64,000 bases of DNA, taken from positions 1 through 64,000 of the forward strand of contig JANXWA010000025.1 of NCBI GenBank assembly GCA_025351385.1, read 5' to 3'. Position numbers and translations under genes: made by a program. Each line of letters starts with the position of its first letter. Position 1 is the first letter of the stretch. The notes beneath the pieces were generated by a model that was not told the DNA's origin, made no database searches, and saw nothing but the letters and a program-made list of their open reading frames with translations. This document shows positions 1 to 64,000 of the stretch, one piece after another. The stretch is from Acidimicrobiales bacterium. Its GTDB lineage: Bacteria; Actinomycetota; Acidimicrobiia; Acidimicrobiales; RAAP-2.

Positions 1-2
1 AA

Positions 3-79
3 TGGTGCGGCTGGAGGGATTCGAACCCCCGACCCTCGGTTCCGTAGACCGATGCTCTAATCCGCTGAGCTACAGCCGC
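3..79 (-). tRNA. tRNA-Arg (anticodon ACG)
   Basis: Read on the minus strand this folds as a full cloverleaf. The acceptor arms GCGGCTG and CAGCCGC pair perfectly, the anticodon stem TCGGT/ACCGA encloses the loop CTACGGA (anticodon ACG, arginine), and a GGTTCGAAT T-loop is present. The discriminator A at position 6 is followed by an encoded CCA (5-3). It stands alone and diverges from the M20 gene. Confidence 0.96.
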
Positions 80-138
80 ATTGATACTGGTCTTCCATCG
101 TAGCCGACGTCAGTTCTACGACATCAGAGTCCCCTCAC

Positions 139-144
139 TACCAT
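139..144 (+). promoter_or_regulatory. Candidate -10 box of a leaderless promoter (M20 gene)
   Basis: TACCAT lies 6 nt before the ATG at 151, with no Shine-Dalgarno between. The same spacing recurs before many genes of this window, so transcription probably starts at or next to the ATG. No clear -35 box is visible. Confidence 0.4.
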
Positions 145-150
145 GCCTGT

Positions 151-1338
151 ATGACCCGCACCTTCACCGACTCCCTGCCCTCGCTACTCGACGCAGTGAA
201 CGGGCAGATGGTGGAGATTCGACACGATCTCCATCGTCATCCCGAGCTGGCCTTCCAAGAGCGACGAACCACGAAAGTGATTCGCGACCGACTCGTGGAC
301 CTTGGTTGGGAGATGGCACCGTGCCCCACGGAGACCGGAGCCGTCGCGAAGCTGCGCGGCTCGTTGCCCGGCCGACGCGTGATGGTGCGCGCGGACATCG
401 ACGCTCTGCCCGTCGTCGAAGAGGGGGCCCTCTCCTTCGCGTCGTCGACCGAGGGAGTGATGCACGCCTGCGGCCACGACGTGCACACCGCCTCGCTGCT
501 CGGAGTGGCCGACCTCCTGGCCCGTCGCCGCGACGACCTCGCCGGAGAGTTCACACTGCTCTTTCAGCCAGCCGAGGAGAGTCTCGGCGGCGCTCGCGCC
601 ATGATCGACGGCGGTGTGCTGGAGACGAGCCCGGTCGATTTCGTAATTGGCGCGCACGTGTCGTCGCTCGCGCCTGTAGGGATCGTGGCCACCCGGGCCG
701 GCATCCTCATGAGCGAAGCGGTCGGGCTGGCCGTCCATATACATGGCAAGGGCGGCCACGGGGCGATGGCGACGGTCGAGGGGAACGTCGTGCTCGCGGT
801 CAGCCACCTGGCACCGCGACTGAGCGAGGTGGTCGCCGGACTCAGCTACGAGGGAACGAACTGCGCTTGTTCGGCCGGGGTGATCAGCGCCGGCACCGCG
901 ATCAACGTCGTGCCCCGTCACGCCACGCTGCGCGGGACGCTGCGCACCTTCACCGCCGAACAACAGCGCCTCGCATTCGCGAATCTCCGGACTCTGCTGC
1001 GCGACGTCGAGGAGAGGTTCACGGTCTCGTGCGAACTGATCCACAACGAGGGGACACCAGCCGTCCAGAACAACGCCGAGGTCGTCGAGCGCGTCCTCGC
1101 GAGTGCCAGATTGGTCGTCGATCCGAAGGGCGTCTTCACGGTGCCCCCGGTCTCACCGAGTGACGACGTCTCGGAGTTCTTGAACCGGGTGCCGGGGTGC
1201 TACCTGCTGATGGGCGGCGCCCTCGCTGACGGGTCGAGCGGCATGCATCACAGTCCCGACTTCTCGATCGACGACGACGCGTGCCGGGTGATGGCCGGCG
1301 TCCTGGCGGCGAGCGCCGTCGACCTCGCTCAGCCGTAG
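151..1338 (+). CDS. M20 family metallo-amidohydrolase (amino-acylase/hippurate-hydrolase type)
   Basis: A 395-residue cytoplasmic hydrolase, expected to cleave N-acyl amino acids or similar amides using a di-metal centre. The M20D motifs are in order: RHDLHRHPEL near residue 25, the metal-binding ADIDALP near 80, HACGHDVHT near 105 and the catalytic PAEES near 135. A dimerisation domain with GKGGHGAM follows. Length is normal for the family. The substrate cannot be read from sequence. The ATG at 151 is chosen because the N-terminal helix begins correctly there and a TACCAT box lies 6 nt upstream. Its 3' end overlaps the convergent glucokinase gene by 10 nt. Confidence 0.9.
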   Translation: MTRTFTDSLPSLLDAVNGQMVEIRHDLHRHPELAFQERRTTKVIRDRLVDLGWEMAPCPTETGAVAKLRGSLPGRRVMVRADIDALPVVEEGALSFASSTEGVMHACGHDVHTASLLGVADLLARRRDDLAGEFTLLFQPAEESLGGARAMIDGGVLETSPVDFVIGAHVSSLAPVGIVATRAGILMSEAVGLAVHIHGKGGHGAMATVEGNVVLAVSHLAPRLSEVVAGLSYEGTNCACSAGVISAGTAINVVPRHATLRGTLRTFTAEQQRLAFANLRTLLRDVEERFTVSCELIHNEGTPAVQNNAEVVERVLASARLVVDPKGVFTVPPVSPSDDVSEFLNRVPGCYLLMGGALADGSSGMHHSPDFSIDDDACRVMAGVLAASAVDLAQP

Positions 1339-2090
1339 AAGAGCTTCGCCGCGCCCCGCAGTGACGCTTGGTTGCCGTCGATCACGACCTCGAAGGGCAG
1401 CTCCGAGAACAGTGTCGGCACGACGCGCCGGGCGTTCCCGCCCGCCAGATGCACCTTGACCGCCCCGAACTCCTTGGCGAAGTTGCCCACCGCCAGAACG
1501 AGGAGCTCGCCCCACCGGTCCTCGTCGAGCGAGCGGACTCGCTCGCCCACCGACTGGTCGTAGGTCTTACCGTCAATGAACACCTCGGCCCCGACGTCGC
1601 GGACCTTCTTCATCACGCCATCGATCGACAGCGCGAGTCCGAGTCCGGTGCCGAGCGTCAGGACCAGCTCGACCCCCTCGCCATCGATCGAGCCCAGAGC
1701 GGCCAACGTCGCGTCGTTGACGACACGGACGTCGCGCTGGGTGGCGTCGTGCAGCGCCGCCTGGAGTCCGAAGCCCCGCCACTGCTCGTCCAGCACGGGG
1801 TCCTTCTCGGTAGTGACGCCACCGGGGCGAGACAGGTTCCCCGGTCGCACGACGTGCCCGTCGCGAAACTCACCCGGGAAGCCGACCCCGACTCGGGGGC
1901 AGTCGCTCGCGAGGATCCGCTCGGCCAGCATCTCGATCAATCGGGAGGGCGAGCACGGATACGGCGTCGGCCGACGGCGCGAACCTTCGAGCAGTTCACC
2001 ATCGCGGTCCACGTGGCAGAATTTGACGTTGGTCGCGCCGATGTCAATGGCGAGCACCGTACCGCTCGTCGAGAAACGCGATCCCCCCAT
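1329..2090 (-). CDS. ppgK: ROK-family kinase, probable polyphosphate glucokinase
   Basis: A 253-residue sugar kinase. Family knowledge suggests it phosphorylates glucose using polyphosphate and/or ATP. The ASKHA phosphate-binding motif AIDIGATNVKF is at residues 13-23. GVGFPGEFRDG and the sugar-site segment VVNDATLAALG follow, then the glycine-rich LTLGTGLG. Length and motif order fit actinobacterial PpgK rather than the longer, zinc-motif ROK repressors. The open frame continues far upstream, but homology begins at the ATG at 2090, which has a TACCAT box 6 nt upstream. It is therefore likely transcribed separately from the T4SS-like operon ending at 2110. Confidence 0.8.
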   Translation of the reverse strand: MGGSRFSTSGTVLAIDIGATNVKFCHVDRDGELLEGSRRRPTPYPCSPSRLIEMLAERILASDCPRVGVGFPGEFRDGHVVRPGNLSRPGGVTTEKDPVLDEQWRGFGLQAALHDATQRDVRVVNDATLAALGSIDGEGVELVLTLGTGLGLALSIDGVMKKVRDVGAEVFIDGKTYDQSVGERVRSLDEDRWGELLVLAVGNFAKEFGAVKVHLAGGNARRVVPTLFSELPFEVVIDGNQASLRGAAKLFYG

Positions 2091-2096
2091 GGAGAG

Positions 2097-2102
2097 ATGG
2101 TA
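2097..2102 (-). promoter_or_regulatory. Candidate -10 box of a leaderless promoter (ppgK)
   Basis: On the minus strand TACCAT lies exactly 6 nt before the ppgK ATG at 2090, in the 19-nt gap after the coupling-protein gene. The hexamer and spacing match the box at 139-144. Confidence 0.4.
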
Positions 2103-2109
2103 GTAACCA

Positions 2110-3258
2110 CTAGCGCACGCCACGTGGCCGCAGGTGCCGATCCCGCCACCAGGGTCGAAGGCGCACGGTATAGACCGGATGTCGACCGGCCACGACCGCG
2201 CCGGTGCCAATGGGTCGCTGGCGAATCGGGACCACCTTCCTCCCCTCCCTCGACTCGAGAAGCTCGGGAAGGTAGTTGGCGACCGTGGGGTCGGCCAGTC
2301 CGCCGAGGACGAGTCGCGTCGTGTGGTTGTTGACGATGGTCGGCGCACGAGCGCCCCAGCGCGAGGTGAGTTGAGCGAAATCCTGAAGCACCGTGACGAG
2401 CGTGACGTCGAGGCCGCTCACCGTCGCGGCCAGCTGATCGAGCTCGTCCAGTGAGGCGACGGTCGCGGCCTCGTCGAGCAGCAGGAGCAGGCGGCGCTGT
2501 CTCCCGAGGTCGACCAGTCGCTGCTGCTCCTCGAGGACCATCCGCAACGCGCCACGAAAGAGTGGCTCGTAGTGGCGTTGCTCTCCTCGGGGACTGCACA
2601 GGTACAGCGTGTTCGCTCCCGTGACTACCGTTCGCACCTTCGCGAGGGGCTGGCGAAACCGCCACGGCATGAGCATCGTCTCGCTCGTGGTAAGGACACC
2701 ATCAAGCGTCTTGGCGTCGTAGGCGAGGAAGCTCTCGAGCACCGATCTGGCCTCGGTTGACGGTCCGGCGTCCAGCCATCGTCGAAGGTCGCGGCTTTCG
2801 ACGAGCGCGGCGACGGCAAAGATGTCGAGCGAGCGTGACGTCGCCATCGTCATGAGCGCAGCTACCAGCTTCGTCGACAGAGAGTTCCAGAATTCCGTCT
2901 CCCCCCGGTCGCTCGCTCCCACGGTGAGGTCGCGGGCGACTCGAAGAGCATGGCGCAGGGTGGCCACACCCTCCAAGGGGTCCCAGGTCAACCCGCCGTC
3001 TCGGCCAGGCTCGAGCACGAGCACCTCGCCGAGGGTGCCGCGCCAATCCCTCGTCGCGGCGAGCACGTCGTGCTTCACGCTCGTCACCACCAAGGCGTCA
3101 CTCCAGCGCAGGAGCGACGGAATCACCAGTGACGCCGTCTTGCCGGCCTGCGTCGGTCCGACGATGAGCAACGAGCTCCGGGGCGCCAGGGAAACCCGAG
3201 GACCGCAACCAACGCCGTGCCACGTCCGACGACCGAGCACCGGACGGTCACTACCCAT
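2110..3258 (-). CDS. VirD4/TraG-like type IV coupling ATPase
   Basis: A 382-residue P-loop ATPase of the VirD4/TraG coupling-protein class, which in conjugative systems delivers DNA or protein substrates to the secretion channel. Walker A GPTQAGKT is at residues 34-41, next to LVIPSLLRW typical of TraG. Walker B LLLLLDEAA ends near 265, followed by a C-terminal segment (VLQDFAQL..., VNNHTTRLVLGG) resembling the TraG C-terminal region. No membrane segments are visible at the N-terminus, unlike classical VirD4, so it may be soluble or recruited by its partners. It is the last gene of the operon and overlaps the preceding ATPase gene by 8 nt. Its cargo is unknown. Confidence 0.78.
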   Translation of the reverse strand: MGSDRPVLGRRTWHGVGCGPRVSLAPRSSLLIVGPTQAGKTASLVIPSLLRWSDALVVTSVKHDVLAATRDWRGTLGEVLVLEPGRDGGLTWDPLEGVATLRHALRVARDLTVGASDRGETEFWNSLSTKLVAALMTMATSRSLDIFAVAALVESRDLRRWLDAGPSTEARSVLESFLAYDAKTLDGVLTTSETMLMPWRFRQPLAKVRTVVTGANTLYLCSPRGEQRHYEPLFRGALRMVLEEQQRLVDLGRQRRLLLLLDEAATVASLDELDQLAATVSGLDVTLVTVLQDFAQLTSRWGARAPTIVNNHTTRLVLGGLADPTVANYLPELLESREGRKVVPIRQRPIGTGAVVAGRHPVYTVRLRPWWRDRHLRPRGVR

Positions 3259-4429
3259 CGTTCGCAGACCTCATCGCGCGGTCGGTGTCGATGAAGTGTC
3301 GGTCGCGATCATCCGGCGTCACCCGGACGATCGAACGGTGTGCGCCGTAGCGAACGAGTGCGGTGCCTTTGGGCAGCGCGGTGAGATACGAGAGTTCACG
3401 CTCGTGTAGGTCGAGGGCCGACGCCATCTCTCGGGCCTCGTCGGGAGGCTGGCGGAACAGCCACGCCGTTTCGCACTCTCGGAGCAGTCCTTGGGCCCGT
3501 GCTCGCTGCGAGCTGCCTTCATCGCCTGCGGCGATGGCGTCAGTCCAACGGTGCAGCACCAACACGTGGCTTATCCCCCGAGCACGGGCAAGCTTCCACG
3601 AGCCCTGCAGCCATCGCAGAGCCAACGGGTCCGACAGTAGGGCCCAGGCCTCATCCAGCACCAGGTAGCCCAGTCTCTCGTCGCCGGCGACGACCTGCTG
3701 GGCCGCGGCCACCGCACTCAGTGCTGCGATCGGGAACGACTTCGCTGACCACTGGGCGGAGAGGTCGAGAATAACGAGGTCGCCCGTGAACCTGACCGGC
3801 TCGCCAGGACCGTCGAACAGTCCCATGAGGTCACCGAACACGAAGCGGTAGAGGATGAGGGCGAGGGTGCGCTCGGGTGAGGGCACCGGAGAATCGATGC
3901 ACGGAGCCAGCAGCTCGTAGAGGGCGTTGAGCACTCGAACCGGCCTTCGATCCCCGAGTCGGCGCCACGTCTGGTCAATGACGTAGTGCTGGTCACTCGT
4001 CAACGACGACCCTTGGGCGCTGCCGACCAGGGCGCGCAGTAAGTCTCGACTCTCGCGGTCGCTCGCAGGGAAGGGACTGCACCAACCGTCGCGGCCGAGG
4101 GCGAGCGCGACGACCCCGTGGGCCGCGGCCAACTCGCCGTACTCCCCTTTGGGGTCGATCACCACGACCCGACGACCTCGGGCCAGGGCGCGATCGACCA
4201 TCATCTTCACCACGGTGCTCTTGCCGGCACCTATCGAACCCGCCACGATCATGTTGGGGTTCGATACGAGGCCGGCCGAATAGGCGTCGAATGGATCGAG
4301 GGCGAACGAGGTGCCGCGTTGGGCGTCGCCGAGGCTCCTTCCGGAAAGTCCAGTGCCCGCGTCATGGGCCGGCATTCGCAGACTTGCCAAGTCCCTCGAC
4401 GTGGCCCAGTGGGTCCAGGGATGACTCAC
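3251..4429 (-). CDS. VirB4-like secretion ATPase (C-terminal ATPase half only)
   Basis: A 392-residue ATPase resembling the C-terminal half of VirB4/TraC, the motor of type IV systems. Walker A AGSIGAGKST is at residues 63-72, VVVIDPKGEYGEL follows, and Walker B LVLDEAW ends near 262. Full VirB4 proteins are about twice as long. The missing N-terminal half may correspond to the upstream SCO6880-like gene. The start is the GTG at 4429, which shares a GTGA overlap with the upstream stop. A much longer open frame upstream is a shadow of that gene. Translational coupling suggests fixed stoichiometry with its neighbours. Confidence 0.78.
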   Translation of the reverse strand: MSHPWTHWATSRDLASLRMPAHDAGTGLSGRSLGDAQRGTSFALDPFDAYSAGLVSNPNMIVAGSIGAGKSTVVKMMVDRALARGRRVVVIDPKGEYGELAAAHGVVALALGRDGWCSPFPASDRESRDLLRALVGSAQGSSLTSDQHYVIDQTWRRLGDRRPVRVLNALYELLAPCIDSPVPSPERTLALILYRFVFGDLMGLFDGPGEPVRFTGDLVILDLSAQWSAKSFPIAALSAVAAAQQVVAGDERLGYLVLDEAWALLSDPLALRWLQGSWKLARARGISHVLVLHRWTDAIAAGDEGSSQRARAQGLLRECETAWLFRQPPDEAREMASALDLHERELSYLTALPKGTALVRYGAHRSIVRVTPDDRDRHFIDTDRAMRSANDG

Positions 4430-5493
4430 CAGCCCGGCCCACCGGGCAGTTGCTGTCGATACCACGGGGCCTGACGTCCGAAGCCCCTCTCGCAACGCAG
4501 CCCGGACTCCCGAGCGCGACGGGTCACCTCGGCGAGATTGATCCACAACTGATCGGGGTTTGGAGCTCTCACCACGAAGTACACCGCGATTCGCAGCAGT
4601 GAACTCCCACCGGCAACCAACATCTCGCGATGTCGCAAGCGATCGAGACTTCGCGCACTCCGCGCAGTGCGCCGAAAGCCCGCGGCGAGGCTCGTGGCGT
4701 CGTCGCTGCCGACCCGATGGACGGCCCGAGCGGCGAGACGCTGCGCCCGTGCACCGCCAATGACCTCGACGTGCAGGGCGATGTCGACGGACGCGGAACC
4801 GACTTGCATCTGGTCGAGAACGGCTCGACCACCGGGTGCGGAGCTGAAATCCCGTACTCGAAGGACGTGGACGACTTCGTCGGCTCGTCGAACGTAGTTC
4901 CATCGCTCGAAGATCAGTGTGTCGACGTCATCGCGCGTCGCCCCGACAACTTCCATCGCGAGTGCGACACTTTCGCGCCAGCCCGTCGGCGGACGTGCGT
5001 CGCTCGGAGCGGCCAGCAACGTTCTCACCTGCGTCGAGTGCCCCCTCGTGTGCGAGGAAAAGTGTCGGGTGTGGTCACCGGTGGCCAGTCCGTCGGCGAA
5101 CGTGGCCAACCCATCGGCCACCTCCCAGTCGCGGCCGGAGAGGTCGAGGCGACCGCGATGGTCCAACTCGTATCCCCGGAAGGTCACCTTGTCACGTACG
5201 TCCAGCACAACGCCTTCGTCTCCCACGAAGCAGACGACCGACGTCCAGTGGGAGCGACACAGAAAGCCCAGTGCAATACCCATCAGTTCGGCGCCAGTCA
5301 TTCCGTCGTGCGTCGGAATCGCACCGGCCAAGCAGATGAGCGCGACGAGGCACTCGACAATTGAACGGTGGGGCCGAGTCGCCCAGTCACCCGCGATCGC
5401 GAGTCCCACGATCGCGAGTATCGCTTGGTGACGCCGCACTCCAATCCACCGACTGTCGGCGTCGGCGGCCCCGAGACCGAAAGGCTCACTCAT
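4426..5493 (-). CDS. SCO6880-like (PrgI-type) membrane-anchored T4SS component
   Basis: A 355-residue protein with two or three hydrophobic segments in its first 80 residues (around HQAILAIVGLAIAG and IVECLVALICLAGAI), then a long soluble alpha/beta part ending in GFGRQAPWYRQQLPGG. This layout matches the actinobacterial SCO6880 family, which sits directly before VirB4-type ATPases in conjugative elements and seems to supply their N-terminal scaffold. The ATG at 5493 is preferred over upstream in-frame codons because the hydrophobic region starts shortly after it and it overlaps the previous gene by 8 nt. Family assignment rests on context plus layout, so it is moderate. Confidence 0.6.
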   Translation of the reverse strand: MSEPFGLGAADADSRWIGVRRHQAILAIVGLAIAGDWATRPHRSIVECLVALICLAGAIPTHDGMTGAELMGIALGFLCRSHWTSVVCFVGDEGVVLDVRDKVTFRGYELDHRGRLDLSGRDWEVADGLATFADGLATGDHTRHFSSHTRGHSTQVRTLLAAPSDARPPTGWRESVALAMEVVGATRDDVDTLIFERWNYVRRADEVVHVLRVRDFSSAPGGRAVLDQMQVGSASVDIALHVEVIGGARAQRLAARAVHRVGSDDATSLAAGFRRTARSARSLDRLRHREMLVAGGSSLLRIAVYFVVRAPNPDQLWINLAEVTRRARESGLRCERGFGRQAPWYRQQLPGGPGW

Positions 5494-6598
5494 CGAAGTG
5501 CCAGCCAACGACCGGTCCCATCTCGTCCCGGTGGTACGCGACGTGACCGCCACGAGCTCGGGGGGTGCCGATCGGCGGAGGCGGAGGCTCGCCGTCACTG
5601 GACGGCATAGGCACTTCGCCGTCACCCGGCCACATCGCGAACCCAAGATCGTCCGGACGTGACGGCGGGCCGGTCATCGGCATCTCTGGCGTGAGGGACC
5701 GAACTGCGGCACCGAGCGGTGACGAAGGCACATTGGAGGCGGCCCGGGTGAATCGTGATCGGATTCCTTCGAGATTGTGCAGGGCCGACTGTTCCATGAA
5801 CGGGATCACCCGAAGTAACAAGAACGGCGAAAAGGTCGCCAGCATTAGCGTCACCGCCCCAGTGATGACCTGAGTCGCCGATGAACCCAACAGCTCGTCC
5901 AAGCCGAGCGAGAGGGTGATGACGATGAGGAACTTACTTGCGGCCACGGCGACGAAGGTCTCACCGAGCCGCCAGCCGAGCCGCCGTCCCGACGGGAACG
6001 TCGACAGTGGCACCACGACCGGGACGAGGACCAGAAGTAGCGTCAAGACCACCGTTCGAACGATCAGCTCGCACCACAGCAGCCACGTGCCAATGACGAC
6101 CCCGATGGCCAGGAGGAACAATCCGAAACCCGGCGTCGATGTCGCCACGTCCGTCATGGACTTGGCGAGTGTCGCCTCGTGAGCAACTACCGTTGTCGCC
6201 GCACTGGTCGAGAGCTGATTGACCGCTTCGAGGACGAGCGTCGCCAGCGGACGTGCGAGGGCGATGCCCACGACGCAGGCCGGCGCGACGCCGAGGTAGA
6301 CCCGCCACAGCGAGGCGCTGTCACCGTGACGCACGGCCTGCAACGTCGCTACCAGCAGTCCCAACGTCAACAGCACTGGTGCGAGCCTCAATAGAACGTC
6401 GAACTCCGTGGATGCGGCACGCACTACCGTCGCCGGCTCGCTGGCGGAGGTCAGGACCTGACCGGCAGACGTGAGGAACCACTGAACGCTGGAAAGAATC
6501 CAGTTCGTCAGCGCATCGAAAAGGTTGCCAAGCGTCGCTTTCGCGATCGTGGTGCCGACGCAGGCCACCGGAGAGACCAGGCAGAACAAGTGGTTCAT
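5486..6598 (-). CDS. VirB6/TrbL-like polytopic membrane protein
   Basis: A 370-residue inner-membrane protein with about six to eight hydrophobic helices between residues 40 and 300 (for example LLRLAPVLLTLGLLVATLQAV and VLTLLLVLVPVVVPL). A proline-rich cytoplasmic tail (GEPPPPPIGTP) closes it. Size, helix distribution and position fit the VirB6/TrbL channel-forming subunit of type IV secretion. Its ATG overlaps the upstream stop in the form TGATG and its end overlaps the next gene by 8 nt, so it is translationally coupled on both sides. Sequence motifs are weak in this family, and the call leans on context. Confidence 0.6.
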   Translation of the reverse strand: MNHLFCLVSPVACVGTTIAKATLGNLFDALTNWILSSVQWFLTSAGQVLTSASEPATVVRAASTEFDVLLRLAPVLLTLGLLVATLQAVRHGDSASLWRVYLGVAPACVVGIALARPLATLVLEAVNQLSTSAATTVVAHEATLAKSMTDVATSTPGFGLFLLAIGVVIGTWLLWCELIVRTVVLTLLLVLVPVVVPLSTFPSGRRLGWRLGETFVAVAASKFLIVITLSLGLDELLGSSATQVITGAVTLMLATFSPFLLLRVIPFMEQSALHNLEGIRSRFTRAASNVPSSPLGAAVRSLTPEMPMTGPPSRPDDLGFAMWPGDGEVPMPSSDGEPPPPPIGTPRARGGHVAYHRDEMGPVVGWHFDE

Positions 6599-6882
6599 CA
6601 GTGGACGCTGAGTCCGGTTTTGAAGAAGAAGTTGATCAGCGTCGGCGCGGCTCCAATCAAGATCGCCGCCCCGAGCGAGGTGAGCACCGCGCGCCGACCC
6701 TGCGCCGAATGATGCATGTTCTGGGTATGGCTGCCAACCGCCCACAATGCTGCACCGAGGAGGAGTGCCGCGAGAGAGCCGATGAGAGCCCACGCGGCGA
6801 TTCCGTTGGTGATCTGCTGTAGGGCTGCACTTCCCGGCAGCGCGTTCGTCGTGGGATTGAGGCTGACATCTGCAAACAGCAC
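6598..6882 (-). CDS. Small two-helix membrane protein, pilin-like (VirB2/TrbC or DUF6112 type)
   Basis: A 94-residue protein with two hydrophobic helices, IAAWALIGSLAALLLGAALWAVG and a second near LTSLGAAILIGAAPTLINFFF, separated by a basic loop. This is the two-helix hairpin layout of VirB2/TrbC-type pilins and of the small DUF6112 proteins that open actinobacterial T4SS operons. No long cleavable leader is visible. It is the first gene of the five-gene operon, starts at GTG, and diverges from senX3 over a short intergenic region. Confidence 0.6.
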   Translation of the reverse strand: MLFADVSLNPTTNALPGSAALQQITNGIAAWALIGSLAALLLGAALWAVGSHTQNMHHSAQGRRAVLTSLGAAILIGAAPTLINFFFKTGLSVH

Positions 6883-6959
6883 CGTGATCTCGCTTTCGAT
6901 TGAAAGTGCCCAACGGTCGCTATCCGGTCCACGGTGACTTCGTCTGCGAGAATGGCTCC

Positions 6960-8255
6960 GTGCTCCTCACCGTGACCAAGTACGCGATCTCTCTGTGGCC
7001 GACGGCCGCTGTCTACGGCGCCGGCGGAGGCGTTCTCGTTCTCGGGGTCCTCGTGGGCGTCCTCTTCAACCGACGCCGCGGTCACCGGGCCATCGCCCAG
7101 CGACTGACCGCGTTGGCATCCCGACTCGGCGTCGAGCCCCGCGACGACAACGGCAAGGTGGAGTCCGCGCTCAGCTTTCTCGAAGAGGCCACCGGCGCCG
7201 CCGCCACCGCCGTGAGCGAGTCAGGCTCCGAGGCAGTTCGCCTTCGCCAGTCCCTTGACGCGCTGCCCCTCGGCCTCGTGCTCTGCGACGAGGCCGGCGG
7301 GGTGATCTTTCGCAACAAGCAGGCCGAGACTCTGATGACCAGCCGCTACGGCGACGCCATCGCCGCCCAAGCCGTCACCGACGTGCTCGCCGAGGGCTGG
7401 TCCAATGGAATCGCCGAGAGGACGATCGACATCTACGGACCGCCCCGGCGCACGTTGACTATCCGGGCTTCGGTGATCGACGACGGTCGTCGACCACTCG
7501 GCGTGCTCGCCGTCATCGAGGACGTGTCCGAACGACGCCGCCTCGAGGACATCCGCCGCGACTTCATCGCCAATGTCTCACACGAGTTGAAGACTCCGAT
7601 GGGGGCTCTCGGCCTACTGGCCGAGACCCTGCAATTCGAGCGCGACCCCACCGTCGCCCACCGACTCGCCGAGCGGATCAACTCCGAGGCCTTTCGAGTT
7701 AATCGAATCATCGAGGACCTGTTGGACCTCTCGCGCATTGAGGGCGAGGGTTCGCCGACGCGCGAACCGATTCCAATCTCGTTGATCGTCGCCGACTCCA
7801 TCGAGCGGATTCGCACCGCGGCCGAGCAACACGACGTGAAAATCGACTTCGAGGAGCCGGAAAAGAGCCTCGTTGTCTTCGGCGATCGTCGCCAGCTCAT
7901 ATCGGCGATTCACGCGCTCCTGGAGAACGCTGTCGTCTACTCTCCGAGGGACGCCAAGGTGGAGATCTCGATCAATCGAGTCGAGGCCACTGTCGACGAG
8001 GACGGCGAGAGCTTCGGCCCGGTCGTTCGTATCGCGATCAAGGACGATGGAGTCGGCATCCCGACCAAGGACCTCGAGCGGATCTTCGAGCGGTTCTATC
8101 GGGTCGACCCGGGTCGCGCCCGTGAAACCGGGGGGACGGGCCTGGGCCTGAGTATCGTGCGTCACGTGGCCCACAATCACGGCGGACATGTCCTCGTCGA
8201 ATCGCGCGAGGGCGAGGGATCGACCTTCACGCTCGAGCTGCCGATGAATCAGTGA
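6960..8255 (+). CDS. senX3: SenX3-type sensor histidine kinase
   Basis: A 431-residue membrane sensor kinase. One or two N-terminal membrane helices (LWPTAAVYGAGGGVLVLGVLVGVLF) precede a PAS-like domain containing LPLGLVLCDEAGGVIF. The HisKA box NVSHELKTPMGAL carries the phospho-acceptor His, and the ATPase has the N box LENAVVYSP, DDGVGIP, the FERFYRVD segment and GGTGLGLSIV. In actinobacteria SenX3-RegX3 responds to phosphate limitation; that role is inferred from similarity. The GTG at 6960 is favoured because a GAGAAT box lies 6 nt upstream. An in-frame ATG at 6900 would leave only 17 bp to the divergent operon. Confidence 0.82.
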   Translation: MLLTVTKYAISLWPTAAVYGAGGGVLVLGVLVGVLFNRRRGHRAIAQRLTALASRLGVEPRDDNGKVESALSFLEEATGAAATAVSESGSEAVRLRQSLDALPLGLVLCDEAGGVIFRNKQAETLMTSRYGDAIAAQAVTDVLAEGWSNGIAERTIDIYGPPRRTLTIRASVIDDGRRPLGVLAVIEDVSERRRLEDIRRDFIANVSHELKTPMGALGLLAETLQFERDPTVAHRLAERINSEAFRVNRIIEDLLDLSRIEGEGSPTREPIPISLIVADSIERIRTAAEQHDVKIDFEEPEKSLVVFGDRRQLISAIHALLENAVVYSPRDAKVEISINRVEATVDEDGESFGPVVRIAIKDDGVGIPTKDLERIFERFYRVDPGRARETGGTGLGLSIVRHVAHNHGGHVLVESREGEGSTFTLELPMNQ

Positions 8256-8977
8256 TGGCGAAGAAGACCTCCTCCGACAAGCGGATCAACGTCCTCGTTG
8301 TCGAGGATGAAGAGTCGTTCATCGATGCCTTGACCATCGGACTCAATCGGGAGGGATTCGACGTCACCATCGCGCGCGACGGCCAACAGGCGGTTTCCCT
8401 CTTCGCGAAGGACACCTTCGACGTCGTCCTCTTGGACCTCATGCTGCCCAAGATGTCGGGTCTCGACGTCTGCCGCACCATTCGAGTCCACAGTGAAGTG
8501 CCGATCATCATCGTGAGCGCGAAGGGCGAGGAGGTCGACATGGTCCTCATGCTCGAAATCGGCGCCGACGACTACGTCACGAAGCCGTACCGGCTTCGTG
8601 AGTTGGTGGCCCGCATCCGCGCCGTGCTCCGCCGTCGCGAGGTCCACGAGACTGCCTTTGAAGTCGATGAGGAGATCACCATTGGCCCCATCCGGATGGA
8701 CATCGACGCGCGTCGCTGCTTCGTCAACGGCGAGGAGATCAAGCTGCGCAAGAAGGAGTTCGCGTTGCTGCGCCTGCTTCTTGAGAACCCTGGTCGGGTC
8801 CTGACCCGCGAGGTCCTCATCGATCGCGTGTGGGGCAGCGACTACGTCGGCGACACCAAGACCCTCGACGTCCACATCAAGCGCCTGCGAACCCTGATCG
8901 AAGACGAGCCGAAGAGGCCCACCCACATCACGACCGTTCGCGGCGTGGGCTACCGCTTCGAGGCTACGAAGCCTTAG
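8255..8977 (+). CDS. regX3: OmpR/PhoB-family response regulator, RegX3 type
   Basis: A 240-residue response regulator: receiver domain with acidic pocket VVEDEES, phospho-acceptor Asp in LLDLMLP (residue 61), switch Thr region and Lys in DDYVTKPYR. A winged-helix DNA-binding domain follows, with the LRKKEFALLRLLLENPG and GVGYRFE signatures. The senX3 stop and this ATG overlap as TGATG, and a GTG one codon earlier is also possible. The partner kinase directly upstream and the strong resemblance to RegX3 suggest control of phosphate-responsive genes. Its 3' end overlaps convergent serS by 14 nt. Confidence 0.88.
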   Translation: MAKKTSSDKRINVLVVEDEESFIDALTIGLNREGFDVTIARDGQQAVSLFAKDTFDVVLLDLMLPKMSGLDVCRTIRVHSEVPIIIVSAKGEEVDMVLMLEIGADDYVTKPYRLRELVARIRAVLRRREVHETAFEVDEEITIGPIRMDIDARRCFVNGEEIKLRKKEFALLRLLLENPGRVLTREVLIDRVWGSDYVGDTKTLDVHIKRLRTLIEDEPKRPTHITTVRGVGYRFEATKP

Positions 8978-10271
8978 GGCCGATCGTCGTCTGGCCGCCC
9001 AGGTACGGGCGCAGCACGTCGGGAAGACGAATCGAGCCGTCCGGCTGGCGATGCGTCTCGACGACCGCGGCCCACGTGCGCGCCCACGCCAGCGCCGACC
9101 CGTTCACCGTGTGCACGAGTGCCGTCGACCCGTCGCCCTGACGGTAGCGGACGTTCGCCCGACGGGCTTGGAAGTCCCGAAACCAGCTCACCGACGAGAC
9201 CTCGAGCCATCGGTCTACGCCGGGGCTGAAGACCTCGAGGTCGATGGTGCGCGCCGAGGACGTGCCGAGGTCGCCGGTGCACAGGTCGAGCACCCGGTAC
9301 GTCAGTCCGAGGGCTTGGAGGATCCCCTCGGCGCGACCGAGTATGTCGCCGTGCGCCGCTTCAGCCTGTTCAGGGGTGCAGTAGGCGAAGAGCTCGACCT
9401 TGTCGAACTCGTGCACGCGAAGCAGACCACGAGTGTCGCGGCCGGCGGCACCGGCCTCGCGACGGAAGCACGCCGTCTGGGCGGTGAGACGGATCGGCAG
9501 CCTCGCCTCGTCAAGGATCTCACCGCGGTGCATCGAGGTGAGGGGCACCTCGGCCGTGGGAATCGCCCACAGCCCGTCGCGCTCGATGGCGTACATGTCG
9601 TCGGCGGACTTCGGCAGGTGCCCGGTCGACATCATCGTCTCGGTCAGCGCGAAGCTCGGTGGCCGGATCTCCTCGTAGGCGTCACGGTGGCGGTCGAGGG
9701 CGAAGGAGCCCAGCGCGCGCAGCAATCTCGCGCCGTCGCCGCGGTAGAGCGGGAACATCGAGCCCGCCAGCTTGGCGCCCGACTCCATGTCGAGGATCCC
9801 TAGCTCGGTGCCGATGTCCCAGTGGGCCACTCGCTGGTGCTCGGCGTAAGTGGGGAGGGCCAGACCGTCGTCCATACCGACCCACCACCGCCGGACCTCC
9901 ACGTTGTCCTTCTCGTCGTCGCCGTCGGGCGCCTCGTCGGCGGGAATGTTGGGCACCTGCAAGAGCTCGTCGCGCAAGAGGGCGCCGACCCGCTCTGTCG
10001 CCTCGGTTGCCTGACGCTCCTCATCACCGAGGACCCGGCTCTTCTCGGTCAACAGCGCGGCCGTCTCGAGGTCCTTCCCTCGACGGGCCTCGCCGACGAG
10101 ACGCGAGAGGAACTTCACCTCCGCGCGGAGCCCCTCGGCCTCTTGGAGCAGTCCCCGGTGCTCGACGTCGAGCGCGATGATCGCGTCCATCGTCGCCGAC
10201 GAGACGCCCCGGCGCGCCAAGGCGGCCTTCACGGCGTCGGGTTCGCGGCGGAGTAGGGCGAGATCAATCAT
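8964..10271 (-). CDS. serS: Seryl-tRNA synthetase
   Basis: A 435-residue class II aminoacyl-tRNA synthetase that charges tRNA-Ser (and tRNA-Sec where present). It starts with MIDLALLRREPDAVKAAL and a long coiled-coil arm (residues about 25-110), which binds the tRNA variable arm. The catalytic core contains TAEVPLT, motif 2 at FRREAGAAGRDTRGLLRVHEF, and motif 3 close to the C-terminal end (VNGSALAWART). Length is typical. The ATG at 10271 is supported by homology and by a TAGGCT box 7 nt upstream. It diverges from the ABC exporter. Confidence 0.97.
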   Translation of the reverse strand: MIDLALLRREPDAVKAALARRGVSSATMDAIIALDVEHRGLLQEAEGLRAEVKFLSRLVGEARRGKDLETAALLTEKSRVLGDEERQATEATERVGALLRDELLQVPNIPADEAPDGDDEKDNVEVRRWWVGMDDGLALPTYAEHQRVAHWDIGTELGILDMESGAKLAGSMFPLYRGDGARLLRALGSFALDRHRDAYEEIRPPSFALTETMMSTGHLPKSADDMYAIERDGLWAIPTAEVPLTSMHRGEILDEARLPIRLTAQTACFRREAGAAGRDTRGLLRVHEFDKVELFAYCTPEQAEAAHGDILGRAEGILQALGLTYRVLDLCTGDLGTSSARTIDLEVFSPGVDRWLEVSSVSWFRDFQARRANVRYRQGDGSTALVHTVNGSALAWARTWAAVVETHRQPDGSIRLPDVLRPYLGGQTTIGPKAS

Positions 10272-10278
10272 GCCCGCC

Positions 10279-10284
10279 AGCCTA
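10279..10284 (-). promoter_or_regulatory. Candidate -10 box of a leaderless promoter (serS)
   Basis: TAGGCT on the minus strand lies 7 nt before the serS ATG, leaving no room for a ribosome binding site after the expected transcription start. Confidence 0.4.
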
Positions 10285-10317
10285 CCGAGGAGCGCTGAGC
10301 TGGCCCGTGGCAACGTC

Positions 10318-10323
10318 TAGGTT
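10318..10323 (+). promoter_or_regulatory. Candidate -10 box of a near-leaderless promoter (ABC exporter)
   Basis: TAGGTT lies 8 nt before the GTG at 10332. It faces away from the serS box at 10279-10284; the two boxes are 33 bp apart. Confidence 0.35.
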
Positions 10324-10331
10324 CAAGGGTC

Positions 10332-11243
10332 GTGAGCAACGCCGTCGAGGTCAGTCGTCTGGAGGTTCGCTTCGGCGATCTGCACGCCGTCGACGACGTC
10401 TCTCTCCACGTCGCCTACGGCGAGGTCGTGACGCTCCTCGGTCCGAACGGCGCCGGAAAGACAACGGTCGTCGAGACCCTGCTGGGATTCCGAGCGCCGT
10501 CGTCGGGCACCGTTCGCCTACACGGACTCAATCCGCGACGCGACCACCACGAGGTCGTCGCGCGCACGGGGGCGCTCCTCCAGCGAGGGGGCGTCTGGTT
10601 TCCCATGACCCCCCGTCAGGTGCTCGAGCTCACGGCCAGTTACTACGAGGCGCCGCGCGACGCCACCGAGTTACTATCCTTGCTCGACCTCGAGAGCTGC
10701 TCGAGGACGCCTTGGCGGCGCCTGAGTGGCGGTGAGCAGCAGCGCACTCTGCTCGCCCTCGCCCTCCTGGGCCGCCCCCGGGTCCTCGTGCTCGATGAGC
10801 CAACCACGTCGGTCGACCCCGAAGGGCGCCAGGTCATCCGCGACATTATCTCCTCGGAGCGAGAACGCGGTTGCGCCCTGTTGATTACGACCCACGAGCT
10901 CGTGGAGGCCGAAAGGATGGCCGATCGCCTCGTCATCCTCAACCACGGCCACGTCGTTGCCCACGGGACGCTCGACGAGTTGGCGGGGGACCCGGCGATG
11001 ATCGTCGAGGTGTCCGGCCCGGTCGACCCAGGGCCGCTGGCGTCACTCCTAGAGTGCGTCGTGGTGCTCGACGGGCCGCTACGCCTGCGTTGCATGACCG
11101 CGTCCTCGCCCGAGCGTTTGGCGACGATCTCGGATCATCTCTCCCGCAACGGCGCCGAAATCGTGTCACTGCGCACCCGCGCCTCGCTCGAGGAACGATA
11201 CCTCGAACTCGTCGCCGACTCGCTTCCCGGGGAGGGGCCATGA
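10332..11243 (+). CDS. ABC transporter ATP-binding protein (ABC-2 exporter type)
   Basis: A 303-residue nucleotide-binding subunit. Walker A is GPNGAGKTT (residues about 38-46), the ABC signature is LSGGEQQRT, Walker B is VLVLDEPTTSVD, and the H-loop is TTHELVEAE. A C-terminal regulatory tail of about 90 residues follows, as in drug and polysaccharide exporters of the CcmA/DrrA class. It starts at GTG and overlaps the permease gene by ATGA, forming a two-gene exporter operon. The substrate is unknown. Confidence 0.9.
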   Translation: MSNAVEVSRLEVRFGDLHAVDDVSLHVAYGEVVTLLGPNGAGKTTVVETLLGFRAPSSGTVRLHGLNPRRDHHEVVARTGALLQRGGVWFPMTPRQVLELTASYYEAPRDATELLSLLDLESCSRTPWRRLSGGEQQRTLLALALLGRPRVLVLDEPTTSVDPEGRQVIRDIISSERERGCALLITTHELVEAERMADRLVILNHGHVVAHGTLDELAGDPAMIVEVSGPVDPGPLASLLECVVVLDGPLRLRCMTASSPERLATISDHLSRNGAEIVSLRTRASLEERYLELVADSLPGEGP

Positions 11244-11971
11244 AGGCGTGGTGGGCGCAGACCCGTGCCGAAGTGCGCATGACGATGAGCCGCGGCGAGA
11301 CACTGCTGTTGACCGTCGGGATCCCCGTACTGCTCCTCGTCTTCTTCTCCATGGCTCACGTCGTCGCCACCCCGACCAAGAGTCGCGTCGACTTCGTCGC
11401 GCCGGGCATCCTCGCGCTGTGCGTGCTCTCCACGTCGCTCGTGGCGCTCTCGATCGCGACGGGCTTCGAACGGAGCTTCGGGGTGCTGCGTCGTCTGTAC
11501 GTCACGCCGCTCGGCCCGCGGCGACTCGTCGGCGCCAAGATCTCCGGCGTCCTCGTGACCGAGGTCATCCAGGTCGCCGTGCTCGGCGCGGTCGCCCTCG
11601 CGCTCAAATGGCATCCCCGCGGCGGCACCGTGGGCGCGGCCGAGGTTGTCAGCGTACTGATCCTGGGATCGGCCGGTTGCGCCGGCATCGGGCTGGCGCT
11701 CGCCGGACGCCTGCGCGCCGAGGTCAATCTCGCCGCGAGCAACGGGCTGTACTTGGTGCTGCTGCTGGTGTCCGGTATCGTCGTGCCACTTTCGACATTG
11801 CCGACGATCGTGCGACGGGTCGCGGTCGGTCTGCCCCCGGGAGCGATGGCCGAGGGACTCCACCGGGTGCTCGGCCAGGGACTGAGCCCTACGGGGACCG
11901 ATTGGCTGGTGCTCGCTCTCTGGGCCGTGCTGGCGCCGCTCGCGGCGGCGCGAACCTTCCGATTCGACTAA
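11240..11971 (+). CDS. ABC-2 type permease
   Basis: A 243-residue integral membrane subunit with about six helices (for example LLLTVGIPVLLLVFFSMAHVV and GLYLVLLLVSGIVVPLS). The segment following FGVLRRLYVTPLGP is typical of ABC-2 exporters. It partners the ATPase gene just upstream, with a 4-nt overlap. The longer open frame reaching back into the ATPase gene is a shadow. Its stop overlaps the convergent thioredoxin-like gene by 4 nt. Confidence 0.85.
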   Translation: MKAWWAQTRAEVRMTMSRGETLLLTVGIPVLLLVFFSMAHVVATPTKSRVDFVAPGILALCVLSTSLVALSIATGFERSFGVLRRLYVTPLGPRRLVGAKISGVLVTEVIQVAVLGAVALALKWHPRGGTVGAAEVVSVLILGSAGCAGIGLALAGRLRAEVNLAASNGLYLVLLLVSGIVVPLSTLPTIVRRVAVGLPPGAMAEGLHRVLGQGLSPTGTDWLVLALWAVLAPLAAARTFRFD

Positions 11972-12546
11972 TGGGACCGCAAGGCGGTGATGCCCCTCAC
12001 GAGCTGGTCCTTCGGGATGGCACCAACGTAGACCTGCGTGACGACACCCTTGGCGTTCACGAACACGGTCTCAGGAATCGCCTTGAAGTGGAAGATTCCG
12101 CTCGAGACCGTCGTGTTGGGGTCGAAGGCGACAGTGAAGGTCACCCCCGCGTGACGGACGAATGCCTGCCCCGCACCTCGAGCGTCGTTGGTGTCGACTC
12201 CGACGACCCGCACCGGGGCCACGTGATGGGTGCGCAGGTACGTCGCCACCTTGGGCATCTCGGTCTTGCACGGTTCGCACCAGCTGGCAAAGAAGATGAG
12301 CACTCCGGCGTGGCCCTTGTCCCATGGTGCGCTGACGCGTCCCCCGTTCAGGCCGCCGAGGGTGAAGCCGGTGACGTTGGTGCCGACCAGCGCGTTGACG
12401 GGCTGGGAGTTGTCAAGCTTCACGGTGCCGCCGGTGAGGATCGACACCACGGTGATGAGGGCGACGGCCACGACGGTGCCGATGCCCAACGACACGAACA
12501 TCATCGGCGACGGGCGCCCCCGCTGGGGCCTAGTGGAATCGGACAA
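11968..12546 (-). CDS. Membrane-anchored TlpA/ResA-like thioredoxin
   Basis: A 192-residue protein with one N-terminal membrane anchor (residues about 15-38) and an extracytoplasmic thioredoxin fold. The redox motif WCEPC is at residues 89-93, preceded by VLIFFAS, and the cis-Pro region is IPETVFV. Proteins of this type reduce apocytochrome c or metal-site cysteines of cytochrome oxidase. Position beside ctaB and ctaA supports a role in oxidase or cytochrome maturation. The start lies inside the end of ctaB (17-nt overlap), so it is probably co-transcribed with it. Confidence 0.85.
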   Translation of the reverse strand: MSDSTRPQRGRPSPMMFVSLGIGTVVAVALITVVSILTGGTVKLDNSQPVNALVGTNVTGFTLGGLNGGRVSAPWDKGHAGVLIFFASWCEPCKTEMPKVATYLRTHHVAPVRVVGVDTNDARGAGQAFVRHAGVTFTVAFDPNTTVSSGIFHFKAIPETVFVNAKGVVTQVYVGAIPKDQLVRGITALRSH

Positions 12547-13444
12547 GGACGTCGACCGCCATCATTACGAACAGTGCCGTCAAGTACGTGATCGAGAAGT
12601 GGAAGAGCCGCATCGCCTCCGCGACGTCGGCCCTGTCGGCGCGGGCGTGTCGGTAGAGGCGCAGCGCGTAGAAAGTGAACATGGCGCCCAGCAGCGTCGC
12701 GGACACGGCGTAGACCCAACCGAGGTGCGCCGTCGGACCGATCAGGATCGTCAGCGCCCACATCAGGACCGAGTACACGAGGATCTCGAGGGTGGTGTGG
12801 CGAAGCGACGCCACCACCGGCATCATCGGGACGTTGGCGGCCTGGTAGTCGTCGCGGTAGCGAACGGCCAGCGCCCAGAAGTGCGGCGGCGTCCAGATGA
12901 AGATCACCAGGAACAACAGCACTGGCGTCCACGTGAGCGAGTTGGTCACCGCCGACCACCCGATCAGGACGGGCACCGCACCGGCCGCCCCGCCGATGAC
13001 GATGTTCTGGCGACTTCGACGCTTCAGCCAGAGCGTGTAGACGACGACGTAGAAGGCGGTGGCCGACATCGCGAGCCACGCGGAGAGCTGATTCACCCAG
13101 ATGGCGAGCACGGCGAAGGCGATGACCTCGAGACCGAACGCGAACATGGTGGCCGCACGGGGCGTCATCATCCCGGTCACGAGTGGTCGCCGCTTGGTCC
13201 GTTCCATGATCGCGTCGATGTCGCGGTCGATCACCATGTTCATTGCGTTCGCTCCACCGGCGGCCAGGGTGCCGCCACCGAGGGTCGCCAGGATCAGCCA
13301 CAGACCTGGGATCCCGTTGGCCGCCACGACCATCGTCGGGATCGTGGTGACCAGCAGCAGTTCGATGATCCGCGGCTTGGTCAGCGCGACATATCCCTTC
13401 AGGACGTCCCCGAGCGAGTGCGGCACCGAGGCCGTGATTGTCAT
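12530..13444 (-). CDS. ctaB: Protoheme IX farnesyltransferase (heme O synthase)
   Basis: A 304-residue UbiA-superfamily membrane enzyme that attaches farnesyl diphosphate to heme B to make heme O for aa3-type oxidases. The prenyl-diphosphate motif NAMNMVIDRDID is near residue 70, the second acidic motif is YRDDYQAANVPMMP, and about eight to nine hydrophobic helices are present. An ATG at 13453 would add three residues. I prefer 13444 because a TAGAAT box then sits 7 nt upstream, as for neighbouring genes. It is divergent from ctaA and upstream of the TlpA-like gene. Confidence 0.95.
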   Translation of the reverse strand: MTITASVPHSLGDVLKGYVALTKPRIIELLLVTTIPTMVVAANGIPGLWLILATLGGGTLAAGGANAMNMVIDRDIDAIMERTKRRPLVTGMMTPRAATMFAFGLEVIAFAVLAIWVNQLSAWLAMSATAFYVVVYTLWLKRRSRQNIVIGGAAGAVPVLIGWSAVTNSLTWTPVLLFLVIFIWTPPHFWALAVRYRDDYQAANVPMMPVVASLRHTTLEILVYSVLMWALTILIGPTAHLGWVYAVSATLLGAMFTFYALRLYRHARADRADVAEAMRLFHFSITYLTALFVMMAVDVLVRFH

Positions 13445-13451
13445 AGCGGGC

Positions 13452-13480
13452 ATTCTACGGTCCGGACAATTCCCTAGGCT
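13452..13480. promoter_or_regulatory. Divergent ctaB/ctaA promoter region
   Basis: A minus-strand TAGAAT (13452-13457) lies 7 nt before ctaB and a plus-strand TAGGCT (13475-13480) lies 6 nt before ctaA. Only 17 bp separate the two boxes, so each falls where the other promoter's -35 element would be. An 8-bp palindrome GTCCGGAC (13460-13467) lies between them. This is position evidence only. Confidence 0.4.
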
Positions 13481-13486
13481 GCTGAA

Positions 13487-14419
13487 GTGAGTTCACCGTC
13501 GCACCGCCCCGTGACCGGTCCAGTGTTCCGCTGGTTCGCCCTCGCCTCGTTCCTGTCCATGATCGTGATCGTCCTCTCGGGGGCCGCCGTTCGGCTGACC
13601 GGATCGGGCCTCGGGTGCCCCGACTGGCCCACGTGCTTCCGGCACCACTACAGCGCCCAATGGGGCATCCACTCGGTAATCGAGTTCGGCAACCGCGTCA
13701 TGACGATCCTGCTGGTCTGCGTGGCGGCGGCGACGTTCGTCGCGGCCCTGATGCGCCAAGTGCGGCGTCGCGACCTGGTCTGGCTGTCGGGGGCGCTCGT
13801 ACTGGGCGTGGTCGCCGACGCGGTTCTGGGCGCCTTCGTCGTCTACAGCAAGCTCAACCCCTGGCTCGTCGCCCTGCACATGCTCCTGTCTCTCTCGATG
13901 GTCGTCGTGGGAGCCGTGCTCTACCACCGCTCGAAGTACGTCTACGGGTCGGGCGCGCGCAGCGACGTGCGCGACCCCCACTTCCGGTTGATCGCGCGCC
14001 TGCTCTGGGCGCCCTTCGTCGTCCTCATCGCGACCGGCACCATGACGACGGGCTCGGGGCCCCACGCCGGCTCCTCGCAGGGTCAGTTGGTCGCCCGGCG
14101 GCTCCCCTTCGCCCTCTCGTCCGCCGCGTGGGTTCACTCGATCTGCGCAGTGCTCTTCATTGGCCTGGTGACCGGGCTGCTCTTCGCGATCTGGCGCAGC
14201 GCCGCGCCGACGCCGCTGCAGTTGGGCGTTCGGCGCCTCGCGGTCATCTCGCTCGTCCAGGCCCTCATCGGCGTGACACAGTACCTCACGCACCTCCCGG
14301 CGTTGCTGGTCGAGCTGCACGTGGCCGGCGCGGTGTCGCTCACGATCGGCGTCACCCAGTTCCACCTGCGCCAGAGCGCCCACGACCGAGAACCAGGCAC
14401 AAAAAGGCCAGTTTCGTAG
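13487..14419 (+). CDS. ctaA: Heme A synthase (COX15/CtaA family)
   Basis: A 310-residue membrane enzyme that oxidises heme O to heme A. It has eight predicted helices and conserved histidines in FRHHYSAQWGIHSVIEFGNR, ALHMLL, WVHSICAV and LVELHVAG, arranged as in CtaA. The N-terminal VRLTGSGLGCPDWPTC motif is diagnostic of the family. The GTG at 13487 follows a TAGGCT box by 6 nt. It pairs with the divergent ctaB, so the two heme A steps are encoded back to back. Confidence 0.95.
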   Translation: MSSPSHRPVTGPVFRWFALASFLSMIVIVLSGAAVRLTGSGLGCPDWPTCFRHHYSAQWGIHSVIEFGNRVMTILLVCVAAATFVAALMRQVRRRDLVWLSGALVLGVVADAVLGAFVVYSKLNPWLVALHMLLSLSMVVVGAVLYHRSKYVYGSGARSDVRDPHFRLIARLLWAPFVVLIATGTMTTGSGPHAGSSQGQLVARRLPFALSSAAWVHSICAVLFIGLVTGLLFAIWRSAAPTPLQLGVRRLAVISLVQALIGVTQYLTHLPALLVELHVAGAVSLTIGVTQFHLRQSAHDREPGTKRPVS

Positions 14420-14432
14420 GGCAATTGCTTAG

Positions 14433-14467
14433 AAATGGCCTTTGGTCCCTAGTAGCGAGGGCCATTT
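14433..14467. repeat. Inverted repeat between ctaA and the cytochrome b operon
   Basis: AAATGGCC (14433-14440) and GGCCATTT (14460-14467) form an 8-bp stem around a 19-nt loop. There is no clear T-tract, so it is a weak terminator candidate for ctaA or a regulatory site for the next operon. Confidence 0.35.
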
Positions 14468-14512
14468 CCCTGTGACACTATGGTCAGGAACAAGGCAATT
14501 TGGGAGGAAATC

Positions 14513-14686
14513 ATGGCTTGGCTGGGTTCGATAGTACCCCTTGACCATTTAGGGCACTACATACATTGGCACTTCATCTTGATCAGCGTCTCGAACCTGA
14601 TCGTCATCTGCCTGATGGTCGCGACGTTCGTCGCGGCCCTTTTCCTTCCGTTCCCCGGTCGTAGCCGTCGCAAGGAGAACCAGTGA
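14513..14686 (+). CDS. Small single-helix membrane protein, first gene of the cytochrome b operon
   Basis: A 57-residue protein of unknown family. One long hydrophobic helix (HFILISVSNLIVICLMVATFVAALF, first part about residues 18-42) is followed by a short basic tail, GRSRRKENQ. A strong ribosome binding site, GGGAGGAA, ends 4 nt before the ATG at 14513, so I prefer it to the ATG at 14480. Its stop overlaps the cytochrome b start as GTGA. Position and coupling suggest a small accessory subunit of the cytochrome b complex; that is inference. Confidence 0.65.
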   Translation: MAWLGSIVPLDHLGHYIHWHFILISVSNLIVICLMVATFVAALFLPFPGRSRRKENQ

Positions 14687-15309
14687 GCACAACTGAAATC
14701 GATCGTCAATGGACGACGCGATTGCGTAAGCGCGCCGCGGGCAAACTGCCCCCGGAGAAGCTGCTCCCCGATACCCAACCCTCGTACGTGTCGTCCTGGA
14801 TCTACGTCTTTGGCGTGACGACCCTTGCGGCACTGGTCATCGTCATCGTGACGGGATGCATCCTCGCAATCGAGGGCCCCCAGTGGTGGCACAGCTCGGA
14901 CATCGGGCACTTCGTCAACTCAATGCACCTGTGGAGCGTGGAGATCTTCTTCTTCGCGATGATCGTGCACCTCTGGGGCAAGTACTTCATGGGCGCGTGG
15001 CGCGGAGGCCGGACCCTCACTTGGATGACCGGGTGCGTGACGTTCTTCGCCTCGATCCTGGCCGGGTTCACGGGCTACGTATCCCAGACGAACTTCGACT
15101 CGCAGTGGATATCGACCCAGGCCAAGGACGGCATCAACGCCACCGGCGGTGGCTCGTTCTTCAACGTCTTGAACCTCGGCCAGATGCTGATGTGGCACAT
15201 CGTCATCCTGCCGATCGCCGCGATCGCGCTCACCGCCATGCACGTGTTGCTGGTGCGCATCAAGGGCGTCGTCCCACCATATGAAGAGGATACGGAGATC
15301 GCCCGATGA
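14683..15309 (+). CDS. Cytochrome b N-terminal subunit (b6-like)
   Basis: A 208-residue di-heme membrane subunit covering only the four-helix N-terminal half of cytochrome b. Two helices carry histidine pairs: HLWSVEIFFFAMIVH and a second, HIVILPIAAIALTAMH. These are the four axial heme ligands with the usual spacing. The motif GFTGYVSQ between them matches the quinol-site region of cytochrome b/b6. It would oxidise menaquinol in a bc-type complex. It overlaps both neighbours by 4 nt. No Rieske protein or cytochrome c gene is present in the window. Confidence 0.88.
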   Translation: MSTTEIDRQWTTRLRKRAAGKLPPEKLLPDTQPSYVSSWIYVFGVTTLAALVIVIVTGCILAIEGPQWWHSSDIGHFVNSMHLWSVEIFFFAMIVHLWGKYFMGAWRGGRTLTWMTGCVTFFASILAGFTGYVSQTNFDSQWISTQAKDGINATGGGSFFNVLNLGQMLMWHIVILPIAAIALTAMHVLLVRIKGVVPPYEEDTEIAR

Positions 15310-16253
15310 GTAAGAAGGCCTTTCGCCCCGACGTCGACGCCCCCGAGTGGAGGGGCGGCTACAGCCCGTACGACATCATCAAGGAGGGCACGATCGCGAT
15401 AGTGATCGTTGGCCTCTTAACCATCCTGCTGTCCACCTTCTTCGGCTCGCCCGACGAGCGGGCCATCACTATGAAGATCTGGTCGAACGCCGACCCCGTC
15501 GACTTCGCCCAGACCGCCATCGCCGAGATGAACGGGAGTTCGACGACCGCCGGTTACGGCGCGCCCTACAACACCGCCTCGGACGGCGTGCAGCTCGGCC
15601 CGTTCAAGATCGCCAAATTCATGGGCGTGACGATCCCGATCAATACGGTGAAGGACTTCATCATCAATCCGTTGAAGTCGTGGCCGAACCAGCCCGCGCT
15701 CAACCAGAGCCTTTCGACCTGGTCCAGCGCCTCGAGCTCGACCCAGACCGCCTGGGTCGCTGACTACACCAAGGCTGCTCCGGACCTGAAGTTCACCAAC
15801 GGCCACATCGTGGCCCAGACCACCAACGCTGGTCCGGTGCCGTCGTTGATCGACAAGCTGACCCAGATGGCCCAGTCCGGCGCGCTGGACCAGGCGTTGG
15901 TGACCGGCAATGGCTTCTACACGACGAACTACACGAAGCCACTGATGTTCCTCGCGGACAGCGGTTACCTCGCGAACCTGGCCGACAAGCAGCACCTCAC
16001 TGGCAGCCAGTGGGGAATGATGAACGAGACGGGCCAGTACCCCGGACAGGCGTGGCTGTGGCTCTATACCTTCTGGTATCAGATCCCGCCCTTCACCACG
16101 AGTTCGAACGCCGACATCCTGGTGTTCGCGGTGATGGCGGTGCTCTCCATTGGCCTCTTCTTGCTCCCACTGATACCGGGGCTGCGCGCGATCCCGCGCA
16201 AGTCCAAGGTCTACCGACTGATCTGGCGAGAGCACTACAAGAAGCTCACCTAG
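15306..16253 (+). CDS. Cytochrome b C-terminal-like partner with a large non-membrane insert
   Basis: A 315-residue protein coupled to the cytochrome b gene by ATGA. It begins with a membrane helix after RGGYSPYDIIKEG (about residues 27-46). About 220 mostly polar residues follow, starting GSPDERAITMKIWSNADPVDF, then one or two C-terminal helices (ADILVFAVMAVLSIGLFLLPL) and a tail IPGLRAIPRKSKVYRLIWREH that resembles the end of cytochrome b. An ordinary C-terminal half has three or four helices and no such insert. Its exact role is unknown, though a structural or quinol-site partner of the preceding subunit is likely. Confidence 0.7.
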   Translation: MSKKAFRPDVDAPEWRGGYSPYDIIKEGTIAIVIVGLLTILLSTFFGSPDERAITMKIWSNADPVDFAQTAIAEMNGSSTTAGYGAPYNTASDGVQLGPFKIAKFMGVTIPINTVKDFIINPLKSWPNQPALNQSLSTWSSASSSTQTAWVADYTKAAPDLKFTNGHIVAQTTNAGPVPSLIDKLTQMAQSGALDQALVTGNGFYTTNYTKPLMFLADSGYLANLADKQHLTGSQWGMMNETGQYPGQAWLWLYTFWYQIPPFTTSSNADILVFAVMAVLSIGLFLLPLIPGLRAIPRKSKVYRLIWREHYKKLT

Positions 16254-16264
16254 CCAACGCCTCG

Positions 16265-16307
16265 AATGACGAACGCCGGGCCTCAGGCCCGGCGTTCGTC
16301 ATTTCTC
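16265..16307 (+). terminator. Strong intrinsic terminator after the cytochrome b operon
   Basis: Perfect 19-bp inverted repeat, arms 16265-16283 and 16285-16303 about a single central base, starting AATGACGAACG and ending CGTTCGTCATT, then TTCT. The real loop would be about 3-5 nt. It lies 12 nt after the stop at 16253. Confidence 0.85.
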
Positions 16308-16577
16308 ACGCACTTCGCACTCGACACCGAGCGATCCGTTGGAATTGTTAGGAGTACCCTCGAGCTTCGTCACGACCTTCTGACCAGAATCTTCGCTCGT
16401 GATTCACGCTCGCAGCGACATGAGTACGTGCTCTCCAAGGTTGCCCAGGGAGTGCCCGAGGTACGGGCCGGACCATATTCGAGCCGACGCAGGGACCTCT
16501 TGCGTCCTGGGTCTGAATGAGGGTCCTGACGTCGCGGCCTGGCCCACAGTTGTCCCGGTGTCCTCGAAGGGAGTGAC
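16308..16577. other. Intergenic region, no gene recognised
   Basis: Between the terminator and the damaged SnoaL-like gene. Open frames on both strands have no recognisable protein features. It presumably held the promoter of the broken gene. Confidence 0.5.
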
Positions 16578-16790
16578 GTGGCTATCCAAGATGAGATCAA
16601 CCTCTACAACGATTAGTTTGTCCAAGCACTCCGCAGCGGCGACTTCGAGCGTTTCGGGCAGCTCTTCACCGACGACGCCGTCTTCATGTCCGGCGCCACT
16701 CCGACGGTTCACTGGTCTACCGCCATCGCCTTAATCCGGTGGTCAGTTCTACCGCGGGTCCCATGGAGGCATTGTTCGGTACGGTACTGA
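16578..16790 (+). pseudogene. Broken SnoaL/DUF4440-like (NTF2-fold) gene
   Basis: From the GTG at 16578, which has a GGGAG ribosome site just upstream, the frame reads as the start of a SnoaL-like or DUF4440 protein. After 12 codons it meets an in-frame TAG (16614-16616). It then continues with FVQALRSGDFERFGQLFTDD and AVFMSGATPTVHW, a good match to this fold. Beyond that the similarity fades and the frame stops at 16788-16790 after about 70 codons. The family is usually 120-150 residues. Both the stop and the lost C-terminus indicate a decayed gene. Confidence 0.6.
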
Positions 16791-16855
16791 TCTGAGTCAT
16801 AGAAATTGATTGGAAGAAAGCATCCGGGGCATTCAAGCGGTCGAGTGTCGAGACC

Positions 16856-17371
16856 CTAATCAGCGCGTATCGTGACAATCCCACGCTCAACATCGGCTAG
16901 GTGATGAGACGAGTCGTGCAAGGCGTGCTCCAACAATCGCCGTACATCTGAACGGTTTTCACCAACCACGAGCCCGCGCGTCCAGTCGCTCGATTCGGCA
17001 CTGTCCGCAACATCGGCCAATCTGCGTGCTTGTAGTCCAATTTCGCGGCCGACTGCGGTGGGGTCGGCGGTGGAGTATGTCACCGCTGCGGATTCTATGA
17101 GGGCGTCAGCGTCAATCGCCGGGAAGGATGGTTCGTCGACCGTGAGAGCCTGTTCAACTCCATACACGTGCAATGCCAGGATGTCGCGACTGTGTGCGGC
17201 GTATTCAATAGCGGACCAAACAGCTGGCTCGGGAGGAGTTCGCAGGTCGACGCCAGCATCCGCCAACAACTTCTTCCAGTTCTGTCCGAGTGTTCGTAGT
17301 CCGTCAAGCAGCGCAGCGTCGTCGAAGGTGGCCCCATCGAATCCGCATTCTTCGCACTCTTCATGTTCCAT
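16856..17371 (-). CDS. DinB-family protein with N-terminal CxxCG motif
   Basis: A 171-residue four-helix-bundle protein of the DinB/YfiT superfamily, whose actinobacterial members are often thiol-dependent (mycothiol or bacillithiol) transferases or metal-binding enzymes. The metal-site histidines are visible in EYAAHSRDI and HDSSHHLADV. It begins with the unusual HEECEECGFDG, a small CxxC motif that could bind a metal or take part in redox chemistry. It starts at ATG, stands alone and is convergent with the pseudogene. The substrate is unknown. Confidence 0.75.
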   Translation of the reverse strand: MEHEECEECGFDGATFDDAALLDGLRTLGQNWKKLLADAGVDLRTPPEPAVWSAIEYAAHSRDILALHVYGVEQALTVDEPSFPAIDADALIESAAVTYSTADPTAVGREIGLQARRLADVADSAESSDWTRGLVVGENRSDVRRLLEHALHDSSHHLADVERGIVTIRAD

Positions 17372-17551
17372 CTTCAGGGTTTGACACGCGGGTATTGCAG
17401 ATCACACCCCGAACGCAGCCGAACAGCCATCATTCAGCCTCGTGGAAAGTTGGCTCCCTGAGTGGCTCCCCGAAGTCCACAACGCCAACAAATCGACCAC
17501 CAGATAAGTCCTTTGGAGTGAAGGTTCCAGACTTAACATCCCTCAATTTTG

Positions 17552-17624
17552 TGGAGACGATGGGGATCGAACCCACGACCTCAGGCTTGCAAAGCCCGCG
17601 CTCTACCAACTGAGCTACATCCCC
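17552..17624 (-). tRNA. tRNA-Ala (anticodon TGC)
   Basis: Minus-strand cloverleaf. The acceptor arms GGGGATG and CGTCTCC pair with two G-U wobbles. The anticodon loop TTTGCAA gives TGC, the D-arm is GCTCAGTTGGTAGAGC, and the T-loop is GTTCGAT. No CCA is encoded after the discriminator A at 17552. Confidence 0.95.
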
Positions 17625-17652
17625 GAGAGACACCATTCTACCAAGTGTCATC

Positions 17653-18489
17653 TCACTCGGGACGTCGTCGCCGGGCCACTCGAGTTCGCTGCCGGTCGAC
17701 GCGGAGCATCGAACGCTCGACGTCGGCCCAGTGGAGCGGCGTCTCCTCGGTGAGGACCCCCCGATCCTCGGCCCGAGAGAAGATCGTGAAGGACACCGCC
17801 CACATCGGGATGTAAGCGCCGAATTTCGCCACGAACCCGGCAAGCTGCTGGTCGAACAGTGGCGTCATGTGCAACAGCGCGTACTGGTTGCGGAGACCTG
17901 AGTAGAGCGGGTGGCGCGCGAAGATCCACACGAATGAGAAGCTGGTGACGACCAGCGCCGAGACGAAGACGTAGCCGGCTCTCGCCATCGGCGACAGGTG
18001 CCTCGTGCCGGGCATGGAGGCGAGCGCCGGTATCCAGAGGACGACCCCGACCGCCACCACCGCCAGAAGTACGGCGTCGCGTCCGAGGGCCGACCTCGCT
18101 CCCCAGTCGACGGCCTGCGCGCTCAGGGTTGCCGTGCCGAAGACGGTCACCAGTGCGATCGCCGCGCCGGGATGGGCGATGACGCGCACGGCTGCGTCGA
18201 CCGGCGCCGAACTGGTGAACCGGGCGAGCAGGGATGTCGGCAGGCTCATGAGCAGCAAAGGCGCCACCAGCAGCATGATGACGAGACGCTGGACCGTCGC
18301 AACCGAGATTGAGACTGACGCAGCCACGTCGCCGATCGGCCACGCGACGACGACGGCCAGAGATGCCAGGGCGACCAACGCGAGTCGCCGCTCGCGGGAG
18401 GACTTCACGCCTCGACGATGTGCGGCCAACGTGGCGACGAGCACGAGCATTTCAACCGCATGCCAGTGGAAGGGCAACAGCGACGTCAC
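17653..18489 (-). CDS. CtaG_Caa3-family cytochrome c oxidase assembly protein
   Basis: A 278-residue membrane protein with about seven helices. It begins TSLLPFHWHAVEMLVLVATL and contains SISVATVQRLVIMLLVAPLL, LFDQQLAGFVAKFGAYIPMW and other segments typical of the CtaG/Caa3 family, which assists copper insertion or assembly of caa3-type oxidases. The GTG at 18489 overlaps the upstream stop (GTGA). The longer open frame reaching to 19485 is a shadow of the DUF2252 gene. The basic C-terminal tail is cytoplasmic. The link to heme-copper oxidase fits ctaA/ctaB elsewhere in the window. Confidence 0.8.
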   Translation of the reverse strand: MTSLLPFHWHAVEMLVLVATLAAHRRGVKSSRERRLALVALASLAVVVAWPIGDVAASVSISVATVQRLVIMLLVAPLLLMSLPTSLLARFTSSAPVDAAVRVIAHPGAAIALVTVFGTATLSAQAVDWGARSALGRDAVLLAVVAVGVVLWIPALASMPGTRHLSPMARAGYVFVSALVVTSFSFVWIFARHPLYSGLRNQYALLHMTPLFDQQLAGFVAKFGAYIPMWAVSFTIFSRAEDRGVLTEETPLHWADVERSMLRVDRQRTRVARRRRPE

Positions 18490-19868
18490 TTCGCTACGGT
18501 AATTCTTCCCTCGCTGACGGCGCTCTGGAGCGCCCGGTGGTCCTCCAGGGTCCGGTCGCGGTAGGCGGACGCGAAGCTCGCAAAAGCCGTGTCGGCGACG
18601 TCGGACTTGCCGAGGTAGCCGGCGATCTCGGCCCCTCGGCCGCTTCGGGCGTGAGCCCTCGCCAGCACCCACGCGCAGACGCGACCGTAGGTGACGAGCA
18701 GTGACTCGTCGAGGTGCTCCATGGCAATCGAGGACTTGTTGTCGTAGAGCTGACGGACGTAGAAGTGGCGAACCGACGTCGCGCCCTCGCGCGTGTCCCA
18801 ACCGAGGAACACGTCCGACGTCGCCTGCATCAGGCGCTGTCCCTGCACCACTCGCTCGCCGGGCGGAGTCGACGACTCGCGTCCGAGAGCGGTGGCGACG
18901 ACCGACGTCGTCGCCTGCTTGATCTGGAGGAAGAAGGGATCGTCCAGGTCGCGTCCAACAAGCAGCACCGCGTAGCAGTCCGTCCCCACTGAACCGACGC
19001 CGACGACCTTGCGCGCGGCGTCGACCGCAGTGAACTGAGCGAGCAGCGCTCGTCGGTCGCTGCTGAGCGTCGTGGCGTAGCCCGCGAGGACCGCCTCGAC
19101 GTCCGTCGCGGTAAGGTGGTCGACATCGGTGAGTTCCGACAACGGCACGAGCAAGGGCGGATCGGACACGATGTGCAACCCGCTCTCCGAGTAGACGACC
19201 AACTTCTCGAAGGCTTTGGCCGTGTCCGCCTCGCTCGCGCGACCGACCATCTGTCCGACGCGGCGCATCTCGCTCTCGGTGAAGAACCCCCCGAGGGTCG
19301 AGATGATCGATCCGACGTCGAGGGACGCGTACCAGATGCTGAGGCGCGTGTCCTCGGCGAAACGGCGCATGGAGAGCCGGTACTCGCGTGCCGCGGCCAG
19401 CGCGATCGTCTCTTGCTGCTCGGCGCTGTGGCCCAGGTGCGATGACGCGATGGCGAGCGACGCCACGAGGCGTTTGACGTCCCACTCGAAGGGCCCGACG
19501 TCGGTCTCGTCGAAGTCATTCACGTCGAAGACCTGGTGTCGTTCGGGTGAGGAGAAGAGGTTGAAGTTGGCCAGGTGGGCGTCACCGCAGATCTGCACCT
19601 CGAGCGGAGTGTTGGATCCCCGCGCGAGGTCCTCGGCCATCAGGAGGGCCGTGCCTCGGTTGAACGCGATCGGGTTCGCGAGCATCCGCTTGTAGCGAAG
19701 CGGTAGCAGGTCACCTACCCTCGACTCCCCCTGCCAGATAAGACGTCCGACCGGGTCGTAGGAGGCGGGGCGGGCGACGAGAGCTCCGAGCGAAGTCCGC
19801 GGATTCTGCTCGCGCAGGGCCCGACCCTTGGCCCTTGACCCTTCGAGCGTCGGGATCGGTCCGGGCAT
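18486..19868 (-). CDS. DUF2252 family protein
   Basis: A 460-residue protein of the DUF2252 family, distantly kinase-like and of unknown function. Recognisable blocks are RYKRMLANPIAFNRG near residue 60, ICGDAHLANFN near 95 (a phosphotransferase-like HxN signature), FDVNDFDETDVGPFEWDVKR near 115 and LVGRDLDDPFFLQIKQA later. Length is normal. A GTG sits one codon upstream of the ATG. It follows a small membrane protein gene closely and overlaps the CtaG-like gene by 4 nt, giving a three-gene unit whose common role is not evident. Confidence 0.85.
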   Translation of the reverse strand: MPGPIPTLEGSRAKGRALREQNPRTSLGALVARPASYDPVGRLIWQGESRVGDLLPLRYKRMLANPIAFNRGTALLMAEDLARGSNTPLEVQICGDAHLANFNLFSSPERHQVFDVNDFDETDVGPFEWDVKRLVASLAIASSHLGHSAEQQETIALAAAREYRLSMRRFAEDTRLSIWYASLDVGSIISTLGGFFTESEMRRVGQMVGRASEADTAKAFEKLVVYSESGLHIVSDPPLLVPLSELTDVDHLTATDVEAVLAGYATTLSSDRRALLAQFTAVDAARKVVGVGSVGTDCYAVLLVGRDLDDPFFLQIKQATTSVVATALGRESSTPPGERVVQGQRLMQATSDVFLGWDTREGATSVRHFYVRQLYDNKSSIAMEHLDESLLVTYGRVCAWVLARAHARSGRGAEIAGYLGKSDVADTAFASFASAYRDRTLEDHRALQSAVSEGRITVAK

Positions 19869-19871
19869 CAC

Positions 19872-20489
19872 CTAGAAGGCCGTCGCAGTCGAATTGTTGA
19901 TGCACTCGCCCCGGAACCGCGGCCCGACCCTGGTCACGATCAGCAGCCAGAGCACGAGGTCCCCAACCAAGACACAGCCAGGGAAGAGTACACCGGCCGT
20001 CGTCGCCGACCGCAACGTCAAGAGAGTGATGCCGCAGTTCAGGACACCCATAAAGAAGACTCGCGGCGACTCGGTGCCCGGGGCGAGCCACGACTTGCGC
20101 ATCGTGGGCAGGGCCGCCACCTGATCGGCGGCGACGAAGCTGATCAGTGCGACTGTCGGCTGGTTGACGAAGCCCCAGAAGGCCAGACCAGCGAGCGAGA
20201 TCGATCCGCAAAAGATATCGAACGTGCCGATCTTCCAGACGCTGTGGGGGTTGCGGAATGAGACGAACACGACGGCGCAGGGAATCAGCCCCAGCATCAA
20301 CGTCGTGATCGACGCCAGGCCAATGTGCTGTTGGATCTCGACGGCGAAGCCGAGTATGCCCTCGAGTCCCCACAGCGACCACGTCACCCTGTTGGGTGAC
20401 GTGACGCCCCGCATCGTGTCGCGGATGTAGCCCGACGCCCCGAACACGGACACCAGCGCCGCCAGATAGACGAAACGGGGATCGATCAC
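19872..20489 (-). CDS. Membrane protein, SemiSWEET/PQ-loop-like
   Basis: A 205-residue protein with about six hydrophobic helices. Two similar halves can be seen: SPNRVTWSLWGLEGILGF in the first and QPTVALISFVAADQVAALP in the second. The Pro/Trp pattern resembles PQ-loop or SemiSWEET transport proteins. I know proteins of this appearance only as uncharacterised actinobacterial membrane proteins. It starts at GTG and is followed at once by DUF2252. Transport of a small solute is possible but not shown. Confidence 0.55.
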   Translation of the reverse strand: MIDPRFVYLAALVSVFGASGYIRDTMRGVTSPNRVTWSLWGLEGILGFAVEIQQHIGLASITTLMLGLIPCAVVFVSFRNPHSVWKIGTFDIFCGSISLAGLAFWGFVNQPTVALISFVAADQVAALPTMRKSWLAPGTESPRVFFMGVLNCGITLLTLRSATTAGVLFPGCVLVGDLVLWLLIVTRVGPRFRGECINNSTATAF

Positions 20490-20533
20490 CCGTCAAGTCT
20501 GCCCGCTTCAACGCGCACTCATGCACCGACGCC

Positions 20534-21376
20534 GTGGAGTACGTGACGTCCGGTCCGGTAGCCTTCGCGTTCGTGGACGCAAAGCACTTCCTGGGCATGG
20601 AGCGCACCGGCGAGGACACGTGGGGATTCGAGGTCACCGAGCGCCTCATCACACCGGGCAAGTTCCTCTTCGGTGGCTGCGGCTTGGCCTCGGGCCTGGT
20701 GGCTCTCGAAGAGGCCAGCGAGAGGCCCGCCATCTGGGCGACCGCTCAATATCTCTCCTACGCCCCGTTAGGGGCCACCGTGACGGTGAAGACCGATCTA
20801 GCCGTCGTAGGGAACCGGGTGACCCAGGCCCGCGCCACCACCTACGCCGAGGGACGCGAGATCCTCACGGTGAACGCGGCACTGGGCACCGGCGAGCTCT
20901 CGTCGTCCACTCCCTGGGTCACCATGCCGGATGTGCCCGACCCCGAGGACTGTCCCGCGCGCGCCATGCCCAAACGATTCGCGACGTCGATCTTCAACCA
21001 TCTCGAGTCACGCATCGCGATCGGTCGGTCGTTCGACCAGATCGACGGCACTCCCGGCTCGCCGGTCTCGGCCCTGTGGTCGCGAGTCCCCGGCCACTTC
21101 GACCCGTCGGCGGCGACGTTGGCGATATTCGGCGACTACGTGGCCGGTGGCGTCACGCAGCCCCTCGGCTTCAACACGATGGGGCGCAGCCTCGACAACA
21201 CGATCCGAGTGGCGACACTCGAACCGACCGAATGGGTGCTGTGCGAGATCCATATGCACGCGCTCGCAGGAGGCTTCGCCCAAGGCACGGCCTTCATGTG
21301 GAGCCGCTCTGGCACGCTCCTCGCTACGGCGAGTCAGTCGATCGCAGCCAAGCTCTGGGACGAATCGGTCCTTTAG
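20534..21376 (+). CDS. Acyl-CoA thioesterase-like double-hotdog protein
   Basis: A 280-residue protein that reads as two consecutive hotdog domains, as in TesB-type acyl-CoA thioesterases. The first half contains GKFLFGGCGLASGLVALEEA and ATAQYLSYAPLGATVTVKTD. The second half contains GDYVAGGVTQPLGFNTMGRS, LDNTIRVATL and AFMWSRSGTLLATASQSI. The expected reaction is hydrolysis of acyl-CoA thioesters in the cytoplasm. The GTG at 20534 is the first suitable start. The next gene is tRNA-Ile. Confidence 0.75.
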   Translation: MEYVTSGPVAFAFVDAKHFLGMERTGEDTWGFEVTERLITPGKFLFGGCGLASGLVALEEASERPAIWATAQYLSYAPLGATVTVKTDLAVVGNRVTQARATTYAEGREILTVNAALGTGELSSSTPWVTMPDVPDPEDCPARAMPKRFATSIFNHLESRIAIGRSFDQIDGTPGSPVSALWSRVPGHFDPSAATLAIFGDYVAGGVTQPLGFNTMGRSLDNTIRVATLEPTEWVLCEIHMHALAGGFAQGTAFMWSRSGTLLATASQSIAAKLWDESVL

Positions 21377-21411
21377 GCCTTCATCGCACTGGTGTAGATT
21401 GGTACCCCTGC

Positions 21412-21488
21412 GGGGCTATAGCTCAGTCGGTTAGAGCGCGTCACTGATAATGACGAGGTCGTAAGTTCGATTCTTACTAGCCCCACCA
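21412..21488 (+). tRNA. tRNA-Ile (anticodon GAT)
   Basis: The acceptor arms GGGGCTA and TAGCCCC pair perfectly. The D-arm is GCTCAGTCGGTTAGAGC, the anticodon loop CTGATAA gives GAT, and the T-loop is GTTCGAT. The 3' CCA is encoded (21486-21488). Confidence 0.96.
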
Positions 21489-21609
21489 CGCGAAATTCGA
21501 GAAGTCGGCATTCAGCGGTTCGCACGAACGCTCTCAGTAGTGATCGCCGCCACTCAGGACCCACGTGACTACCCGCCTCCCTGAGTGGACGTCCGCCGGG
21601 CAGGTTCGC

Positions 21610-22512
21610 TCACTTCGTATGAGAGTTGCTCGAGCGACCAAACCAATCGACGATGTCGGACGTGATGCGATCCCGATTCGTCTCGTTCAGGAGTTCGTGC
21701 CGCGCCCCTTCGTAGAGCTTCAGGGAAACCTCGACGCCGGCGGCCTTGAGCGCCTCAGCGAGAGTGGCGGCGTGTGCTCCCATCCCCGCGGCTGGGTCGT
21801 TGTCGCCGGCGATGACGAAGACGGGGCACGAAATGGACGCGAGGTGTTCGCAAGCGGGGGCGAGAACGTCGAAGAGGTCAATCAAGTAGCCGTAGGTGAG
21901 CGGGTTGTCGTCGCCGGACATGGGATCGGCGATGTACCGGTCGACCTCGACGGGGTCGCGGCTGAGCCAGTCGAACGGCGTGCGAGCCGGCTCGAACGAG
22001 GCGTTGTTGTCGCCGAGCAAGTCGGCGACGGGTTCATCGCGCAGGGCACCGTCGGCGACGTCGTGGAGCAGCCGTCCGAGCGAAGGGGCGTCGGAGATTT
22101 GGACGGGGAATCCACAGAGCACAGCCCCGGCGAGCTGGTCGGCGTGGTTGGTCAGGTAGGCGAGGCCGATGAGTGAGCCCAGCGAATGGGCGAACAAGAA
22201 CACGGGCACGTCGCGGCCGACGCCCGACCGCGCTTCGATGAGGAGCTCGTGCAGGTCGTCGACGACCGCCATGCCGCCGCCAGGTCCCATGCGGCCGATA
22301 CCGGTCGATGAGCGAGTTCGACCATGCCCTCGATGGTCGAGTGCTACTGCGCAGTACCGTGCGGCGTTGAGGGCGCGCGCGAAACGGTCGTAGCGGCCAG
22401 CGTGCTCCGATGCCCCGTGCGAGATGAACACGAGACCTCTGGGCTCATCGACCGCCCATTGACGGTAGAAGACTTCGACGCCGTGGGCGTCGACAAACGA
22501 TCGCTCATCCAT
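21610..22512 (-). CDS. Alpha/beta hydrolase, monoacylglycerol-lipase-like
   Basis: A 300-residue serine hydrolase. The oxyanion-hole strand is LVFISHGASEHAGRY, the nucleophile elbow is FAHSLGSLIG, the catalytic Asp region is VIAGDNDPAAG, and the His is in YEGARHELLNE. This pattern is characteristic of bacterial monoglyceride lipases and lysophospholipases. There is no signal peptide, so it is cytoplasmic. The ATG at 22512 has a GAGG site upstream and matches the family N-terminus. It diverges from the M28-like gene. Confidence 0.85.
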   Translation of the reverse strand: MDERSFVDAHGVEVFYRQWAVDEPRGLVFISHGASEHAGRYDRFARALNAARYCAVALDHRGHGRTRSSTGIGRMGPGGGMAVVDDLHELLIEARSGVGRDVPVFLFAHSLGSLIGLAYLTNHADQLAGAVLCGFPVQISDAPSLGRLLHDVADGALRDEPVADLLGDNNASFEPARTPFDWLSRDPVEVDRYIADPMSGDDNPLTYGYLIDLFDVLAPACEHLASISCPVFVIAGDNDPAAGMGAHAATLAEALKAAGVEVSLKLYEGARHELLNETNRDRITSDIVDWFGRSSNSHTK

Positions 22513-22591
22513 GCTGGACCTCGGCCTTCTCCAATCGCAACGGGCAACGGGTGCCAGCCTAACTGGGCAAGAATCGGGCACTATGAGAGAG

Positions 22592-24124
22592 ATGCGCGTC
22601 GACGAGACCGGCTTCGCCAGTGAAGCAGTCCTGCGGGAGTGGTGCGACCGTCTCGGCGCAGCGGGCTATCGGGGGACCGGCACAACCGCGCACGACCAGG
22701 TCATCGAATGGATTGAAGACGAACTTCGCAAGATCCCGGGCGTCACAGTCCGCGCCGAGGAGTTCGAGATCCTTCGCTGGCACCCGGTGCCCGAGGGCGA
22801 CCTTGAGCACGCCGCCTCACTGCGGGTTGGTGGTGACGACGTCCCGATCGCCGGCGCGGTGCCCTACACGCGACCGGGCAGTCGGACCGCCCAGCTCACC
22901 TACATCCCGTCCGGCGCGGCGATCACGGCCGACAACGCCGCCGGCAAGGTCGTACTGCGCAACTTCCCCCAACTCCCACTCCCGTACGACGTCCTCTTCA
23001 GCCTCGGCGACTACGCGAGTCCCGATTGCGACGAGTTGCGCGGCGGCACCTGGGATCGGCCCGGCCTCGCCGACGCGATCCTCCACGACGACCTGCTCGC
23101 CGCTGGAGAATCGGGCGCCTTCGGGATGATCTTCGCCTTCGACCTCCCCCGCGACCAGATCGCGGGCTACTACGAGCCGCACAAGGGGACGCACTACGCG
23201 ATCCCGGCCGTCTTCGTTGGCGTAGACGAACGCGACCAGCTCCGCGGTCTGGCGGCTGGTGGCCACCACGTCGAAATCACGGTGCGGGCCGACGTGACTC
23301 CGGGCAGGACCCGTAACGTCTACGCCACCTTGCCCGGGCGGAGAGCCGAGCGGGTGATCCTGTTGACACACACCGACGGCAACACCTGGGTGCAGGAGAA
23401 CGGCGCCGCCGCGCTTCTCGCGCTCATCCAGTACTTCGCCACCCGCCCGATCGAGCAACGCCAGCGAACCATCGAGTTCGCGTTCACGTCCGCCCACCTC
23501 CACATCTCCCGGGAGGGCGCACAGTTCTACGCACGGCAGTTGGATGAGACGTTCGACGACGGCACCGTCGCCTTCGTCTTCGCGCTCGAACACCTCGGCG
23601 CTCGCGAGCTCGTTCCCGTATCGAGGAGTGACGGTCCGGGACGTCGACTCGAATACGCCGGCGGGATCGAGCCTCTCCTCTGGGCCGTCGGTCCGAGCGA
23701 GGCCCTGCGCAGTGCCGTGATCAATGCCGTCAAGGGACGTGGACTTCCTCGCGTGCTGGTCGCGCCTGGGCTCGGCGCGGCCGTCGACGACCAGGTACCG
23801 CGCATCGTATCCTTCGGCGGCATCGGCACCTACTTCAACATGAACCTCGTACCCACGACCTCGATCATCACGGGGCCGTGGTCGCTGTGGGCGCCGTCGT
23901 TCGGAGGAGACGCTATCGACGTCGCCGCACTGCGCCAGCAGGTTCTCGCTGCGGGTGATGTCGTCATCGCCCTCGACCAGGTCCCGCGCGACGCCATCGC
24001 CGGCGGCTACCTCGCCGACCGCGCCGCCCGTGCCGCGGGTACGCCGGTGGGTACTGAGGACAATCCACCAGAGATTGCAGGGGCGGTGAGCCGTGGCCCC
24101 ACGTCTGCGGGTGAGGTTCCTTAG
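22592..24124 (+). CDS. M28-like peptidase with PA-type insert
   Basis: A protein of about 510 residues with an N-terminal cap region, a middle segment resembling a protease-associated (PA) domain (ADNAAGKVVLRNFP..., AIPAVFVG) and a C-terminal M28-like fold (RVILLTHTDGNTWVQENGAAAL, IEFAFTSAHLH). Some canonical zinc ligands of M28 (the D-N pair and the EE pair) are not obvious, so catalysis may be altered. No signal peptide is visible, which is unusual for this architecture. The ATG at 22592 is chosen over 22583 because a CACTAT box lies 7 nt upstream. It converges on the esterase-like gene with a 4-nt overlap. Confidence 0.65.
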   Translation: MRVDETGFASEAVLREWCDRLGAAGYRGTGTTAHDQVIEWIEDELRKIPGVTVRAEEFEILRWHPVPEGDLEHAASLRVGGDDVPIAGAVPYTRPGSRTAQLTYIPSGAAITADNAAGKVVLRNFPQLPLPYDVLFSLGDYASPDCDELRGGTWDRPGLADAILHDDLLAAGESGAFGMIFAFDLPRDQIAGYYEPHKGTHYAIPAVFVGVDERDQLRGLAAGGHHVEITVRADVTPGRTRNVYATLPGRRAERVILLTHTDGNTWVQENGAAALLALIQYFATRPIEQRQRTIEFAFTSAHLHISREGAQFYARQLDETFDDGTVAFVFALEHLGARELVPVSRSDGPGRRLEYAGGIEPLLWAVGPSEALRSAVINAVKGRGLPRVLVAPGLGAAVDDQVPRIVSFGGIGTYFNMNLVPTTSIITGPWSLWAPSFGGDAIDVAALRQQVLAAGDVVIALDQVPRDAIAGGYLADRAARAAGTPVGTEDNPPEIAGAVSRGPTSAGEVP

Positions 24125-25434
24125 TACCCCGTCGGCTCGGTCTCGAACTCCGGTTCGTGGGGTGCCCGTTCGTGACTCAACGGCATGAGGGCCGAACTTT
24201 CCTCGAACCACAGCAACGCGTCGTATCGCGCTCCCATCACCGTCGGCACGTAGTTGCCAGTCTCCCGCCGGGGGTTGTAGACCACGCCGATCGCCCGATG
24301 GCCTCGTCGCGAGGAGAGCCACGGGCCCGAGCGGTCAGCGCCGAAGTCGATGGCGGCGGCGGCGCCCAGAGCTCGGTGAAGCACCTCCTCGTGGCTCCCG
24401 GGCGCTGCGTCGGGCATCTGCATGACGAGATCAGTGTCCCCCCAGGAACTGGCGGCGATGACGGTGCCCCCGAAAGAGGCCATGCCGACGAGGAAGACCC
24501 CCTCGTCGCCGTGGCGCTCGCGCACGAGCTGTCCCACGTTCCACATGCCCGCGGTCGCCATGTCGGTCGCCCGAGCATCTCCAACGTGCGTGTTGTGCTC
24601 CCAGATGAGACCCTTGCTCTTCGGTCCGAGATGCTGCGTGAGGCGGTCGATCGAGTCAGCCATGTGCGAATCGCGCACGTTCCACGACTCGCGATCCCCC
24701 TGGACCATCGTCCGGTAGTACCTTTCGGCTCCCGCTGCCACCTCGGCGTTCTGGAGCGCGTTGAAGGCCGCTTCGTCGCTCGAACCGGTCGCCAGCGCCC
24801 GACCACGCACGCTCGCCAGCAACTTGACCACGTCGGTCTCGCACGACTGTGGAACCAGTCTCGTGGCCCAGGCGTAGCGCTGGGGATCCTCTCCGTACAG
24901 GTCGAAGCACCGCCAGGCTTCGCGAGCCTCGCGGACCGCATCCGGGGCGTTCTGCTCGAGCCAATCCATCACGACGCGAAGCGAGTCCCACAGGGAGTAG
25001 ACGTCGAGGCCGTAGAAGCCGACGCGCTCGACCGCATCCCTCGAGAGGTTCCATCCTCGCAACCAGGTCATGAAGTCGGCGACCTCGGCGTTGGCCCACA
25101 TCCTGGTGGGCCATCGCTCGAAGTCCCGGAGCAACTCCCTCGAGTCGAGGTCCTGGAACTCCTGGCCGCGCACCCAGCGGTTGATCCGCCAGCAGTCGGG
25201 CCAGTCTCCTTCGACGCCGATCCAGTTGAACCGCCTTTCTTGAATGAGTCGCCGGCTCAACTCGCCGCGCCACTCGTAGTACTCGTGGGTGCCGTGTGAC
25301 GCTTCACCAACGCACACGTATCGACAGTCCCCCGCACGATCGACGAGCTCGCTCAAGTCGTCGGGCACGCTCAGGGGCGACGCAAGGGCTCGTATCTCGC
25401 CGACCGCACTTCGTGCATCAACCTCGATGGCCAT
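24121..25434 (-). CDS. Erythromycin-esterase-family protein
   Basis: A 437-residue member of the erythromycin esterase (Ere/EreA-like) superfamily. The conserved blocks are VCVGEASHGTHEYYEWR near residue 40, FNWIGVEGDWPDCW near 70 and WEHNTHVGDARATDM near 275, carrying the Glu/His residues of the active site. Most chromosomal members are not macrolide-resistance enzymes and have unknown substrates. A good ribosome site, GGGAGGTGG, precedes the ATG at 25434. Nothing nearby suggests an antibiotic-resistance cassette. Confidence 0.8.
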   Translation of the reverse strand: MAIEVDARSAVGEIRALASPLSVPDDLSELVDRAGDCRYVCVGEASHGTHEYYEWRGELSRRLIQERRFNWIGVEGDWPDCWRINRWVRGQEFQDLDSRELLRDFERWPTRMWANAEVADFMTWLRGWNLSRDAVERVGFYGLDVYSLWDSLRVVMDWLEQNAPDAVREAREAWRCFDLYGEDPQRYAWATRLVPQSCETDVVKLLASVRGRALATGSSDEAAFNALQNAEVAAGAERYYRTMVQGDRESWNVRDSHMADSIDRLTQHLGPKSKGLIWEHNTHVGDARATDMATAGMWNVGQLVRERHGDEGVFLVGMASFGGTVIAASSWGDTDLVMQMPDAAPGSHEEVLHRALGAAAAIDFGADRSGPWLSSRRGHRAIGVVYNPRRETGNYVPTVMGARYDALLWFEESSALMPLSHERAPHEPEFETEPTGY

Positions 25435-25752
25435 TGGTCGCCACCTCCCACCCATGAGGTCACGTTCAACCAGGTCCCAGGCGCTGAACACGACAACGGT
25501 CTACGCGTCGTCCACCGACCTCCACTCCACCGCGAACTCGTGAAACCAAAATAGATCCATCGGTGTCCGACGCCAAGGGCCAAAAGACCTTTGTGGCGAC
25601 CACGCGAAGCGACCCACGAACGCTCGCTCCGGCCACCCAGTCAAAGTTGAGGGGTCCACCACCTAGGACTTCCCGCCTCGTCTGCTCGCCCCTTAGCCAA
25701 AGACCGTCGCTACATAGACTCGAAGCCGTCCACCAAAGAGGAGTCTCTACCA
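25435..25752. other. Divergent intergenic region
   Basis: 318 bp between the esterase-like gene and the DUF885 gene, presumably holding both promoters. An AAAGAGGAG ribosome site lies before the ATG at 25753. I see no gene, strong hairpin or repeat. Confidence 0.5.
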
Positions 25753-27471
25753 ATGACGAGGCCCACTTCACTGTCCCCGATCTTCGTCTTCGCCAACGAG
25801 CTCGTCGAGCGCATGGCCCGGCGCGACCCGATCTTCGCCACCCAATCCGGCATCAAGGGCTACGACCACCTCCTGGGCGACTTCTCGACCGAGCAACTGG
25901 CATCCGACGAGGCGGAGATCGCCGAGGAACTTCGCGGCCTCGAATCGATTGCGGTCACTGGCGACGTCGAACGGATCGCCCGCGAAGTGATTCGCGAGCG
26001 TCTGAGCGTGAAGCACGCGCTCTTGGCGTCCGGTGATATTCGCCGGACGTTCTCAGTCCTCTCGTCGCCGCTGGAGGGTATCCGTCAGGTCTTCGAGTTG
26101 ATGGCGATGGACTCGCCCGAGGCGGCCGAGGTCATTCGGGGGCGACTAAGCCAGATCCGACCTGCGCTGACGAGTTGGCGCCGTGCTCTGGTCGACGTGG
26201 CCAGCGCCGGACAGCTCCCGGCCGAGCGCCAGATCCTGGGCGTGGCCGAGCAGTCGACGGCCTACGCCAACCGTGGATGGACCACGTTGGCCCGACGAGT
26301 GGCCGATGCCGTCTCCGTCGATGCCGAAGCATCAGGCCTCCTCGCCGCGGCAGAGGACGCCCAGGGCGCCTGCGCCGAGCTGGCCGAGTGGTTGCGCGTC
26401 GAGGCCGCGCCTCAGGCCGCTGCCAAGGAGGGATGCGGCGCCGAGCGCTACCAGCGATGGACGAACTACTACACCGGCGCCACCTTGAATCCTCGCGAAC
26501 TCTACGAATGGGGTTACCAAGACCTGCGACGGATCAATGACCGGATGTGGCGACTGGCCGACGTGCTCCTCCCTGGCGCGTCGAGCCTCGTCGCGGTGGC
26601 CGATCACCTGGACCACGATCCCGCGCGGGCCATTGTTGGTGCCGACGTGCTCATCGACAAACTGCGGTCCTTCACTGCCGCCACCGTCGCCGAGCTGAAC
26701 GGCGTGCACTTCGACATCGACGAGCGCATCCAATTCTGCGACGCACGACTGGCCCCGGAGGGCACGGCCGCCGCGCCCTATTACATAGCGCCGAGCGAAG
26801 ACCTGAGCCGTCCTGGGACGACCTGGTTCCCGACACTCGGTCTCACGACATTCACGTGGTGGCGAGAGGCCACCGTCTGGTACCACGAGTCGGTGCCCGG
26901 TCACCACCTCCAGTGCGCCGTCGCCCTGCTCGCGGCGGAGCGACAGACGCGCTTCCATCGGCTAGCCGGTTGGACCAGTGGCTACGGCGAAGGCTGGGCC
27001 CTCTACGCCGAGCGGCTGATGGACGAGCTCGGCTACTTCTCGGACCCCGCCGACGAGCTCGGCTACCTCGCGTGCCAGGCCATGCGAGCGGCCCGAATAG
27101 TGGTCGACGTGGGCCTCCACCTCGAGCTCGACGCCCCGGGCGACCTCGGCGTCCTCGGAGACCTCGGCGACTGCTCGGGCCGACGTTGGACGCCGGAGAT
27201 GGCCGTCGCGCTGTTGGAGGAGTGGGCCCTGCAGAGCCGGGCGATGTCGATCTCCGAGGTCGACCGCTACCTCGGAAACCCGGCCCAGGCGATCTCCTAC
27301 AAGGTCGGCGAGCGGGTCTGGCTCGAAGCCCGCGAGGAGACCAGACGGCGGCTCGGCGACGGCTTCAGCCTGAAGGCGTTCCACGCCCAGGCCCTCGCCC
27401 TCGGACCAATGGGCCTCGACACGTTCTCGGCCGAGATGGCCGCGTGGGACGGCGCCACGCACAGCCTCTGA
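25753..27471 (+). CDS. DUF885 family metallopeptidase-like protein
   Basis: A 572-residue, mostly helical protein of the DUF885 family, a thermolysin-related clan. The signature WYHESVPGHHLQ (His378, Glu379, His383/384) resembles an extended zinc-binding HE...H motif. Downstream come SGYGEGWALYAERLMDELG and the family-typical NPAQAISYKVG near the C-terminus. It has no signal peptide and is probably cytoplasmic. It is expected to hydrolyse peptides, but the substrate is unknown. Strong AAAGAGGAG ribosome site. Confidence 0.85.
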   Translation: MTRPTSLSPIFVFANELVERMARRDPIFATQSGIKGYDHLLGDFSTEQLASDEAEIAEELRGLESIAVTGDVERIAREVIRERLSVKHALLASGDIRRTFSVLSSPLEGIRQVFELMAMDSPEAAEVIRGRLSQIRPALTSWRRALVDVASAGQLPAERQILGVAEQSTAYANRGWTTLARRVADAVSVDAEASGLLAAAEDAQGACAELAEWLRVEAAPQAAAKEGCGAERYQRWTNYYTGATLNPRELYEWGYQDLRRINDRMWRLADVLLPGASSLVAVADHLDHDPARAIVGADVLIDKLRSFTAATVAELNGVHFDIDERIQFCDARLAPEGTAAAPYYIAPSEDLSRPGTTWFPTLGLTTFTWWREATVWYHESVPGHHLQCAVALLAAERQTRFHRLAGWTSGYGEGWALYAERLMDELGYFSDPADELGYLACQAMRAARIVVDVGLHLELDAPGDLGVLGDLGDCSGRRWTPEMAVALLEEWALQSRAMSISEVDRYLGNPAQAISYKVGERVWLEAREETRRRLGDGFSLKAFHAQALALGPMGLDTFSAEMAAWDGATHSL

Positions 27472-27539
27472 TTGTCCCACGACGACGTCATTCGCGTCAC
27501 GGGCACCCAAACGCCACCCCTCGCCAAGTGCGTTACCGT

Positions 27540-27557
27540 CTTTGGTAGCGACCAAAG
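27540..27557 (+). promoter_or_regulatory. Hairpin overlapping the ribosome site of the aminotransferase gene
   Basis: CTTTGGT (27540-27546) and ACCAAAG (27551-27557) form a 7-bp stem with a 4-nt loop, AGCG. The right arm covers most of AAAGG, the ribosome site 7 nt before the GTG at 27567. It could limit translation or bind a regulator. Confidence 0.35.
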
Positions 27558-27566
27558 GAACCTGCC

Positions 27567-28910
27567 GTGGCAAACGACCGAACCGCACTAACGAGCATCG
27601 AGCGCGAAAAGGCCTCGGTCTTCCACTCGTGGTCGGCCCAGTCCACCATCAATCCGCTGATGGTGAAGGAGGCGCACGGTGTGTACGTCACCGACGAGGA
27701 CGGCAAGGAGTATCTCGACTTCTCCTCCCAGCTCGTCAACACGAACATCGGCCATCAGCACCCCGCGGTGGTCCGCGCGATCCAAGAGCAGGCCGCCACC
27801 CTGTGCACCATCGCCCCCCAGCACGGCTACATTTCGCGCTACCGCGCCGCCGAGCTCATCCTCGACCACTCCTTCGAGGGTGCAGCCAAGGTCTTCTTTA
27901 CCAACGGCGGCACCGAGTCCGTCGAGCACGCCGTGCGGATGGCCCGGCTTCACACGGGACGCCACAAGGTCCTGTCGGCCTATCGCAGCTACCACGGGGC
28001 CACTTCCACCTCCATGAACTTGACCGGCGATCCGCGTCGCTGGCCGAGCGACAACGGGTCGGCCGGGGTGGTGCACTTCTTCGGCCCCTTCCTCTACCGC
28101 AGCGCCTTCTCGGCCACTACCGAGGCCGAAGAGTGCGAGCGCGCCCTCGCGTCCCTCGAGGCGACGATCCAGTTCGAGGGACCGACGGGGATCGCCGCCA
28201 TCATCCTCGAGACGGTCCCGGGCACCGCGGGCATCATGGTCCCACCCGAGGGCTACCTCCGGGGCGTGCGCGAGATCTGCGACCGCTACGGCATCGTCTA
28301 CATTGCCGACGAGGTGATGTGCGGCTTCGGGCGCACCGGATCGTGGTTCGGTTTCCAGCAGCACGACGTCAAGCCCGACCTCGTCACCTTCGCCAAGGGC
28401 GTGAACTCGGGCTACGTCCCGCTCGGGGGCGTCATCCTCAGCGAACGGCTCAGCGCGGCCTTCAACGACCGCGTCTACCCCGGCGGGCTCACCTACTCGG
28501 GTCACCCGCTCGCCTGCGCCTCAGCCGTCGCCACCATCACGGCAATGGAGGACGAGCACATCGTGCAGAACGCGCAGCGCATCGGCGACGAGGTTCTGCG
28601 GCCGGGACTCGAGGAGTTGGCTCTCAAGCATCCCATCATCGGCGAAGTCCGGGGGCTCGGCGTCTTCTTCGCGCTCGACCTGGTGACCGATCGGGCGACC
28701 AAGGAGCCTCTCGCCCCCTACGGTGGGACGTCGCCCGCCATGGCCGAGATCGGCGCGGCCGCTCGCGCCGAAGGCCTGCTCACCTTCATGAACTACCACC
28801 GGATTCACGTCGTTCCGCCGTGCACCATCAGCGACGTCGAGGCGCGCGATGGCCTCGCCCGCCTCGACCGGGCCCTCAGCGTGGCCGATCGGTACTACGT
28901 AGGGGAGTAG
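27567..28910 (+). CDS. Class III PLP-dependent aminotransferase
   Basis: A 447-residue omega-type aminotransferase. It has the substrate and cofactor segments FTNGGTESVEHAVRMAR and YRSYHGAT, IADEVMCGFGRTG with the pyridine-binding Asp, and FAKGVNSG with the PLP lysine (residue 277). It most resembles taurine-, beta-alanine- or putrescine-type transaminases; the amino donor cannot be fixed from sequence. It starts at GTG. The stop overlaps the start of the following thioesterase by 1 nt, so the pair is an operon. Confidence 0.88.
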   Translation: MANDRTALTSIEREKASVFHSWSAQSTINPLMVKEAHGVYVTDEDGKEYLDFSSQLVNTNIGHQHPAVVRAIQEQAATLCTIAPQHGYISRYRAAELILDHSFEGAAKVFFTNGGTESVEHAVRMARLHTGRHKVLSAYRSYHGATSTSMNLTGDPRRWPSDNGSAGVVHFFGPFLYRSAFSATTEAEECERALASLEATIQFEGPTGIAAIILETVPGTAGIMVPPEGYLRGVREICDRYGIVYIADEVMCGFGRTGSWFGFQQHDVKPDLVTFAKGVNSGYVPLGGVILSERLSAAFNDRVYPGGLTYSGHPLACASAVATITAMEDEHIVQNAQRIGDEVLRPGLEELALKHPIIGEVRGLGVFFALDLVTDRATKEPLAPYGGTSPAMAEIGAAARAEGLLTFMNYHRIHVVPPCTISDVEARDGLARLDRALSVADRYYVGE

Positions 28911-29557
28911 TGACCAACCAGGATCTTCGTATTGAGGTGGCGTCCAGGTTTCGCTCAATGGGCCACGACTTCGTGGCTCACGATCTGAGCGACGCACAGC
29001 TCGCCGACGTGGTGAGGCGACTCGACGAGCTGGCCGAGGTCGTCGTCGCGGCGGCTCCGCGTCAGCGGGTGATCTCGCGCGAGGGCCTCGCGAACTTCAC
29101 GATGGTGGTACCCGCGTCCGACACCGTGGTGAAGCACCAGCTGTTCTCGGACTCCGTCGTGTCCGGGGGCGCCAATCCAATGGGGCTCGGCGCAGTCCTG
29201 TGGCGTGACGGCGACGCGGCCGTCATGGAGGTGACGCTCGGCAGTGCCTTCGAGGGCGCGCCCGGGCGGGCTCACGGCGGGATCGTCGCGGCGCTGGTCG
29301 ACGAGACGATGGGCCTGGTCAACGCGATAGGCGGGGTCCTCGCCTTCACTGCGCAGCTCGACATCAAGTACGTGGCGCCGGTCCCCGTCAACGAGCCCGT
29401 CATCGCGAGGGCCTGGCTGGCGCGGCGCCATGGACGCAAGCACTACGTCGAGGCAAGGGTGACGGCCGGCGACACCGTCGTGGTGACCGCGACCGCACTC
29501 TTCATCGCGATGGACCCCCAGAAGTTCCTCGAGCACGTGCCGGTCGAAGAGGCCTGA
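28910..29557 (+). CDS. PaaI-like hotdog thioesterase with N-terminal extension
   Basis: A 215-residue protein. The C-terminal 130 residues form a hotdog domain with GRAHGGIVAALVDETMG (catalytic Gly/Asp loop) and AQLDIKYVAPVPVNEPV. About 80 helical residues come before it. Family members hydrolyse acyl-CoA thioesters. The start is the GTG at 28910, one base into the aminotransferase stop. The 671-codon open frame reaching back to 27542 is a shadow of that gene. Coupling to the aminotransferase suggests a shared catabolic route. Confidence 0.82.
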   Translation: MTNQDLRIEVASRFRSMGHDFVAHDLSDAQLADVVRRLDELAEVVVAAAPRQRVISREGLANFTMVVPASDTVVKHQLFSDSVVSGGANPMGLGAVLWRDGDAAVMEVTLGSAFEGAPGRAHGGIVAALVDETMGLVNAIGGVLAFTAQLDIKYVAPVPVNEPVIARAWLARRHGRKHYVEARVTAGDTVVVTATALFIAMDPQKFLEHVPVEEA

Positions 29558-29612
29558 TCGGTTTCGCGTCGCGCCATGGCGCCCAGCACGTCAGGGACCG
29601 CCTGACCGTCAT

Positions 29613-29618
29613 TATCAT
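29613..29618 (+). promoter_or_regulatory. Candidate -10 box of a leaderless promoter (pirin)
   Basis: TATCAT lies 6 nt before the ATG at 29625, with no ribosome site between them. Confidence 0.4.
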
Positions 29619-29624
29619 GGTCGG

Positions 29625-30581
29625 ATGCCAGCAATCACTGTAGAGAGCCCGCTCGAACTTCCTCAGGCCGTCAAGCCGCTCGCGACGGACCGTCCGCGAC
29701 GGGTGAAGTCCGTGACCACGGCCCCGCGCGGCCTCGAGGGCGAGGGCTTCCCCGTTCGACGGGCCTTCGCTGGCGTCGACCTCGCCGACCTCGACCCCTT
29801 CATTCACATGGACCAGATGGGCGAGGTCGACTACGGGCCCGGTGAGCCCAAGGGCACGCCCTGGCACCCGCACCGCGGCTTCGAGACCGTCACTTACATG
29901 ATCGAAGGAACCTTCCTCCACCAGGACTCCATCGGCGGCGGCGGCACAATCCGCAACGGGGCGACCCAGTGGATGACGGCCGGCGCAGGAATCTTGCACA
30001 TCGAGCGACCTCCGGACGCGCTGATCGACTCGGGTGGCCTCTTCCACGGAGTGCAGCTCTGGGTCAATCTGCCCGCACGCCTCAAGATGACCAATCCCCG
30101 CTACCAGGACATCGAGGCCGAGTCGGTGTCGCTCTTGACCAACGAGAACGGCGACGCCATCATCCGCGTCATCGCCGGCTCACTCGGTGAGAGCGCCGGT
30201 CCCGGCTCCACGCACACGCCGATCTCCATCGTGCACGTGTCGCTCCTGCCCGGAGGCCAGCTCGCACTGCCCTGGAACCCCCAGTACAACGCGCTCACCT
30301 ACGTGCTCGCCGGGCAAGGCACCGTCGGCGTCGACGGCCAACCGATTCGTGAGGGCCAGATGGCCGTGCACGTGGACGGTGACTTCCTGGTGCTGTCAGC
30401 CAGCGAGACCCAGGATTCGCGCACCCAGGCCTTCGAAGTGCTGGTCATCGGCGGTGAGCCGATCCGCGAACCGGTGGCCGCCTATGGCCCGTTCGTCATG
30501 AACACGAAAGCCGAGCTGCAGCAGGCCTTCGACGATTACCAGGCCGGCCGTCTCGGCCAGATCCCGGCCAATCACATCTAG
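29625..30581 (+). CDS. Pirin-family bicupin
   Basis: A 318-residue cupin protein. The N-terminal cupin has the metal-binding HPHRGFETVTYMIEG and the following DSIGGGGTIRNG...QWMTAGAGILHIE, with the pirin pattern of three His and one Glu. The C-terminal pirin domain runs from about residue 190 (LPGGQLALPWNPQYN). Bacterial pirins have been linked to quercetinase activity or redox regulation. The specific role here is unknown. The stop overlaps the convergent thioesterase by 4 nt. Confidence 0.9.
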   Translation: MPAITVESPLELPQAVKPLATDRPRRVKSVTTAPRGLEGEGFPVRRAFAGVDLADLDPFIHMDQMGEVDYGPGEPKGTPWHPHRGFETVTYMIEGTFLHQDSIGGGGTIRNGATQWMTAGAGILHIERPPDALIDSGGLFHGVQLWVNLPARLKMTNPRYQDIEAESVSLLTNENGDAIIRVIAGSLGESAGPGSTHTPISIVHVSLLPGGQLALPWNPQYNALTYVLAGQGTVGVDGQPIREGQMAVHVDGDFLVLSASETQDSRTQAFEVLVIGGEPIREPVAAYGPFVMNTKAELQQAFDDYQAGRLGQIPANHI

Positions 30582-31021
30582 TCGGTCACCTCGCGGTGGA
30601 CCAGGAACGTGCCCGACGCTCGGCTGACGAGCTTGCCCTCGTCGCTCGAGATCGACGCCTCGGCGTAGGCGATCTGGCGAGTGAGGCGCACCACCTCGCC
30701 GCGCACCCCGTAGCCCGACGCGAGCGCCGCGGGGCGCAGCAACTCCGAGGTGATCTCAATCGTCGCTTGGGTACGGTCACGCCCGACTAGCGCGGCGTTG
30801 ATCGCGAAGTTCATCGCCGCATCGAGCAGCACCGTGTGGACTCCGGCCTGAACCGTCCCGTGAGGGTTGCAGGCCAGTTCGGTCGGCGTAAACCGGCCCG
30901 AGACCCAACCGAGGTCCTCCCCGTCGACCCCGTAGGCGTCGAACGAACCGCCGACGGCACCGATGATCGCCATGCCCCCGTCACCGAGCCACCGGTCCAT
31001 GTTCTTGCGTCGTGCCGCCAC
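30578..31021 (-). CDS. PaaI-type hotdog thioesterase
   Basis: A 147-residue single hotdog domain. NPHGTVQAGVHTVLLDAAMNF holds the active-site loop, and ATIEITSELLRPAALASGYG follows, typical of PaaI/YdiI-like acyl-CoA thioesterases. The GTG at 31021 is chosen because a TATCGT box lies 7 nt upstream on the minus strand; an ATG at 31000 is the alternative. It diverges from the thiolase, which suggests acyl-CoA metabolism. Confidence 0.82.
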   Translation of the reverse strand: MAARRKNMDRWLGDGGMAIIGAVGGSFDAYGVDGEDLGWVSGRFTPTELACNPHGTVQAGVHTVLLDAAMNFAINAALVGRDRTQATIEITSELLRPAALASGYGVRGEVVRLTRQIAYAEASISSDEGKLVSRASGTFLVHREVTD

Positions 31022-31028
31022 GGATGTG

Positions 31029-31034
31029 ACGATA
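31029..31034 (-). promoter_or_regulatory. Candidate -10 box of a leaderless promoter (PaaI-type gene)
   Basis: TATCGT on the minus strand lies 7 nt before the GTG at 31021. Confidence 0.35.
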
Positions 31035-31097
31035 GCCCGTGCCCCCGTTAGGATTCGCGCCGTGGGCGCGTGCCCGCACACGACGAGAGGGACGCAC

Positions 31098-32276
31098 ATG
31101 CCAGTAGCGGTCATTGTGGATGCCGTTCGCACCCCCGGGGGCAAGCGCAACGGGAAGCTGAAGAACTGGCACGCGGTTGACCTCGCGTCAGAGGCCCTGC
31201 GGGCCATCGCCAGTCGCAACAACCTCGACCCCGTCCTAGTCGACGACGTCATCATGGGTTGCGTCTCCCAGGTCGGCGAACAGGCCTTCAACGTCGGGCG
31301 CAACGCCGTGCTCGCCGCCGGCTGGCCCGAGTCGGTGCCGGCCACCACCATCGACCGTCAGTGCGGCTCATCCCAGCAGGCCCTGCACTTCGCCGCGCAG
31401 GGCGTGATGTCCGGTGCCTACGACATCGTCGTCGCCGCCGGCGTCGAGGTGATGTCGCGTGTGACCATGGGATCGTCGATCGGCAAGGAAGTCGGCTTCC
31501 CCTTCGGTCCGCGCGTGATGGCTCGCTACGAGCCGGTCGGCGGGTTGAAGAACCAGGGCATCGGCGCTGAGATGATCGCCGACCAGTGGGGCATCACTCG
31601 CGAGGACCTCGACGCCTATTCCGTCGAGAGCCATCGTCGCGCCGCCCGGGCGACCGCCGAGGGCCGATTCGAACGTGAGATCATTCCCGTCCACGTGCGC
31701 GACGAGGACGGACAATCAACCGATGAGGTGATGACCACCGACGAGGGCATTCGCCCCGATTCGACGGTCGAGACGCTCGCGAACCTGAAGCCGGCCTACA
31801 AGGAGGGTGGCAAGGTGACCGCCGGCAACTCGTCCCAGATCACCGACGGCGCGTCGGCGGTCCTCATCATGAGCGAGGAGAAGGCCCGCGAACTGGGCTA
31901 CACCCCGCGCGCCCGGTTCCACGCCTTCGCCCTGGCCGGCGTCGACCCTGTCACGATGCTCACCGGCCCCATCCCCGCCACGACCAAGGTCCTCGAGCGG
32001 GCCGGCCTCACGCTCGACGACATCGACCTCATCGAAATCAACGAGGCTTTCGCCTCGGTCATCCTCGCCTGGCAGAAGGAGCACCGGGCCGACTTGTCGA
32101 AGGTAAACGTCAACGGCGGAGCAATCGCGCTGGGCCACCCGCTCGGCGCGTCGGGTGCCAAGTTGTGCGCGACGCTCTTGAACGAGCTCGAGCGCACGGG
32201 CGGGCGCTACGGTCTGATTACGATGTGCGAGGGCGGCGGACTCGCCAACGCGACCATCATCGAACGCCTCGGATGA
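31098..32276 (+). CDS. Acetyl-CoA C-acyltransferase (thiolase)
   Basis: A 392-residue thiolase that cleaves 3-ketoacyl-CoA, or condenses two acyl-CoAs. The nucleophilic Cys89 lies in DRQCGSSQQALHFAA, NEAFASVILAW carries the active-site Asn/Glu loop, GHPLGASGAKL the catalytic His, and CEGGGLANATI the second Cys. Length is normal. A plausible promoter (TGTGAC 31025-31030, 18-nt spacer, TAGGAT 31049-31054) lies upstream. The ATG at 31098 matches the family N-terminus (PVAVIVDAVRTPGGK). It probably acts in fatty-acid or steroid-like side-chain oxidation. Confidence 0.93.
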   Translation: MPVAVIVDAVRTPGGKRNGKLKNWHAVDLASEALRAIASRNNLDPVLVDDVIMGCVSQVGEQAFNVGRNAVLAAGWPESVPATTIDRQCGSSQQALHFAAQGVMSGAYDIVVAAGVEVMSRVTMGSSIGKEVGFPFGPRVMARYEPVGGLKNQGIGAEMIADQWGITREDLDAYSVESHRRAARATAEGRFEREIIPVHVRDEDGQSTDEVMTTDEGIRPDSTVETLANLKPAYKEGGKVTAGNSSQITDGASAVLIMSEEKARELGYTPRARFHAFALAGVDPVTMLTGPIPATTKVLERAGLTLDDIDLIEINEAFASVILAWQKEHRADLSKVNVNGGAIALGHPLGASGAKLCATLLNELERTGGRYGLITMCEGGGLANATIIERLG

Positions 32277-32374
32277 CACCTGGGCGATGACGCCCGTTGG
32301 ATCTCTGGCCATCGGGCCGCACCCCGTGGCCTGGTGGGTTGCCGTCGACCTTGGTCGGTGCTAGAACGACGTCG

Positions 32375-33349
32375 ATGGCTGGGTCGACCTCCGCACTCAC
32401 CGGTGACCGGTTCGTCCGGGTGGCGATTCGTCAGATGGTCTCGCACGACGTCGCCACCGCCGACCACGTCATGCGTGTCTCGTTCGGCACGTTCCTCGGC
32501 GCGACCGATCCGGCGACGACGTTCGGCGAGGCTCAATTCGTGCGCACGCGATTCGCCGCCGAGCCGTCGTGGGCCTTCGTCGCCGAGCACGAGGGAGAGG
32601 TGGTCGGCTCCGTCTTCGCCACCCGTTGGGGCAGTTTCGGGTTCTTCGGCCCGCTCACGGTCCGTCCCGACCTGTGGGACCGGGGCATCGCGCGCCAGCT
32701 CCTCGAGCCCGTCGTCGCACTGTTCGACGAGTGGCCGGTTCGACTGGCCGGGTTGTTCACGTTCGCCCAGAGCGCGAAGCACGTCGCGCTCTACCAGCGA
32801 TTCGACTTCTGGCCCCAGTACCTGACGGCCATCATGGCCAAGGACGTGAGTCGTGTTGCGTCGCGGGAGTTCGAACTGTTCTCGGACCTCGGCGAGGTCC
32901 ATCGGGCCTTGGTGCTGAGCGAGTGTGCCGAACTGACCGACGAGATCTTCCAGGGCCTCAACGTCGGCCACGACGTGCACGCGACCCACGCGCAAGACAT
33001 CGGTGACACGGTGCTCGTGCGCGACGGATCGACGCTCGTCGGATTCGCGGTCTGCCACCTCGCCGGCGGCGAGACCGGGGCCAACAAGTTGTACGTGAAG
33101 TTCGGGGCCGTGCGACCGGGGGGCCACGCGCCCGAGCACTTCACGCTCCTGCTCGAGGCCTGCGAGCAACTGGCCCGCGAGCGCGGCGCCGGGGCCGTGG
33201 TCGCCGGAGTCAACACCGGGCGCCACGACGCGTACCGACGCATGCTCGAGTCCGGCTACCGGACCGGCGGTCAAGGGGTGCGGATGCACCGACCCAACGT
33301 CGGGGGCATGTGTGGAGCCCACGACTTCATCATCGACGACCTGCGATGA
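32375..33349 (+). CDS. GNAT-family acetyltransferase, two-part
   Basis: A 324-residue protein. The N-terminal half is a GNAT domain (IRQMVSHDVATADHVMRVSF, FVAEHEGEVVGSVFATRWG, FGPLTVRPDLWDRGIARQLL, where the acetyl-CoA pyrophosphate loop is RGIARQ). A C-terminal half of about 150 residues has weaker GNAT-like features (VLLEAC-like helix, NTGRHDAYRRMLESGYR). The ATG at 32375 has a TAGAAC box 7 nt upstream. The acceptor substrate is unknown. Confidence 0.75.
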   Translation: MAGSTSALTGDRFVRVAIRQMVSHDVATADHVMRVSFGTFLGATDPATTFGEAQFVRTRFAAEPSWAFVAEHEGEVVGSVFATRWGSFGFFGPLTVRPDLWDRGIARQLLEPVVALFDEWPVRLAGLFTFAQSAKHVALYQRFDFWPQYLTAIMAKDVSRVASREFELFSDLGEVHRALVLSECAELTDEIFQGLNVGHDVHATHAQDIGDTVLVRDGSTLVGFAVCHLAGGETGANKLYVKFGAVRPGGHAPEHFTLLLEACEQLARERGAGAVVAGVNTGRHDAYRRMLESGYRTGGQGVRMHRPNVGGMCGAHDFIIDDLR

Positions 33350-33364
33350 GCGCGACGACCCCGG

Positions 33365-33640
33365 CTACTTGTAGCGAGTCGCCAGGTAGAAGCCACTGAA
33401 CATCACGACGAGCCCGAAGACCAGGTACCACGACGACACCGAGCCGGGTAGCACCGCCAGGTAGTTCAAGAGGATGATCAGCATCCCCAGGGCCAACAGG
33501 TCGACGATCAGCCAGCCGTACCAGCGGGGGCTGTGGTCCTCGCCGGGGGGCTTGCGCGCGGTGACCCGTCCACTCGACTCCGGTGAGACGTAGCGGCCCA
33601 CCATCTTGCGATTGTTCGACTTGGGGGTGGGCTTTGCCAT
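33365..33640 (-). CDS. crgA: Cell division protein CrgA
   Basis: A 91-residue actinobacterial division regulator with the family layout: a basic, polar N-terminus (KPTPKSNNRKMVGRYVSP), two transmembrane helices (LIVDLLALGMLIILLNYLAVLPG and SSWYLVFGLVVMFSGFYLATR) and almost no C-terminal tail. In mycobacteria and streptomycetes CrgA recruits or modulates FtsZ-ring and peptidoglycan proteins. It lies just after pknB, 31 nt from its end, but has its own TAGCAT box. ATG at 33640. Confidence 0.92.
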   Translation of the reverse strand: MAKPTPKSNNRKMVGRYVSPESSGRVTARKPPGEDHSPRWYGWLIVDLLALGMLIILLNYLAVLPGSVSSWYLVFGLVVMFSGFYLATRYK

Positions 33641-33648
33641 AGGACTCG

Positions 33649-33654
33649 ATGCTA
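33649..33654 (-). promoter_or_regulatory. Candidate -10 box of a near-leaderless promoter (crgA)
   Basis: TAGCAT on the minus strand lies 8 nt before the crgA ATG, between pknB and crgA. Confidence 0.35.
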
Positions 33655-33671
33655 CCCAATGGCCGTGGCGG

Positions 33672-35594
33672 CTAACCGAGGGTGGTGGTGGTCGTGGTGG
33701 TACCAGAGGTGTCACAGATGGAGAGCGTCACCGTCGAGTTGTAGGGCGTCGTCGATCCGGGCTGAACGCTCTGGTCGACCACCTGGCCGGGCTGGCTCGT
33801 GATGCAGAGCGAAGGGTCGGCGATGGTGAAGGCCGCGACTAGGCCCTGTGACTTCAACACGTTGGTGGCCCCCGCCTGGAACCGTCCGAGGACGTTCGGC
33901 ATGTAGACGTTGCAGAAGCCCGACGAGGTGACGAGCTGCACTGAACTGCCGGCCTTCACCGATGAGCCGGCCGCGGGCACGGTTGCCAGGACCAGGCCCG
34001 ACTTGACGAGGTTCGAGCACTGCGAGCTCGTGATCGGGCTCAGCGTGAGGCTGTCCTGGCCGATCGTGGTCGCCGCTTGCAGCGTCGTATCACCGGAGAG
34101 GTCCGGCATCGGGAACGAGGCGGTCGCCGACAGCACCAGCAGGGTCACCGTGTCCTCGGTCTGGCCCTTCGCGAGGCCGACGGGCGTCTGGGAGATCACC
34201 GTGTTCGGCTGACCCCCGCCCGCCGGCGTGACGTCGGTGAAGTTGACCTTGTAGTTCAGATGGAGGTTCGACAGCAAGTTCTCGGCGTCGCTGATGGTCT
34301 TGCCCGTCAGGTCGGGGATCACGACCGCGACGGTGACCTTGCCCTTGCTCACCTTTATTGTGACGAGCTCGCCCTTGTGGATCTTCGCCCCGGCCACGGG
34401 ATTCGTCGACACCACCGAGTTGGACGGCGTGGGTGACGACACCGACGTGATCGAACCGATCACGAGACCGTCGGAGCGGAGCTGCGTAACGGCGGCCGAC
34501 ACCTGCTGGCCGGTGACGTCGGGCATCTGGGTCACCGCGGTCTTCGTGGTGAGGAAGTACGCGGCGGCGGCCCCGGCGAGCAGCACGACCACGACCGCGG
34601 CGATCACTCCCGGATGGCTGTTGCGACGGCGACGGATGTCAGTGCGCGGGCCGGTCATCAGCGGCACCGCCTGGGTGTGGTCGCCGTCAACGACCCGAGT
34701 GACCGCGCGAGTGGCGTCGGGGCCGAAGAAGGCGACGTCGTGGACCGCGGCGCGCACTGGCTGGCCCTCGGTGAATCGCAGCAGGTCGGCACGCAACTCG
34801 TCGGCCGACTGGTAGCGCTGCGACGGCGACTTCGCGAGCGCCTCCATGACGATGGCCTCGAGGTCGCCCGGTATCGAATCGTTGAACTGCGACGGCGGCG
34901 CGACGGTGCCGTGGACGTGCTGGCTCGACACCGCAACCGGCGAGTCGCCGATGAAGGGTGGGCGTCCCGCGATCATCTCGTAAAGCACGACACCGAGCGA
35001 GTACACGTCGCTGCGTCCGTCGACCGGCGCGCCCTCCGCTTGCTCGGGAGAGAAGTAGGTCGCCGTGCCCATCACCGAGCCCTCTTCGGCGAGGTGGTCC
35101 TCGCTCGCGACGGCCTGAGCGATGCCGAAGTCGGTCACCTTCACCTGGCCGTCACTCGTGATCAGAATGTTGCCGGGCTTCACGTCACGGTGCACTACGC
35201 CGTTGCGATGGGCGTAGCCCAGCGCCGCGGCAACCGGCGCGACCAACTGGGCCGAGCGCGATGCCGTCAGCGTCCGCGAACCGCGCAACAGCTCAGCGAG
35301 CGAAGTGCCGTCAATGAGCTCCATGACGATGAAGTACGTGCCTTCGTCCTCGCCCCAGTCAAAGACCGGCACGATGTTCGGGTGCGAGAGGTTCGCGGCG
35401 GCCTGGGCTTCGCGGCGGAATCGCTCGACGAACAAGGGGTCCGCGCTCAATTCGGGGTAAAGGATCTTCAGGGCCACGGGACGGTTCAAGAGCTGGTCCT
35501 GGGCGCGGTAGACCATGGCCATTCCACCCCGAGCGATCAGGTGCGTGACCTGATAGCGACCGGAATAGAGGCGTGGGTCGTTGACGGGCTCCAT
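33672..35594 (-). CDS. pknB: Serine/threonine protein kinase PknB with four PASTA domains
   Basis: A 640-residue membrane kinase. The kinase domain is at residues 14-275: glycine loop ARGGMAMVY, Lys43 in VALKIL, HRD 134-136, DFG 154-156 and an activation loop with GTATYFSPEQ. One transmembrane helix (about 329-347) leads to four extracellular PASTA repeats that sense peptidoglycan fragments. PASTA 3 and 4 contain cysteines that may form disulfides. The C-terminus is a short threonine tract. As last gene of the FHA-PstP-PBP cluster, it is expected to phosphorylate FHA and cell-wall proteins. Confidence 0.95.
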   Translation of the reverse strand: MEPVNDPRLYSGRYQVTHLIARGGMAMVYRAQDQLLNRPVALKILYPELSADPLFVERFRREAQAAANLSHPNIVPVFDWGEDEGTYFIVMELIDGTSLAELLRGSRTLTASRSAQLVAPVAAALGYAHRNGVVHRDVKPGNILITSDGQVKVTDFGIAQAVASEDHLAEEGSVMGTATYFSPEQAEGAPVDGRSDVYSLGVVLYEMIAGRPPFIGDSPVAVSSQHVHGTVAPPSQFNDSIPGDLEAIVMEALAKSPSQRYQSADELRADLLRFTEGQPVRAAVHDVAFFGPDATRAVTRVVDGDHTQAVPLMTGPRTDIRRRRNSHPGVIAAVVVVLLAGAAAAYFLTTKTAVTQMPDVTGQQVSAAVTQLRSDGLVIGSITSVSSPTPSNSVVSTNPVAGAKIHKGELVTIKVSKGKVTVAVVIPDLTGKTISDAENLLSNLHLNYKVNFTDVTPAGGGQPNTVISQTPVGLAKGQTEDTVTLLVLSATASFPMPDLSGDTTLQAATTIGQDSLTLSPITSSQCSNLVKSGLVLATVPAAGSSVKAGSSVQLVTSSGFCNVYMPNVLGRFQAGATNVLKSQGLVAAFTIADPSLCITSQPGQVVDQSVQPGSTTPYNSTVTLSICDTSGTTTTTTTLG

Positions 35595-35636
35595 ACCTTG
35601 CTCAGCCTACGCCCTGGCCATTGGCGATTCGGCTCG

Positions 35637-37139
35637 TCAACCCGAGCATGTCGTCGGCGTCCCGAATGCGCGCTGGCCCGACTGCAGCGCGAGCGCCGCC
35701 TCGACCATGCACTTGGCAACCGGTCCCGCGGTGGTGGCGCCCTCCTGGCTGATGGGTTGGAACGGCAGCACGACGGCGACCGCGATCGTCGGCGCGTTTG
35801 CCGGAGCGAAAGCGATCACCCAGTCGTCGGTGTTCTTCGCCGCGTTGCCGACCTGGGCGGTGCCGGTCTTGCCGGCCACGTTGTCGGCCGCCGGGAAGCC
35901 GACACCCGACAGCGTGCCGAACTTGACGACATTCACCATCAGCGGCACGATTTGGAGGTCCTGGCTCGGCGTCAACGGCGTCAGCCATACTTTGGGCGCG
36001 TAGCGCTTGACGATCGAGCCGTCCGGCGCAGTCACGTGGTCGAGCAGGTGCGGGGTCATCATGACCCCGGCGTTGGCGACGGCGGCGGCCACGAGGGCGT
36101 TCTGGAGCGCCGACGTGCGCACATTCTTCTGTCCGATCGCCGAGTACGCCAAGCCCGGCTTGTCAAACGTGAAGGACGACGCCGACGGGAAGTTGCTGGG
36201 CACCACGCCCGGCAGGTCGAGCGGTGGGACCTGGTTGTAACCGAACGCGTCCGCCGTCGACGACATCAGGTCGCCTCCGAGGTCGAGGCCGAGCAGGGCG
36301 TAACCCGTGTCACACGACGGCGGCAGCATCTGGGAAATGGTGCCACCACAACGGCCGAAGCCGAAGTTGGAAAGCGTCTTGTTGGTGTCAGGGAGCTTGG
36401 TCGTCACCAGATTGGGGTACGACTTCGTCCAGAGGTCCGGTCGCCCTAGGACGGCCGCGGCGGTCGTGACCACCTTGAAGCTCGAGCCCGGCGGGAAGGT
36501 CTGCTGGGTCGCGACCAGTCCGAGTGGCGGGAATCCGTGGACGTTCTGCTTGTTGTCGAGTCTCCACGCCACCTTGGCGACCGCGAAGGAGGGCGACGTC
36601 AGTGGCACAGGATTGAAGGTGGGATTCGAGTACATGGCGAGCACGGCCCCCGACCGGGGGTCGAGAACCACGACAGCACCGTCCTGTCCCGCCAGCGCCG
36701 CCCGGGCCACCCGCTGCAGATCGGGCTCGATCGTCAAGGTGATGCTGTCGGCCGCGCTCGTGGGAGCGAGGAGCTGGGCGAAACTCTGCGGGGCCTGGGG
36801 GTGGGCCGACAGGTAATTGCCGTACTGCGCCTCCAGCGCCCAGTCGCCGTACGAGGGTCCCGAGAATCCGACGACGCCCGACGTCAGCGAGCCGAGCGGG
36901 TACTGACGTCGATAGGGGTTCGTCCCGCTCGTCTGGGCGACCGACTGAGCGAGGATCGTGCCGTCGGCAGCGACGATCTCACCCCGTGGGAACTGGACTG
37001 ACGCGTTGCTCACTCGAGGGTTTTGGGGGCTTGCGTTCAGTGAGGGGGCACGAAAGAACTGGATCGACGCGGCCTGCACGGCGACCACCGCGAAGAGCAG
37101 GAGGATGAGGGTGGCGAGGATGCTGAGCCGTCGCGACAC
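35637..37139 (-). CDS. pbpA: PbpA-type class B penicillin-binding protein
   Basis: A 500-residue transpeptidase with one N-terminal membrane helix (residues 6-26). The catalytic SxxK is at 219-222 (PPGSSFKV) and KTG at 424-426 (VAGKTGTAQ). The second motif reads SCD (275-277) instead of the common SxN, as in PBP2-type enzymes. It crosslinks septal or elongation peptidoglycan. Only 3 nt separate it from pstP upstream. In most actinobacteria rodA stands between these two genes and pknA follows pbpA; neither is here. ATG start. Confidence 0.93.
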   Translation of the reverse strand: MSRRLSILATLILLLFAVVAVQAASIQFFRAPSLNASPQNPRVSNASVQFPRGEIVAADGTILAQSVAQTSGTNPYRRQYPLGSLTSGVVGFSGPSYGDWALEAQYGNYLSAHPQAPQSFAQLLAPTSAADSITLTIEPDLQRVARAALAGQDGAVVVLDPRSGAVLAMYSNPTFNPVPLTSPSFAVAKVAWRLDNKQNVHGFPPLGLVATQQTFPPGSSFKVVTTAAAVLGRPDLWTKSYPNLVTTKLPDTNKTLSNFGFGRCGGTISQMLPPSCDTGYALLGLDLGGDLMSSTADAFGYNQVPPLDLPGVVPSNFPSASSFTFDKPGLAYSAIGQKNVRTSALQNALVAAAVANAGVMMTPHLLDHVTAPDGSIVKRYAPKVWLTPLTPSQDLQIVPLMVNVVKFGTLSGVGFPAADNVAGKTGTAQVGNAAKNTDDWVIAFAPANAPTIAVAVVLPFQPISQEGATTAGPVAKCMVEAALALQSGQRAFGTPTTCSG

Positions 37140-37142
37140 TGG

Positions 37143-38372
37143 TTAGCCCCCTTTCGCGGTCGTGGTCGTCACACGCACCGTCGTGGTCGAGTGAGTCGGC
37201 GTCGTGGTCGTCGTGGTCCCGGTGCCCGTTCTGCACGAATGGTAGTGACAGTACTGACTGTGGATGTAGTCGGCCCAGTGAAGTGCGGCTTCGAGCGACG
37301 GCTCGCTGATCGTCGCCGCCAACGCCTGTTGATCGGCCGCGCGCAGCTGGGACGCCTGGTAGGGCGTGTCGGAGATCTTGACCGGCTTGTACCAGAGGAC
37401 CCCGCTCGGCTGGCCTTGGTAGACGGCGATGGTTCCGGCGTCGCTCCCCAGGTAGAAGCTGGAGTACGCGTACCAGTGCACGACCACGAAGAAGCCCACG
37501 ACGACGCTCGCCAAGAGCGCCAGCGCGGCCCAGACCCGCCACGTCAGTCGCTTCGCTCGGCGAAGACGCGATGCCGCCACGTTGGGTCTCAGCGCTACGG
37601 GGGGCGGATTGGAGGTGACCGTTCGCTTGATCGGCGCCGCCGCGACCTGCACCTCGTCGAACTCCAGCAGGACCGCCGAGATGTTGTCGCGGCCACCGGC
37701 CTCACGGGCCGACTCCATCAGTTGTGCGACCGACTCCTCGAGCGTGAAGGGGACGCTGGAGAGGCGCGCCAGCGTGTCGTTGTCAAGCTCGTTCGAGAGC
37801 CCGTCACTGCAGAGCAGGATCCGGTCGCCCGGCTCGGCACTGAGCGAGATGACGTCGATGGCGATCGTGTCCTCGACGCCCACCCCACGCGTCAGCTGGT
37901 GACGACGGGGATGGACCGCCGCCTCCTCGGAGGTCAGCCGACCCATTCGAACCCACTCCTCGGCGACGCTGTGATCATCACTCAACTGGCGCAGTGCGCC
38001 GTCGCGCAGTTGGTAGGCGCGCGAGTCACCCACGTGGAAGAGCGTCGGCGAGGTGACACCGTCGCCGTCCGACGTGAGCCCGACCGCGATCACCGTCGTC
38101 CCCATGCCGAAGTGTGCCGGGTCCTCGCGGGCATTCTTCAAGACGGCGAGGTTGGCGGCGTTGATCGCGTTATAGAGGCCCTCGACCGTCGGGCGCACCT
38201 CGAAACCGTCACGGACCAAATCAATGGTCATGGCCGAGGCCACCTCACCGGCCGCGTGGCCCCCCATGCCGTCCGCCACCATCGCCAGGCGGTCGTCGAC
38301 GTAGATTGCGTCCTGATTCGATTGGCGCACCAGTCCGGTATCGGTTGCTGCGGCGTAACGCCAACGCGTCAA
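37143..38372 (-). CDS. pstP: PP2C-family protein phosphatase PstP
   Basis: A 409-residue membrane phosphatase that reverses PknB signalling. The PP2C motifs are in order: DTGLVRQSNQDA, VADGMGGHAAGEVAS, HVGDSRAYQL, LLCSDGLSNEL and GGRDNISAVLLE (metal-binding Asp residues present). One transmembrane helix (LALLASVVVGFFVVVHW, about residue 285) leads to an extracellular domain with a C-terminal threonine-rich tail. The start is TTG at 38372 (TTGA overlap with fhaB), supported by the family N-terminus RWRYAAATDTGLVR. Confidence 0.93.
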   Translation of the reverse strand: MTRWRYAAATDTGLVRQSNQDAIYVDDRLAMVADGMGGHAAGEVASAMTIDLVRDGFEVRPTVEGLYNAINAANLAVLKNAREDPAHFGMGTTVIAVGLTSDGDGVTSPTLFHVGDSRAYQLRDGALRQLSDDHSVAEEWVRMGRLTSEEAAVHPRRHQLTRGVGVEDTIAIDVISLSAEPGDRILLCSDGLSNELDNDTLARLSSVPFTLEESVAQLMESAREAGGRDNISAVLLEFDEVQVAAAPIKRTVTSNPPPVALRPNVAASRLRRAKRLTWRVWAALALLASVVVGFFVVVHWYAYSSFYLGSDAGTIAVYQGQPSGVLWYKPVKISDTPYQASQLRAADQQALAATISEPSLEAALHWADYIHSQYCHYHSCRTGTGTTTTTTPTHSTTTVRVTTTTAKGG

Positions 38373-38824
38373 CGAACCACCTCGAACAAGATGCCGCCCA
38401 CCTGGACGATGTCGCCCCGCTCAAGGTGGACACGCCCGTCGACAAGCTCCTGGTTCACGTACGTGCCGTTGGTCGAGCCGAGGTCTTCGATGGAGAGGTC
38501 GCCACTGTCGTTGGCCACCCTCGCGTGGCGCGAAGAAAGATAGGTGTCTGAGATGCTGAGATCACAGTCAGGACTGCGTCCGATGACCACCGCGCGGTCG
38601 ACGTCGATCCGCTCCCCCGTCCGGTCGAGCGGCTCGATGAACTCGAGCGAAAGCGAACCGCCAGTGCGCCGACGGCGACCTCTCGCGACCTCCTCGACCG
38701 GGCTCGCCTGCACCGACGCGACCCGGAGCACACGGGCGAAGAAGAGAACGGCGATCACCATCACCAGCACTTGGAGCGGGCGAACGACCGCCGCGTAGGT
38801 TGACGACGCGGCGAGAAGGCTCAA
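38369..38824 (-). CDS. fhaB: FHA-domain protein FhaB (FipA)
   Basis: A 151-residue protein with one N-terminal membrane helix (VLVMVIAVLFFARVL) and a C-terminal FHA domain (VVIGRSPDCDLSISD, SSRHARV, DLGSTNGTYVN) that binds phosphothreonine. In mycobacteria this protein links PknA/PknB signalling to FtsZ and septal growth. Coupled to both neighbours by 4-nt overlaps. Confidence 0.93.
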   Translation of the reverse strand: MSLLAASSTYAAVVRPLQVLVMVIAVLFFARVLRVASVQASPVEEVARGRRRRTGGSLSLEFIEPLDRTGERIDVDRAVVIGRSPDCDLSISDTYLSSRHARVANDSGDLSIEDLGSTNGTYVNQELVDGRVHLERGDIVQVGGILFEVVR

Positions 38825-39468
38825 GCGAGCTCAATCCGCATGTGGAGCGTGCCAATGGTGACGTCGTCACGCGGGGACAACGAGACGGCGCTGATGCGAT
38901 GGCCGTTCACGTACGTTCCATTGGTCGACTGCAAGTCTCGGATGGCCACACCTTCGTTCGTTCGCCACAGCTCGGCGTGGCGCCTCGAGACGTTGCTGTC
39001 GTTGATCACAAAGTCCACCTCGGGACTGCGTCCAATGACCAGGGCGTGCTCGCCCACCGCGAACGTGCGCCCGTCACTCACCAGCAGGCGCGGCTGACTC
39101 TCGCCGCCCTGGAACTCAGTCTTCACTTCGAGGTCGCCGGCCTTCAAGTCATCGTCGATGAATATCTCGACGGCGACTGGTCCCACGAAGCTGTAGCCCT
39201 CGCTGACCGCGTGTTGGCGAACGGTCTCCTCCAACTCGGTGACCAGGGCCTTCTGGAAGCCATCGAAGCGAGCCGCGTCGGTGGGCCCCAGCCAAACTCG
39301 TACCTGATTGGCCGAGATCGGGCCCTGTTTCGAGAGCCGACGCGTCAGGTCGATCTCGCGAACGATCCTGGTGCCAATCTCGATTGGTTGCAGGGCGCTC
39401 TTGAACGGGCGCGAGAACGTCTTCTCGAAGATCCGCTCCAGGCGGTTTTCCACACTCTTGAGAACCAT
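38821..39468 (-). CDS. fhaA: FHA-domain protein FhaA (DUF3662 + FHA)
   Basis: A 215-residue cytoplasmic adaptor. Residues 1-120 form the DUF3662 domain (SVENRLERIFEKTFSRPFKS, IVREIDL). Residues about 130-215 form an FHA domain (LVIGRSPEVDFVINDSNVSR, DLQSTNGTYVNG). FhaA proteins bind phosphorylated MviN or kinases and restrain peptidoglycan synthesis. The ATG at 39468 is the family start. The open frame extends to 39642, but that part runs over tRNA-Leu and is not coding. First gene of the cluster. Confidence 0.93.
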   Translation of the reverse strand: MVLKSVENRLERIFEKTFSRPFKSALQPIEIGTRIVREIDLTRRLSKQGPISANQVRVWLGPTDAARFDGFQKALVTELEETVRQHAVSEGYSFVGPVAVEIFIDDDLKAGDLEVKTEFQGGESQPRLLVSDGRTFAVGEHALVIGRSPEVDFVINDSNVSRRHAELWRTNEGVAIRDLQSTNGTYVNGHRISAVSLSPRDDVTIGTLHMRIELA

Positions 39469-39554
39469 GACAATCTCAACTGTATAGGTGGGCGAACGTG
39501 ACGACATAGGCAAATAGGGACGCCGAAGGATTGGACTAATGTTGCAAGGTCTCA

Positions 39555-39641
39555 GGGCGAGTGGCGAAATTGGCAGACGCGCAGGCTTCAGGTGCCTGTA
39601 TTCGAAAGGATGTGGGGGTTCAAGTCCCCCCTCGCCCACCA
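39555..39641 (+). tRNA. tRNA-Leu (anticodon CAG)
   Basis: A class II tRNA with a long variable arm. The acceptor arms GGGCGAG and CTCGCCC pair perfectly, the anticodon stem CAGGC/GCCTG encloses TTCAGGT (anticodon CAG), and the T-loop is GTTCAAG. CCA is encoded (39639-39641). It diverges from fhaA. Confidence 0.96.
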
Positions 39642-39712
39642 CTGTGATCTAACACAATTGCTGGGACAAACGAACCCTCAGACGTATACGACACCCCCGT
39701 TGCACCCTCCTC

Positions 39713-40495
39713 CTACGGAGTGAGGATCCTTCGGAAGCGCTGAGAGGCGATCCGAAGCCCGACCAGAGCGATTGCCACGAGGTACCCGGCGCGGATCACC
39801 ATCATCCAATCGAACTGTCCGAGGGAAAAGCCCCGAAGAAGCGATGCCGACTGGTACAAGGGGGAGAACGAGACGATCGCGCCGAGCCAGCGGGGGTACA
39901 GGGAGATCGGGAAGAAGGTCGCCGAGAACAAGAAGAGCGGCAGTTGAACCAGGGTCACGAGGTCGAAGTCTTGCCACGACCGGACGTACGTGCACGCAGC
40001 GAGCCCGATGCAGCTGAAGGCGAGACTCGTGAGTATTGCGCCAGGCCAGCACAGCACCACCCACCAACTGCCGGCGTCGCCGAGAAGCGCCATGCAGGCA
40101 ATGAATGACGCCCCGTACACGGTGGCGCGCGCGAGGGCCCACCAGACCTCGCCCAGGGCCACGTCCGTCACCTCGAGGGGCGTGGAGAGCAGCGCGTCAT
40201 AGGTGTGCGAGATCTTCAGCTTGAAGAAGGTATTGAAGACCGTGTCGATCATGGCCCCGTTCATCGCGGAGGTCGCCAGCATCCCCGGAGCCACGAACGT
40301 GGCGTAGCTGACGACCCGTCCGTGCACGTGCAGGTCGCCCACCAGATGGTTGAGTCCAATGCCGATGGAGAGCAGGTAGAAGAGCGGCTCGAAGAAGCCC
40401 GAGACCAGCATCAGCCACTGCGAGCGATAGACGAGGGCGTTTCGTTCGAGGATCCGCAGCGAACGTCGCGTGCCGAAGAGAGCAAGCCTCGTCAT
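39713..40495 (-). CDS. ABC-2 type permease (second of two)
   Basis: A 260-residue membrane protein with about six helices, similar to NodJ/DrrB-type exporters (GFFEPLFYLLSIGIGLNHLVG, LVQLPLFLFSATFFPISLYP). Its start overlaps the other permease's stop by one base. Together with the ATPase it forms a heterodimeric exporter. The cargo (a lipid, glycan or drug) cannot be inferred. Confidence 0.85.
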   Translation of the reverse strand: MTRLALFGTRRSLRILERNALVYRSQWLMLVSGFFEPLFYLLSIGIGLNHLVGDLHVHGRVVSYATFVAPGMLATSAMNGAMIDTVFNTFFKLKISHTYDALLSTPLEVTDVALGEVWWALARATVYGASFIACMALLGDAGSWWVVLCWPGAILTSLAFSCIGLAACTYVRSWQDFDLVTLVQLPLFLFSATFFPISLYPRWLGAIVSFSPLYQSASLLRGFSLGQFDWMMVIRAGYLVAIALVGLRIASQRFRRILTP

Positions 40496-41292
40496 CAGTC
40501 CGTCAATCGCCGACGCAGTGTGCGCCGGCCCCAGAGGACTCCACTGGCGGCCATCGCGACGAGAACCGCGATGTGGGCCAGTTGCGGTCCGAGCGACCCG
40601 GTGCCGTAGGCCGCCGCGCGCACCAGCGCGACACCGTGGTACAGCGGGAAGAGCTGGACGACCGGGCGCAGGGCACCCGGGTACGCCGAGACCGGGTAGA
40701 ACGTCGCCGAGAACAGGAACATCGGAACGAAGGCGAAGCGATAGAGCGTCGCGAATGATGCGTCAGATTCGGCGGCCGAGGCGTAGGCGACCAGGGGCGC
40801 CGAGAAGGCGACTGTGATGAGCGTGCCGATGAATGGGAGGGTGAGACACCACCAGGACTGGATCGCGCCGAAGCAGGCGATGATGAGGGTGTACGCGATC
40901 GCCGTGAAGAACGCCCGTGTCGCCAGCCACGCCAACTTCCCAACGAGGATGTCCTCAGGCTCCAGGGGCGTTGCCGCAGCGGCGTGATAGGTGCGGATCC
41001 ACTTGACCGACGCGAGGACCGGCCAGAGCGACTCGCTCTCGCCCAGCTGCATCGTCGTCGTTGCGAGAAGGCTGGGCGCGATGAAGTGCAAGTAGGTTTG
41101 GCCCTCGACCAGACCAGTATGGGCTCCGACGAGGTGGCCGACACCGACGCCGAGCGAGGCGAGAAACATGAAGGGGAAGAGGATGGAGGCAACGACCGAG
41201 GCGCGCCACGTCTGGGCGTAGAACGTGGCGTGGTACCACCAGCTGCGAAGCCACCGGGCCGAGCTGAGCTGCGAGCGGGTCGTGGGGGCCAC
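40495..41292 (-). CDS. ABC-2 type permease (first of two)
   Basis: A 265-residue membrane protein, a paralogue of the next gene. It shares the pattern SILFPFMFLASLGVGVGHLVG and VPMFLFSATFYPVSAYP. It lies 2 nt after the ATPase gene. Two unequal permeases with one ATPase indicate an obligate heterodimer. Confidence 0.85.
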   Translation of the reverse strand: MAPTTRSQLSSARWLRSWWYHATFYAQTWRASVVASILFPFMFLASLGVGVGHLVGAHTGLVEGQTYLHFIAPSLLATTTMQLGESESLWPVLASVKWIRTYHAAAATPLEPEDILVGKLAWLATRAFFTAIAYTLIIACFGAIQSWWCLTLPFIGTLITVAFSAPLVAYASAAESDASFATLYRFAFVPMFLFSATFYPVSAYPGALRPVVQLFPLYHGVALVRAAAYGTGSLGPQLAHIAVLVAMAASGVLWGRRTLRRRLTD

Positions 41293-41294
41293 GG

Positions 41295-42224
41295 TCAGTC
41301 CGTCAACGTCCGACCGGTGAGGTGCAAGAAGACGTCTTCGAGCGAGCTGCGGCGCACCAAGGCGCTGGAGGGCGTGATCCCGGCCGCGTGGATCTCCATC
41401 AATGTCTCGTCGCCCTCGTTGACGTAGAGCAGCACCCGATCGGGCAGAACCTCCACGCGTTCGGCGAAGGGCGAGAGCCGACTGTGGAACTCCTCGTGAT
41501 CATCGGTGCTGAATCGCAACTCGACGACCTCTCGCGTGGAGTAGCGCTCGATGAGGGTTCGCGGGGCTCCCTCGGCGACGATGGTGCCCCGATCCATGAC
41601 CACCAGTCGGTCACACAGTTGTTCGGCCTCGTCCATGTAGTGCGTGGTGATGATGAGCGTGACCCCTTCTCGCTTCAGACGATAGAGGCGGTCCCAGAGC
41701 AAGTGGCGTGCTTGGGGGTCGAGGCCGGTGGTCGGTTCGTCGAGGATCAGGATCTCGGGTTGGTTGATCAGCCCCCGGGCGATCGTCAGCCGGCGCTTCA
41801 TTCCCCCGGAGAGGTTGTCGACCTTGTCGTCGGCACGCTCGGTGAGCTGGGCGAAGTCCAGCAACTCGTCGACGCGCTCGCGCACGACCCGGCGCGGCAG
41901 GTCGAAGTACCTCCCGAACATCTCCAGATTGAGCCGGACGGACAACTCGAGCTCCAGGGAGTCCTCCTGGGCCACGACGCCGAGACGACGACGGATATCT
42001 GGTCCGTCGGTGCGTGGATCGAGGCCGAAGATGGTGATCGTGCCCTCCGTGGGCTGCGACACAGCCGACATCATCCTCATAGTGCTGGTCTTGCCCGCCC
42101 CGTTCGGCCCGAGGAACCCGAAGCTCTCACCTCGGTCGATGGCGACGTCGATGCCCTTCACCGCCTCGAAGGAGCCGAATCGCTTCACGAGGTGACGGGC
42201 CTCGACCACGCGTTCGGCCGTCAT
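41295..42224 (-). CDS. ABC exporter ATP-binding protein (NodI/DrrA-like)
   Basis: A 309-residue ATPase with Walker A GPNGAGKTST, signature LSGGMKRRLTIARGL, Walker B ILILDEPTTGLDP and H-loop TTHYMDEAEQ. A C-terminal regulatory domain of about 80 residues follows, as in NodI and DrrA. It is the first gene of a three-gene minus-strand operon with two permeases. Confidence 0.9.
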   Translation of the reverse strand: MTAERVVEARHLVKRFGSFEAVKGIDVAIDRGESFGFLGPNGAGKTSTMRMMSAVSQPTEGTITIFGLDPRTDGPDIRRRLGVVAQEDSLELELSVRLNLEMFGRYFDLPRRVVRERVDELLDFAQLTERADDKVDNLSGGMKRRLTIARGLINQPEILILDEPTTGLDPQARHLLWDRLYRLKREGVTLIITTHYMDEAEQLCDRLVVMDRGTIVAEGAPRTLIERYSTREVVELRFSTDDHEEFHSRLSPFAERVEVLPDRVLLYVNEGDETLMEIHAAGITPSSALVRRSSLEDVFLHLTGRTLTD

Positions 42225-42614
42225 GATCCACCCGAGCGACCAAGAATCGCGCGCCCGACCGCCTTCGAATTCGACGTCATCAACACCACAAGCGTCTACC
42301 TCTTCCCTCGATGGCCGAATTGATCACGCGAACGACTCACAGCAATGGCGAACGCCGCACACCGTTACCTCCGGGATGTCGTGTTCGTGAAGTGTGCAGT
42401 GCGCGACTGCAGGAAAGTACATCGTACCGGGATGCGCGCCTCTCGGCCTGCCGACCGGTGTCGATACTTCTGAGCAGTCCTTGCCAGAATCAGGGTTCGA
42501 GAAATCATTTGAACGACGCTCATCGTCACAAGACTCTTCACCCCAACGAGACGTCCGCAGTTCCGGGTGCGTGGTCTCACCCAATCTCCCCGAACCTCTA
42601 GGAGGAGTTCCGCT
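42225..42614. other. Intergenic region, no gene recognised
   Basis: 390 bp between the ABC operon and the damaged aquaporin gene. Small open frames exist on both strands, but none has recognisable domains. The composition is somewhat less GC-rich than the flanks. It presumably carries the promoter for the ABC operon. Confidence 0.5.
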
Positions 42615-43333
42615 CTAGGCGGAGATTTCCTTGCTTGACGGGAACAGGGCCCGGTGGAGGCCCGCCGCGAGAGCTCCGCCCACCAGCGGAGCGAGAATGA
42701 ATAGCCACACCTGGTGCAATGCGGTACCGCCAACAATCACCGCCGGACCCAGGCTGCGCGCGGGGTTCACTGACGTGCCCGTGATCGGAATGCCGATGAG
42801 GTGAACCACCGTGAGCGTGAGACCGATCACGACTCCGGCGGTCGTCGCGTTGGCAGCCTTCGTCGTGACGCCGAGGATCACGAACACGAACATCGCGGTC
42901 AGGACCACCTCGGCCAGGAATGCCCCGCCTACCCCGATGTGGATGTAGCTGCCAGCTCCCCAACCGTCGGCACCGAGCCCGGTGCCGACCTGCTGTAGTC
43001 AGGCGAAGAGCTGAACATACCCCACAGCACGAGTGCACCTGCAACACCGCCGATGAACTGAGCCACCCAGTAGTTGAGCGCCTCCTTCAGCGTCATCCGG
43101 CCTGCGAGAAGCACGCCCAAAGTCACGGCTGGGTTGACGTGACAGCCCGAGATCGGACCGAGCGCGTACGCCAATGCCAAGAGGGTCAGCCCGAAAGCAA
43201 GGGCGGTCGCGACCACTCCGGCGATGAAGCTGCTTCCGTCAGCATGGAAACCGAACGTCAGGGTCGCGACTCCCACGGCGAAGAAGACCAGGACTGCGGT
43301 CCCAATGGATTCCGCGGCGAACTTACGAACCAT
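42615..43333 (-). pseudogene. Frameshifted aquaporin (MIP family)
   Basis: Read on the minus strand, the first part (from the ATG at 43333, behind a GGGAGAG site) encodes MVRKFAAESIGTAVLVFFAV and the first NPA loop, GCHVNPAVT. It then runs out of frame near 42980-43000. From there a different frame continues the same protein (GLGADGWG..., GGAFLAEVVLTAMFVFVILG) with the second NPA loop, GTSVNPARS, to the stop at 42615. One missing base in the CAGCAGG context would explain it. The repaired protein would be about 240 residues, a normal aquaporin Z-like length. It is either a real mutation or an assembly error. Confidence 0.75.
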
Positions 43334-43417
43334 GGCTCTCTCCCATCTCAACGAGACTTCGAAAACAATATCCTTGGCGAACGTAGAACATGCGTCCTTC
43401 GAGGCCCTTCCCTCGAA

Positions 43418-43786
43418 CTAGACGTGGCTGAGCAGCCCTCCATCGACCAGAAGCGTCTGGCCCGTGATGTAGGAAGCGTCGTCGGAGGCGAGGAATGCAA
43501 CCGCGGCGGCCATCTCCTCTGGCAGCCCCTTGCGGCCCATCGAGACCGTGCGGGCAATCAACTTCTCGATGTCCTCACTGGTCATCGCATCATGGACGAA
43601 CTGGGGATCGTTGAATCCCGTGTCGACCCAACCGGGGCAGACGCAGTTGACGCGAATCCCCGACTTGGCGAAGTCGATGGCGATTGATCGCGTGAGATTC
43701 ACCACCGCCGCCTTCGAGGCGGTGTAGACGGAGAGCGCGGGCTCGCCGATCATGCCGCTGATCGATCCCGTCGTGGCGAGCCCCAT
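43418..43786 (-). pseudogene. 3' remnant of a short-chain dehydrogenase/reductase
   Basis: The last 120 or so codons read clearly as the C-terminal half of an SDR: TTGSISGMIGEPALSVYTASKAA with the catalytic Ser and YxxxK (Y, K), then FAKSGIRVNCVCPGWVDT and ITGQTLLVDGGLLSHV at the end. The N-terminal NAD-binding half (TGxxxGxG) is missing. Upstream sequence on this strand does not resemble it in any frame. The ATG at 43786 could still start a short product, but it could not bind cofactor. Confidence 0.65.
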
Positions 43787-44098
43787 CAACGTCGACTCCG
43801 AGAGACCTTCCAAGTGGGTTGAACGATGCGACCGCCAGCCGTCGTCCGGATGCAGTCCGTCAGAAGCCCTGACCACATCCCGGCCGCCTCGTTGCGTGTC
43901 CACGCGATGTGCCTGATGCGGGTCCCGCTCCCGGGCTTGGCCCTCGCGCCCCGCCCTCCGTGGCACTCGATCCCAAGGTGGTGGGCGCAACGGCACTCAA
44001 GCGCTCAACCGCGCGCTGAGCTCACTGTCGGGGCTTGCCTGCGGGAACCGCCAAGCGGACGTCGACCCGATCGCTCTCGTTAGGCGCCACCTGCATGG
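43787..44098. other. Non-coding or degraded region
   Basis: 312 bp upstream of the SDR remnant. The expected SDR N-terminus is not found in any frame, and the small open frames have no recognisable features. It is probably the scar of the event that removed the 5' half of the SDR. Confidence 0.4.
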
Positions 44099-44104
44099 TA
44101 CGTT
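44099..44104 (+). promoter_or_regulatory. Candidate -10 box of a leaderless promoter
   Basis: TACGTT lies 6 nt before the GTG at 44111. Confidence 0.35.
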
Positions 44105-44110
44105 CCATCC

Positions 44111-44803
44111 GTGCCGAGCGCCCCCTTGAGCATCTTCGATCGAACGGCACCGAAGGCCTCGGCGACCTTGCGATACGGCGACGCCCCCGATCAGCTCGTC
44201 GACATCTTCGGCTCCGACCACGCCGTTCCCTGGCTGATCATGTTCCACGGGGGATTCTGGCGTCCGCAATACGACCGATCACACCTGAGTCACCTGGCGG
44301 CCGCGTTGGCCGCCACGGGGCGGCGTGTCGCTTCGGTCGAGTACCGCCGTATCCCCGGAGACCCTGACAGCACCATGTCGGACGTGCTCGCCGCGCTCGC
44401 CGCGCTCGACTCGACCGAGGCCACGCTTTTCGGGCACTCGGCTGGGGGCCACTTGGCCCTGTGGGCAGCGTCAACGACTCCGGGACTCGCCCGTGTCGTG
44501 GCCGTAGCGCCTGTCGCGGACTTGCAACAAGCTGAACGCCAAGAGCTGGGCTCCGGTGCCGTGCAGGCATTTCTCGGTCGATCGGCGGCGCAGCGACCCG
44601 ACTTGGACCCGATGCTCTTGTCTCCACTGTGCGACGTCGTGGTGATCGGTGGCGATCGCGACGACCGGGTGCCGATTGAGCTCTCGCGCGGGTACGCCGC
44701 CGCAAAGCATGCTCGACTGATCGAGTTGGCGAACGTTGACCACTTCGATCTGGTGGACCCGCTAACGGCCACCTTCGACACCGTGCGAAGTGCACTGGTA
44801 TAG
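44111..44803 (+). CDS. Small alpha/beta hydrolase (HGG-type esterase or formamidase)
   Basis: A 230-residue hydrolase with the oxyanion-hole motif HGGFWRPQYDR (residues about 46-56), typical of hormone-sensitive-lipase-like esterases and kynurenine formamidases. The nucleophile elbow is FGHSAGGHLALW (Ser about 110), followed by a late Asp (GGDRDDRVP) and His (NVDHFDLVD). Cytoplasmic, with a GTG start. The substrate is unknown. Confidence 0.8.
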   Translation: MPSAPLSIFDRTAPKASATLRYGDAPDQLVDIFGSDHAVPWLIMFHGGFWRPQYDRSHLSHLAAALAATGRRVASVEYRRIPGDPDSTMSDVLAALAALDSTEATLFGHSAGGHLALWAASTTPGLARVVAVAPVADLQQAERQELGSGAVQAFLGRSAAQRPDLDPMLLSPLCDVVVIGGDRDDRVPIELSRGYAAAKHARLIELANVDHFDLVDPLTATFDTVRSALV

Positions 44804-44830
44804 CGATATCCCCCTCAACGGAGTCTCCGA

Positions 44831-45766
44831 TCAATCACCTTCTTCGAGGTCCAAGGGCGCTATATCTTCACTGCTAGTGACGTCGGCCTCAGGGAACGTC
44901 ACCTCAATCAACTGTTCGGTCCGTCGCTGGCTCTGAAGAGCGATGGCCGTGAGCACCGCCTCGTCGGCGACCGTCAATGGAGGCTGCACCATGCTCCTCG
45001 GGTAGAGGCGTCGCGTACGAACCACGTTGCTCTCTGCGGCGTACAGGGTGATGACGGCCGCGAGGTACAAGAACGACAGGAGGCCGAGGATGCTCGCGAA
45101 GTAGCCATACAACTGGCTGGCGTGTCGGAGCTCGTGGGTGACGAGCCACGTGCCGCCGTATTGGAGGAGGCTCCACCCGATCGCTGCGACCACGGCGCCT
45201 TCGATCAGCTTCGCGGTCGCGACGGTCTTCGGGGTCAGGATCCGAAAGCCCAGGATGAACAGGGGGATGTTGATCACCAGACCTGCAATCACGACGGCGA
45301 TCACCGTGCCCACCGCCGGACCGCCCGAGGTGACGAATCCCGCCATGACCGTCGAGACGACGACGTCCAGCACGAGCACCCCCAAGAATCCAAGGCTTCG
45401 CGCGAGGCGTGGCAAGATGCCAGGGCGTGCGACGTGGGGAACGTTCCAGGCGTCCGCCATCGCGCGTTGGCCAGCTTGAGTCACGCCGAGGGAACCCCAG
45501 ACCAGGATTGCCACACTGGCGACGAGTCCGATGGCGCTGGTCGACTTGAGCGACGAGATTCCCCCGGGACGGGCCAGTTGCTTGCCAACGACCGGGAACT
45601 GCGCCAACGCCGAGTGGATCACTCGTTGTTGCAGCGCGGCGTCGTGGCCGAAGAGTAAGCCCAGCAGCGTGAATAGCAGGAGTAACAGTGGAAAGAGCGA
45701 GAGGAACCCGTAGTAGGCGAGCAGCGCCGCCAACGACCCGCAACCGTCGTCGCCGTACTTCTTCAC
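44831..45766 (-). CDS. YihY/BrkB-family membrane protein
   Basis: A protein of at least 311 residues with about six transmembrane helices and the YihY pattern: LAALLAYYGFLSLFPLLLLL, WNVPHVARPG, ASQLYGYFASILGLLSFLYL. The polar C-terminal tail is cytoplasmic. Function is uncertain: once called RNase BN, now treated as a membrane protein. The GTG at 45766 is the first conventional start. However, 24 more in-frame codons upstream encode a helix like that of relatives (SRIDAFQQRHRNLSYLYAVV). They begin at an ATC behind a good ribosome site, so the true start may be non-standard. Confidence 0.8.
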   Translation of the reverse strand: MKKYGDDGCGSLAALLAYYGFLSLFPLLLLLFTLLGLLFGHDAALQQRVIHSALAQFPVVGKQLARPGGISSLKSTSAIGLVASVAILVWGSLGVTQAGQRAMADAWNVPHVARPGILPRLARSLGFLGVLVLDVVVSTVMAGFVTSGGPAVGTVIAVVIAGLVINIPLFILGFRILTPKTVATAKLIEGAVVAAIGWSLLQYGGTWLVTHELRHASQLYGYFASILGLLSFLYLAAVITLYAAESNVVRTRRLYPRSMVQPPLTVADEAVLTAIALQSQRRTEQLIEVTFPEADVTSSEDIAPLDLEEGD

Positions 45767-45835
45767 GACCGCGTAGAGGTACGAGAGGTTCCGATGCCTC
45801 TGCTGGAACGCATCGATGCGGCTGATGATCTTCGT

Positions 45836-45849
45836 GATTGAGTCACCTT
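45836..45849 (-). promoter_or_regulatory. Ribosome site and possible ATC start of the YihY-like gene
   Basis: On the minus strand AAGGTGA (45849-45843) is followed, 7 nt after its AAGG core, by an in-frame ATC (45838-45836). Translation from it gives MTKIISRIDAFQQRHRNL..., which extends the YihY protein naturally. An in-frame stop lies just upstream of the ribosome site. Confidence 0.35.
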
Positions 45850-46463
45850 CTCGTTAGACCAAGTTCCAACATCTTGCACCACCTTGTTGAACGCCAGGTC
45901 GAAGACCAATCCGCACCGTGACGCCGACGGGTCGTCGACCCGCCTACGGGGCCCTGACGTCCCGGCGGCCAAGGTGAAGACCCAGCCCCATCCTCGTGGG
46001 CAGTCGTCGCGACGATTCGTGTCATCGACACGGATTTGATGGCCATCGACCTTGGCAGCATGGTCGCAACAACATCACGTCTGGGGGATCAATGTCGATC
46101 ACTCGTTGCTGACGCGCCGATCGGTTTCGCGTCGATGTGGGATCGAACATCGTCATACCCGTGATGCTCGCGGTGATCCTGGGCGTCGTGATCGCTTCGG
46201 CGCACATGGCGAGCGCTCCTTTGGGCTGCCCGAACAGCGGCCAGGGCTGCGTTATCGACGGCAACAACGCGACAACGGGAAGGATTGACCTCCGTGCGCT
46301 TCGGCTAGTTCCATCGCCCCGGTCCGTCCGAGGCCGCGTAGTCCTTCGCAGCGTCAATCGGCCAGACTCCTTTCTGATCAACTCACCTGCGACGCCATCG
46401 ACCAGTAGAACAACGGGTTCAATGCTCGGAGTCCCGGCCCCTTCGTCGATTCGCACGACTGGG
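45850..46463. other. Long intergenic region, no gene recognised
   Basis: About 600 bp between the YihY gene and the decarboxylase. Frames open on both strands but have no recognisable domains. A short hydrophobic peptide-like run (VIPVMLAVILGVVIASAHMA) occurs in the frame leading into the decarboxylase, without a ribosome site. Possibly degraded sequence. Confidence 0.45.
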
Positions 46464-46469
46464 TACAAT
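46464..46469 (+). promoter_or_regulatory. -10 box of a leaderless promoter (decarboxylase)
   Basis: TACAAT, close to the -10 consensus, lies 6 nt before the ATG at 46476. There is no ribosome site. It is the clearest case of this pattern in the window. Confidence 0.5.
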
Positions 46470-46475
46470 CACCCA

Positions 46476-47930
46476 ATGTCGACTCGAGCCGAGACCAGTC
46501 ACGTAGGCGAGTACGTGCAGCGCATCGGGGCGGCGCTCGACGAGTTCTTGGAGGGCAACCACGGCGACCCGATGCTGCGCCACGCCGAGTGGTCGTCCGC
46601 TCTCGCCGGCCCGCTCCCCGCCGAGGGCATCGGGGCATCGGAGGTCATCGCCGAGCTTGAACGGATCGTCATACCCAACGGGGCTCGGATGAGTGAGCCG
46701 GAGTTCTGGGGTTGGATAACCGCCGGGCCGAGCACGGTGCCCACGGTCGCGTCGCTGGCGGCGACCGTCGCGTCGCCTCAGCGCTACACGCTCACGTCCT
46801 TCAACCATCTTGAGGAGCTGTCCCTCGATTGGTTGGGCGAGCTTTGCTCGTTGGCACCCCACATGAAGGGCGTCTACTCCAGCGGAGGTTCGGTCGCCAA
46901 CCTCGTCGCCCTAGGTGCGGCCCGCCAGTGGGCGCTCGAGCAGGTCGGTATCGATCCCGCGGCGCAAGGCTGTGGCTCTCGCGAGATCGCCCTCTACACC
47001 TCGAACGAGGCCCACCACACGATCCTGCGCTCGGCGGGGGTGCTCGGCATCGGGCGCAACAACGTGCGTCAGATCCCCACCGACGACCACCAGCGCCTCG
47101 ACGTCCGAGCTCTGGCCGCCACCCTCGCGAAGGACCTGAGCGAGGGTATCGTGCCGATTGCCGTCAGCGCGACGGCCGGGACCACCAATACGGGGGCCGT
47201 GGATCCGCTGCGGGAGGCGGGTGAGCTCTGTCGCGAACACGGCGTGTGGTTCCACGTCGACGGCGCCTACGGCCTTCCGGGCATCCTCGACGAGCGGGTG
47301 CGGCCGCTCTACGACGGTCTCGAACTCGCCGACTCGGTGATCGTCGACCCACATAAGTGGCTCGGCGCACCCGTCGGCATCGCCGCCACCTACGTGCGCG
47401 ATCGCTCGATCCTGCACCGCGCCTTCACCCAAGAGCCCGCGGCCTACCTCGAGGGCTCCTTCGGTGACCCCTCGGACATTCGAGTGTCGGTTGACTCGAT
47501 GGGCATCCCCTACGCCGACTTCGGTGTCGAACTCTCGTCGCCGGCCCGGGGCGTGGTCGTATGGAGCATCCTGCGCGAGCTCGGCCGCAAAGGCGTCGCC
47601 GCACGCGTCGAGCACGACAACGACCTCGCCCGGCACGCCGCGTCGCGAGCTCGCGAGAGCGACCGTCTGGAGTTGCTGGCCGAGCCGACACTATCCATCT
47701 GCTGTCTTCGCTATCGAACCGAGCAGATCATCGACCTGGACCAGTTCAACGCGACCCTGTTTCGCCGTCTGGTCCAGGAGACTCCCTACCTGCCTAGTTC
47801 GACAGTCGTCGACGGCAAATTCGGACTACGGCCCTGCTTCATCAACGGCCGCACGTCGACCGGGCACGTCGACGGTTTCCTCGATGCCGTCGTGCGCATC
47901 GGAGACGAGTTGGCCGCGCAGCCACATTGA
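46476..47930 (+). CDS. PLP-dependent amino acid decarboxylase (group II)
   Basis: A 484-residue decarboxylase of the aromatic-amino-acid/glutamate decarboxylase fold. It has GGSVANLVALGAAR, the PLP-stacking His region SNEAHHTILRSA, SATAGTTNTGAVDPL, VDGAYGLPG with the PLP Asp, and VDPHKWLGAP with the PLP lysine (residue 294). Substrates of close relatives include aromatic L-amino acids and their relatives; which one applies here cannot be told. The long open frame upstream of 46476 is not coding. Confidence 0.88.
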   Translation: MSTRAETSHVGEYVQRIGAALDEFLEGNHGDPMLRHAEWSSALAGPLPAEGIGASEVIAELERIVIPNGARMSEPEFWGWITAGPSTVPTVASLAATVASPQRYTLTSFNHLEELSLDWLGELCSLAPHMKGVYSSGGSVANLVALGAARQWALEQVGIDPAAQGCGSREIALYTSNEAHHTILRSAGVLGIGRNNVRQIPTDDHQRLDVRALAATLAKDLSEGIVPIAVSATAGTTNTGAVDPLREAGELCREHGVWFHVDGAYGLPGILDERVRPLYDGLELADSVIVDPHKWLGAPVGIAATYVRDRSILHRAFTQEPAAYLEGSFGDPSDIRVSVDSMGIPYADFGVELSSPARGVVVWSILRELGRKGVAARVEHDNDLARHAASRARESDRLELLAEPTLSICCLRYRTEQIIDLDQFNATLFRRLVQETPYLPSSTVVDGKFGLRPCFINGRTSTGHVDGFLDAVVRIGDELAAQPH

Positions 47931-47996
47931 CCAAAGGGGCCCGACGACGTCCTGGCCCGCCGTCTAGTATTCGCTCGCCAAGCCCGAGGAGCAACC

Positions 47997-48817
47997 ATGT
48001 CTACTGAAGTGAACCTGTCCGGCCAGATCGCGATCGTCACCGGAGCCTCGAGCGGCGTTGGACGGGCCATCGCCGAACGGCTGGGTGGCGCCGGTGCTCA
48101 CGTCTACCTCAGTGGACGCACGCAGCCCCGATGGAGGAAAGTGCGGCCCGGATCGAAGCGGCCGGTGGACGGGCCACCGTCGACGTCGCCGACGTGCGCG
48201 ACCCCGAGGCGATGCAGGCCCTGGTCACTCGCGCTCTCAAGGACAGTGGACGCCTAGACATCTTCGTCAACAATGCGGGCGTCAGCTTCCTCGGCTCGGT
48301 GCTCGACGGCGAGGCCGAGAACTGGCGAGCCATGCTCGAGACCAACGTGCTCGCGCTACTCGTCGGGTGTCAGGCCGCCGTCCAGGCCATGCGCGCGACG
48401 GGCAATCCGGGCCACATCGTCAACGTCTCATCGGTCGCGGCGCTCAGCCCCGACTCCGGTGTCTACGGCGCCACGAAGCACGCCGTCAACGTCATCACGA
48501 ACTCCCTCCGTCGTGAGCTGGACAATGACCCGATCCAGATCACCTCGGTGATGCCGGGGCTCGTGGCGACGAACCTCGCTCGATACAGTGACCCGGCGAT
48601 CCTCGCCGGATTGGTCGCGGCGTCGGGGATCGAGCACGAGCTCACGGTCGGTGAGCGGCTACCCGACGACGTCCTCGAAAGCGCTCAGTCGGTCCTGGGC
48701 GACTTCATCATCCGGCCCGATGACATCGCCAACGCTGTCGCGTACGTAGTCAGCCAGCCGTCGTCGGTCGACATCACCGAGATTGTCATCCGACCGAACA
48801 AGCACTTTGACCTCTAG
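47997..48817 (+). pseudogene. Short-chain dehydrogenase/reductase with a frameshift
   Basis: The first frame from the ATG at 47997, behind a GAGGAG site, encodes IAIVTGASSGVGRAIAERLG and AHVYLSGRTQ. From about 48125 the protein continues in another frame: MEESAARIEAAGGRATVDV, IFVNNAGVSFLG, the catalytic SSVAALSPDSGVYGATKHA with YxxxK, and an intact C-terminus to 48817. One missing base in the CAGCCCCG run (48124-48131) would account for it. All catalytic parts are otherwise intact, so this is a recent mutation or an assembly error. The repaired length of about 273 residues is normal. Confidence 0.78.
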
Positions 48818-48824
48818 GGCAACG

Positions 48825-49451
48825 TCAGGTCAGCGTCGAAGCGCACGACCACTGGCTCCATCCGTCACGGGCGAAGAGCAGGGCGGCCGCGCGCACGTTC
48901 AGCACCGGATTGAAAGCCAGATCCAGATTGTTGGGGTCGAGGCCGAGCATCCTGAATAGGTACTGCTGCGTTCCGCCGTCGTTCAACTGGAACAGCCCCC
49001 GGTCGTGTGTGCCATTGCTGTCGTAGCCGATGTCCAAGGGATGGAACTTGGACTCGCACCATGCCACCGCCGCGGCGTCGTGCCACGCGCTCGGGGGAAA
49101 GGCACGATGGATCAAGGAGACCAGATAGCCGGACGTCGGCACGGAGGCGGAGGGAAGGGCGACGGCTTGCGCGACCGCCTGGCTGGCGACGCCTACGTTT
49201 AACGTTGATGCGGCGACGGAGCTCGCCACGGACGGTGACCTGCGCCACGCCACGTGCGACGTCGGAAGCCAACGGTGGAGACCGGTGGCCCCGAGGGTGT
49301 CGGCGAGGCGAACGACGTCGACCTGACGCACCGCGCCCGACGAGGGGAGCGTCAAGGCGAACGTCGGCACCACCAGCAGCGCCAGGGCCAGACGGGGCCA
49401 TCTCTTCGAGCCGCGCTTCGCTTCTTTGGATTGATCGTGCGTTTTGGGCAC
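48825..49451 (-). CDS. Exported lytic-transglycosylase-like (SLT) protein
   Basis: A 208-residue protein with an N-terminal signal sequence (basic residues, then LALALLVVPTFALTLPSSGA). A spacer of about 80 residues precedes an SLT/lysozyme-like domain with AVAWCESKFHPLDIGYDSN (catalytic Glu), DRGLFQLND and FNPVLNVRAAALLF. It probably cleaves or remodels peptidoglycan outside the membrane. The GTG at 49451 has an AGGC site; a GTG at 49478 would add nine residues. The 5' region is long and possibly structured. Confidence 0.8.
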   Translation of the reverse strand: MPKTHDQSKEAKRGSKRWPRLALALLVVPTFALTLPSSGAVRQVDVVRLADTLGATGLHRWLPTSHVAWRRSPSVASSVAASTLNVGVASQAVAQAVALPSASVPTSGYLVSLIHRAFPPSAWHDAAAVAWCESKFHPLDIGYDSNGTHDRGLFQLNDGGTQQYLFRMLGLDPNNLDLAFNPVLNVRAAALLFARDGWSQWSCASTLT

Positions 49452-49848
49452 AGGGGAGCCTCGCTTGGTTGCGCACACCTATTTGGTGCCGTTGAATCAG
49501 TGGGTTGCCGCGGGCCAGCGATCCGCCAGTAGGGGACCTGCCGCTTAGGCGCGCAATGTGGCGCTTAGCAAGATGCCGACGTCAAATATGACGCCGTGTA
49601 TAAAAGACCATTTTAGTTGGAGCCCACGTCTTGTGTGTCAGGTCGCGAAAACCCGCTGAATTAACCGGTTTTTGACCGCGACGTGGCCGTGAATCCAAAC
49701 GAGGGCCACCGAGGGTTGCCGCCCTCTTTGATCTTTTTCCCACACTGAAGTCGCGTCCACACGGCACGAAGTCAGCTCGGCAGCGCAACGCCACCCACCG
49801 GCCGGACGAGCCCAGAACTGACGGCTCGCCCGACCGCTCGGCGACCGG
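49452..49848. other. Intergenic region upstream of the transglycosylase
   Basis: About 400 bp, AT-richer than its surroundings between 49580 and 49740. It contains no recognisable gene. The minus-strand part nearest the transglycosylase (49470-49550) is GC-rich and could fold as an RNA leader. A TATACA box (near 49600, minus strand) may be its promoter. Confidence 0.4.
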
Positions 49849-50469
49849 CTATGCCGGCTTGTTCGTCTTCACGTCCCAACCGAAGTGCACCACCGCACCA
49901 CCCTGGGGGACGTAGTCCACCTTGATTTTTGCGAAGTTAAAGGACACCGACTCGGTGGGTCGATCCCCGCCACTGCTCATCGTGATGCCCGAGATCATTA
50001 CGTTCGACATCGTCACCGTCATGCTGTCGCCCGATGGCGCTCCCGCGGTGGAGGACGCGGGGTCCATGTACAGGATCACCGTCTTGTAGTGGGTTCCCGC
50101 CGCGCAGTTTCTGAAGAAGAGCGGCGAGGCCTTGTCGGTGACCTTCGTGACTGAGAGGTCGTGAAATGAGGCCTTACCCGAGCGCCCCGCTCCAGAGGAA
50201 CTCGACTGCGACCCAATGTTGTTGTTGATCCCCCAGGACCACGACAGCACGTCGATGTAGCCCGGACCCTTGGGCGTACCACTGCCCGTGATGCCGGGGA
50301 CGAGCAACGACGTCGTGCCACCCGCGGCGAGCGCGGACGGGCGAAGTGTCCCGGCCGAGGCCGTGAGCGTGCCCGACGCCGCCCCCACGGTGGCAAGGAT
50401 CAACGTCCCCAAAAGACAACTTCGAACAGCCAGGCGACTTCGACCGTGCAGCAATCGCTCCATTCCCAT
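49849..50469 (-). CDS. Exported Hcp-like (type VI tube-fold) protein
   Basis: A 206-residue protein with a signal peptide (basic start, then CLLGTLILATVGAASGTLTASA, cut likely near 38-40) followed by an Hcp1-family fold. The fold includes IDVLSWSWGIN, GKASFHDLSVTKVTDKASPL, THYKTVILYMDP, MTVTMSNVMISGITMSSGG and ESVSFNFAKIKVDY. In Gram-negatives Hcp forms the T6SS tube and has no signal peptide. Here no T6SS gene is near, so the fold is used in an exported role. The ATG at 50469 is preferred because GGGGGGA sits 4 nt before it. A perfect inverted repeat lies just upstream. Confidence 0.75.
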   Translation of the reverse strand: MGMERLLHGRSRLAVRSCLLGTLILATVGAASGTLTASAGTLRPSALAAGGTTSLLVPGITGSGTPKGPGYIDVLSWSWGINNNIGSQSSSSGAGRSGKASFHDLSVTKVTDKASPLFFRNCAAGTHYKTVILYMDPASSTAGAPSGDSMTVTMSNVMISGITMSSGGDRPTESVSFNFAKIKVDYVPQGGAVVHFGWDVKTNKPA

Positions 50470-50486
50470 GTTTCCCCCCATTTGAA

Positions 50487-50536
50487 TTCGGCCCACGACG
50501 GACCTGAGGCGCAGCGTAGGTCCGTCGTGGGCCGAA
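50487..50536. repeat. Perfect 19-bp inverted repeat before the Hcp-like gene
   Basis: Arms 50487-50505 (TTCGGCCCACGACGGACCT) and 50518-50536 are exact reverse complements around a 12-nt loop. The repeat begins 18 nt upstream of the Hcp-like ATG and no T-run follows on either strand. It would form a stable hairpin in the mRNA leader, or a large dyad operator in the divergent promoter shared with the MFS gene. Confidence 0.8.
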
Positions 50537-50641
50537 AGTGTGTTCAACCAATCGACGAAGCGCAGCGCGCTGTCTGCACGTCTGCTTTGGTCACTCGACG
50601 GACAATTCGAGACACACTCGCGCACGTGCTGAGATGGCGAC

Positions 50642-52279
50642 ATGATCGATCATTCGATTCGACAGACTCTCGCCGCAAGGAGTGAAGCGTCCACCGCCCC
50701 GTCCCAACATCGCCGATCGGTCATCCTGGGTGTCCTGTGCCTCACGGTGCTGATCATCAACCTCGACGGGACGATCCTCAACGTGGCCCTCCCCACGATC
50801 GTGACCTCGCTGCACGCGACGTCGAGCCAACTGCAGTGGGTCGTCGACTCGTACACCATCGTCCTGGCCGGACTCTTGCTCATCGCGGGATCCCTCGGCG
50901 ACCGCCTCGGACGCAAGCGGGTCTTCCTCGGCGGTCTCGTCCTGTTCGCCGCAGGTTCGGGCGCGTCGGCCTTCTCACACAGCCCCGATCAGTTGATCGC
51001 GGCCCGGTCGTTCATGGGCGTCGGCGCTGCGCTGATCATGCCCTCGACGCTGTCGATCCTCACGAACGTCTACACGAAGCCAACCGATCGGGCCCGGGCC
51101 ATCGGTCTGTGGTCGGGCACCAGCGGTCTCGGCCTGGCTATTGGACCAGTCGTCGGGGGATGGCTGTTGACCCACTTCTGGTGGGGATCGGTCTTCCTCA
51201 TGAACGTGCCCATCGCACTCGTGACGTGGATCGCCGCGCTCTTCGTCGTGCCCGACTCTCACAACCCTGCGGCGAAACCGATCGACCCGGTCGGTGCGGG
51301 CCTCTCGTTGGCCGGCGTGACGCTGCTGCTGTGGGGGATCATCGAGGCCCCGACGATGGGGTGGAGCTCCGTGTCGATCCTCGTCGCGCTGGCCGGGGCG
51401 TTGGCCGTGATTGGACTGTTCGCCCTTTGGGAGACCCACACGTCGCACCCGATGCTGGAGCTCTCGTTCTTCGAGTCACGTCGATTCTCGGTCGCCTCCA
51501 CGGGCCTCGGCCTCGTGCTCTTCGCGCTGTCGGGCGGACTGTTCCTCCTCACGCAGTACCTCCAGTTCTGCCTTGGCTACAGCGCGTTCCGGACTGGGCT
51601 TCTTATCGCCCCGATCGCCGCGGTCCTGGTGGTGGTGGCGTCACTGTCCAGTCTGCTCGTGCGCTCTCTCGGCACCAAGATCGTGGTCGCCACCGGCATG
51701 GGGCTGATCGCTCTCGGATTCGCACTACTGGCGACCGTCACGACACACTCGACCTACCTCGACGTCCTACCGGCCTTCTTCCTGCTCGGGATCGGGTCGG
51801 GACTGACGGTCGCCCCGTGCACCGAGTCGGTCATGGGCTCGGTGCCGATGGAGCTGGCCGGGGTCGGTTCGGCGACCAACTCGACGGCATTGCAGATCGG
51901 CGGCGCACTCGGCGTCGCGGTGCTCGGCAGCCTCCTCAACACCCGCTACCGAGACGACATGCTCTCACTGCTCACCGGCCTCGCGGCGCCCCCATCGTCA
52001 CTGCACTCAGCGATGGGCTCGCTGGGCGGTGCGCTCAACGTCGCCGGTCACATCGGCGGGGCGATCGGCGCACACCTGGCCCGCTCCGCCCGTCAGTCGT
52101 TCATCGACGCGATGACCTTCGCCGTCACCGTGGCATCGGTGTTGTCCGGCGTCGCCACCGTCTTTGTCCTCGCCCTCCTTCCGGCGAAGAGCGACTACCT
52201 CGGACCGAAGAGAGGTCGACGCGACGCCGTTCATGACGTCACGATGGAAACCTCCGGACAGTCCCGCTCAATCGAGTGA
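50642..52279 (+). CDS. MFS exporter, DHA2 (EmrB/QacA) family, 14 helices
   Basis: A 545-residue major-facilitator drug/proton antiporter. Motifs: INLDGTILNVALPTI in helix 1, GSLGDRLGRKRVFLGG between helices 2 and 3, and GPVVGGWLLTHFWWGSVFLMNVP in the helix 5-6 region typical of DHA2. Fourteen hydrophobic helices can be counted. Relatives export drugs, dyes or lipids. No TetR-type regulator adjoins it. It is divergent from the Hcp-like gene and overlaps the convergent hydrolase gene by 12 nt. Confidence 0.88.
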   Translation: MIDHSIRQTLAARSEASTAPSQHRRSVILGVLCLTVLIINLDGTILNVALPTIVTSLHATSSQLQWVVDSYTIVLAGLLLIAGSLGDRLGRKRVFLGGLVLFAAGSGASAFSHSPDQLIAARSFMGVGAALIMPSTLSILTNVYTKPTDRARAIGLWSGTSGLGLAIGPVVGGWLLTHFWWGSVFLMNVPIALVTWIAALFVVPDSHNPAAKPIDPVGAGLSLAGVTLLLWGIIEAPTMGWSSVSILVALAGALAVIGLFALWETHTSHPMLELSFFESRRFSVASTGLGLVLFALSGGLFLLTQYLQFCLGYSAFRTGLLIAPIAAVLVVVASLSSLLVRSLGTKIVVATGMGLIALGFALLATVTTHSTYLDVLPAFFLLGIGSGLTVAPCTESVMGSVPMELAGVGSATNSTALQIGGALGVAVLGSLLNTRYRDDMLSLLTGLAAPPSSLHSAMGSLGGALNVAGHIGGAIGAHLARSARQSFIDAMTFAVTVASVLSGVATVFVLALLPAKSDYLGPKRGRRDAVHDVTMETSGQSRSIE

Positions 52280-53221
52280 CGCGAGGAACGACAGCAGCGC
52301 CTCGTTCACCTCAGCGGGACGCTCCTGTTGGACCCAGTGCCCCGTCGCGGGCAACGTAACCCTGACGCGTAGGTCGGTGACCCACGCGTCCATGTGGGTG
52401 TCGGGCATGAACAGAGCGACCAGGTCCTGCGCGCCCGCGAGGAAGAGGGCCGGCATCTCAACCTTGGTCTGGGCGAGGTCCGCGGTGATCTCCCAGTTGC
52501 GACTGATGTTCCGGTACCAGTTGAGCCCTCCCGTGAAGCCAGTCCGGCGGAACTCGGCGACGTAGTAGTCGAGGTCAGCCGCGCTCAGCCACTCCGGAAG
52601 CGGGCCGGGCTCGGGCAGCCACTCGCGCCACCCCGTCCCCTCGCGCGGGATTGGGCGCAACCCCTGGGAGGTCTCGCGCACGGAGGTCGCTCGAAGGGCT
52701 CGGCGAAGGGTGTCCTCGGGGTCGCGGTCCAACTCGGCGTCGGCGACGCCCGGTTCCTGGAAATAGAGGATGTAGAAGAAGTTGTCACCGAAGGTCGCCT
52801 CCATCGAGGCGATCGGATCACGCAGACCGCGAGGCACGAACGGCACGCTGAGCGCGCCGACCGCGCGCACGCGTTCGGGGACTCGTTGCGCCAGATTCCA
52901 CACGACCGGACCGCCCCAGTCGTGGCCAATGAAGACAGCCCGCTCCTCGCCTAGGGCGTCGAGCAGGCCCAGCAGATCGTCGGTGAGGTGCACGATGTCG
53001 TACTCCTCGATCCCCTCGGGACGATCGGTCTGTCCGTAGCCGCGCTGGTCCGGGGCCACGACTCGATAACCGGCGTCGGCGAGCGCGTCAATCTGGTGGC
53101 GCCACGAGTACCAAAGCTCAGGGAAACCGTGACAGAGCACGACGAGGGGGCCATCACCCTGTTCGGCGACGTGCATCTGGATCCCGTTGGTCGCGATCAT
53201 GCGGTGCGAGGTCTGGCCCAC
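52268..53221 (-). CDS. Alpha/beta hydrolase, epoxide-hydrolase-like
   Basis: A 317-residue protein with the pattern of soluble epoxide hydrolases and haloalkane dehalogenase-like enzymes: HGFPELWYSWRHQI, APDQRGYGQTDRP, the nucleophile Asp in FIGHDWGGPVVW, a cap domain with two tyrosines, and the late HxxQ segment GHWVQQERP. Cytoplasmic. The GTG at 53221 is chosen because a TAGTGT box lies 7 nt upstream; the first ATG is at 53200. The epoxide substrate is unknown. Confidence 0.85.
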   Translation of the reverse strand: MGQTSHRMIATNGIQMHVAEQGDGPLVVLCHGFPELWYSWRHQIDALADAGYRVVAPDQRGYGQTDRPEGIEEYDIVHLTDDLLGLLDALGEERAVFIGHDWGGPVVWNLAQRVPERVRAVGALSVPFVPRGLRDPIASMEATFGDNFFYILYFQEPGVADAELDRDPEDTLRRALRATSVRETSQGLRPIPREGTGWREWLPEPGPLPEWLSAADLDYYVAEFRRTGFTGGLNWYRNISRNWEITADLAQTKVEMPALFLAGAQDLVALFMPDTHMDAWVTDLRVRVTLPATGHWVQQERPAEVNEALLSFLASLD

Positions 53222-53228
53222 GCGTTTG

Positions 53229-53234
53229 ACACTA
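53229..53234 (-). promoter_or_regulatory. Candidate -10 box of a leaderless promoter (epoxide-hydrolase-like gene)
   Basis: TAGTGT on the minus strand lies 7 nt before the GTG at 53221. Confidence 0.35.
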
Positions 53235-53374
53235 CCCACTCGCTGCGAGACCTTCGTGGGCCTAACCAATAGTCACTGTCGCAGCCCCGGCAAGATCGTT
53301 AGGATCCATTGATCATCAACTCCGGCGACGTGAGAAGGTCTCTTCGATCGCCGCGATGGGCAGGGGGTCCGACG

Positions 53375-53800
53375 ATGTTCGACGTTGTCTTGGTTGGAGC
53401 GGACGATTCAAGAACGGCGCGCCGCGCAGTCGAGGCCGCCGTGTGCCTGGCTGAAATATCGAAAGGGGAGCTGCACATCGTGACTGCCTTTGAGCGACAC
53501 CCGCACACCGACGTCTCGCTTCCAGAAGAGTTCAGGCACCTGGGCGACGATGGCAGCATCGACGCCCTCTTGCAGAGCCTCTCCTTCATCGCGAAGGAAC
53601 GTGGCATCGAGCCGATTCTGCACTCTGGCCGGGGCAACCCCGACGACGTCATCATCAAGAAGGCCGAAGAGGTGCACGCCGACATCGTCGTCGTCGGCAA
53701 CCGCGGCATGTCGGGCGTGCGCCGAGTCCTTGGCAGCGTCCCCAACAGCGTGGCGCACCACGCGCATTGCTCCGTCATGGTGGTCGACACAACCGATTAG
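53375..53800 (+). CDS. Universal stress protein (UspA family)
   Basis: A 141-residue single Usp domain. It begins FDVVLVGADDSRTARRAVE and ends with the ATP-binding signature GNRGMSGVRRVLGSVPNSVA followed by CSVMVV, so it belongs to the nucleotide-binding branch. The ATG at 53375 is preferred over an earlier start because it begins the first beta strand. Role in stress survival inferred from family. Confidence 0.9.
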   Translation: MFDVVLVGADDSRTARRAVEAAVCLAEISKGELHIVTAFERHPHTDVSLPEEFRHLGDDGSIDALLQSLSFIAKERGIEPILHSGRGNPDDVIIKKAEEVHADIVVVGNRGMSGVRRVLGSVPNSVAHHAHCSVMVVDTTD

Positions 53801-53910
53801 CGCCCAATCGTCACGCCGACGAGGTGTGCCGGGTCACCCAGCGCGTGGCGCGCCGCGGCTCGACGACGTCACGTCGTCCCAACACCCAATCTCAGGGCAT
53901 AATGAGGGAC

Positions 53911-55089
53911 GTGCCCTCCGACCAGCCAGATCACAGTCTCGACCTGGCGCCAGCGTCGTTGGACGACTATCGCGAACTGGCCCGTCGACGACTACCTCGC
54001 CAGATCTTCGACTACGTGGATGGTGGCGCGTTCGGCGAGGTAACCCTCGCCGCGAACCGCGACGACCTCCACTCCATCCGTTTCCGCCAACGAGTCCTGC
54101 GCGACGTGTCGACGCGCCGGCTCGCGACCACGGTGCTCGGTGAGGAGCTCGCCCTACCAGTGATCCTCGCGCCCGTCGGCTTCGGTGGAATGTTCGCGCG
54201 GCGCGCCGAAGTGCAGGCCGCCCGAGCCGCCGAGCGTGCGGGAATCCCGTTCTGCGAGTCGACCCTCTCGATCTGCTCAATCGAAGAGGTCGCCGCGGCC
54301 GTCAATCGACCGCTCTGGTTCCAGCTCTACGTGATGAAGGACCGCGGCTACGCCGAAGACCTCATGGCGCGTGCCCAGGCCGTCGGTAGTACCACGATGA
54401 TCCTGACCGTCGACCTGCCGGTGGTTGGCCAGCGCTACCGCGACGTTCGCAACGGCATCAGTGGCCCCGTCTCGTCGATCGGGCGAGTCCGTCGCGGGCT
54501 GGACCTCGTCCGACACGCCGGGTGGGTGCGCGACGTCGCCCTCGGCGGCCGGCCGCTCACGTTCGGGAATCTTGAGAAGGCCCTGCCCGAGGCTCGGGTG
54601 CCCGCCGACTTCCAGGGGTGGGTCGCGAGCCAGTTCGACCCAACCGTGACCTGGAACGACCTTGGGTGGCTTCGCGAACACTGGAGCGGCAAGATCGCCC
54701 TGAAGGGGATCATGGATCCCGAGGACGCCCGCGAGGCGGCCGATCGGGGTGTCGACGCCGTCATCGTCTCGAACCACGGCGGTCGCCAACTCGACGATGT
54801 CCCCTCGACGATACGGGCACTGCCGGCCATTGCGGAGGCGGTCGGCGACCGCTGCGAGGTGCTGATGGATGGCGGAGTTCGCAGTGGCCTCGACGTGGTG
54901 AAGGCGCTCTCGCTCGGCGCGCGAGCCTGCCTGCTCGGCCGCCCGTGGGCCTACGCCGTCGCGGCACGGGGGGAAGGCGGTGTTGACCACATACTGCGCA
55001 TCGTGCGCGACGAGATGCTGGTGACGCTGGGGCTCACCGGAGTGAACGACGTTCGGGACCTCGACCGGTCGGCCCTCATCGATCCTTGA
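53911..55089 (+). CDS. FMN-dependent alpha-hydroxy-acid oxidase/dehydrogenase (LldD-like)
   Basis: A 392-residue TIM-barrel flavoenzyme of the L-lactate dehydrogenase/glycolate oxidase family. It has RRRLPRQIFDYVDGGAFGE at the start, FQLYVMKDRGYAEDL, LTVDLPVVGQRYRD, ALKGIMDPEDA (FMN lysine) and VSNHGGRQLD (catalytic His), then MDGGVRSGLDVVKAL. Likely substrates are lactate, glycolate or mandelate-type acids. The GTG at 53911 is chosen because CATAAT lies 7 nt upstream and overlaps the alternative ATG at 53902. Confidence 0.88.
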   Translation: MPSDQPDHSLDLAPASLDDYRELARRRLPRQIFDYVDGGAFGEVTLAANRDDLHSIRFRQRVLRDVSTRRLATTVLGEELALPVILAPVGFGGMFARRAEVQAARAAERAGIPFCESTLSICSIEEVAAAVNRPLWFQLYVMKDRGYAEDLMARAQAVGSTTMILTVDLPVVGQRYRDVRNGISGPVSSIGRVRRGLDLVRHAGWVRDVALGGRPLTFGNLEKALPEARVPADFQGWVASQFDPTVTWNDLGWLREHWSGKIALKGIMDPEDAREAADRGVDAVIVSNHGGRQLDDVPSTIRALPAIAEAVGDRCEVLMDGGVRSGLDVVKALSLGARACLLGRPWAYAVAARGEGGVDHILRIVRDEMLVTLGLTGVNDVRDLDRSALIDP

Positions 55090-55099
55090 GAGCAACGTG

Positions 55100-56092
55100 T
55101 CAACTAGTCGGACCGGACACCGCTCTGACGAACTTGATCTGCCCGAAGCCGACCTGGGCGTCGATGGTGAGGTGGGGAGCAGCGTTCTGGCTCGCAATGG
55201 ACGTCATCGACGCCGGCACGGGGGTAAACGGTGCGCCGGACCAGCCGTTGCGCTGGTCGTACCGATTGTCGATGACGCTCCCGATCCCCACGTGGGTCTT
55301 CACGTCCACGACAACGTTGGACGGAAGCTCGACGAGCAGGTAGCCCACGGCCACCGACACCACGACCGAGTAGCCGGCCTTCGGAAACGACACGTGGCTG
55401 AGATTCAGCGTCGCCCCTCCGAAGGCCGTTCGGTAGTTGTGCTGAACCTGTGCCAGCGTGGTCGGTTGCCACGCGCGCAGGCCGTTTCCGCCCTCGATGG
55501 GAACGCCGGTTGAACCGAGCACGGCGTAGAAGGCACCCGAGAGCAGGATGAGGAAGCTCAGTGCCGCGAGGAAGAGAAGTGCGATGAATCGTCCGAAGTG
55601 CAGTTGGCGCGCCGGGATGCGCATCGTGACCACCGCGAGCACGACCAGGAAGGCCAGCCAGAACAGCCCCAGCGAGCGGCCGTAGTGCGGATGCCCGAGG
55701 GCCGACGACGTGATGATCACGGCCAGGATCCCGACGGCGACGATGAGGACGTAGCGCAGCCAGTGCCACCTCGGCTCGCGTGACCTAGTGGACACCCCGA
55801 TCGCCCCGGGGACCTTGGGCTCCCGAGGGAGGATCGCCCACATCGCGAGATAGACCGCTACGCCGAGCCCGTAGGCGATGCTCGACACGACAAAGACCAC
55901 GCGGATGATCTGGGGGTCGATATCGAAACGTTCGCCGATACCGCCAGCAACGCCGCCGACGACCCGGTTGGTCGAACTTCGCCTCAGCCCGGACTTCACC
56001 GGCGCGCCAGATCGATCGGCGGATCGATCGTCGGGCGTGGTGCCAGTGACGTCGTCGGTGGTCTCGGTGGTGGTCTCTTCGGATTCATCCAT
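55100..56092 (-). CDS. PspC-domain membrane protein
   Basis: A 330-residue protein. An acidic, Thr-rich N-terminus leads to a PspC domain (NRVVGGVAGGIGERFDIDPQ, then VVFVVSSIAYGLGVAVYLAMWAI), three further helices (around residues 105-190), and a C-terminal extracytoplasmic beta-rich domain ending GFGQIKFVRAV. Similar proteins form membrane-stress sensing units. It is divergent from a second PspC gene fused to a histidine kinase, suggesting a shared pathway. Confidence 0.8.
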   Translation of the reverse strand: MDESEETTTETTDDVTGTTPDDRSADRSGAPVKSGLRRSSTNRVVGGVAGGIGERFDIDPQIIRVVFVVSSIAYGLGVAVYLAMWAILPREPKVPGAIGVSTRSREPRWHWLRYVLIVAVGILAVIITSSALGHPHYGRSLGLFWLAFLVVLAVVTMRIPARQLHFGRFIALLFLAALSFLILLSGAFYAVLGSTGVPIEGGNGLRAWQPTTLAQVQHNYRTAFGGATLNLSHVSFPKAGYSVVVSVAVGYLLVELPSNVVVDVKTHVGIGSVIDNRYDQRNGWSGAPFTPVPASMTSIASQNAAPHLTIDAQVGFGQIKFVRAVSGPTS

Positions 56093-56098
56093 AGGGCC

Positions 56099-56104
56099 AA
56101 TGTA
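56099..56104 (-). promoter_or_regulatory. Candidate -10 box of a leaderless promoter (PspC gene)
   Basis: TACATT on the minus strand lies 6 nt before the ATG at 56092. Confidence 0.4.
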
Positions 56105-56261
56105 CGGTCCGACCAGCGAGAGGGCCATTGGGGTGAACCCTGACAAAGGCCAACCCCGCCCCGCCGGTACGAGGGTTTTCCCCTAGTGACCTCGAACGAC
56201 GTCCGTGCAAGACTCGAAGCGGATGCGAAGCCATGTCGCCCCACGAGGTCAGGATCGGACG

Positions 56262-57524
56262 ATGCCAGTCACCATTGCCAACAGGCCGACGCTCGGAGTG
56301 CCCCAGAAGCCCCTTCGACGGTCGAGCAAGGAAGCTGTCCTCGGCGGCGTCGCCGAAGGCTACGCCGTGCGACTCGGATTGAAGGAACGGACCGTTCGCA
56401 TCCTCTTCTCGCTGAGCGCGCTCGTCGCCGGCCTCGGCGTCCTCGCCTACATCACACTGTGGCTGTTCCTGCCGCGCTCGGGCGAGGACCAGTCGATCGC
56501 CCAGCGCCTCGCCTCGAAACGGCGAGAAAAGCAATTCCTCTTGCTCGTGCCCGTCGTCGCACTGGTCCTGCTCTTCGGCCTCGACTTGAGCCTGCGCATT
56601 GGCGGGGTGTTCACGTGGACCGTGGTTCTCAGCCTCCTCGGCGCCTTCGGCGTGTGGCGGGGTTCCTCGCCCGACGAACGGGTCCACCTCCAGGAGTTCG
56701 TGAGCGCCGCGCCCATTATCGGGGCGGCGAGCGCCCGGGGATGGAAGTCGGTGTTCGTGCGAGTTGTTCCGGGGATCGTCCTGGTGGTGGTCGGGCTCAA
56801 CATCCTCAATCACTTCGGCGGGATCTGGGGCGGAGCGGTACCCGCACTGATCGGCGCGATGATCCTGGTCGGCGGCCTCTCGGTGCTGTTGATGCCCTGG
56901 TGGCTCCACACGGTCCGGGACCTCTCAGTCGAGCGCCGCCAACGGGTCCGCATGGAGGAGCGCTCGGCGATCATGGCCCACATCCACGACTCCGTACTAC
57001 AGACCCTGACGCTGATCGAGCGTTCCGCCGCCAACGAGTCCGACGTCGTGCGTCTGGCGCGGTCTCAGGAGCGAGAGTTGCGCCAGTGGCTCTTCAATCC
57101 CGAGCTGTTCACGACCAGTGCGGGCAGGCCGACTTCGTTCGCCGCGTTGGTGCGCACCATTGAGGACGAGATCGAGAATGACTACGGCGTCAAGGTGGAA
57201 CTGGTGACAGTTGGCGACTGCGAGGCCGATGGTGCCGTCGTCGCACTGGTCGCGGCGGGACGCGAGGCCGCGATCAACGCCGCCAAGTGGTCAGAGGCGG
57301 CGGCGATCTCGATCTTCGCCGAGGTCAATTCGGACGAGTTGTCGATGTTCGTGCGCGACACCGGCAAGGGATTTGACGTCAACACCATCCCCTCGGACCG
57401 TCACGGCATCGAGATTTCGATCCGCCAGCGGATGAGGCAACACGGTGGTGTCGCGAAGATTCGCAGCACCCTCTCCACCGGCACCGAAGTCCAACTCGGG
57501 TTGCCCCGGAACGCGTCGAAATGA
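56262..57524 (+). CDS. PspC-domain sensor histidine kinase (NarL/LiaS type)
   Basis: A 420-residue membrane kinase. The N-terminal PspC domain is at residues 20-75 (AVLGGVAEGYAVRLGLKE, then helix LFSLSALVAGLGVLAYITLWLFL). Four more helices follow (to about 212), then a HisKA_3-like dimerisation helix with the phospho-accepting HDSVLQTL (His242). The ATPase has AAGREAAINAAKWSEA and VRDTGKGFD. The start ATG at 56262 follows an AGGATCGG site. It is coupled to the LuxR regulator by ATGA, forming a two-component system that likely senses envelope stress. Confidence 0.85.
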   Translation: MPVTIANRPTLGVPQKPLRRSSKEAVLGGVAEGYAVRLGLKERTVRILFSLSALVAGLGVLAYITLWLFLPRSGEDQSIAQRLASKRREKQFLLLVPVVALVLLFGLDLSLRIGGVFTWTVVLSLLGAFGVWRGSSPDERVHLQEFVSAAPIIGAASARGWKSVFVRVVPGIVLVVVGLNILNHFGGIWGGAVPALIGAMILVGGLSVLLMPWWLHTVRDLSVERRQRVRMEERSAIMAHIHDSVLQTLTLIERSAANESDVVRLARSQERELRQWLFNPELFTTSAGRPTSFAALVRTIEDEIENDYGVKVELVTVGDCEADGAVVALVAAGREAAINAAKWSEAAAISIFAEVNSDELSMFVRDTGKGFDVNTIPSDRHGIEISIRQRMRQHGGVAKIRSTLSTGTEVQLGLPRNASK

Positions 57525-58174
57525 TGGGCCAGCCCCGGGTCTTCCTCGTCGACGACCACGAGCTCATCCGCTCGGGAATCCGTACCGAGCTCGCCGGGTC
57601 CGTCGAGATCGTGGGTGAGGCCGACGAGGTGGAGGCGGCCATCGAGATGATCATCGAGCGCTCGCCGGACGTCGTCCTGCTCGACGTTCACATGCCCAAC
57701 GGTGGCGGACGCGCGGTCCTCGCCGCGGCCGTTCAGGCCGAGTCGCCCTCACGATTCCTCGCCCTGTCGGTCTCGGACGCCGGCGAGGACGTGATCTCTC
57801 TGATCCGCGCCGGCGCGCGAGGCTACGTCACGAAGAACATCTCGGGGCCTGAGCTCGTCGACGCGATCTACCGCGTCGCCGCGGGCGACGCGGTATTCTC
57901 GCCGCGCCTCGCAGGTTTCGTCCTCGACGCCTTCGCCCAAGCGGGACCTGGCTCCGAAGTTGCCACGATCGACCCCGAGCTCGACCAGTTGACGCCGCGC
58001 GAGCGCCAGGTGCTGCGCCTTATCGCCCGGGGCTACTCATACCGGGACATTGGCACGGAGCTCGCCATCTCCGCCAAGACCGTCGAGAGCCACGTCTCGT
58101 CGGTTCTGCGCAAACTGCAGCTCACGAATCGCCACCAGCTCTCCAATTGGGCCTCGGAACGACACTTGCTCTAA
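57521..58174 (+). CDS. NarL/LuxR-family response regulator
   Basis: A 217-residue regulator with a receiver domain (FLVDDHELIRSGI, phospho-acceptor Asp55 in VVLLDVHMP, Lys in GYVTKNISG) and a C-terminal LuxR helix-turn-helix (LTPRERQVLRLIARGYSYRD, KTVESHVSSVLRKL). It is the cognate partner of the PspC kinase directly upstream (4-nt overlap). Targets are unknown, though the divergent PspC gene is a likely one. Confidence 0.92.
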   Translation: MMGQPRVFLVDDHELIRSGIRTELAGSVEIVGEADEVEAAIEMIIERSPDVVLLDVHMPNGGGRAVLAAAVQAESPSRFLALSVSDAGEDVISLIRAGARGYVTKNISGPELVDAIYRVAAGDAVFSPRLAGFVLDAFAQAGPGSEVATIDPELDQLTPRERQVLRLIARGYSYRDIGTELAISAKTVESHVSSVLRKLQLTNRHQLSNWASERHLL

Positions 58175-58214
58175 CTTCTACGTGGGTCGCTGAACGGTCG
58201 GCGAAGGAGGTCCC

Positions 58215-58646
58215 GTGTCCGAAGTGATTGATGCACTACGAATCTCCGCGTCACGCCTGCGCCCAGTCGTCGAGTCGCTGAGCGACGCGCAGCTCGAGAT
58301 GCCGGCCCACCCGACCGAATGGACGATCGCCCACGTCCTCTCCCACCTCGGGTCGACAGCAGTGATCCTTCGGCGCAGGTTCGAGGACGCGGTCACTGGG
58401 ACCGAGACGTCGCCCGACCTCAATCAGCCAGTCTGGGACACGTGGAACGCCATGTCGCCCCGCGAGCAGGCGAACGACGCGCTCGGTGCCGACCAAGACC
58501 TCATCGACGGTCTCGACAATCTCTCATCAGAGGGTCGAGCGCAATTCAGGTTCGCCACGGGCCCCATGAGCTTCGACTTCGCCGGCTTCACGCACCTCCG
58601 ACTCAGCGAACACCTCTTGCACTGTCTCGACGTCGCGTGCGGCTAA
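58215..58646 (+). CDS. Mycothiol-dependent maleylpyruvate-isomerase-like (DinB-fold) protein, N-terminal domain only
   Basis: A 143-residue protein with the MDMPI/DinB four-helix bundle: EWTIAHVLSHLGS with a metal-ligand His, and HLRLSEHLLHCLDV with the second His pair. Family enzymes commonly carry another domain of about 80-100 residues after the HxxDV motif. Here the protein stops five residues later. It is either a minimal version or a truncation. Strong AAGGAGGT site before the GTG start. Confidence 0.7.
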   Translation: MSEVIDALRISASRLRPVVESLSDAQLEMPAHPTEWTIAHVLSHLGSTAVILRRRFEDAVTGTETSPDLNQPVWDTWNAMSPREQANDALGADQDLIDGLDNLSSEGRAQFRFATGPMSFDFAGFTHLRLSEHLLHCLDVACG

Positions 58647-58656
58647 CTTCTCATTG

Positions 58657-59136
58657 ATGCCCGACCGATCGCCGCCCCATGACTCCCACGGGGAGGGCCC
58701 GACCCTGCTCGCGTGCCTCGACTACCTCCGCGAGTCAGTGGCCTTGAAGGCCGAGGGCCTGAGCGACGAGCAGGTGCGCCGCGAGATGGTCCCGTCGGGA
58801 ACCAGCCTGCTCGGACTCGTCAAACACCTCACGAGGGTCGAAGTCGCGTGGTTCGCTTTATGGTTCGCGGGTCTCGACGTGCACCTTCCCGAAAACGAGC
58901 TCGACGAGCGCGACGGCGTCGACACCGTTCTTCGTGCCTACCGTGACGCGGTGGCGGCCAGCAACGAGATCGTCCGACGCTGCGACGACCTCGACCAGAC
59001 GTGCGCCAGCACCCATCTCGACCGTGACCGACTCTCACTTCGCTGGGTCCTCGTGCACATGGTCGAAGAGACCGCTCGGCATGCGGGCCACGCCGATATC
59101 CTGCGCGAGCAGCTCGACGGTTCGACCGGGCGCTGA
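58657..59136 (+). CDS. DinB/DUF664-family protein
   Basis: A 159-residue DUF664-type DinB protein: LLACLDYLRESVALKAEGLS, SLLGLVKHLTRVEVAWF with the first metal His, and VHMVEETARHAGHADILREQ with the other two. In mycothiol-producing bacteria such proteins are often thiol transferases or thiol-dependent detoxifying enzymes. It follows the MDMPI-like gene closely and is probably co-transcribed. TTG and ATG are adjacent at the start; ATG is taken. Confidence 0.8.
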   Translation: MPDRSPPHDSHGEGPTLLACLDYLRESVALKAEGLSDEQVRREMVPSGTSLLGLVKHLTRVEVAWFALWFAGLDVHLPENELDERDGVDTVLRAYRDAVAASNEIVRRCDDLDQTCASTHLDRDRLSLRWVLVHMVEETARHAGHADILREQLDGSTGR

Positions 59137-59138
59137 TT

Positions 59139-60530
59139 CTAGGGAAGCGGTCGCTCGTCGAGCAGCCGGTAGGGATTCAAGAGCCCGGACGGATCAAAGG
59201 TCGCCTTGATCGCGCGTTGCAGGGCCAACGAGACCGGGTCGCTCAATGCGAGGAACGCCTCTTGCTTGTCGAGGCCGATGCCGTGCTCGCCCGACACCGC
59301 GCCACCGAGGCTGACGCCGTAGGCGAAGAGGTCCTGGAGAAAGTCGTGTCGCTGGGTCTCGTCGCCTCCGAGCACCGAGAGGTGCACGTTGCCGTCACCG
59401 ACGTGGCCGCAGCCAGCGATGAAGATGCCGTAGCGCTGAGCGATCGTCGTGGCGTCGGCGAGGAAGCCGGGCACGGCCGAGCGGGGCACGACGATGTCGA
59501 TGATGTCGCTGACCCCGGCCTCCTTGCTCGCCCAGAACAGCTGCTCCCGGGCCTCGATCAGACGGGTAGCCGCCGCCGCCGGAAGGACGTAGGTGTCGAG
59601 CGCACCGGCCTCGGCGAGCAGCGTGCCGAGGGACTCGATATCGAGGTCCAGCTGCTCGCGTGTGCGCGTCTCGAGCACGATGATGAGATAGGCCAACGTG
59701 TCGCCGATTACCTCCGCGTCGACGCCGAGGTCGATCCCCATTCGCGTCGTGATCGCCGACATCGCCAGGAGGTCGAGGTACTCGAGGATCGACGGCGTGA
59801 GGCCGGACGCGATGATCGGCGGCACCACCGTGGTCACCTGGTCGAGCGTCGCGAACGGGACGAGGATCGTTGCGCCGTGGCCGAGACGCGGCGCGAGGCG
59901 AAGCGTGACCTCGCACACCATCGCGAGCGTCCCCTCACTGCCGACCACCAGCTGCGTGAGGTCGTAGCCACTGGAGGACTTCATCACCGGCCCTCCGGTG
60001 CGCAGAACCGTTCCGTCCATCAGGACGAGCTCGAGGCCGAGGACGTGCTGGCGGGTGACGCCGTGGCGCACCGCGCGCATCCCCCCCGCGTTGGTGTTGA
60101 CGTTCCCGCCGATCGACGCGGACGTCTCTCCCGGGTAGACGGGGTAGCGCAGACCGCTGCCCGCCAGCACCTCGTCCAGCTCGCGCAGGGTGACGCCGGG
60201 TTGGACGACCGCCACGTGGTCGCGCTCGTCGATCCGGATCACCTGGTTCATGTCGGCGAAGGAGACCACCAGTCCACCGGACACGGGCGTCGCCCCTCCC
60301 GAGAGACCAGTGCCCGAACCACGCGGGACGATTGGAATGCCGTGGGCCGAGGCGATGCGGGCGATCTCGGACACCTCGGCGGTCGACCGCGGTCGCACGA
60401 CGGCCAGTGGGACGCGATGACGCAGGTGCAGCGACTCGTCGTGCAGGTCGTCGACGTTGATCGCGTCGCCCCAGGCGACGCGCCCCGGGCCGAGGCGTTG
60501 CTCCAACTCGTTGACGATCAAAGTACCCAT
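59139..60530 (-). CDS. FAD-linked oxidase, GlcD/D-lactate dehydrogenase type
   Basis: A 463-residue flavoenzyme of the VAO family. The FAD-binding PCMH domain has VPRGSGTGLSGGATPVSGGLV and YPGETSASIGGNVNTNAGG. The C-terminal oxidase domain ends with GCGHVGDGNVHLSVL and VSGEHGIGLDKQEAF, signatures of glycolate oxidase GlcD and D-lactate or D-2-hydroxyglutarate dehydrogenases. It oxidises a D-2-hydroxy acid and passes electrons to an unknown acceptor. The ATG at 60530 is the family start; TACCAT occurs 9 nt upstream. No glcE/glcF nearby. Confidence 0.9.
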   Translation of the reverse strand: MGTLIVNELEQRLGPGRVAWGDAINVDDLHDESLHLRHRVPLAVVRPRSTAEVSEIARIASAHGIPIVPRGSGTGLSGGATPVSGGLVVSFADMNQVIRIDERDHVAVVQPGVTLRELDEVLAGSGLRYPVYPGETSASIGGNVNTNAGGMRAVRHGVTRQHVLGLELVLMDGTVLRTGGPVMKSSSGYDLTQLVVGSEGTLAMVCEVTLRLAPRLGHGATILVPFATLDQVTTVVPPIIASGLTPSILEYLDLLAMSAITTRMGIDLGVDAEVIGDTLAYLIIVLETRTREQLDLDIESLGTLLAEAGALDTYVLPAAAATRLIEAREQLFWASKEAGVSDIIDIVVPRSAVPGFLADATTIAQRYGIFIAGCGHVGDGNVHLSVLGGDETQRHDFLQDLFAYGVSLGGAVSGEHGIGLDKQEAFLALSDPVSLALQRAIKATFDPSGLLNPYRLLDERPLP

Positions 60531-60604
60531 CAGCAACGGATGGTACAACCCGGTGACGAGGTGGCCGGCACCGAAGTCGCGCGATTGGCGAGGGTGGACG
60601 GCCC

Positions 60605-61768
60605 CTAGGCCAGGGCGACGGGGATGCGCCGAGCGACCCGCGTGCGGATGCACGAGGGGTCGTCGGCCATGACGTCACCGTGGTGGGCGAACGCGCGGGC
60701 CCGCGATCCGCCACAGAGCCGTCGATAGTCGCACTCCCCGCACACGCCGATGAAGAAGCCGGCGCGTACGGCCGTGAGCAGGGGGTTCTCGGTATAGACA
60801 TCGCCGAGCGACTCGGTGCGCACATTGCCGAGCGCAATGGGCAGGAAGCCCGATGCGTGGACCTCGCCGTCGTAGCCGACGAAGATGATGCCCCGGCCGT
60901 CCCCCGTCGCGAGGGTGGTGCTGCGCACCGAATGGTCGTTGTCGCCCGCTTCGCGGTCGAGGCCCTCGCGCAAGGTCTCGTACAGTCCCCCCAGCTCGAA
61001 GTGCAGCCGCGGGTCGTCGCCGCCGAAGGGCTCCCGCTCCGACTGCACCCGGCGGAAGAACGGTGCCTCGACCGTGCGCACGGTCATTCCGTAGGTCGTC
61101 GCGTCCACCAGGAAGTGGCAGATGTCCTCGGCGTCGCGGGGGTCGACCTCGAGGATCTCGACGCCCCGACCCACACCGACGAGGAAGAAGACCTCCCAGA
61201 TCGAGACGCCGGTGTCGCGCAGCAGTGAGAAGACGTCCGCCAACTCCTTGGCGTTGTGCCTCATCACGGTCGTGTTCACCTGCAGACGAAAGCCCATGTC
61301 GCGCATCATGTGCAGTGCCTCGATGGTCTTGTCGAAGTGGCCGGGGATCCCGCGAAGCGCGTCGTGGGTCTCGGGACCTGCACCGTCGAGGCTGATCGAG
61401 ACGGAGCGCACTCCCAGTTCGTAGAGCTCCTCGAGGACCTCACGCGTCAGGCGGTCGGTGACCGAGGGGGCGATCCCCAGGCGCAATCCGCGAGTGCGCG
61501 CGTAGGCGACCAGGTCGAGGAGGTCCGGGCGGGCGAAGCAGTCGCCCCCGGTGAACACGAGGATCGGCGAGGGGCCTTCCATTGCGACGATCTGGTCGAT
61601 GAGGGAGTGGCCCTCCTCGGTCGTCAACTCACCGGGAAGCGGCAATGTCTGGGCCGAGGCCCGACAGTGCTGGCAGGCGAGCGAACAGGCCTTAGTTGTC
61701 TCCCAGAAGACCAGGTGGGGCGAGTGCTCGTAGCGCGCCAACGCGCGTGTCAGCGTCTCTTCTCTCAC
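60605..61768 (-). CDS. Radical SAM/SPASM protein (AhbD/TIGR04053-like)
   Basis: A 387-residue radical SAM enzyme. The iron-sulfur motif CxxxCxxC is at Cys28-Cys32-Cys35 (KACSLACQHC), followed by VFTGGDCFARPDL. The C-terminal SPASM-like region is CGECDYRRLCGGSRARAF and DDPSC, binding auxiliary clusters. The GGSRARAF ending resembles the TIGR04053/AhbD-like group found near heme-related genes rather than mycofactocin MftC. The GTG at 61768 follows an AAAGGCGG site. Substrate unknown; no precursor peptide is visible nearby. Confidence 0.8.
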   Translation of the reverse strand: MREETLTRALARYEHSPHLVFWETTKACSLACQHCRASAQTLPLPGELTTEEGHSLIDQIVAMEGPSPILVFTGGDCFARPDLLDLVAYARTRGLRLGIAPSVTDRLTREVLEELYELGVRSVSISLDGAGPETHDALRGIPGHFDKTIEALHMMRDMGFRLQVNTTVMRHNAKELADVFSLLRDTGVSIWEVFFLVGVGRGVEILEVDPRDAEDICHFLVDATTYGMTVRTVEAPFFRRVQSEREPFGGDDPRLHFELGGLYETLREGLDREAGDNDHSVRSTTLATGDGRGIIFVGYDGEVHASGFLPIALGNVRTESLGDVYTENPLLTAVRAGFFIGVCGECDYRRLCGGSRARAFAHHGDVMADDPSCIRTRVARRIPVALA

Positions 61769-61969
61769 CGATGCCGCCTTTCGTACCGCGAATGCCCCGC
61801 TACCGACCCTACGCACAATGCGTCGCGCATCCGAGCGACGAGGTCAGGACGACCTTCCCTCAATTCAACCCGAGTCATTGCTTGACTTCCTAGGGTCGAA
61901 GGTCCCATTGGCGCGCCGTGCCCTCCCCTGCGACACGGCGACGCCTTGACCGGGCGCAGCTCCGTCCGG

Positions 61970-62671
61970 TCAGGTCCCTTCGGCGACCACCCCGGGGTCC
62001 GCGTCGTCGCGAGGCGCGACGCCGCCCGTCCAGGCGGGGATCTTGCGTGCCGCCGGCCCGAAGGCGACGTACAGGGTGGCAAGCACCCAGATGACGTAGC
62101 ACGCCGCGACGTTCACGTAGGCGAGCACCGCCGTGAGCGCGTACGAGATCGAAGGGGGCGTCGACCGCAGGATCGTACGACTGAGGGCACCGCGCTTTAC
62201 CTCGCCAACGAAGAGCGACTCGTGGAAGTAGAGGTAGATCCACAGGCTGGTGAAGGCGAGGCCGATCAAGAGCATGTTGAGGCTGTAGAGCTCCGCCGCC
62301 GTCGAGGCGCCGGCCCCGGACGACCCCCACGAGTAACGCGCCAACACCGCGGTCGAGAACGGCAGGAACGCCACGAACATCATCAGCGCGAGGTTGAGTA
62401 TCAACAGCGGGCGGTCGACGTCGCGCACGCGGCGAAACATCGAGTGGTGCGACACCCAGACGAAGCCGATCGTGCAGAAGGAGAGCACGTACGCCAGGTA
62501 CGAGGGCCACAGGTGACGCAGCGCCGCCCCGAGGAGCGTCCCCCTCGTGTTGGGGATCCGGATCCCGATGACCAGCAGGGTGATGGCAATAGCGAGGATG
62601 GCGTCACTAAAAGCCTCGAGGCGCTCCGATCCGCCGTCGGGCGAGCGTTCGGGCAGGACCGGCCTCGTCAT
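61970..62671 (-). CDS. TMEM175-family (DUF1211) potassium-channel-like protein
   Basis: A 233-residue membrane protein with six helices. The channel-type signature RLEAFSDAILAIAITLLVI is at the start of helix 1 (residues 17-35), characteristic of bacterial TMEM175 proteins that conduct potassium. Later helices include LAYVLSFCTIGFVWVSHHSMF. A strong AAGGAGGT site precedes the ATG. The 200-bp stretch downstream to the radical SAM gene contains nothing recognisable. Confidence 0.88.
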   Translation of the reverse strand: MTRPVLPERSPDGGSERLEAFSDAILAIAITLLVIGIRIPNTRGTLLGAALRHLWPSYLAYVLSFCTIGFVWVSHHSMFRRVRDVDRPLLILNLALMMFVAFLPFSTAVLARYSWGSSGAGASTAAELYSLNMLLIGLAFTSLWIYLYFHESLFVGEVKRGALSRTILRSTPPSISYALTAVLAYVNVAACYVIWVLATLYVAFGPAARKIPAWTGGVAPRDDADPGVVAEGT

Positions 62672-62767
62672 CGTGCGACCTCCTTCGTGGCAACCACGCC
62701 AACTCTACGGAGGGCACGGGCATCACGTCGGCTTCGCGACGTAAGATTCCGACCCAAAGGCGGGATC

Positions 62768-64000
62768 ATGCAATGTTGGTCATGTAAAGGCGACACCCCT
62801 GATGGCAAACCGTTCTGCGCGAACTGCGGGGCGGCGATGGCCGCGCGCTGCGCCGCCTGCGGATCCGATCTCGTTGCCGGCAAGCCGTTCTGCGCGAACT
62901 GTGGGGCGGCCGTCTCCTCTCCGACCTCGACCTCGTCGAACGGCCCGTCGCCCTCCGACACCAAGGCCGTCGCCGAACGGCGCCTGTGCTCAGTGCTCTT
63001 CGTAGACCTGGTCGGATTCACGCCACTCGCTGAGAAGAGTGACCCCGAACACATCCGAGAGCTGCTCACCCTTTATTTCGACCGCGCCCAGAGGATCGTC
63101 GACAACTACGGCGGGACCGTCGAGAAGTTCATCGGCGACGCGGTGATGGCCGTGTGGGGAGCGCCGGCCGCCAACGAGGACGACGCGGAGCGGGCGGTGC
63201 GCGCCGCCCTCGAGATCGTCGCGTCGGTGAACGAGCTGGGCAGCGAATCGGGCCTCGTCGACCTGCGCGCTCGCGGAGGCGTCGTCACCGGCGAGGTGGC
63301 GATCACGATTGGGAAGGTCTCCGAGGGGATGGTGCTCGGCGACACCGTCAACTCGGCGTCGAGGGTCCAGGGCTCCGCAGCGCCGGGCACGGTCCTGGTC
63401 GACGAGTCGACGTGGCGCGCAGCTTCGGACGCCATTGCATTCGAGGACTTCGGGGTGCTGGACCTCAAGGGGAAGTCCGAGCCGGTGCGCGCGTGGCGCG
63501 CACTGCGTGTCGTCGCCCAGCGCAAGGGGCTCGGCCGAGCCCAGCGTCTCGAGCCCCCCTTCGTCGGACGCGACGAGGAGATTCGACTCATCAAGGACCT
63601 CCTGCATGCGACGGCTCGCGAGCAGCGGGCTCGTCTGGTCTCGGTGACCGGCATTCCCGGGATCGGCAAGAGCCGGCTCTCGTGGGAGTTTCTCAAGTAC
63701 GTCGACGGTCTCGCCGAAGACGTCTACTGGCATCAGGGACGTTCTCGAACCTACGGCGAGGGGATCACCTTCGGTGCGCTCGGCGAGATGGTTCGCATGC
63801 GCGCGGGGATCCTCGAGTCCGAGGAGGCAACATCCTCGCTGTTGAAGCTACGAGCCTGCCTCGAGCAGTTCGTCCCCGACCCCGAGGAGCGCAGGTGGAT
63901 CGAGCCGTGCCTCGCCCATCTGCTCGGACTAGCCGACGCCCCGACGAGCGACCGCGACGAGCTCTTCTCCGCCTGGCGCACGTTCTTCGAGCGAATCTCA
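62768..64000 (+). CDS. Class III nucleotide cyclase with tandem zinc ribbons and AAA-like ATPase domain (cut by window end)
   Basis: 411 codons are visible, open to the window end. Residues 1-50 hold two nearly identical zinc ribbons (CWSC...CANC and CAAC...CANC, each with GKPFCANCGAA). Residues about 75-240 form a class III adenylate/guanylate cyclase domain: metal Asp in LFVDLVGFT, second Asp in FIGDAVMAVWG, GGVVTGEV, and LGDTVNSASRVQ. From about 265 an ATPase of the AAA/STAND type starts (PFVGRDEEI; Walker A GIPGIGKS). It probably makes a cyclic nucleotide under ligand or protein control. Confidence 0.88.
   Translation, partial: MQCWSCKGDTPDGKPFCANCGAAMAARCAACGSDLVAGKPFCANCGAAVSSPTSTSSNGPSPSDTKAVAERRLCSVLFVDLVGFTPLAEKSDPEHIRELLTLYFDRAQRIVDNYGGTVEKFIGDAVMAVWGAPAANEDDAERAVRAALEIVASVNELGSESGLVDLRARGGVVTGEVAITIGKVSEGMVLGDTVNSASRVQGSAAPGTVLVDESTWRAASDAIAFEDFGVLDLKGKSEPVRAWRALRVVAQRKGLGRAQRLEPPFVGRDEEIRLIKDLLHATAREQRARLVSVTGIPGIGKSRLSWEFLKYVDGLAEDVYWHQGRSRTYGEGITFGALGEMVRMRAGILESEEATSSLLKLRACLEQFVPDPEERRWIEPCLAHLLGLADAPTSDRDELFSAWRTFFERIS

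What the first reader, a model, noticed from the sequence alone, without database searches (positions are those of the whole stretch)
49849..50469. Signal-peptide-bearing Hcp-like protein without a type VI system
The body reads as the Hcp tube fold, but an export signal precedes it and no T6SS genes are near. Secreted Hcp-fold rings or tubes outside an actinobacterial cell would be a distinct use of this fold, perhaps structural, adhesive or effector.
Basis: partly seen in the sequence, partly recalled or inferred. Interest (0 to 1): 0.55.

Follow-up and report, generated by a model that had tools for sequence, protein, structure and literature searches.

The report
Exported Hcp-fold protein without T6SS
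A bacterium in which no sign of the 'molecular spear' called the type VI secretion system was found makes a protein with the fold of the spear's inner tube but with an ordinary export signal, and related bacteria attach the same fold to collagen-like or threonine-rich stalks, which suggests that a weapon part has been reused as a cell-surface building block.

Summary
On the minus strand, 49849-50469 encodes a 206-residue protein with an N-terminal Sec-type signal and a full Hcp domain (PF05638, E 5e-31; nearest solved relative P. aeruginosa Hcp1; a low-confidence AlphaFold model matches Hcp1 at E 1.5e-10). The genome (97% complete) has one Hcp gene and no match to the TssC, phage-sheath, VgrG/gp5 base-V or gp19-tube profiles. 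It is not a one-off: the window's family and class hold many signal-bearing Hcp-domain proteins, some with Thr-rich tails, some with collagen-like stalks. TssC was found in 0 of 39 Hcp-bearing genomes. All 11 sampled same-phylum Hcp loci outside the class lack a signal. No gene neighbour is conserved across the family. Best reading: an Hcp domain moved into the Sec-exported surface proteome and used as a self-assembling head or ring, not for injection. Oligomer, location and function are inferred. Hcp-domain genes with PEP-CTERM sorting signals were already noted and set aside (PMC8262886, passage seen), so surface-sorted Hcp domains are not wholly unknown; I found no description of the architectures seen here.

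The parts
49849..50469 (-). CDS of the exported Hcp-domain protein, 206 aa (start read as ATG at 50469; in-frame ATGs at 50463 and 50481 are alternatives)
   Evidence: a G-rich RBS-like run lies just upstream, as in most of the 11 relatives printed
50353..50469 (-). Sec-type signal peptide, residues 1-39 (possible cleavage after residue 39 or 30; an uncleaved membrane anchor is not excluded)
   Evidence: hydropathy, charge, AxA; simple script, no SignalP available
49912..50301 (-). Hcp domain PF05638, residues 57-186
   Evidence: E 5.4e-31; Foldseek of the AF2 model to 1y12 E 1.5e-10
50487..50536 (.). perfect 19-bp inverted repeat, 12 nt between the arms, between the divergent hcp-like and MFS genes; one occurrence in the genome; role unknown, may not belong to the finding
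   Evidence: no perfect hairpin with arms of 9 or more in the 200 nt upstream of 11 relatives

Best explanation
The gene encodes a Sec-exported Hcp-fold protein that works outside the cytoplasm without any injection machine. An Hcp gene of the T6SS type, free of sheath, baseplate and effector partners, gained a signal peptide in an ancestor within this class. Since then the Hcp barrel has served as a cell-surface or cell-wall module: bare in the window protein, with Thr-rich tails or on collagen-like stalks in relatives. Most likely it self-assembles (ring, short tube or trimer) into a structural or adhesive surface element. Shown: domain and fold, signal-like N-terminus, absence of the VipB, sheath, base-V and gp19 matches, stalk and tail architectures in relatives, no partner gene conserved across the family. 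Inferred: export route, oligomer, surface location, structural or adhesive role, single origin.
For: PF05638 E 5.4e-31; phmmer to Hcp1 in the PDB 2.4e-22; AF2 model to 1y12 E 1.5e-10. Signal test 16/16 against 0/14; wider census of 57 loci: 30 scored signal-bearing, none of them among the 11 same-phylum out-of-class loci or the 6 T6SS-type references. VipB/TssC in 0 of 19 and 0 of 20 Hcp-bearing genomes; no Phage_base_V or gp19 in the 12 genomes of the window's family and order that were tested. Collagen and Hcp in one protein (L105: PF05638 1.7e-23 and PF01391 4.8e-08; L053 and L065 weaker). Thr-rich tails in L004, L005, L006, L011, L013, L031, L052. The 16 exported rows of the window's family and order lie on one side of a branch, 94/91.
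Against: No experiment and no SignalP run; the AF2 model is of low confidence (pLDDT 55.5, pTM 0.56). The window protein itself has no stalk, tail or anchor motif. Over the body it is as close to Hcps from T6SS loci (34-36%) as to the exported L043 and L044 (34, 32%). Presence is patchy (22 of 172 family genomes, the window's included), which argues against an essential structural role. Branch support 94/91 is below the starred level, the root is a midpoint for drawing only, end branches are long, and the exported forms of the wider class were not in the tree. The class and order also have signal-less Hcps (seven loci, two of them fragments: L079-L081, L089, L091-L093), so the signal may have been gained more than once. 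Most genomes are drafts, so absence of TssC counts mainly as a pattern.
Confidence: 0.6

Rival explanations
1. It is a secreted soluble effector or ligand-binding protein: a monomeric Hcp barrel released into the medium that binds a small molecule, a polymer or another cell, with no assembly.
For: No stalk, tail or anchor in the window protein and its four closest relatives L003, L040, L043, L044; no partner gene conserved across the family.
Against: Other relatives carry the domain on stalks or with Thr-rich tails, which fit a surface-displayed part better.
Confidence: 0.22
2. It is a membrane-anchored protein whose hydrophobic segment is not cleaved, with the Hcp domain on the outer face acting as a collar or chaperone.
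For: A hydrophobic segment with a basic flank also fits an uncleaved anchor; cleavage was not tested by any proper predictor.
Against: The window protein has AxA-type sites ending at 30 and 39.
Confidence: 0.1
3. It serves an unrecognised or very divergent contractile or tail-tube device in this genome.
For: Hcp is otherwise a tube protein; only four marker profiles were searched; the genome is 97% complete, in 36 contigs.
Against: No VipB, Phage_sheath_1, Phage_base_V or gp19 match; a Sec signal would send the tube subunit out unassembled; collagen fusions in relatives do not fit an injected tube (inference).
Confidence: 0.04
4. A decaying relic: a horizontally acquired Hcp gene without function.
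For: Patchy distribution; some relatives are broken or end early (G047 with stops inside; L008).
Against: The window ORF is intact; a signal-like segment is kept in all 16 proteins tested while bodies diverge to roughly 18-49% identity; new architectures recur.
Confidence: 0.04

Closest known systems
T6SS tube protein Hcp/TssD (e.g. P. aeruginosa Hcp1, PDB 1y12)
   Same: Same domain and fold; 34-36% identity over the body to five Hcps from T6SS loci
   Different: Has an export signal; no VipB, sheath, base-V or gp19 match in the genome
Hcp-domain genes with a PEP-CTERM sorting signal (mentioned and removed from a set of Gram-negative and metagenome Hcps in PMC8262886; passage seen)
   Same: PF05638 domain in a protein with a surface-sorting signal, set apart from T6SS Hcps
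   Different: The window protein has no PEP-CTERM match (only PF05638 up to E 1)
Bacterial collagen-like surface proteins (Scl/Lcl type adhesins)
   Same: Relatives such as L105 and L053 pair a collagen-like stalk with a globular domain
   Different: The globular domain is Hcp; the window protein has no collagen run; scores of L105 and L053 to Scl/Lcl models are far below cut-off
Extracellular contractile injection system tube (gp19/Afp1, PF06841; role recalled)
   Same: A tube-protein family outside T6SS
   Different: No PF06841 match in G000 or in the 11 other genomes of its family and order that were tested

Membership tests
T6SS Hcp/TssD tube protein | PF05638 domain over the curated cut-off | tested here: met
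   108 bits against 23.5
T6SS Hcp/TssD tube protein | Hcp beta-barrel fold | tested here: met
   1y12 E 1.5e-10, TM (target) 0.74; the model itself has pLDDT 55.5
T6SS Hcp/TssD tube protein | Encoded in a genome with a sheath (TssB/TssC) | tested here: not met
   VipB/TssC absent; TssB not searched separately
T6SS Hcp/TssD tube protein | VgrG spike in the genome | tested here: not met
   Phage_base_V has no match in G000
T6SS Hcp/TssD tube protein | Made in the cytoplasm without a Sec signal | tested here: not met
T6SS Hcp/TssD tube protein | TIGR03344 curated cut-off | tested here: inconclusive
   36.3 bits against 58.9; but two Hcps lying inside T6SS loci also fall short, 55.6 and 52.4, while the exported L003 passes with 60.8, so the cut-off does not discriminate
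T6SS Hcp/TssD tube protein | Hexameric ring, stackable | not testable with these tools
   No multimer prediction offered
PEP-CTERM-sorted surface protein | C-terminal PEP-CTERM (PF07589) | tested here: not met
   One search lists PF05638 only
Collagen-like surface protein | GXX repeat stalk | tested here: not met
   Longest GXX run 2 in the window protein; runs of 8-25 in relatives L009, L010, L012, L053, L085, L090
eCIS tube protein | PF06841 tube or a phage-type sheath in the genome | tested here: not met

The most novel reading that the evidence does not exclude
A class-wide family of Sec-exported Hcp proteins forms extracellular rings, tubes or trimeric heads, bare or with collagen-like stalks and Thr-rich tails, as a cell-surface structure that has nothing to do with contractile injection.
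Probability: 0.35. Interest if true: 0.7.

Novelty: new variant of a known kind. Interest (0 to 1): 0.52.

Why it matters
Hcp is treated as a hallmark of T6SS, so annotation will tend to label these proteins 'T6SS tube protein' in organisms that appear to have no T6SS. A family in which the same fold carries an export signal and sits on collagen-like stalks or has Thr-rich tails shows a route by which an injection-machine part could become a surface module, and gives a simple test of whether Hcp rings can assemble and act outside a cell.

Tried and rejected
Conserved gene neighbours. An all-against-all comparison of ORFs from 20 regions of the window's family and order (crude ORF caller, the Hcp ORF found in 18 of 20) gave eight non-Hcp clusters in three or more regions. 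Three of them come only from the orthologous locus of L057/L058/L067. Five are spread over other regions (MFS, 4; ABC-type, 4; alpha/beta-hydrolase, 3; two others, 3 each) and none is in more than 4 of 20. The alpha/beta-hydrolase is near the Hcp gene both in the window (52268-53269) and in L057/L067, in different places; I take it for chance but did not test that. MFS proteins near the Hcp genes of L064 and L068 are 28% identical to the window's, with another gene in between (whose output was partly cut). In 14 further class-level regions (L112 was fetched but not used) the locus is partly syntenic inside one genus: G786 and G872 share four genes in the same order before the Hcp gene, G786 and G885 share two (one lipoprotein-like, one PMT_2 glycosyltransferase) on either side of it. 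That is orthology within a genus; no such genes stand beside the window's gene. The SLT/lysozyme-like gene next door does not recur among the clusters.

Motif loss as a mark of export. In the 13 rows, GES/GEA and KAG/RAG are in 8 of 8 non-exported and 0 of 5 exported rows. The 8 were chosen as canonical; by eye, signal-less but divergent proteins such as L018, L021 and L024 lack both. I therefore do not use it as evidence.

Phage origin: no viral contigs relative; one unannotated 4.8-kb 'Bacteriophage sp.' record at 31% over half the query, not followed. Plasmids: 91 records match; of five stretches opened, four are annotated T6SS loci and one has no annotation, though an ORF that looks like TssC by eye lies beside its Hcp.

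L001, the only genome contigs relative, lies in a T6SS cluster (VipB 5e-123, TssF 2e-187, a ClpV-like AAA protein). Its record is titled Actinobacteria; I treat it as probably misbinned, which I did not test.

TIGR03344 below its cut-off was dropped as an argument. The hairpin as a repeat element: one occurrence in the genome.

Literature: nine searches listed no paper that by title or abstract start deals with signal-bearing or collagen-fused Hcp proteins; passages were read in PMC4793230, PMC8262886 and PMC8788690, no whole text.

Full report
What is there. On the minus strand, 49849-50469 encodes a 206-residue protein. It begins with a basic stretch, a hydrophobic stretch (residues 18-32) and AxA-type sites ending at residues 30 and 39. 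Then follows a complete Hcp domain, residues 57-186, Pfam T6SS_HCP E 5.4e-31. By sequence the nearest solved structure is P. aeruginosa Hcp1, 1y12, E 2.4e-22. An AlphaFold2 model made from the window protein and one relative is of low confidence (pLDDT 55.5, pTM 0.56), yet its best PDB match is again 1y12, E 1.5e-10, TM 0.74 by target length. A cytosolic form would have to start at TTG-55, inside the first strand; I judge that unlikely.

No type VI system found. The genome (2.18 Mb, 97% complete, 36 contigs) has one PF05638 match. There is no match to VipB/TssC, Phage_sheath_1, Phage_base_V of VgrG or gp19 tube. E. coli rang as a control for the first three. For gp19 no control genome rang, but four other genomes in the same call matched. 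TssB and the remaining T6SS subunits were not searched.

A family, not a single oddity. All tallies here include the window genome. With PF05638, 12 of 119 genomes among relatives match, 17 of 395 in the class and 8 of 396 in the phylum; the samples overlap. With a profile of the exported bodies, 22 of 172 genomes of the family match, five of them (G047, G584, G579, G024, G523) only weakly or in pieces. I scored N-termini by a simple hydropathy rule: 16 of 16 proteins of the window's family and order have a signal-like segment (1.89 or more), 14 of 14 reference Hcps do not (1.25 or less). An automatic census of 57 loci (L005/L031 and L011/L052 are near-copies from different genomes and count apart) gave 30 signal-bearing and 27 not. 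The 27 are: L007, which the script mis-parsed and which scored positive; L046 and L049, which run off their contigs; 11 of 11 same-phylum loci outside the class, from seven genomes; 6 of 6 T6SS-type references; and seven signal-less loci of the window's class or order (L079-L081, L089, L091-L093; L089 and L092 are fragments). So the signal is common in, but not universal to, this class, and was not seen outside it in this sample.

Architectures. The closest relatives (L003, L040, L043, L044; 32-48% identical over the body) have the window's plain layout. L004, L005, L006, L011, L013, L031 and L052 carry Thr-rich C-terminal tails. L009, L010, L012, L053, L085 and L090 carry collagen-like GXX runs (8 to 25 repeats) between the signal and the Hcp domain. 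The clearest is L085/L105: PF05638 1.7e-23 and Collagen 4.8e-08 in one protein. In L053 and L065 (the protein of L012) the collagen match lies under the curated cut-off, and in L053 the Hcp match too, by 0.2 bits. Such stalks and tails suggest surface-displayed proteins; they would not fit a tube inside a sheath (inference).

No machine in the relatives either. VipB/TssC was found in 0 of 19 and 0 of 20 Hcp-bearing genomes; the five weak-hit genomes named above were not tested. Phage_base_V and gp19 were tested only in the 19 genomes: 2 and 4 of them match, all out-of-class genomes whose Hcps lack a signal, which may have other contractile systems. The 12 genomes of the window's family and order among them had neither.

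Descent. In a tree of 33 Hcp domains the 12 plain or tailed and 4 collagen-type exported rows lie together on one side of a branch with support 94/91, below the starred level; the collagen type is one clade, 100/100; several end branches are very long and the root is only a midpoint. One origin of the exported form in the window's family and order is thus likely but not proven. The further class-level exported forms (L082-L088, L094-L096) were not in the tree. Over the body the window protein is no closer to the exported L043/L044 (34, 32%) than to Hcps from T6SS loci (34-36%).

Surroundings. The neighbours are an SLT/lysozyme-like protein downstream on the same strand, 370 bp away, and a divergent MFS transporter. 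No neighbour recurs in more than 4 of 20 regions of the family and order. Within one other genus of the class the locus is partly syntenic, with unrelated-looking genes and a PMT_2 glycosyltransferase. The leader holds a perfect 19-bp inverted repeat (fold z-score -4.0 for the 181-nt stretch) found once in the genome.

How it likely works. Exported by Sec, cleaved after about residue 30-39, folded outside as an Hcp barrel, and there self-assembled as a ring or small oligomer on or near the cell surface, structural or adhesive. Fold, signal-like N-terminus and absence of the searched T6SS markers are shown; the rest is inferred. I put 0.6 on a surface structural or adhesive role without injection and 0.22 on a soluble secreted binder or effector.

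Known or new. Hcp domains in surface-sorted proteins are not unheard of: PMC8262886 (passages read) removed PF05638 genes carrying PEP-CTERM signals from its set of Hcps from Gram-negatives and metagenomes before making its tree. I found no paper on signal-bearing Hcps in this lineage or on collagen-Hcp proteins (listings; the library lacks most subscription journals). I rate it a new variant of a known kind.

Noticed in passing
window 50487-50536: Perfect 19-bp inverted repeat with 12 nt between the arms, between the divergent Hcp-like and MFS genes; one occurrence in the genome, none like it upstream of 11 relatives. Operator, attenuator or RNA stabiliser is possible.
   Followed up: partly
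window 48825-49478, minus strand: SLT/lysozyme-like protein (PF18896, PF01464, both weak) with a hydrophobic N-terminal stretch by eye, just downstream of the Hcp-like gene; adjacency not found in relatives.
   Followed up: partly
L105:8003-8911, L053:1129-1944, L062:9246-10178, L065:9055-9858: Collagen-like stalk joined to an Hcp or Hcp-like domain, preceded in several by a two-Cys module 'C...G.LRL...C...E..V.W' (by eye); an architecture that deserves its own study.
   Followed up: partly
L001:7777-16797: Record titled 'Actinobacteria bacterium 21-64-8' holds a T6SS cluster (VipB, TssF, ClpV-like) beside a signal-less Hcp; probably a misbinned contig, otherwise a T6SS in an actinobacterial bin.
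   Followed up: partly
L098:5623-6012 and L098:11357-11749 (G786:C65): Two signal-bearing Hcp-domain paralogues (L082, L094) about 5.3 kb apart, the first with a PMT_2 glycosyltransferase gene nearby, as also in G885 of the same genus; G885 has three PF05638 matches, one of them signal-bearing.
   Followed up: partly
L016 and L022 (G374:C25): Two signal-less, divergent Hcps about 2.5 kb apart in a genome with no VipB, Phage_base_V or gp19 match: cytosolic Hcps without a T6SS?
   Followed up: no
H21, MT838875.1:2677-2991: A 4.8-kb unannotated 'Bacteriophage sp.' record from human stool encodes an Hcp-like stretch at 31% identity; perhaps bacterial DNA.
   Followed up: no
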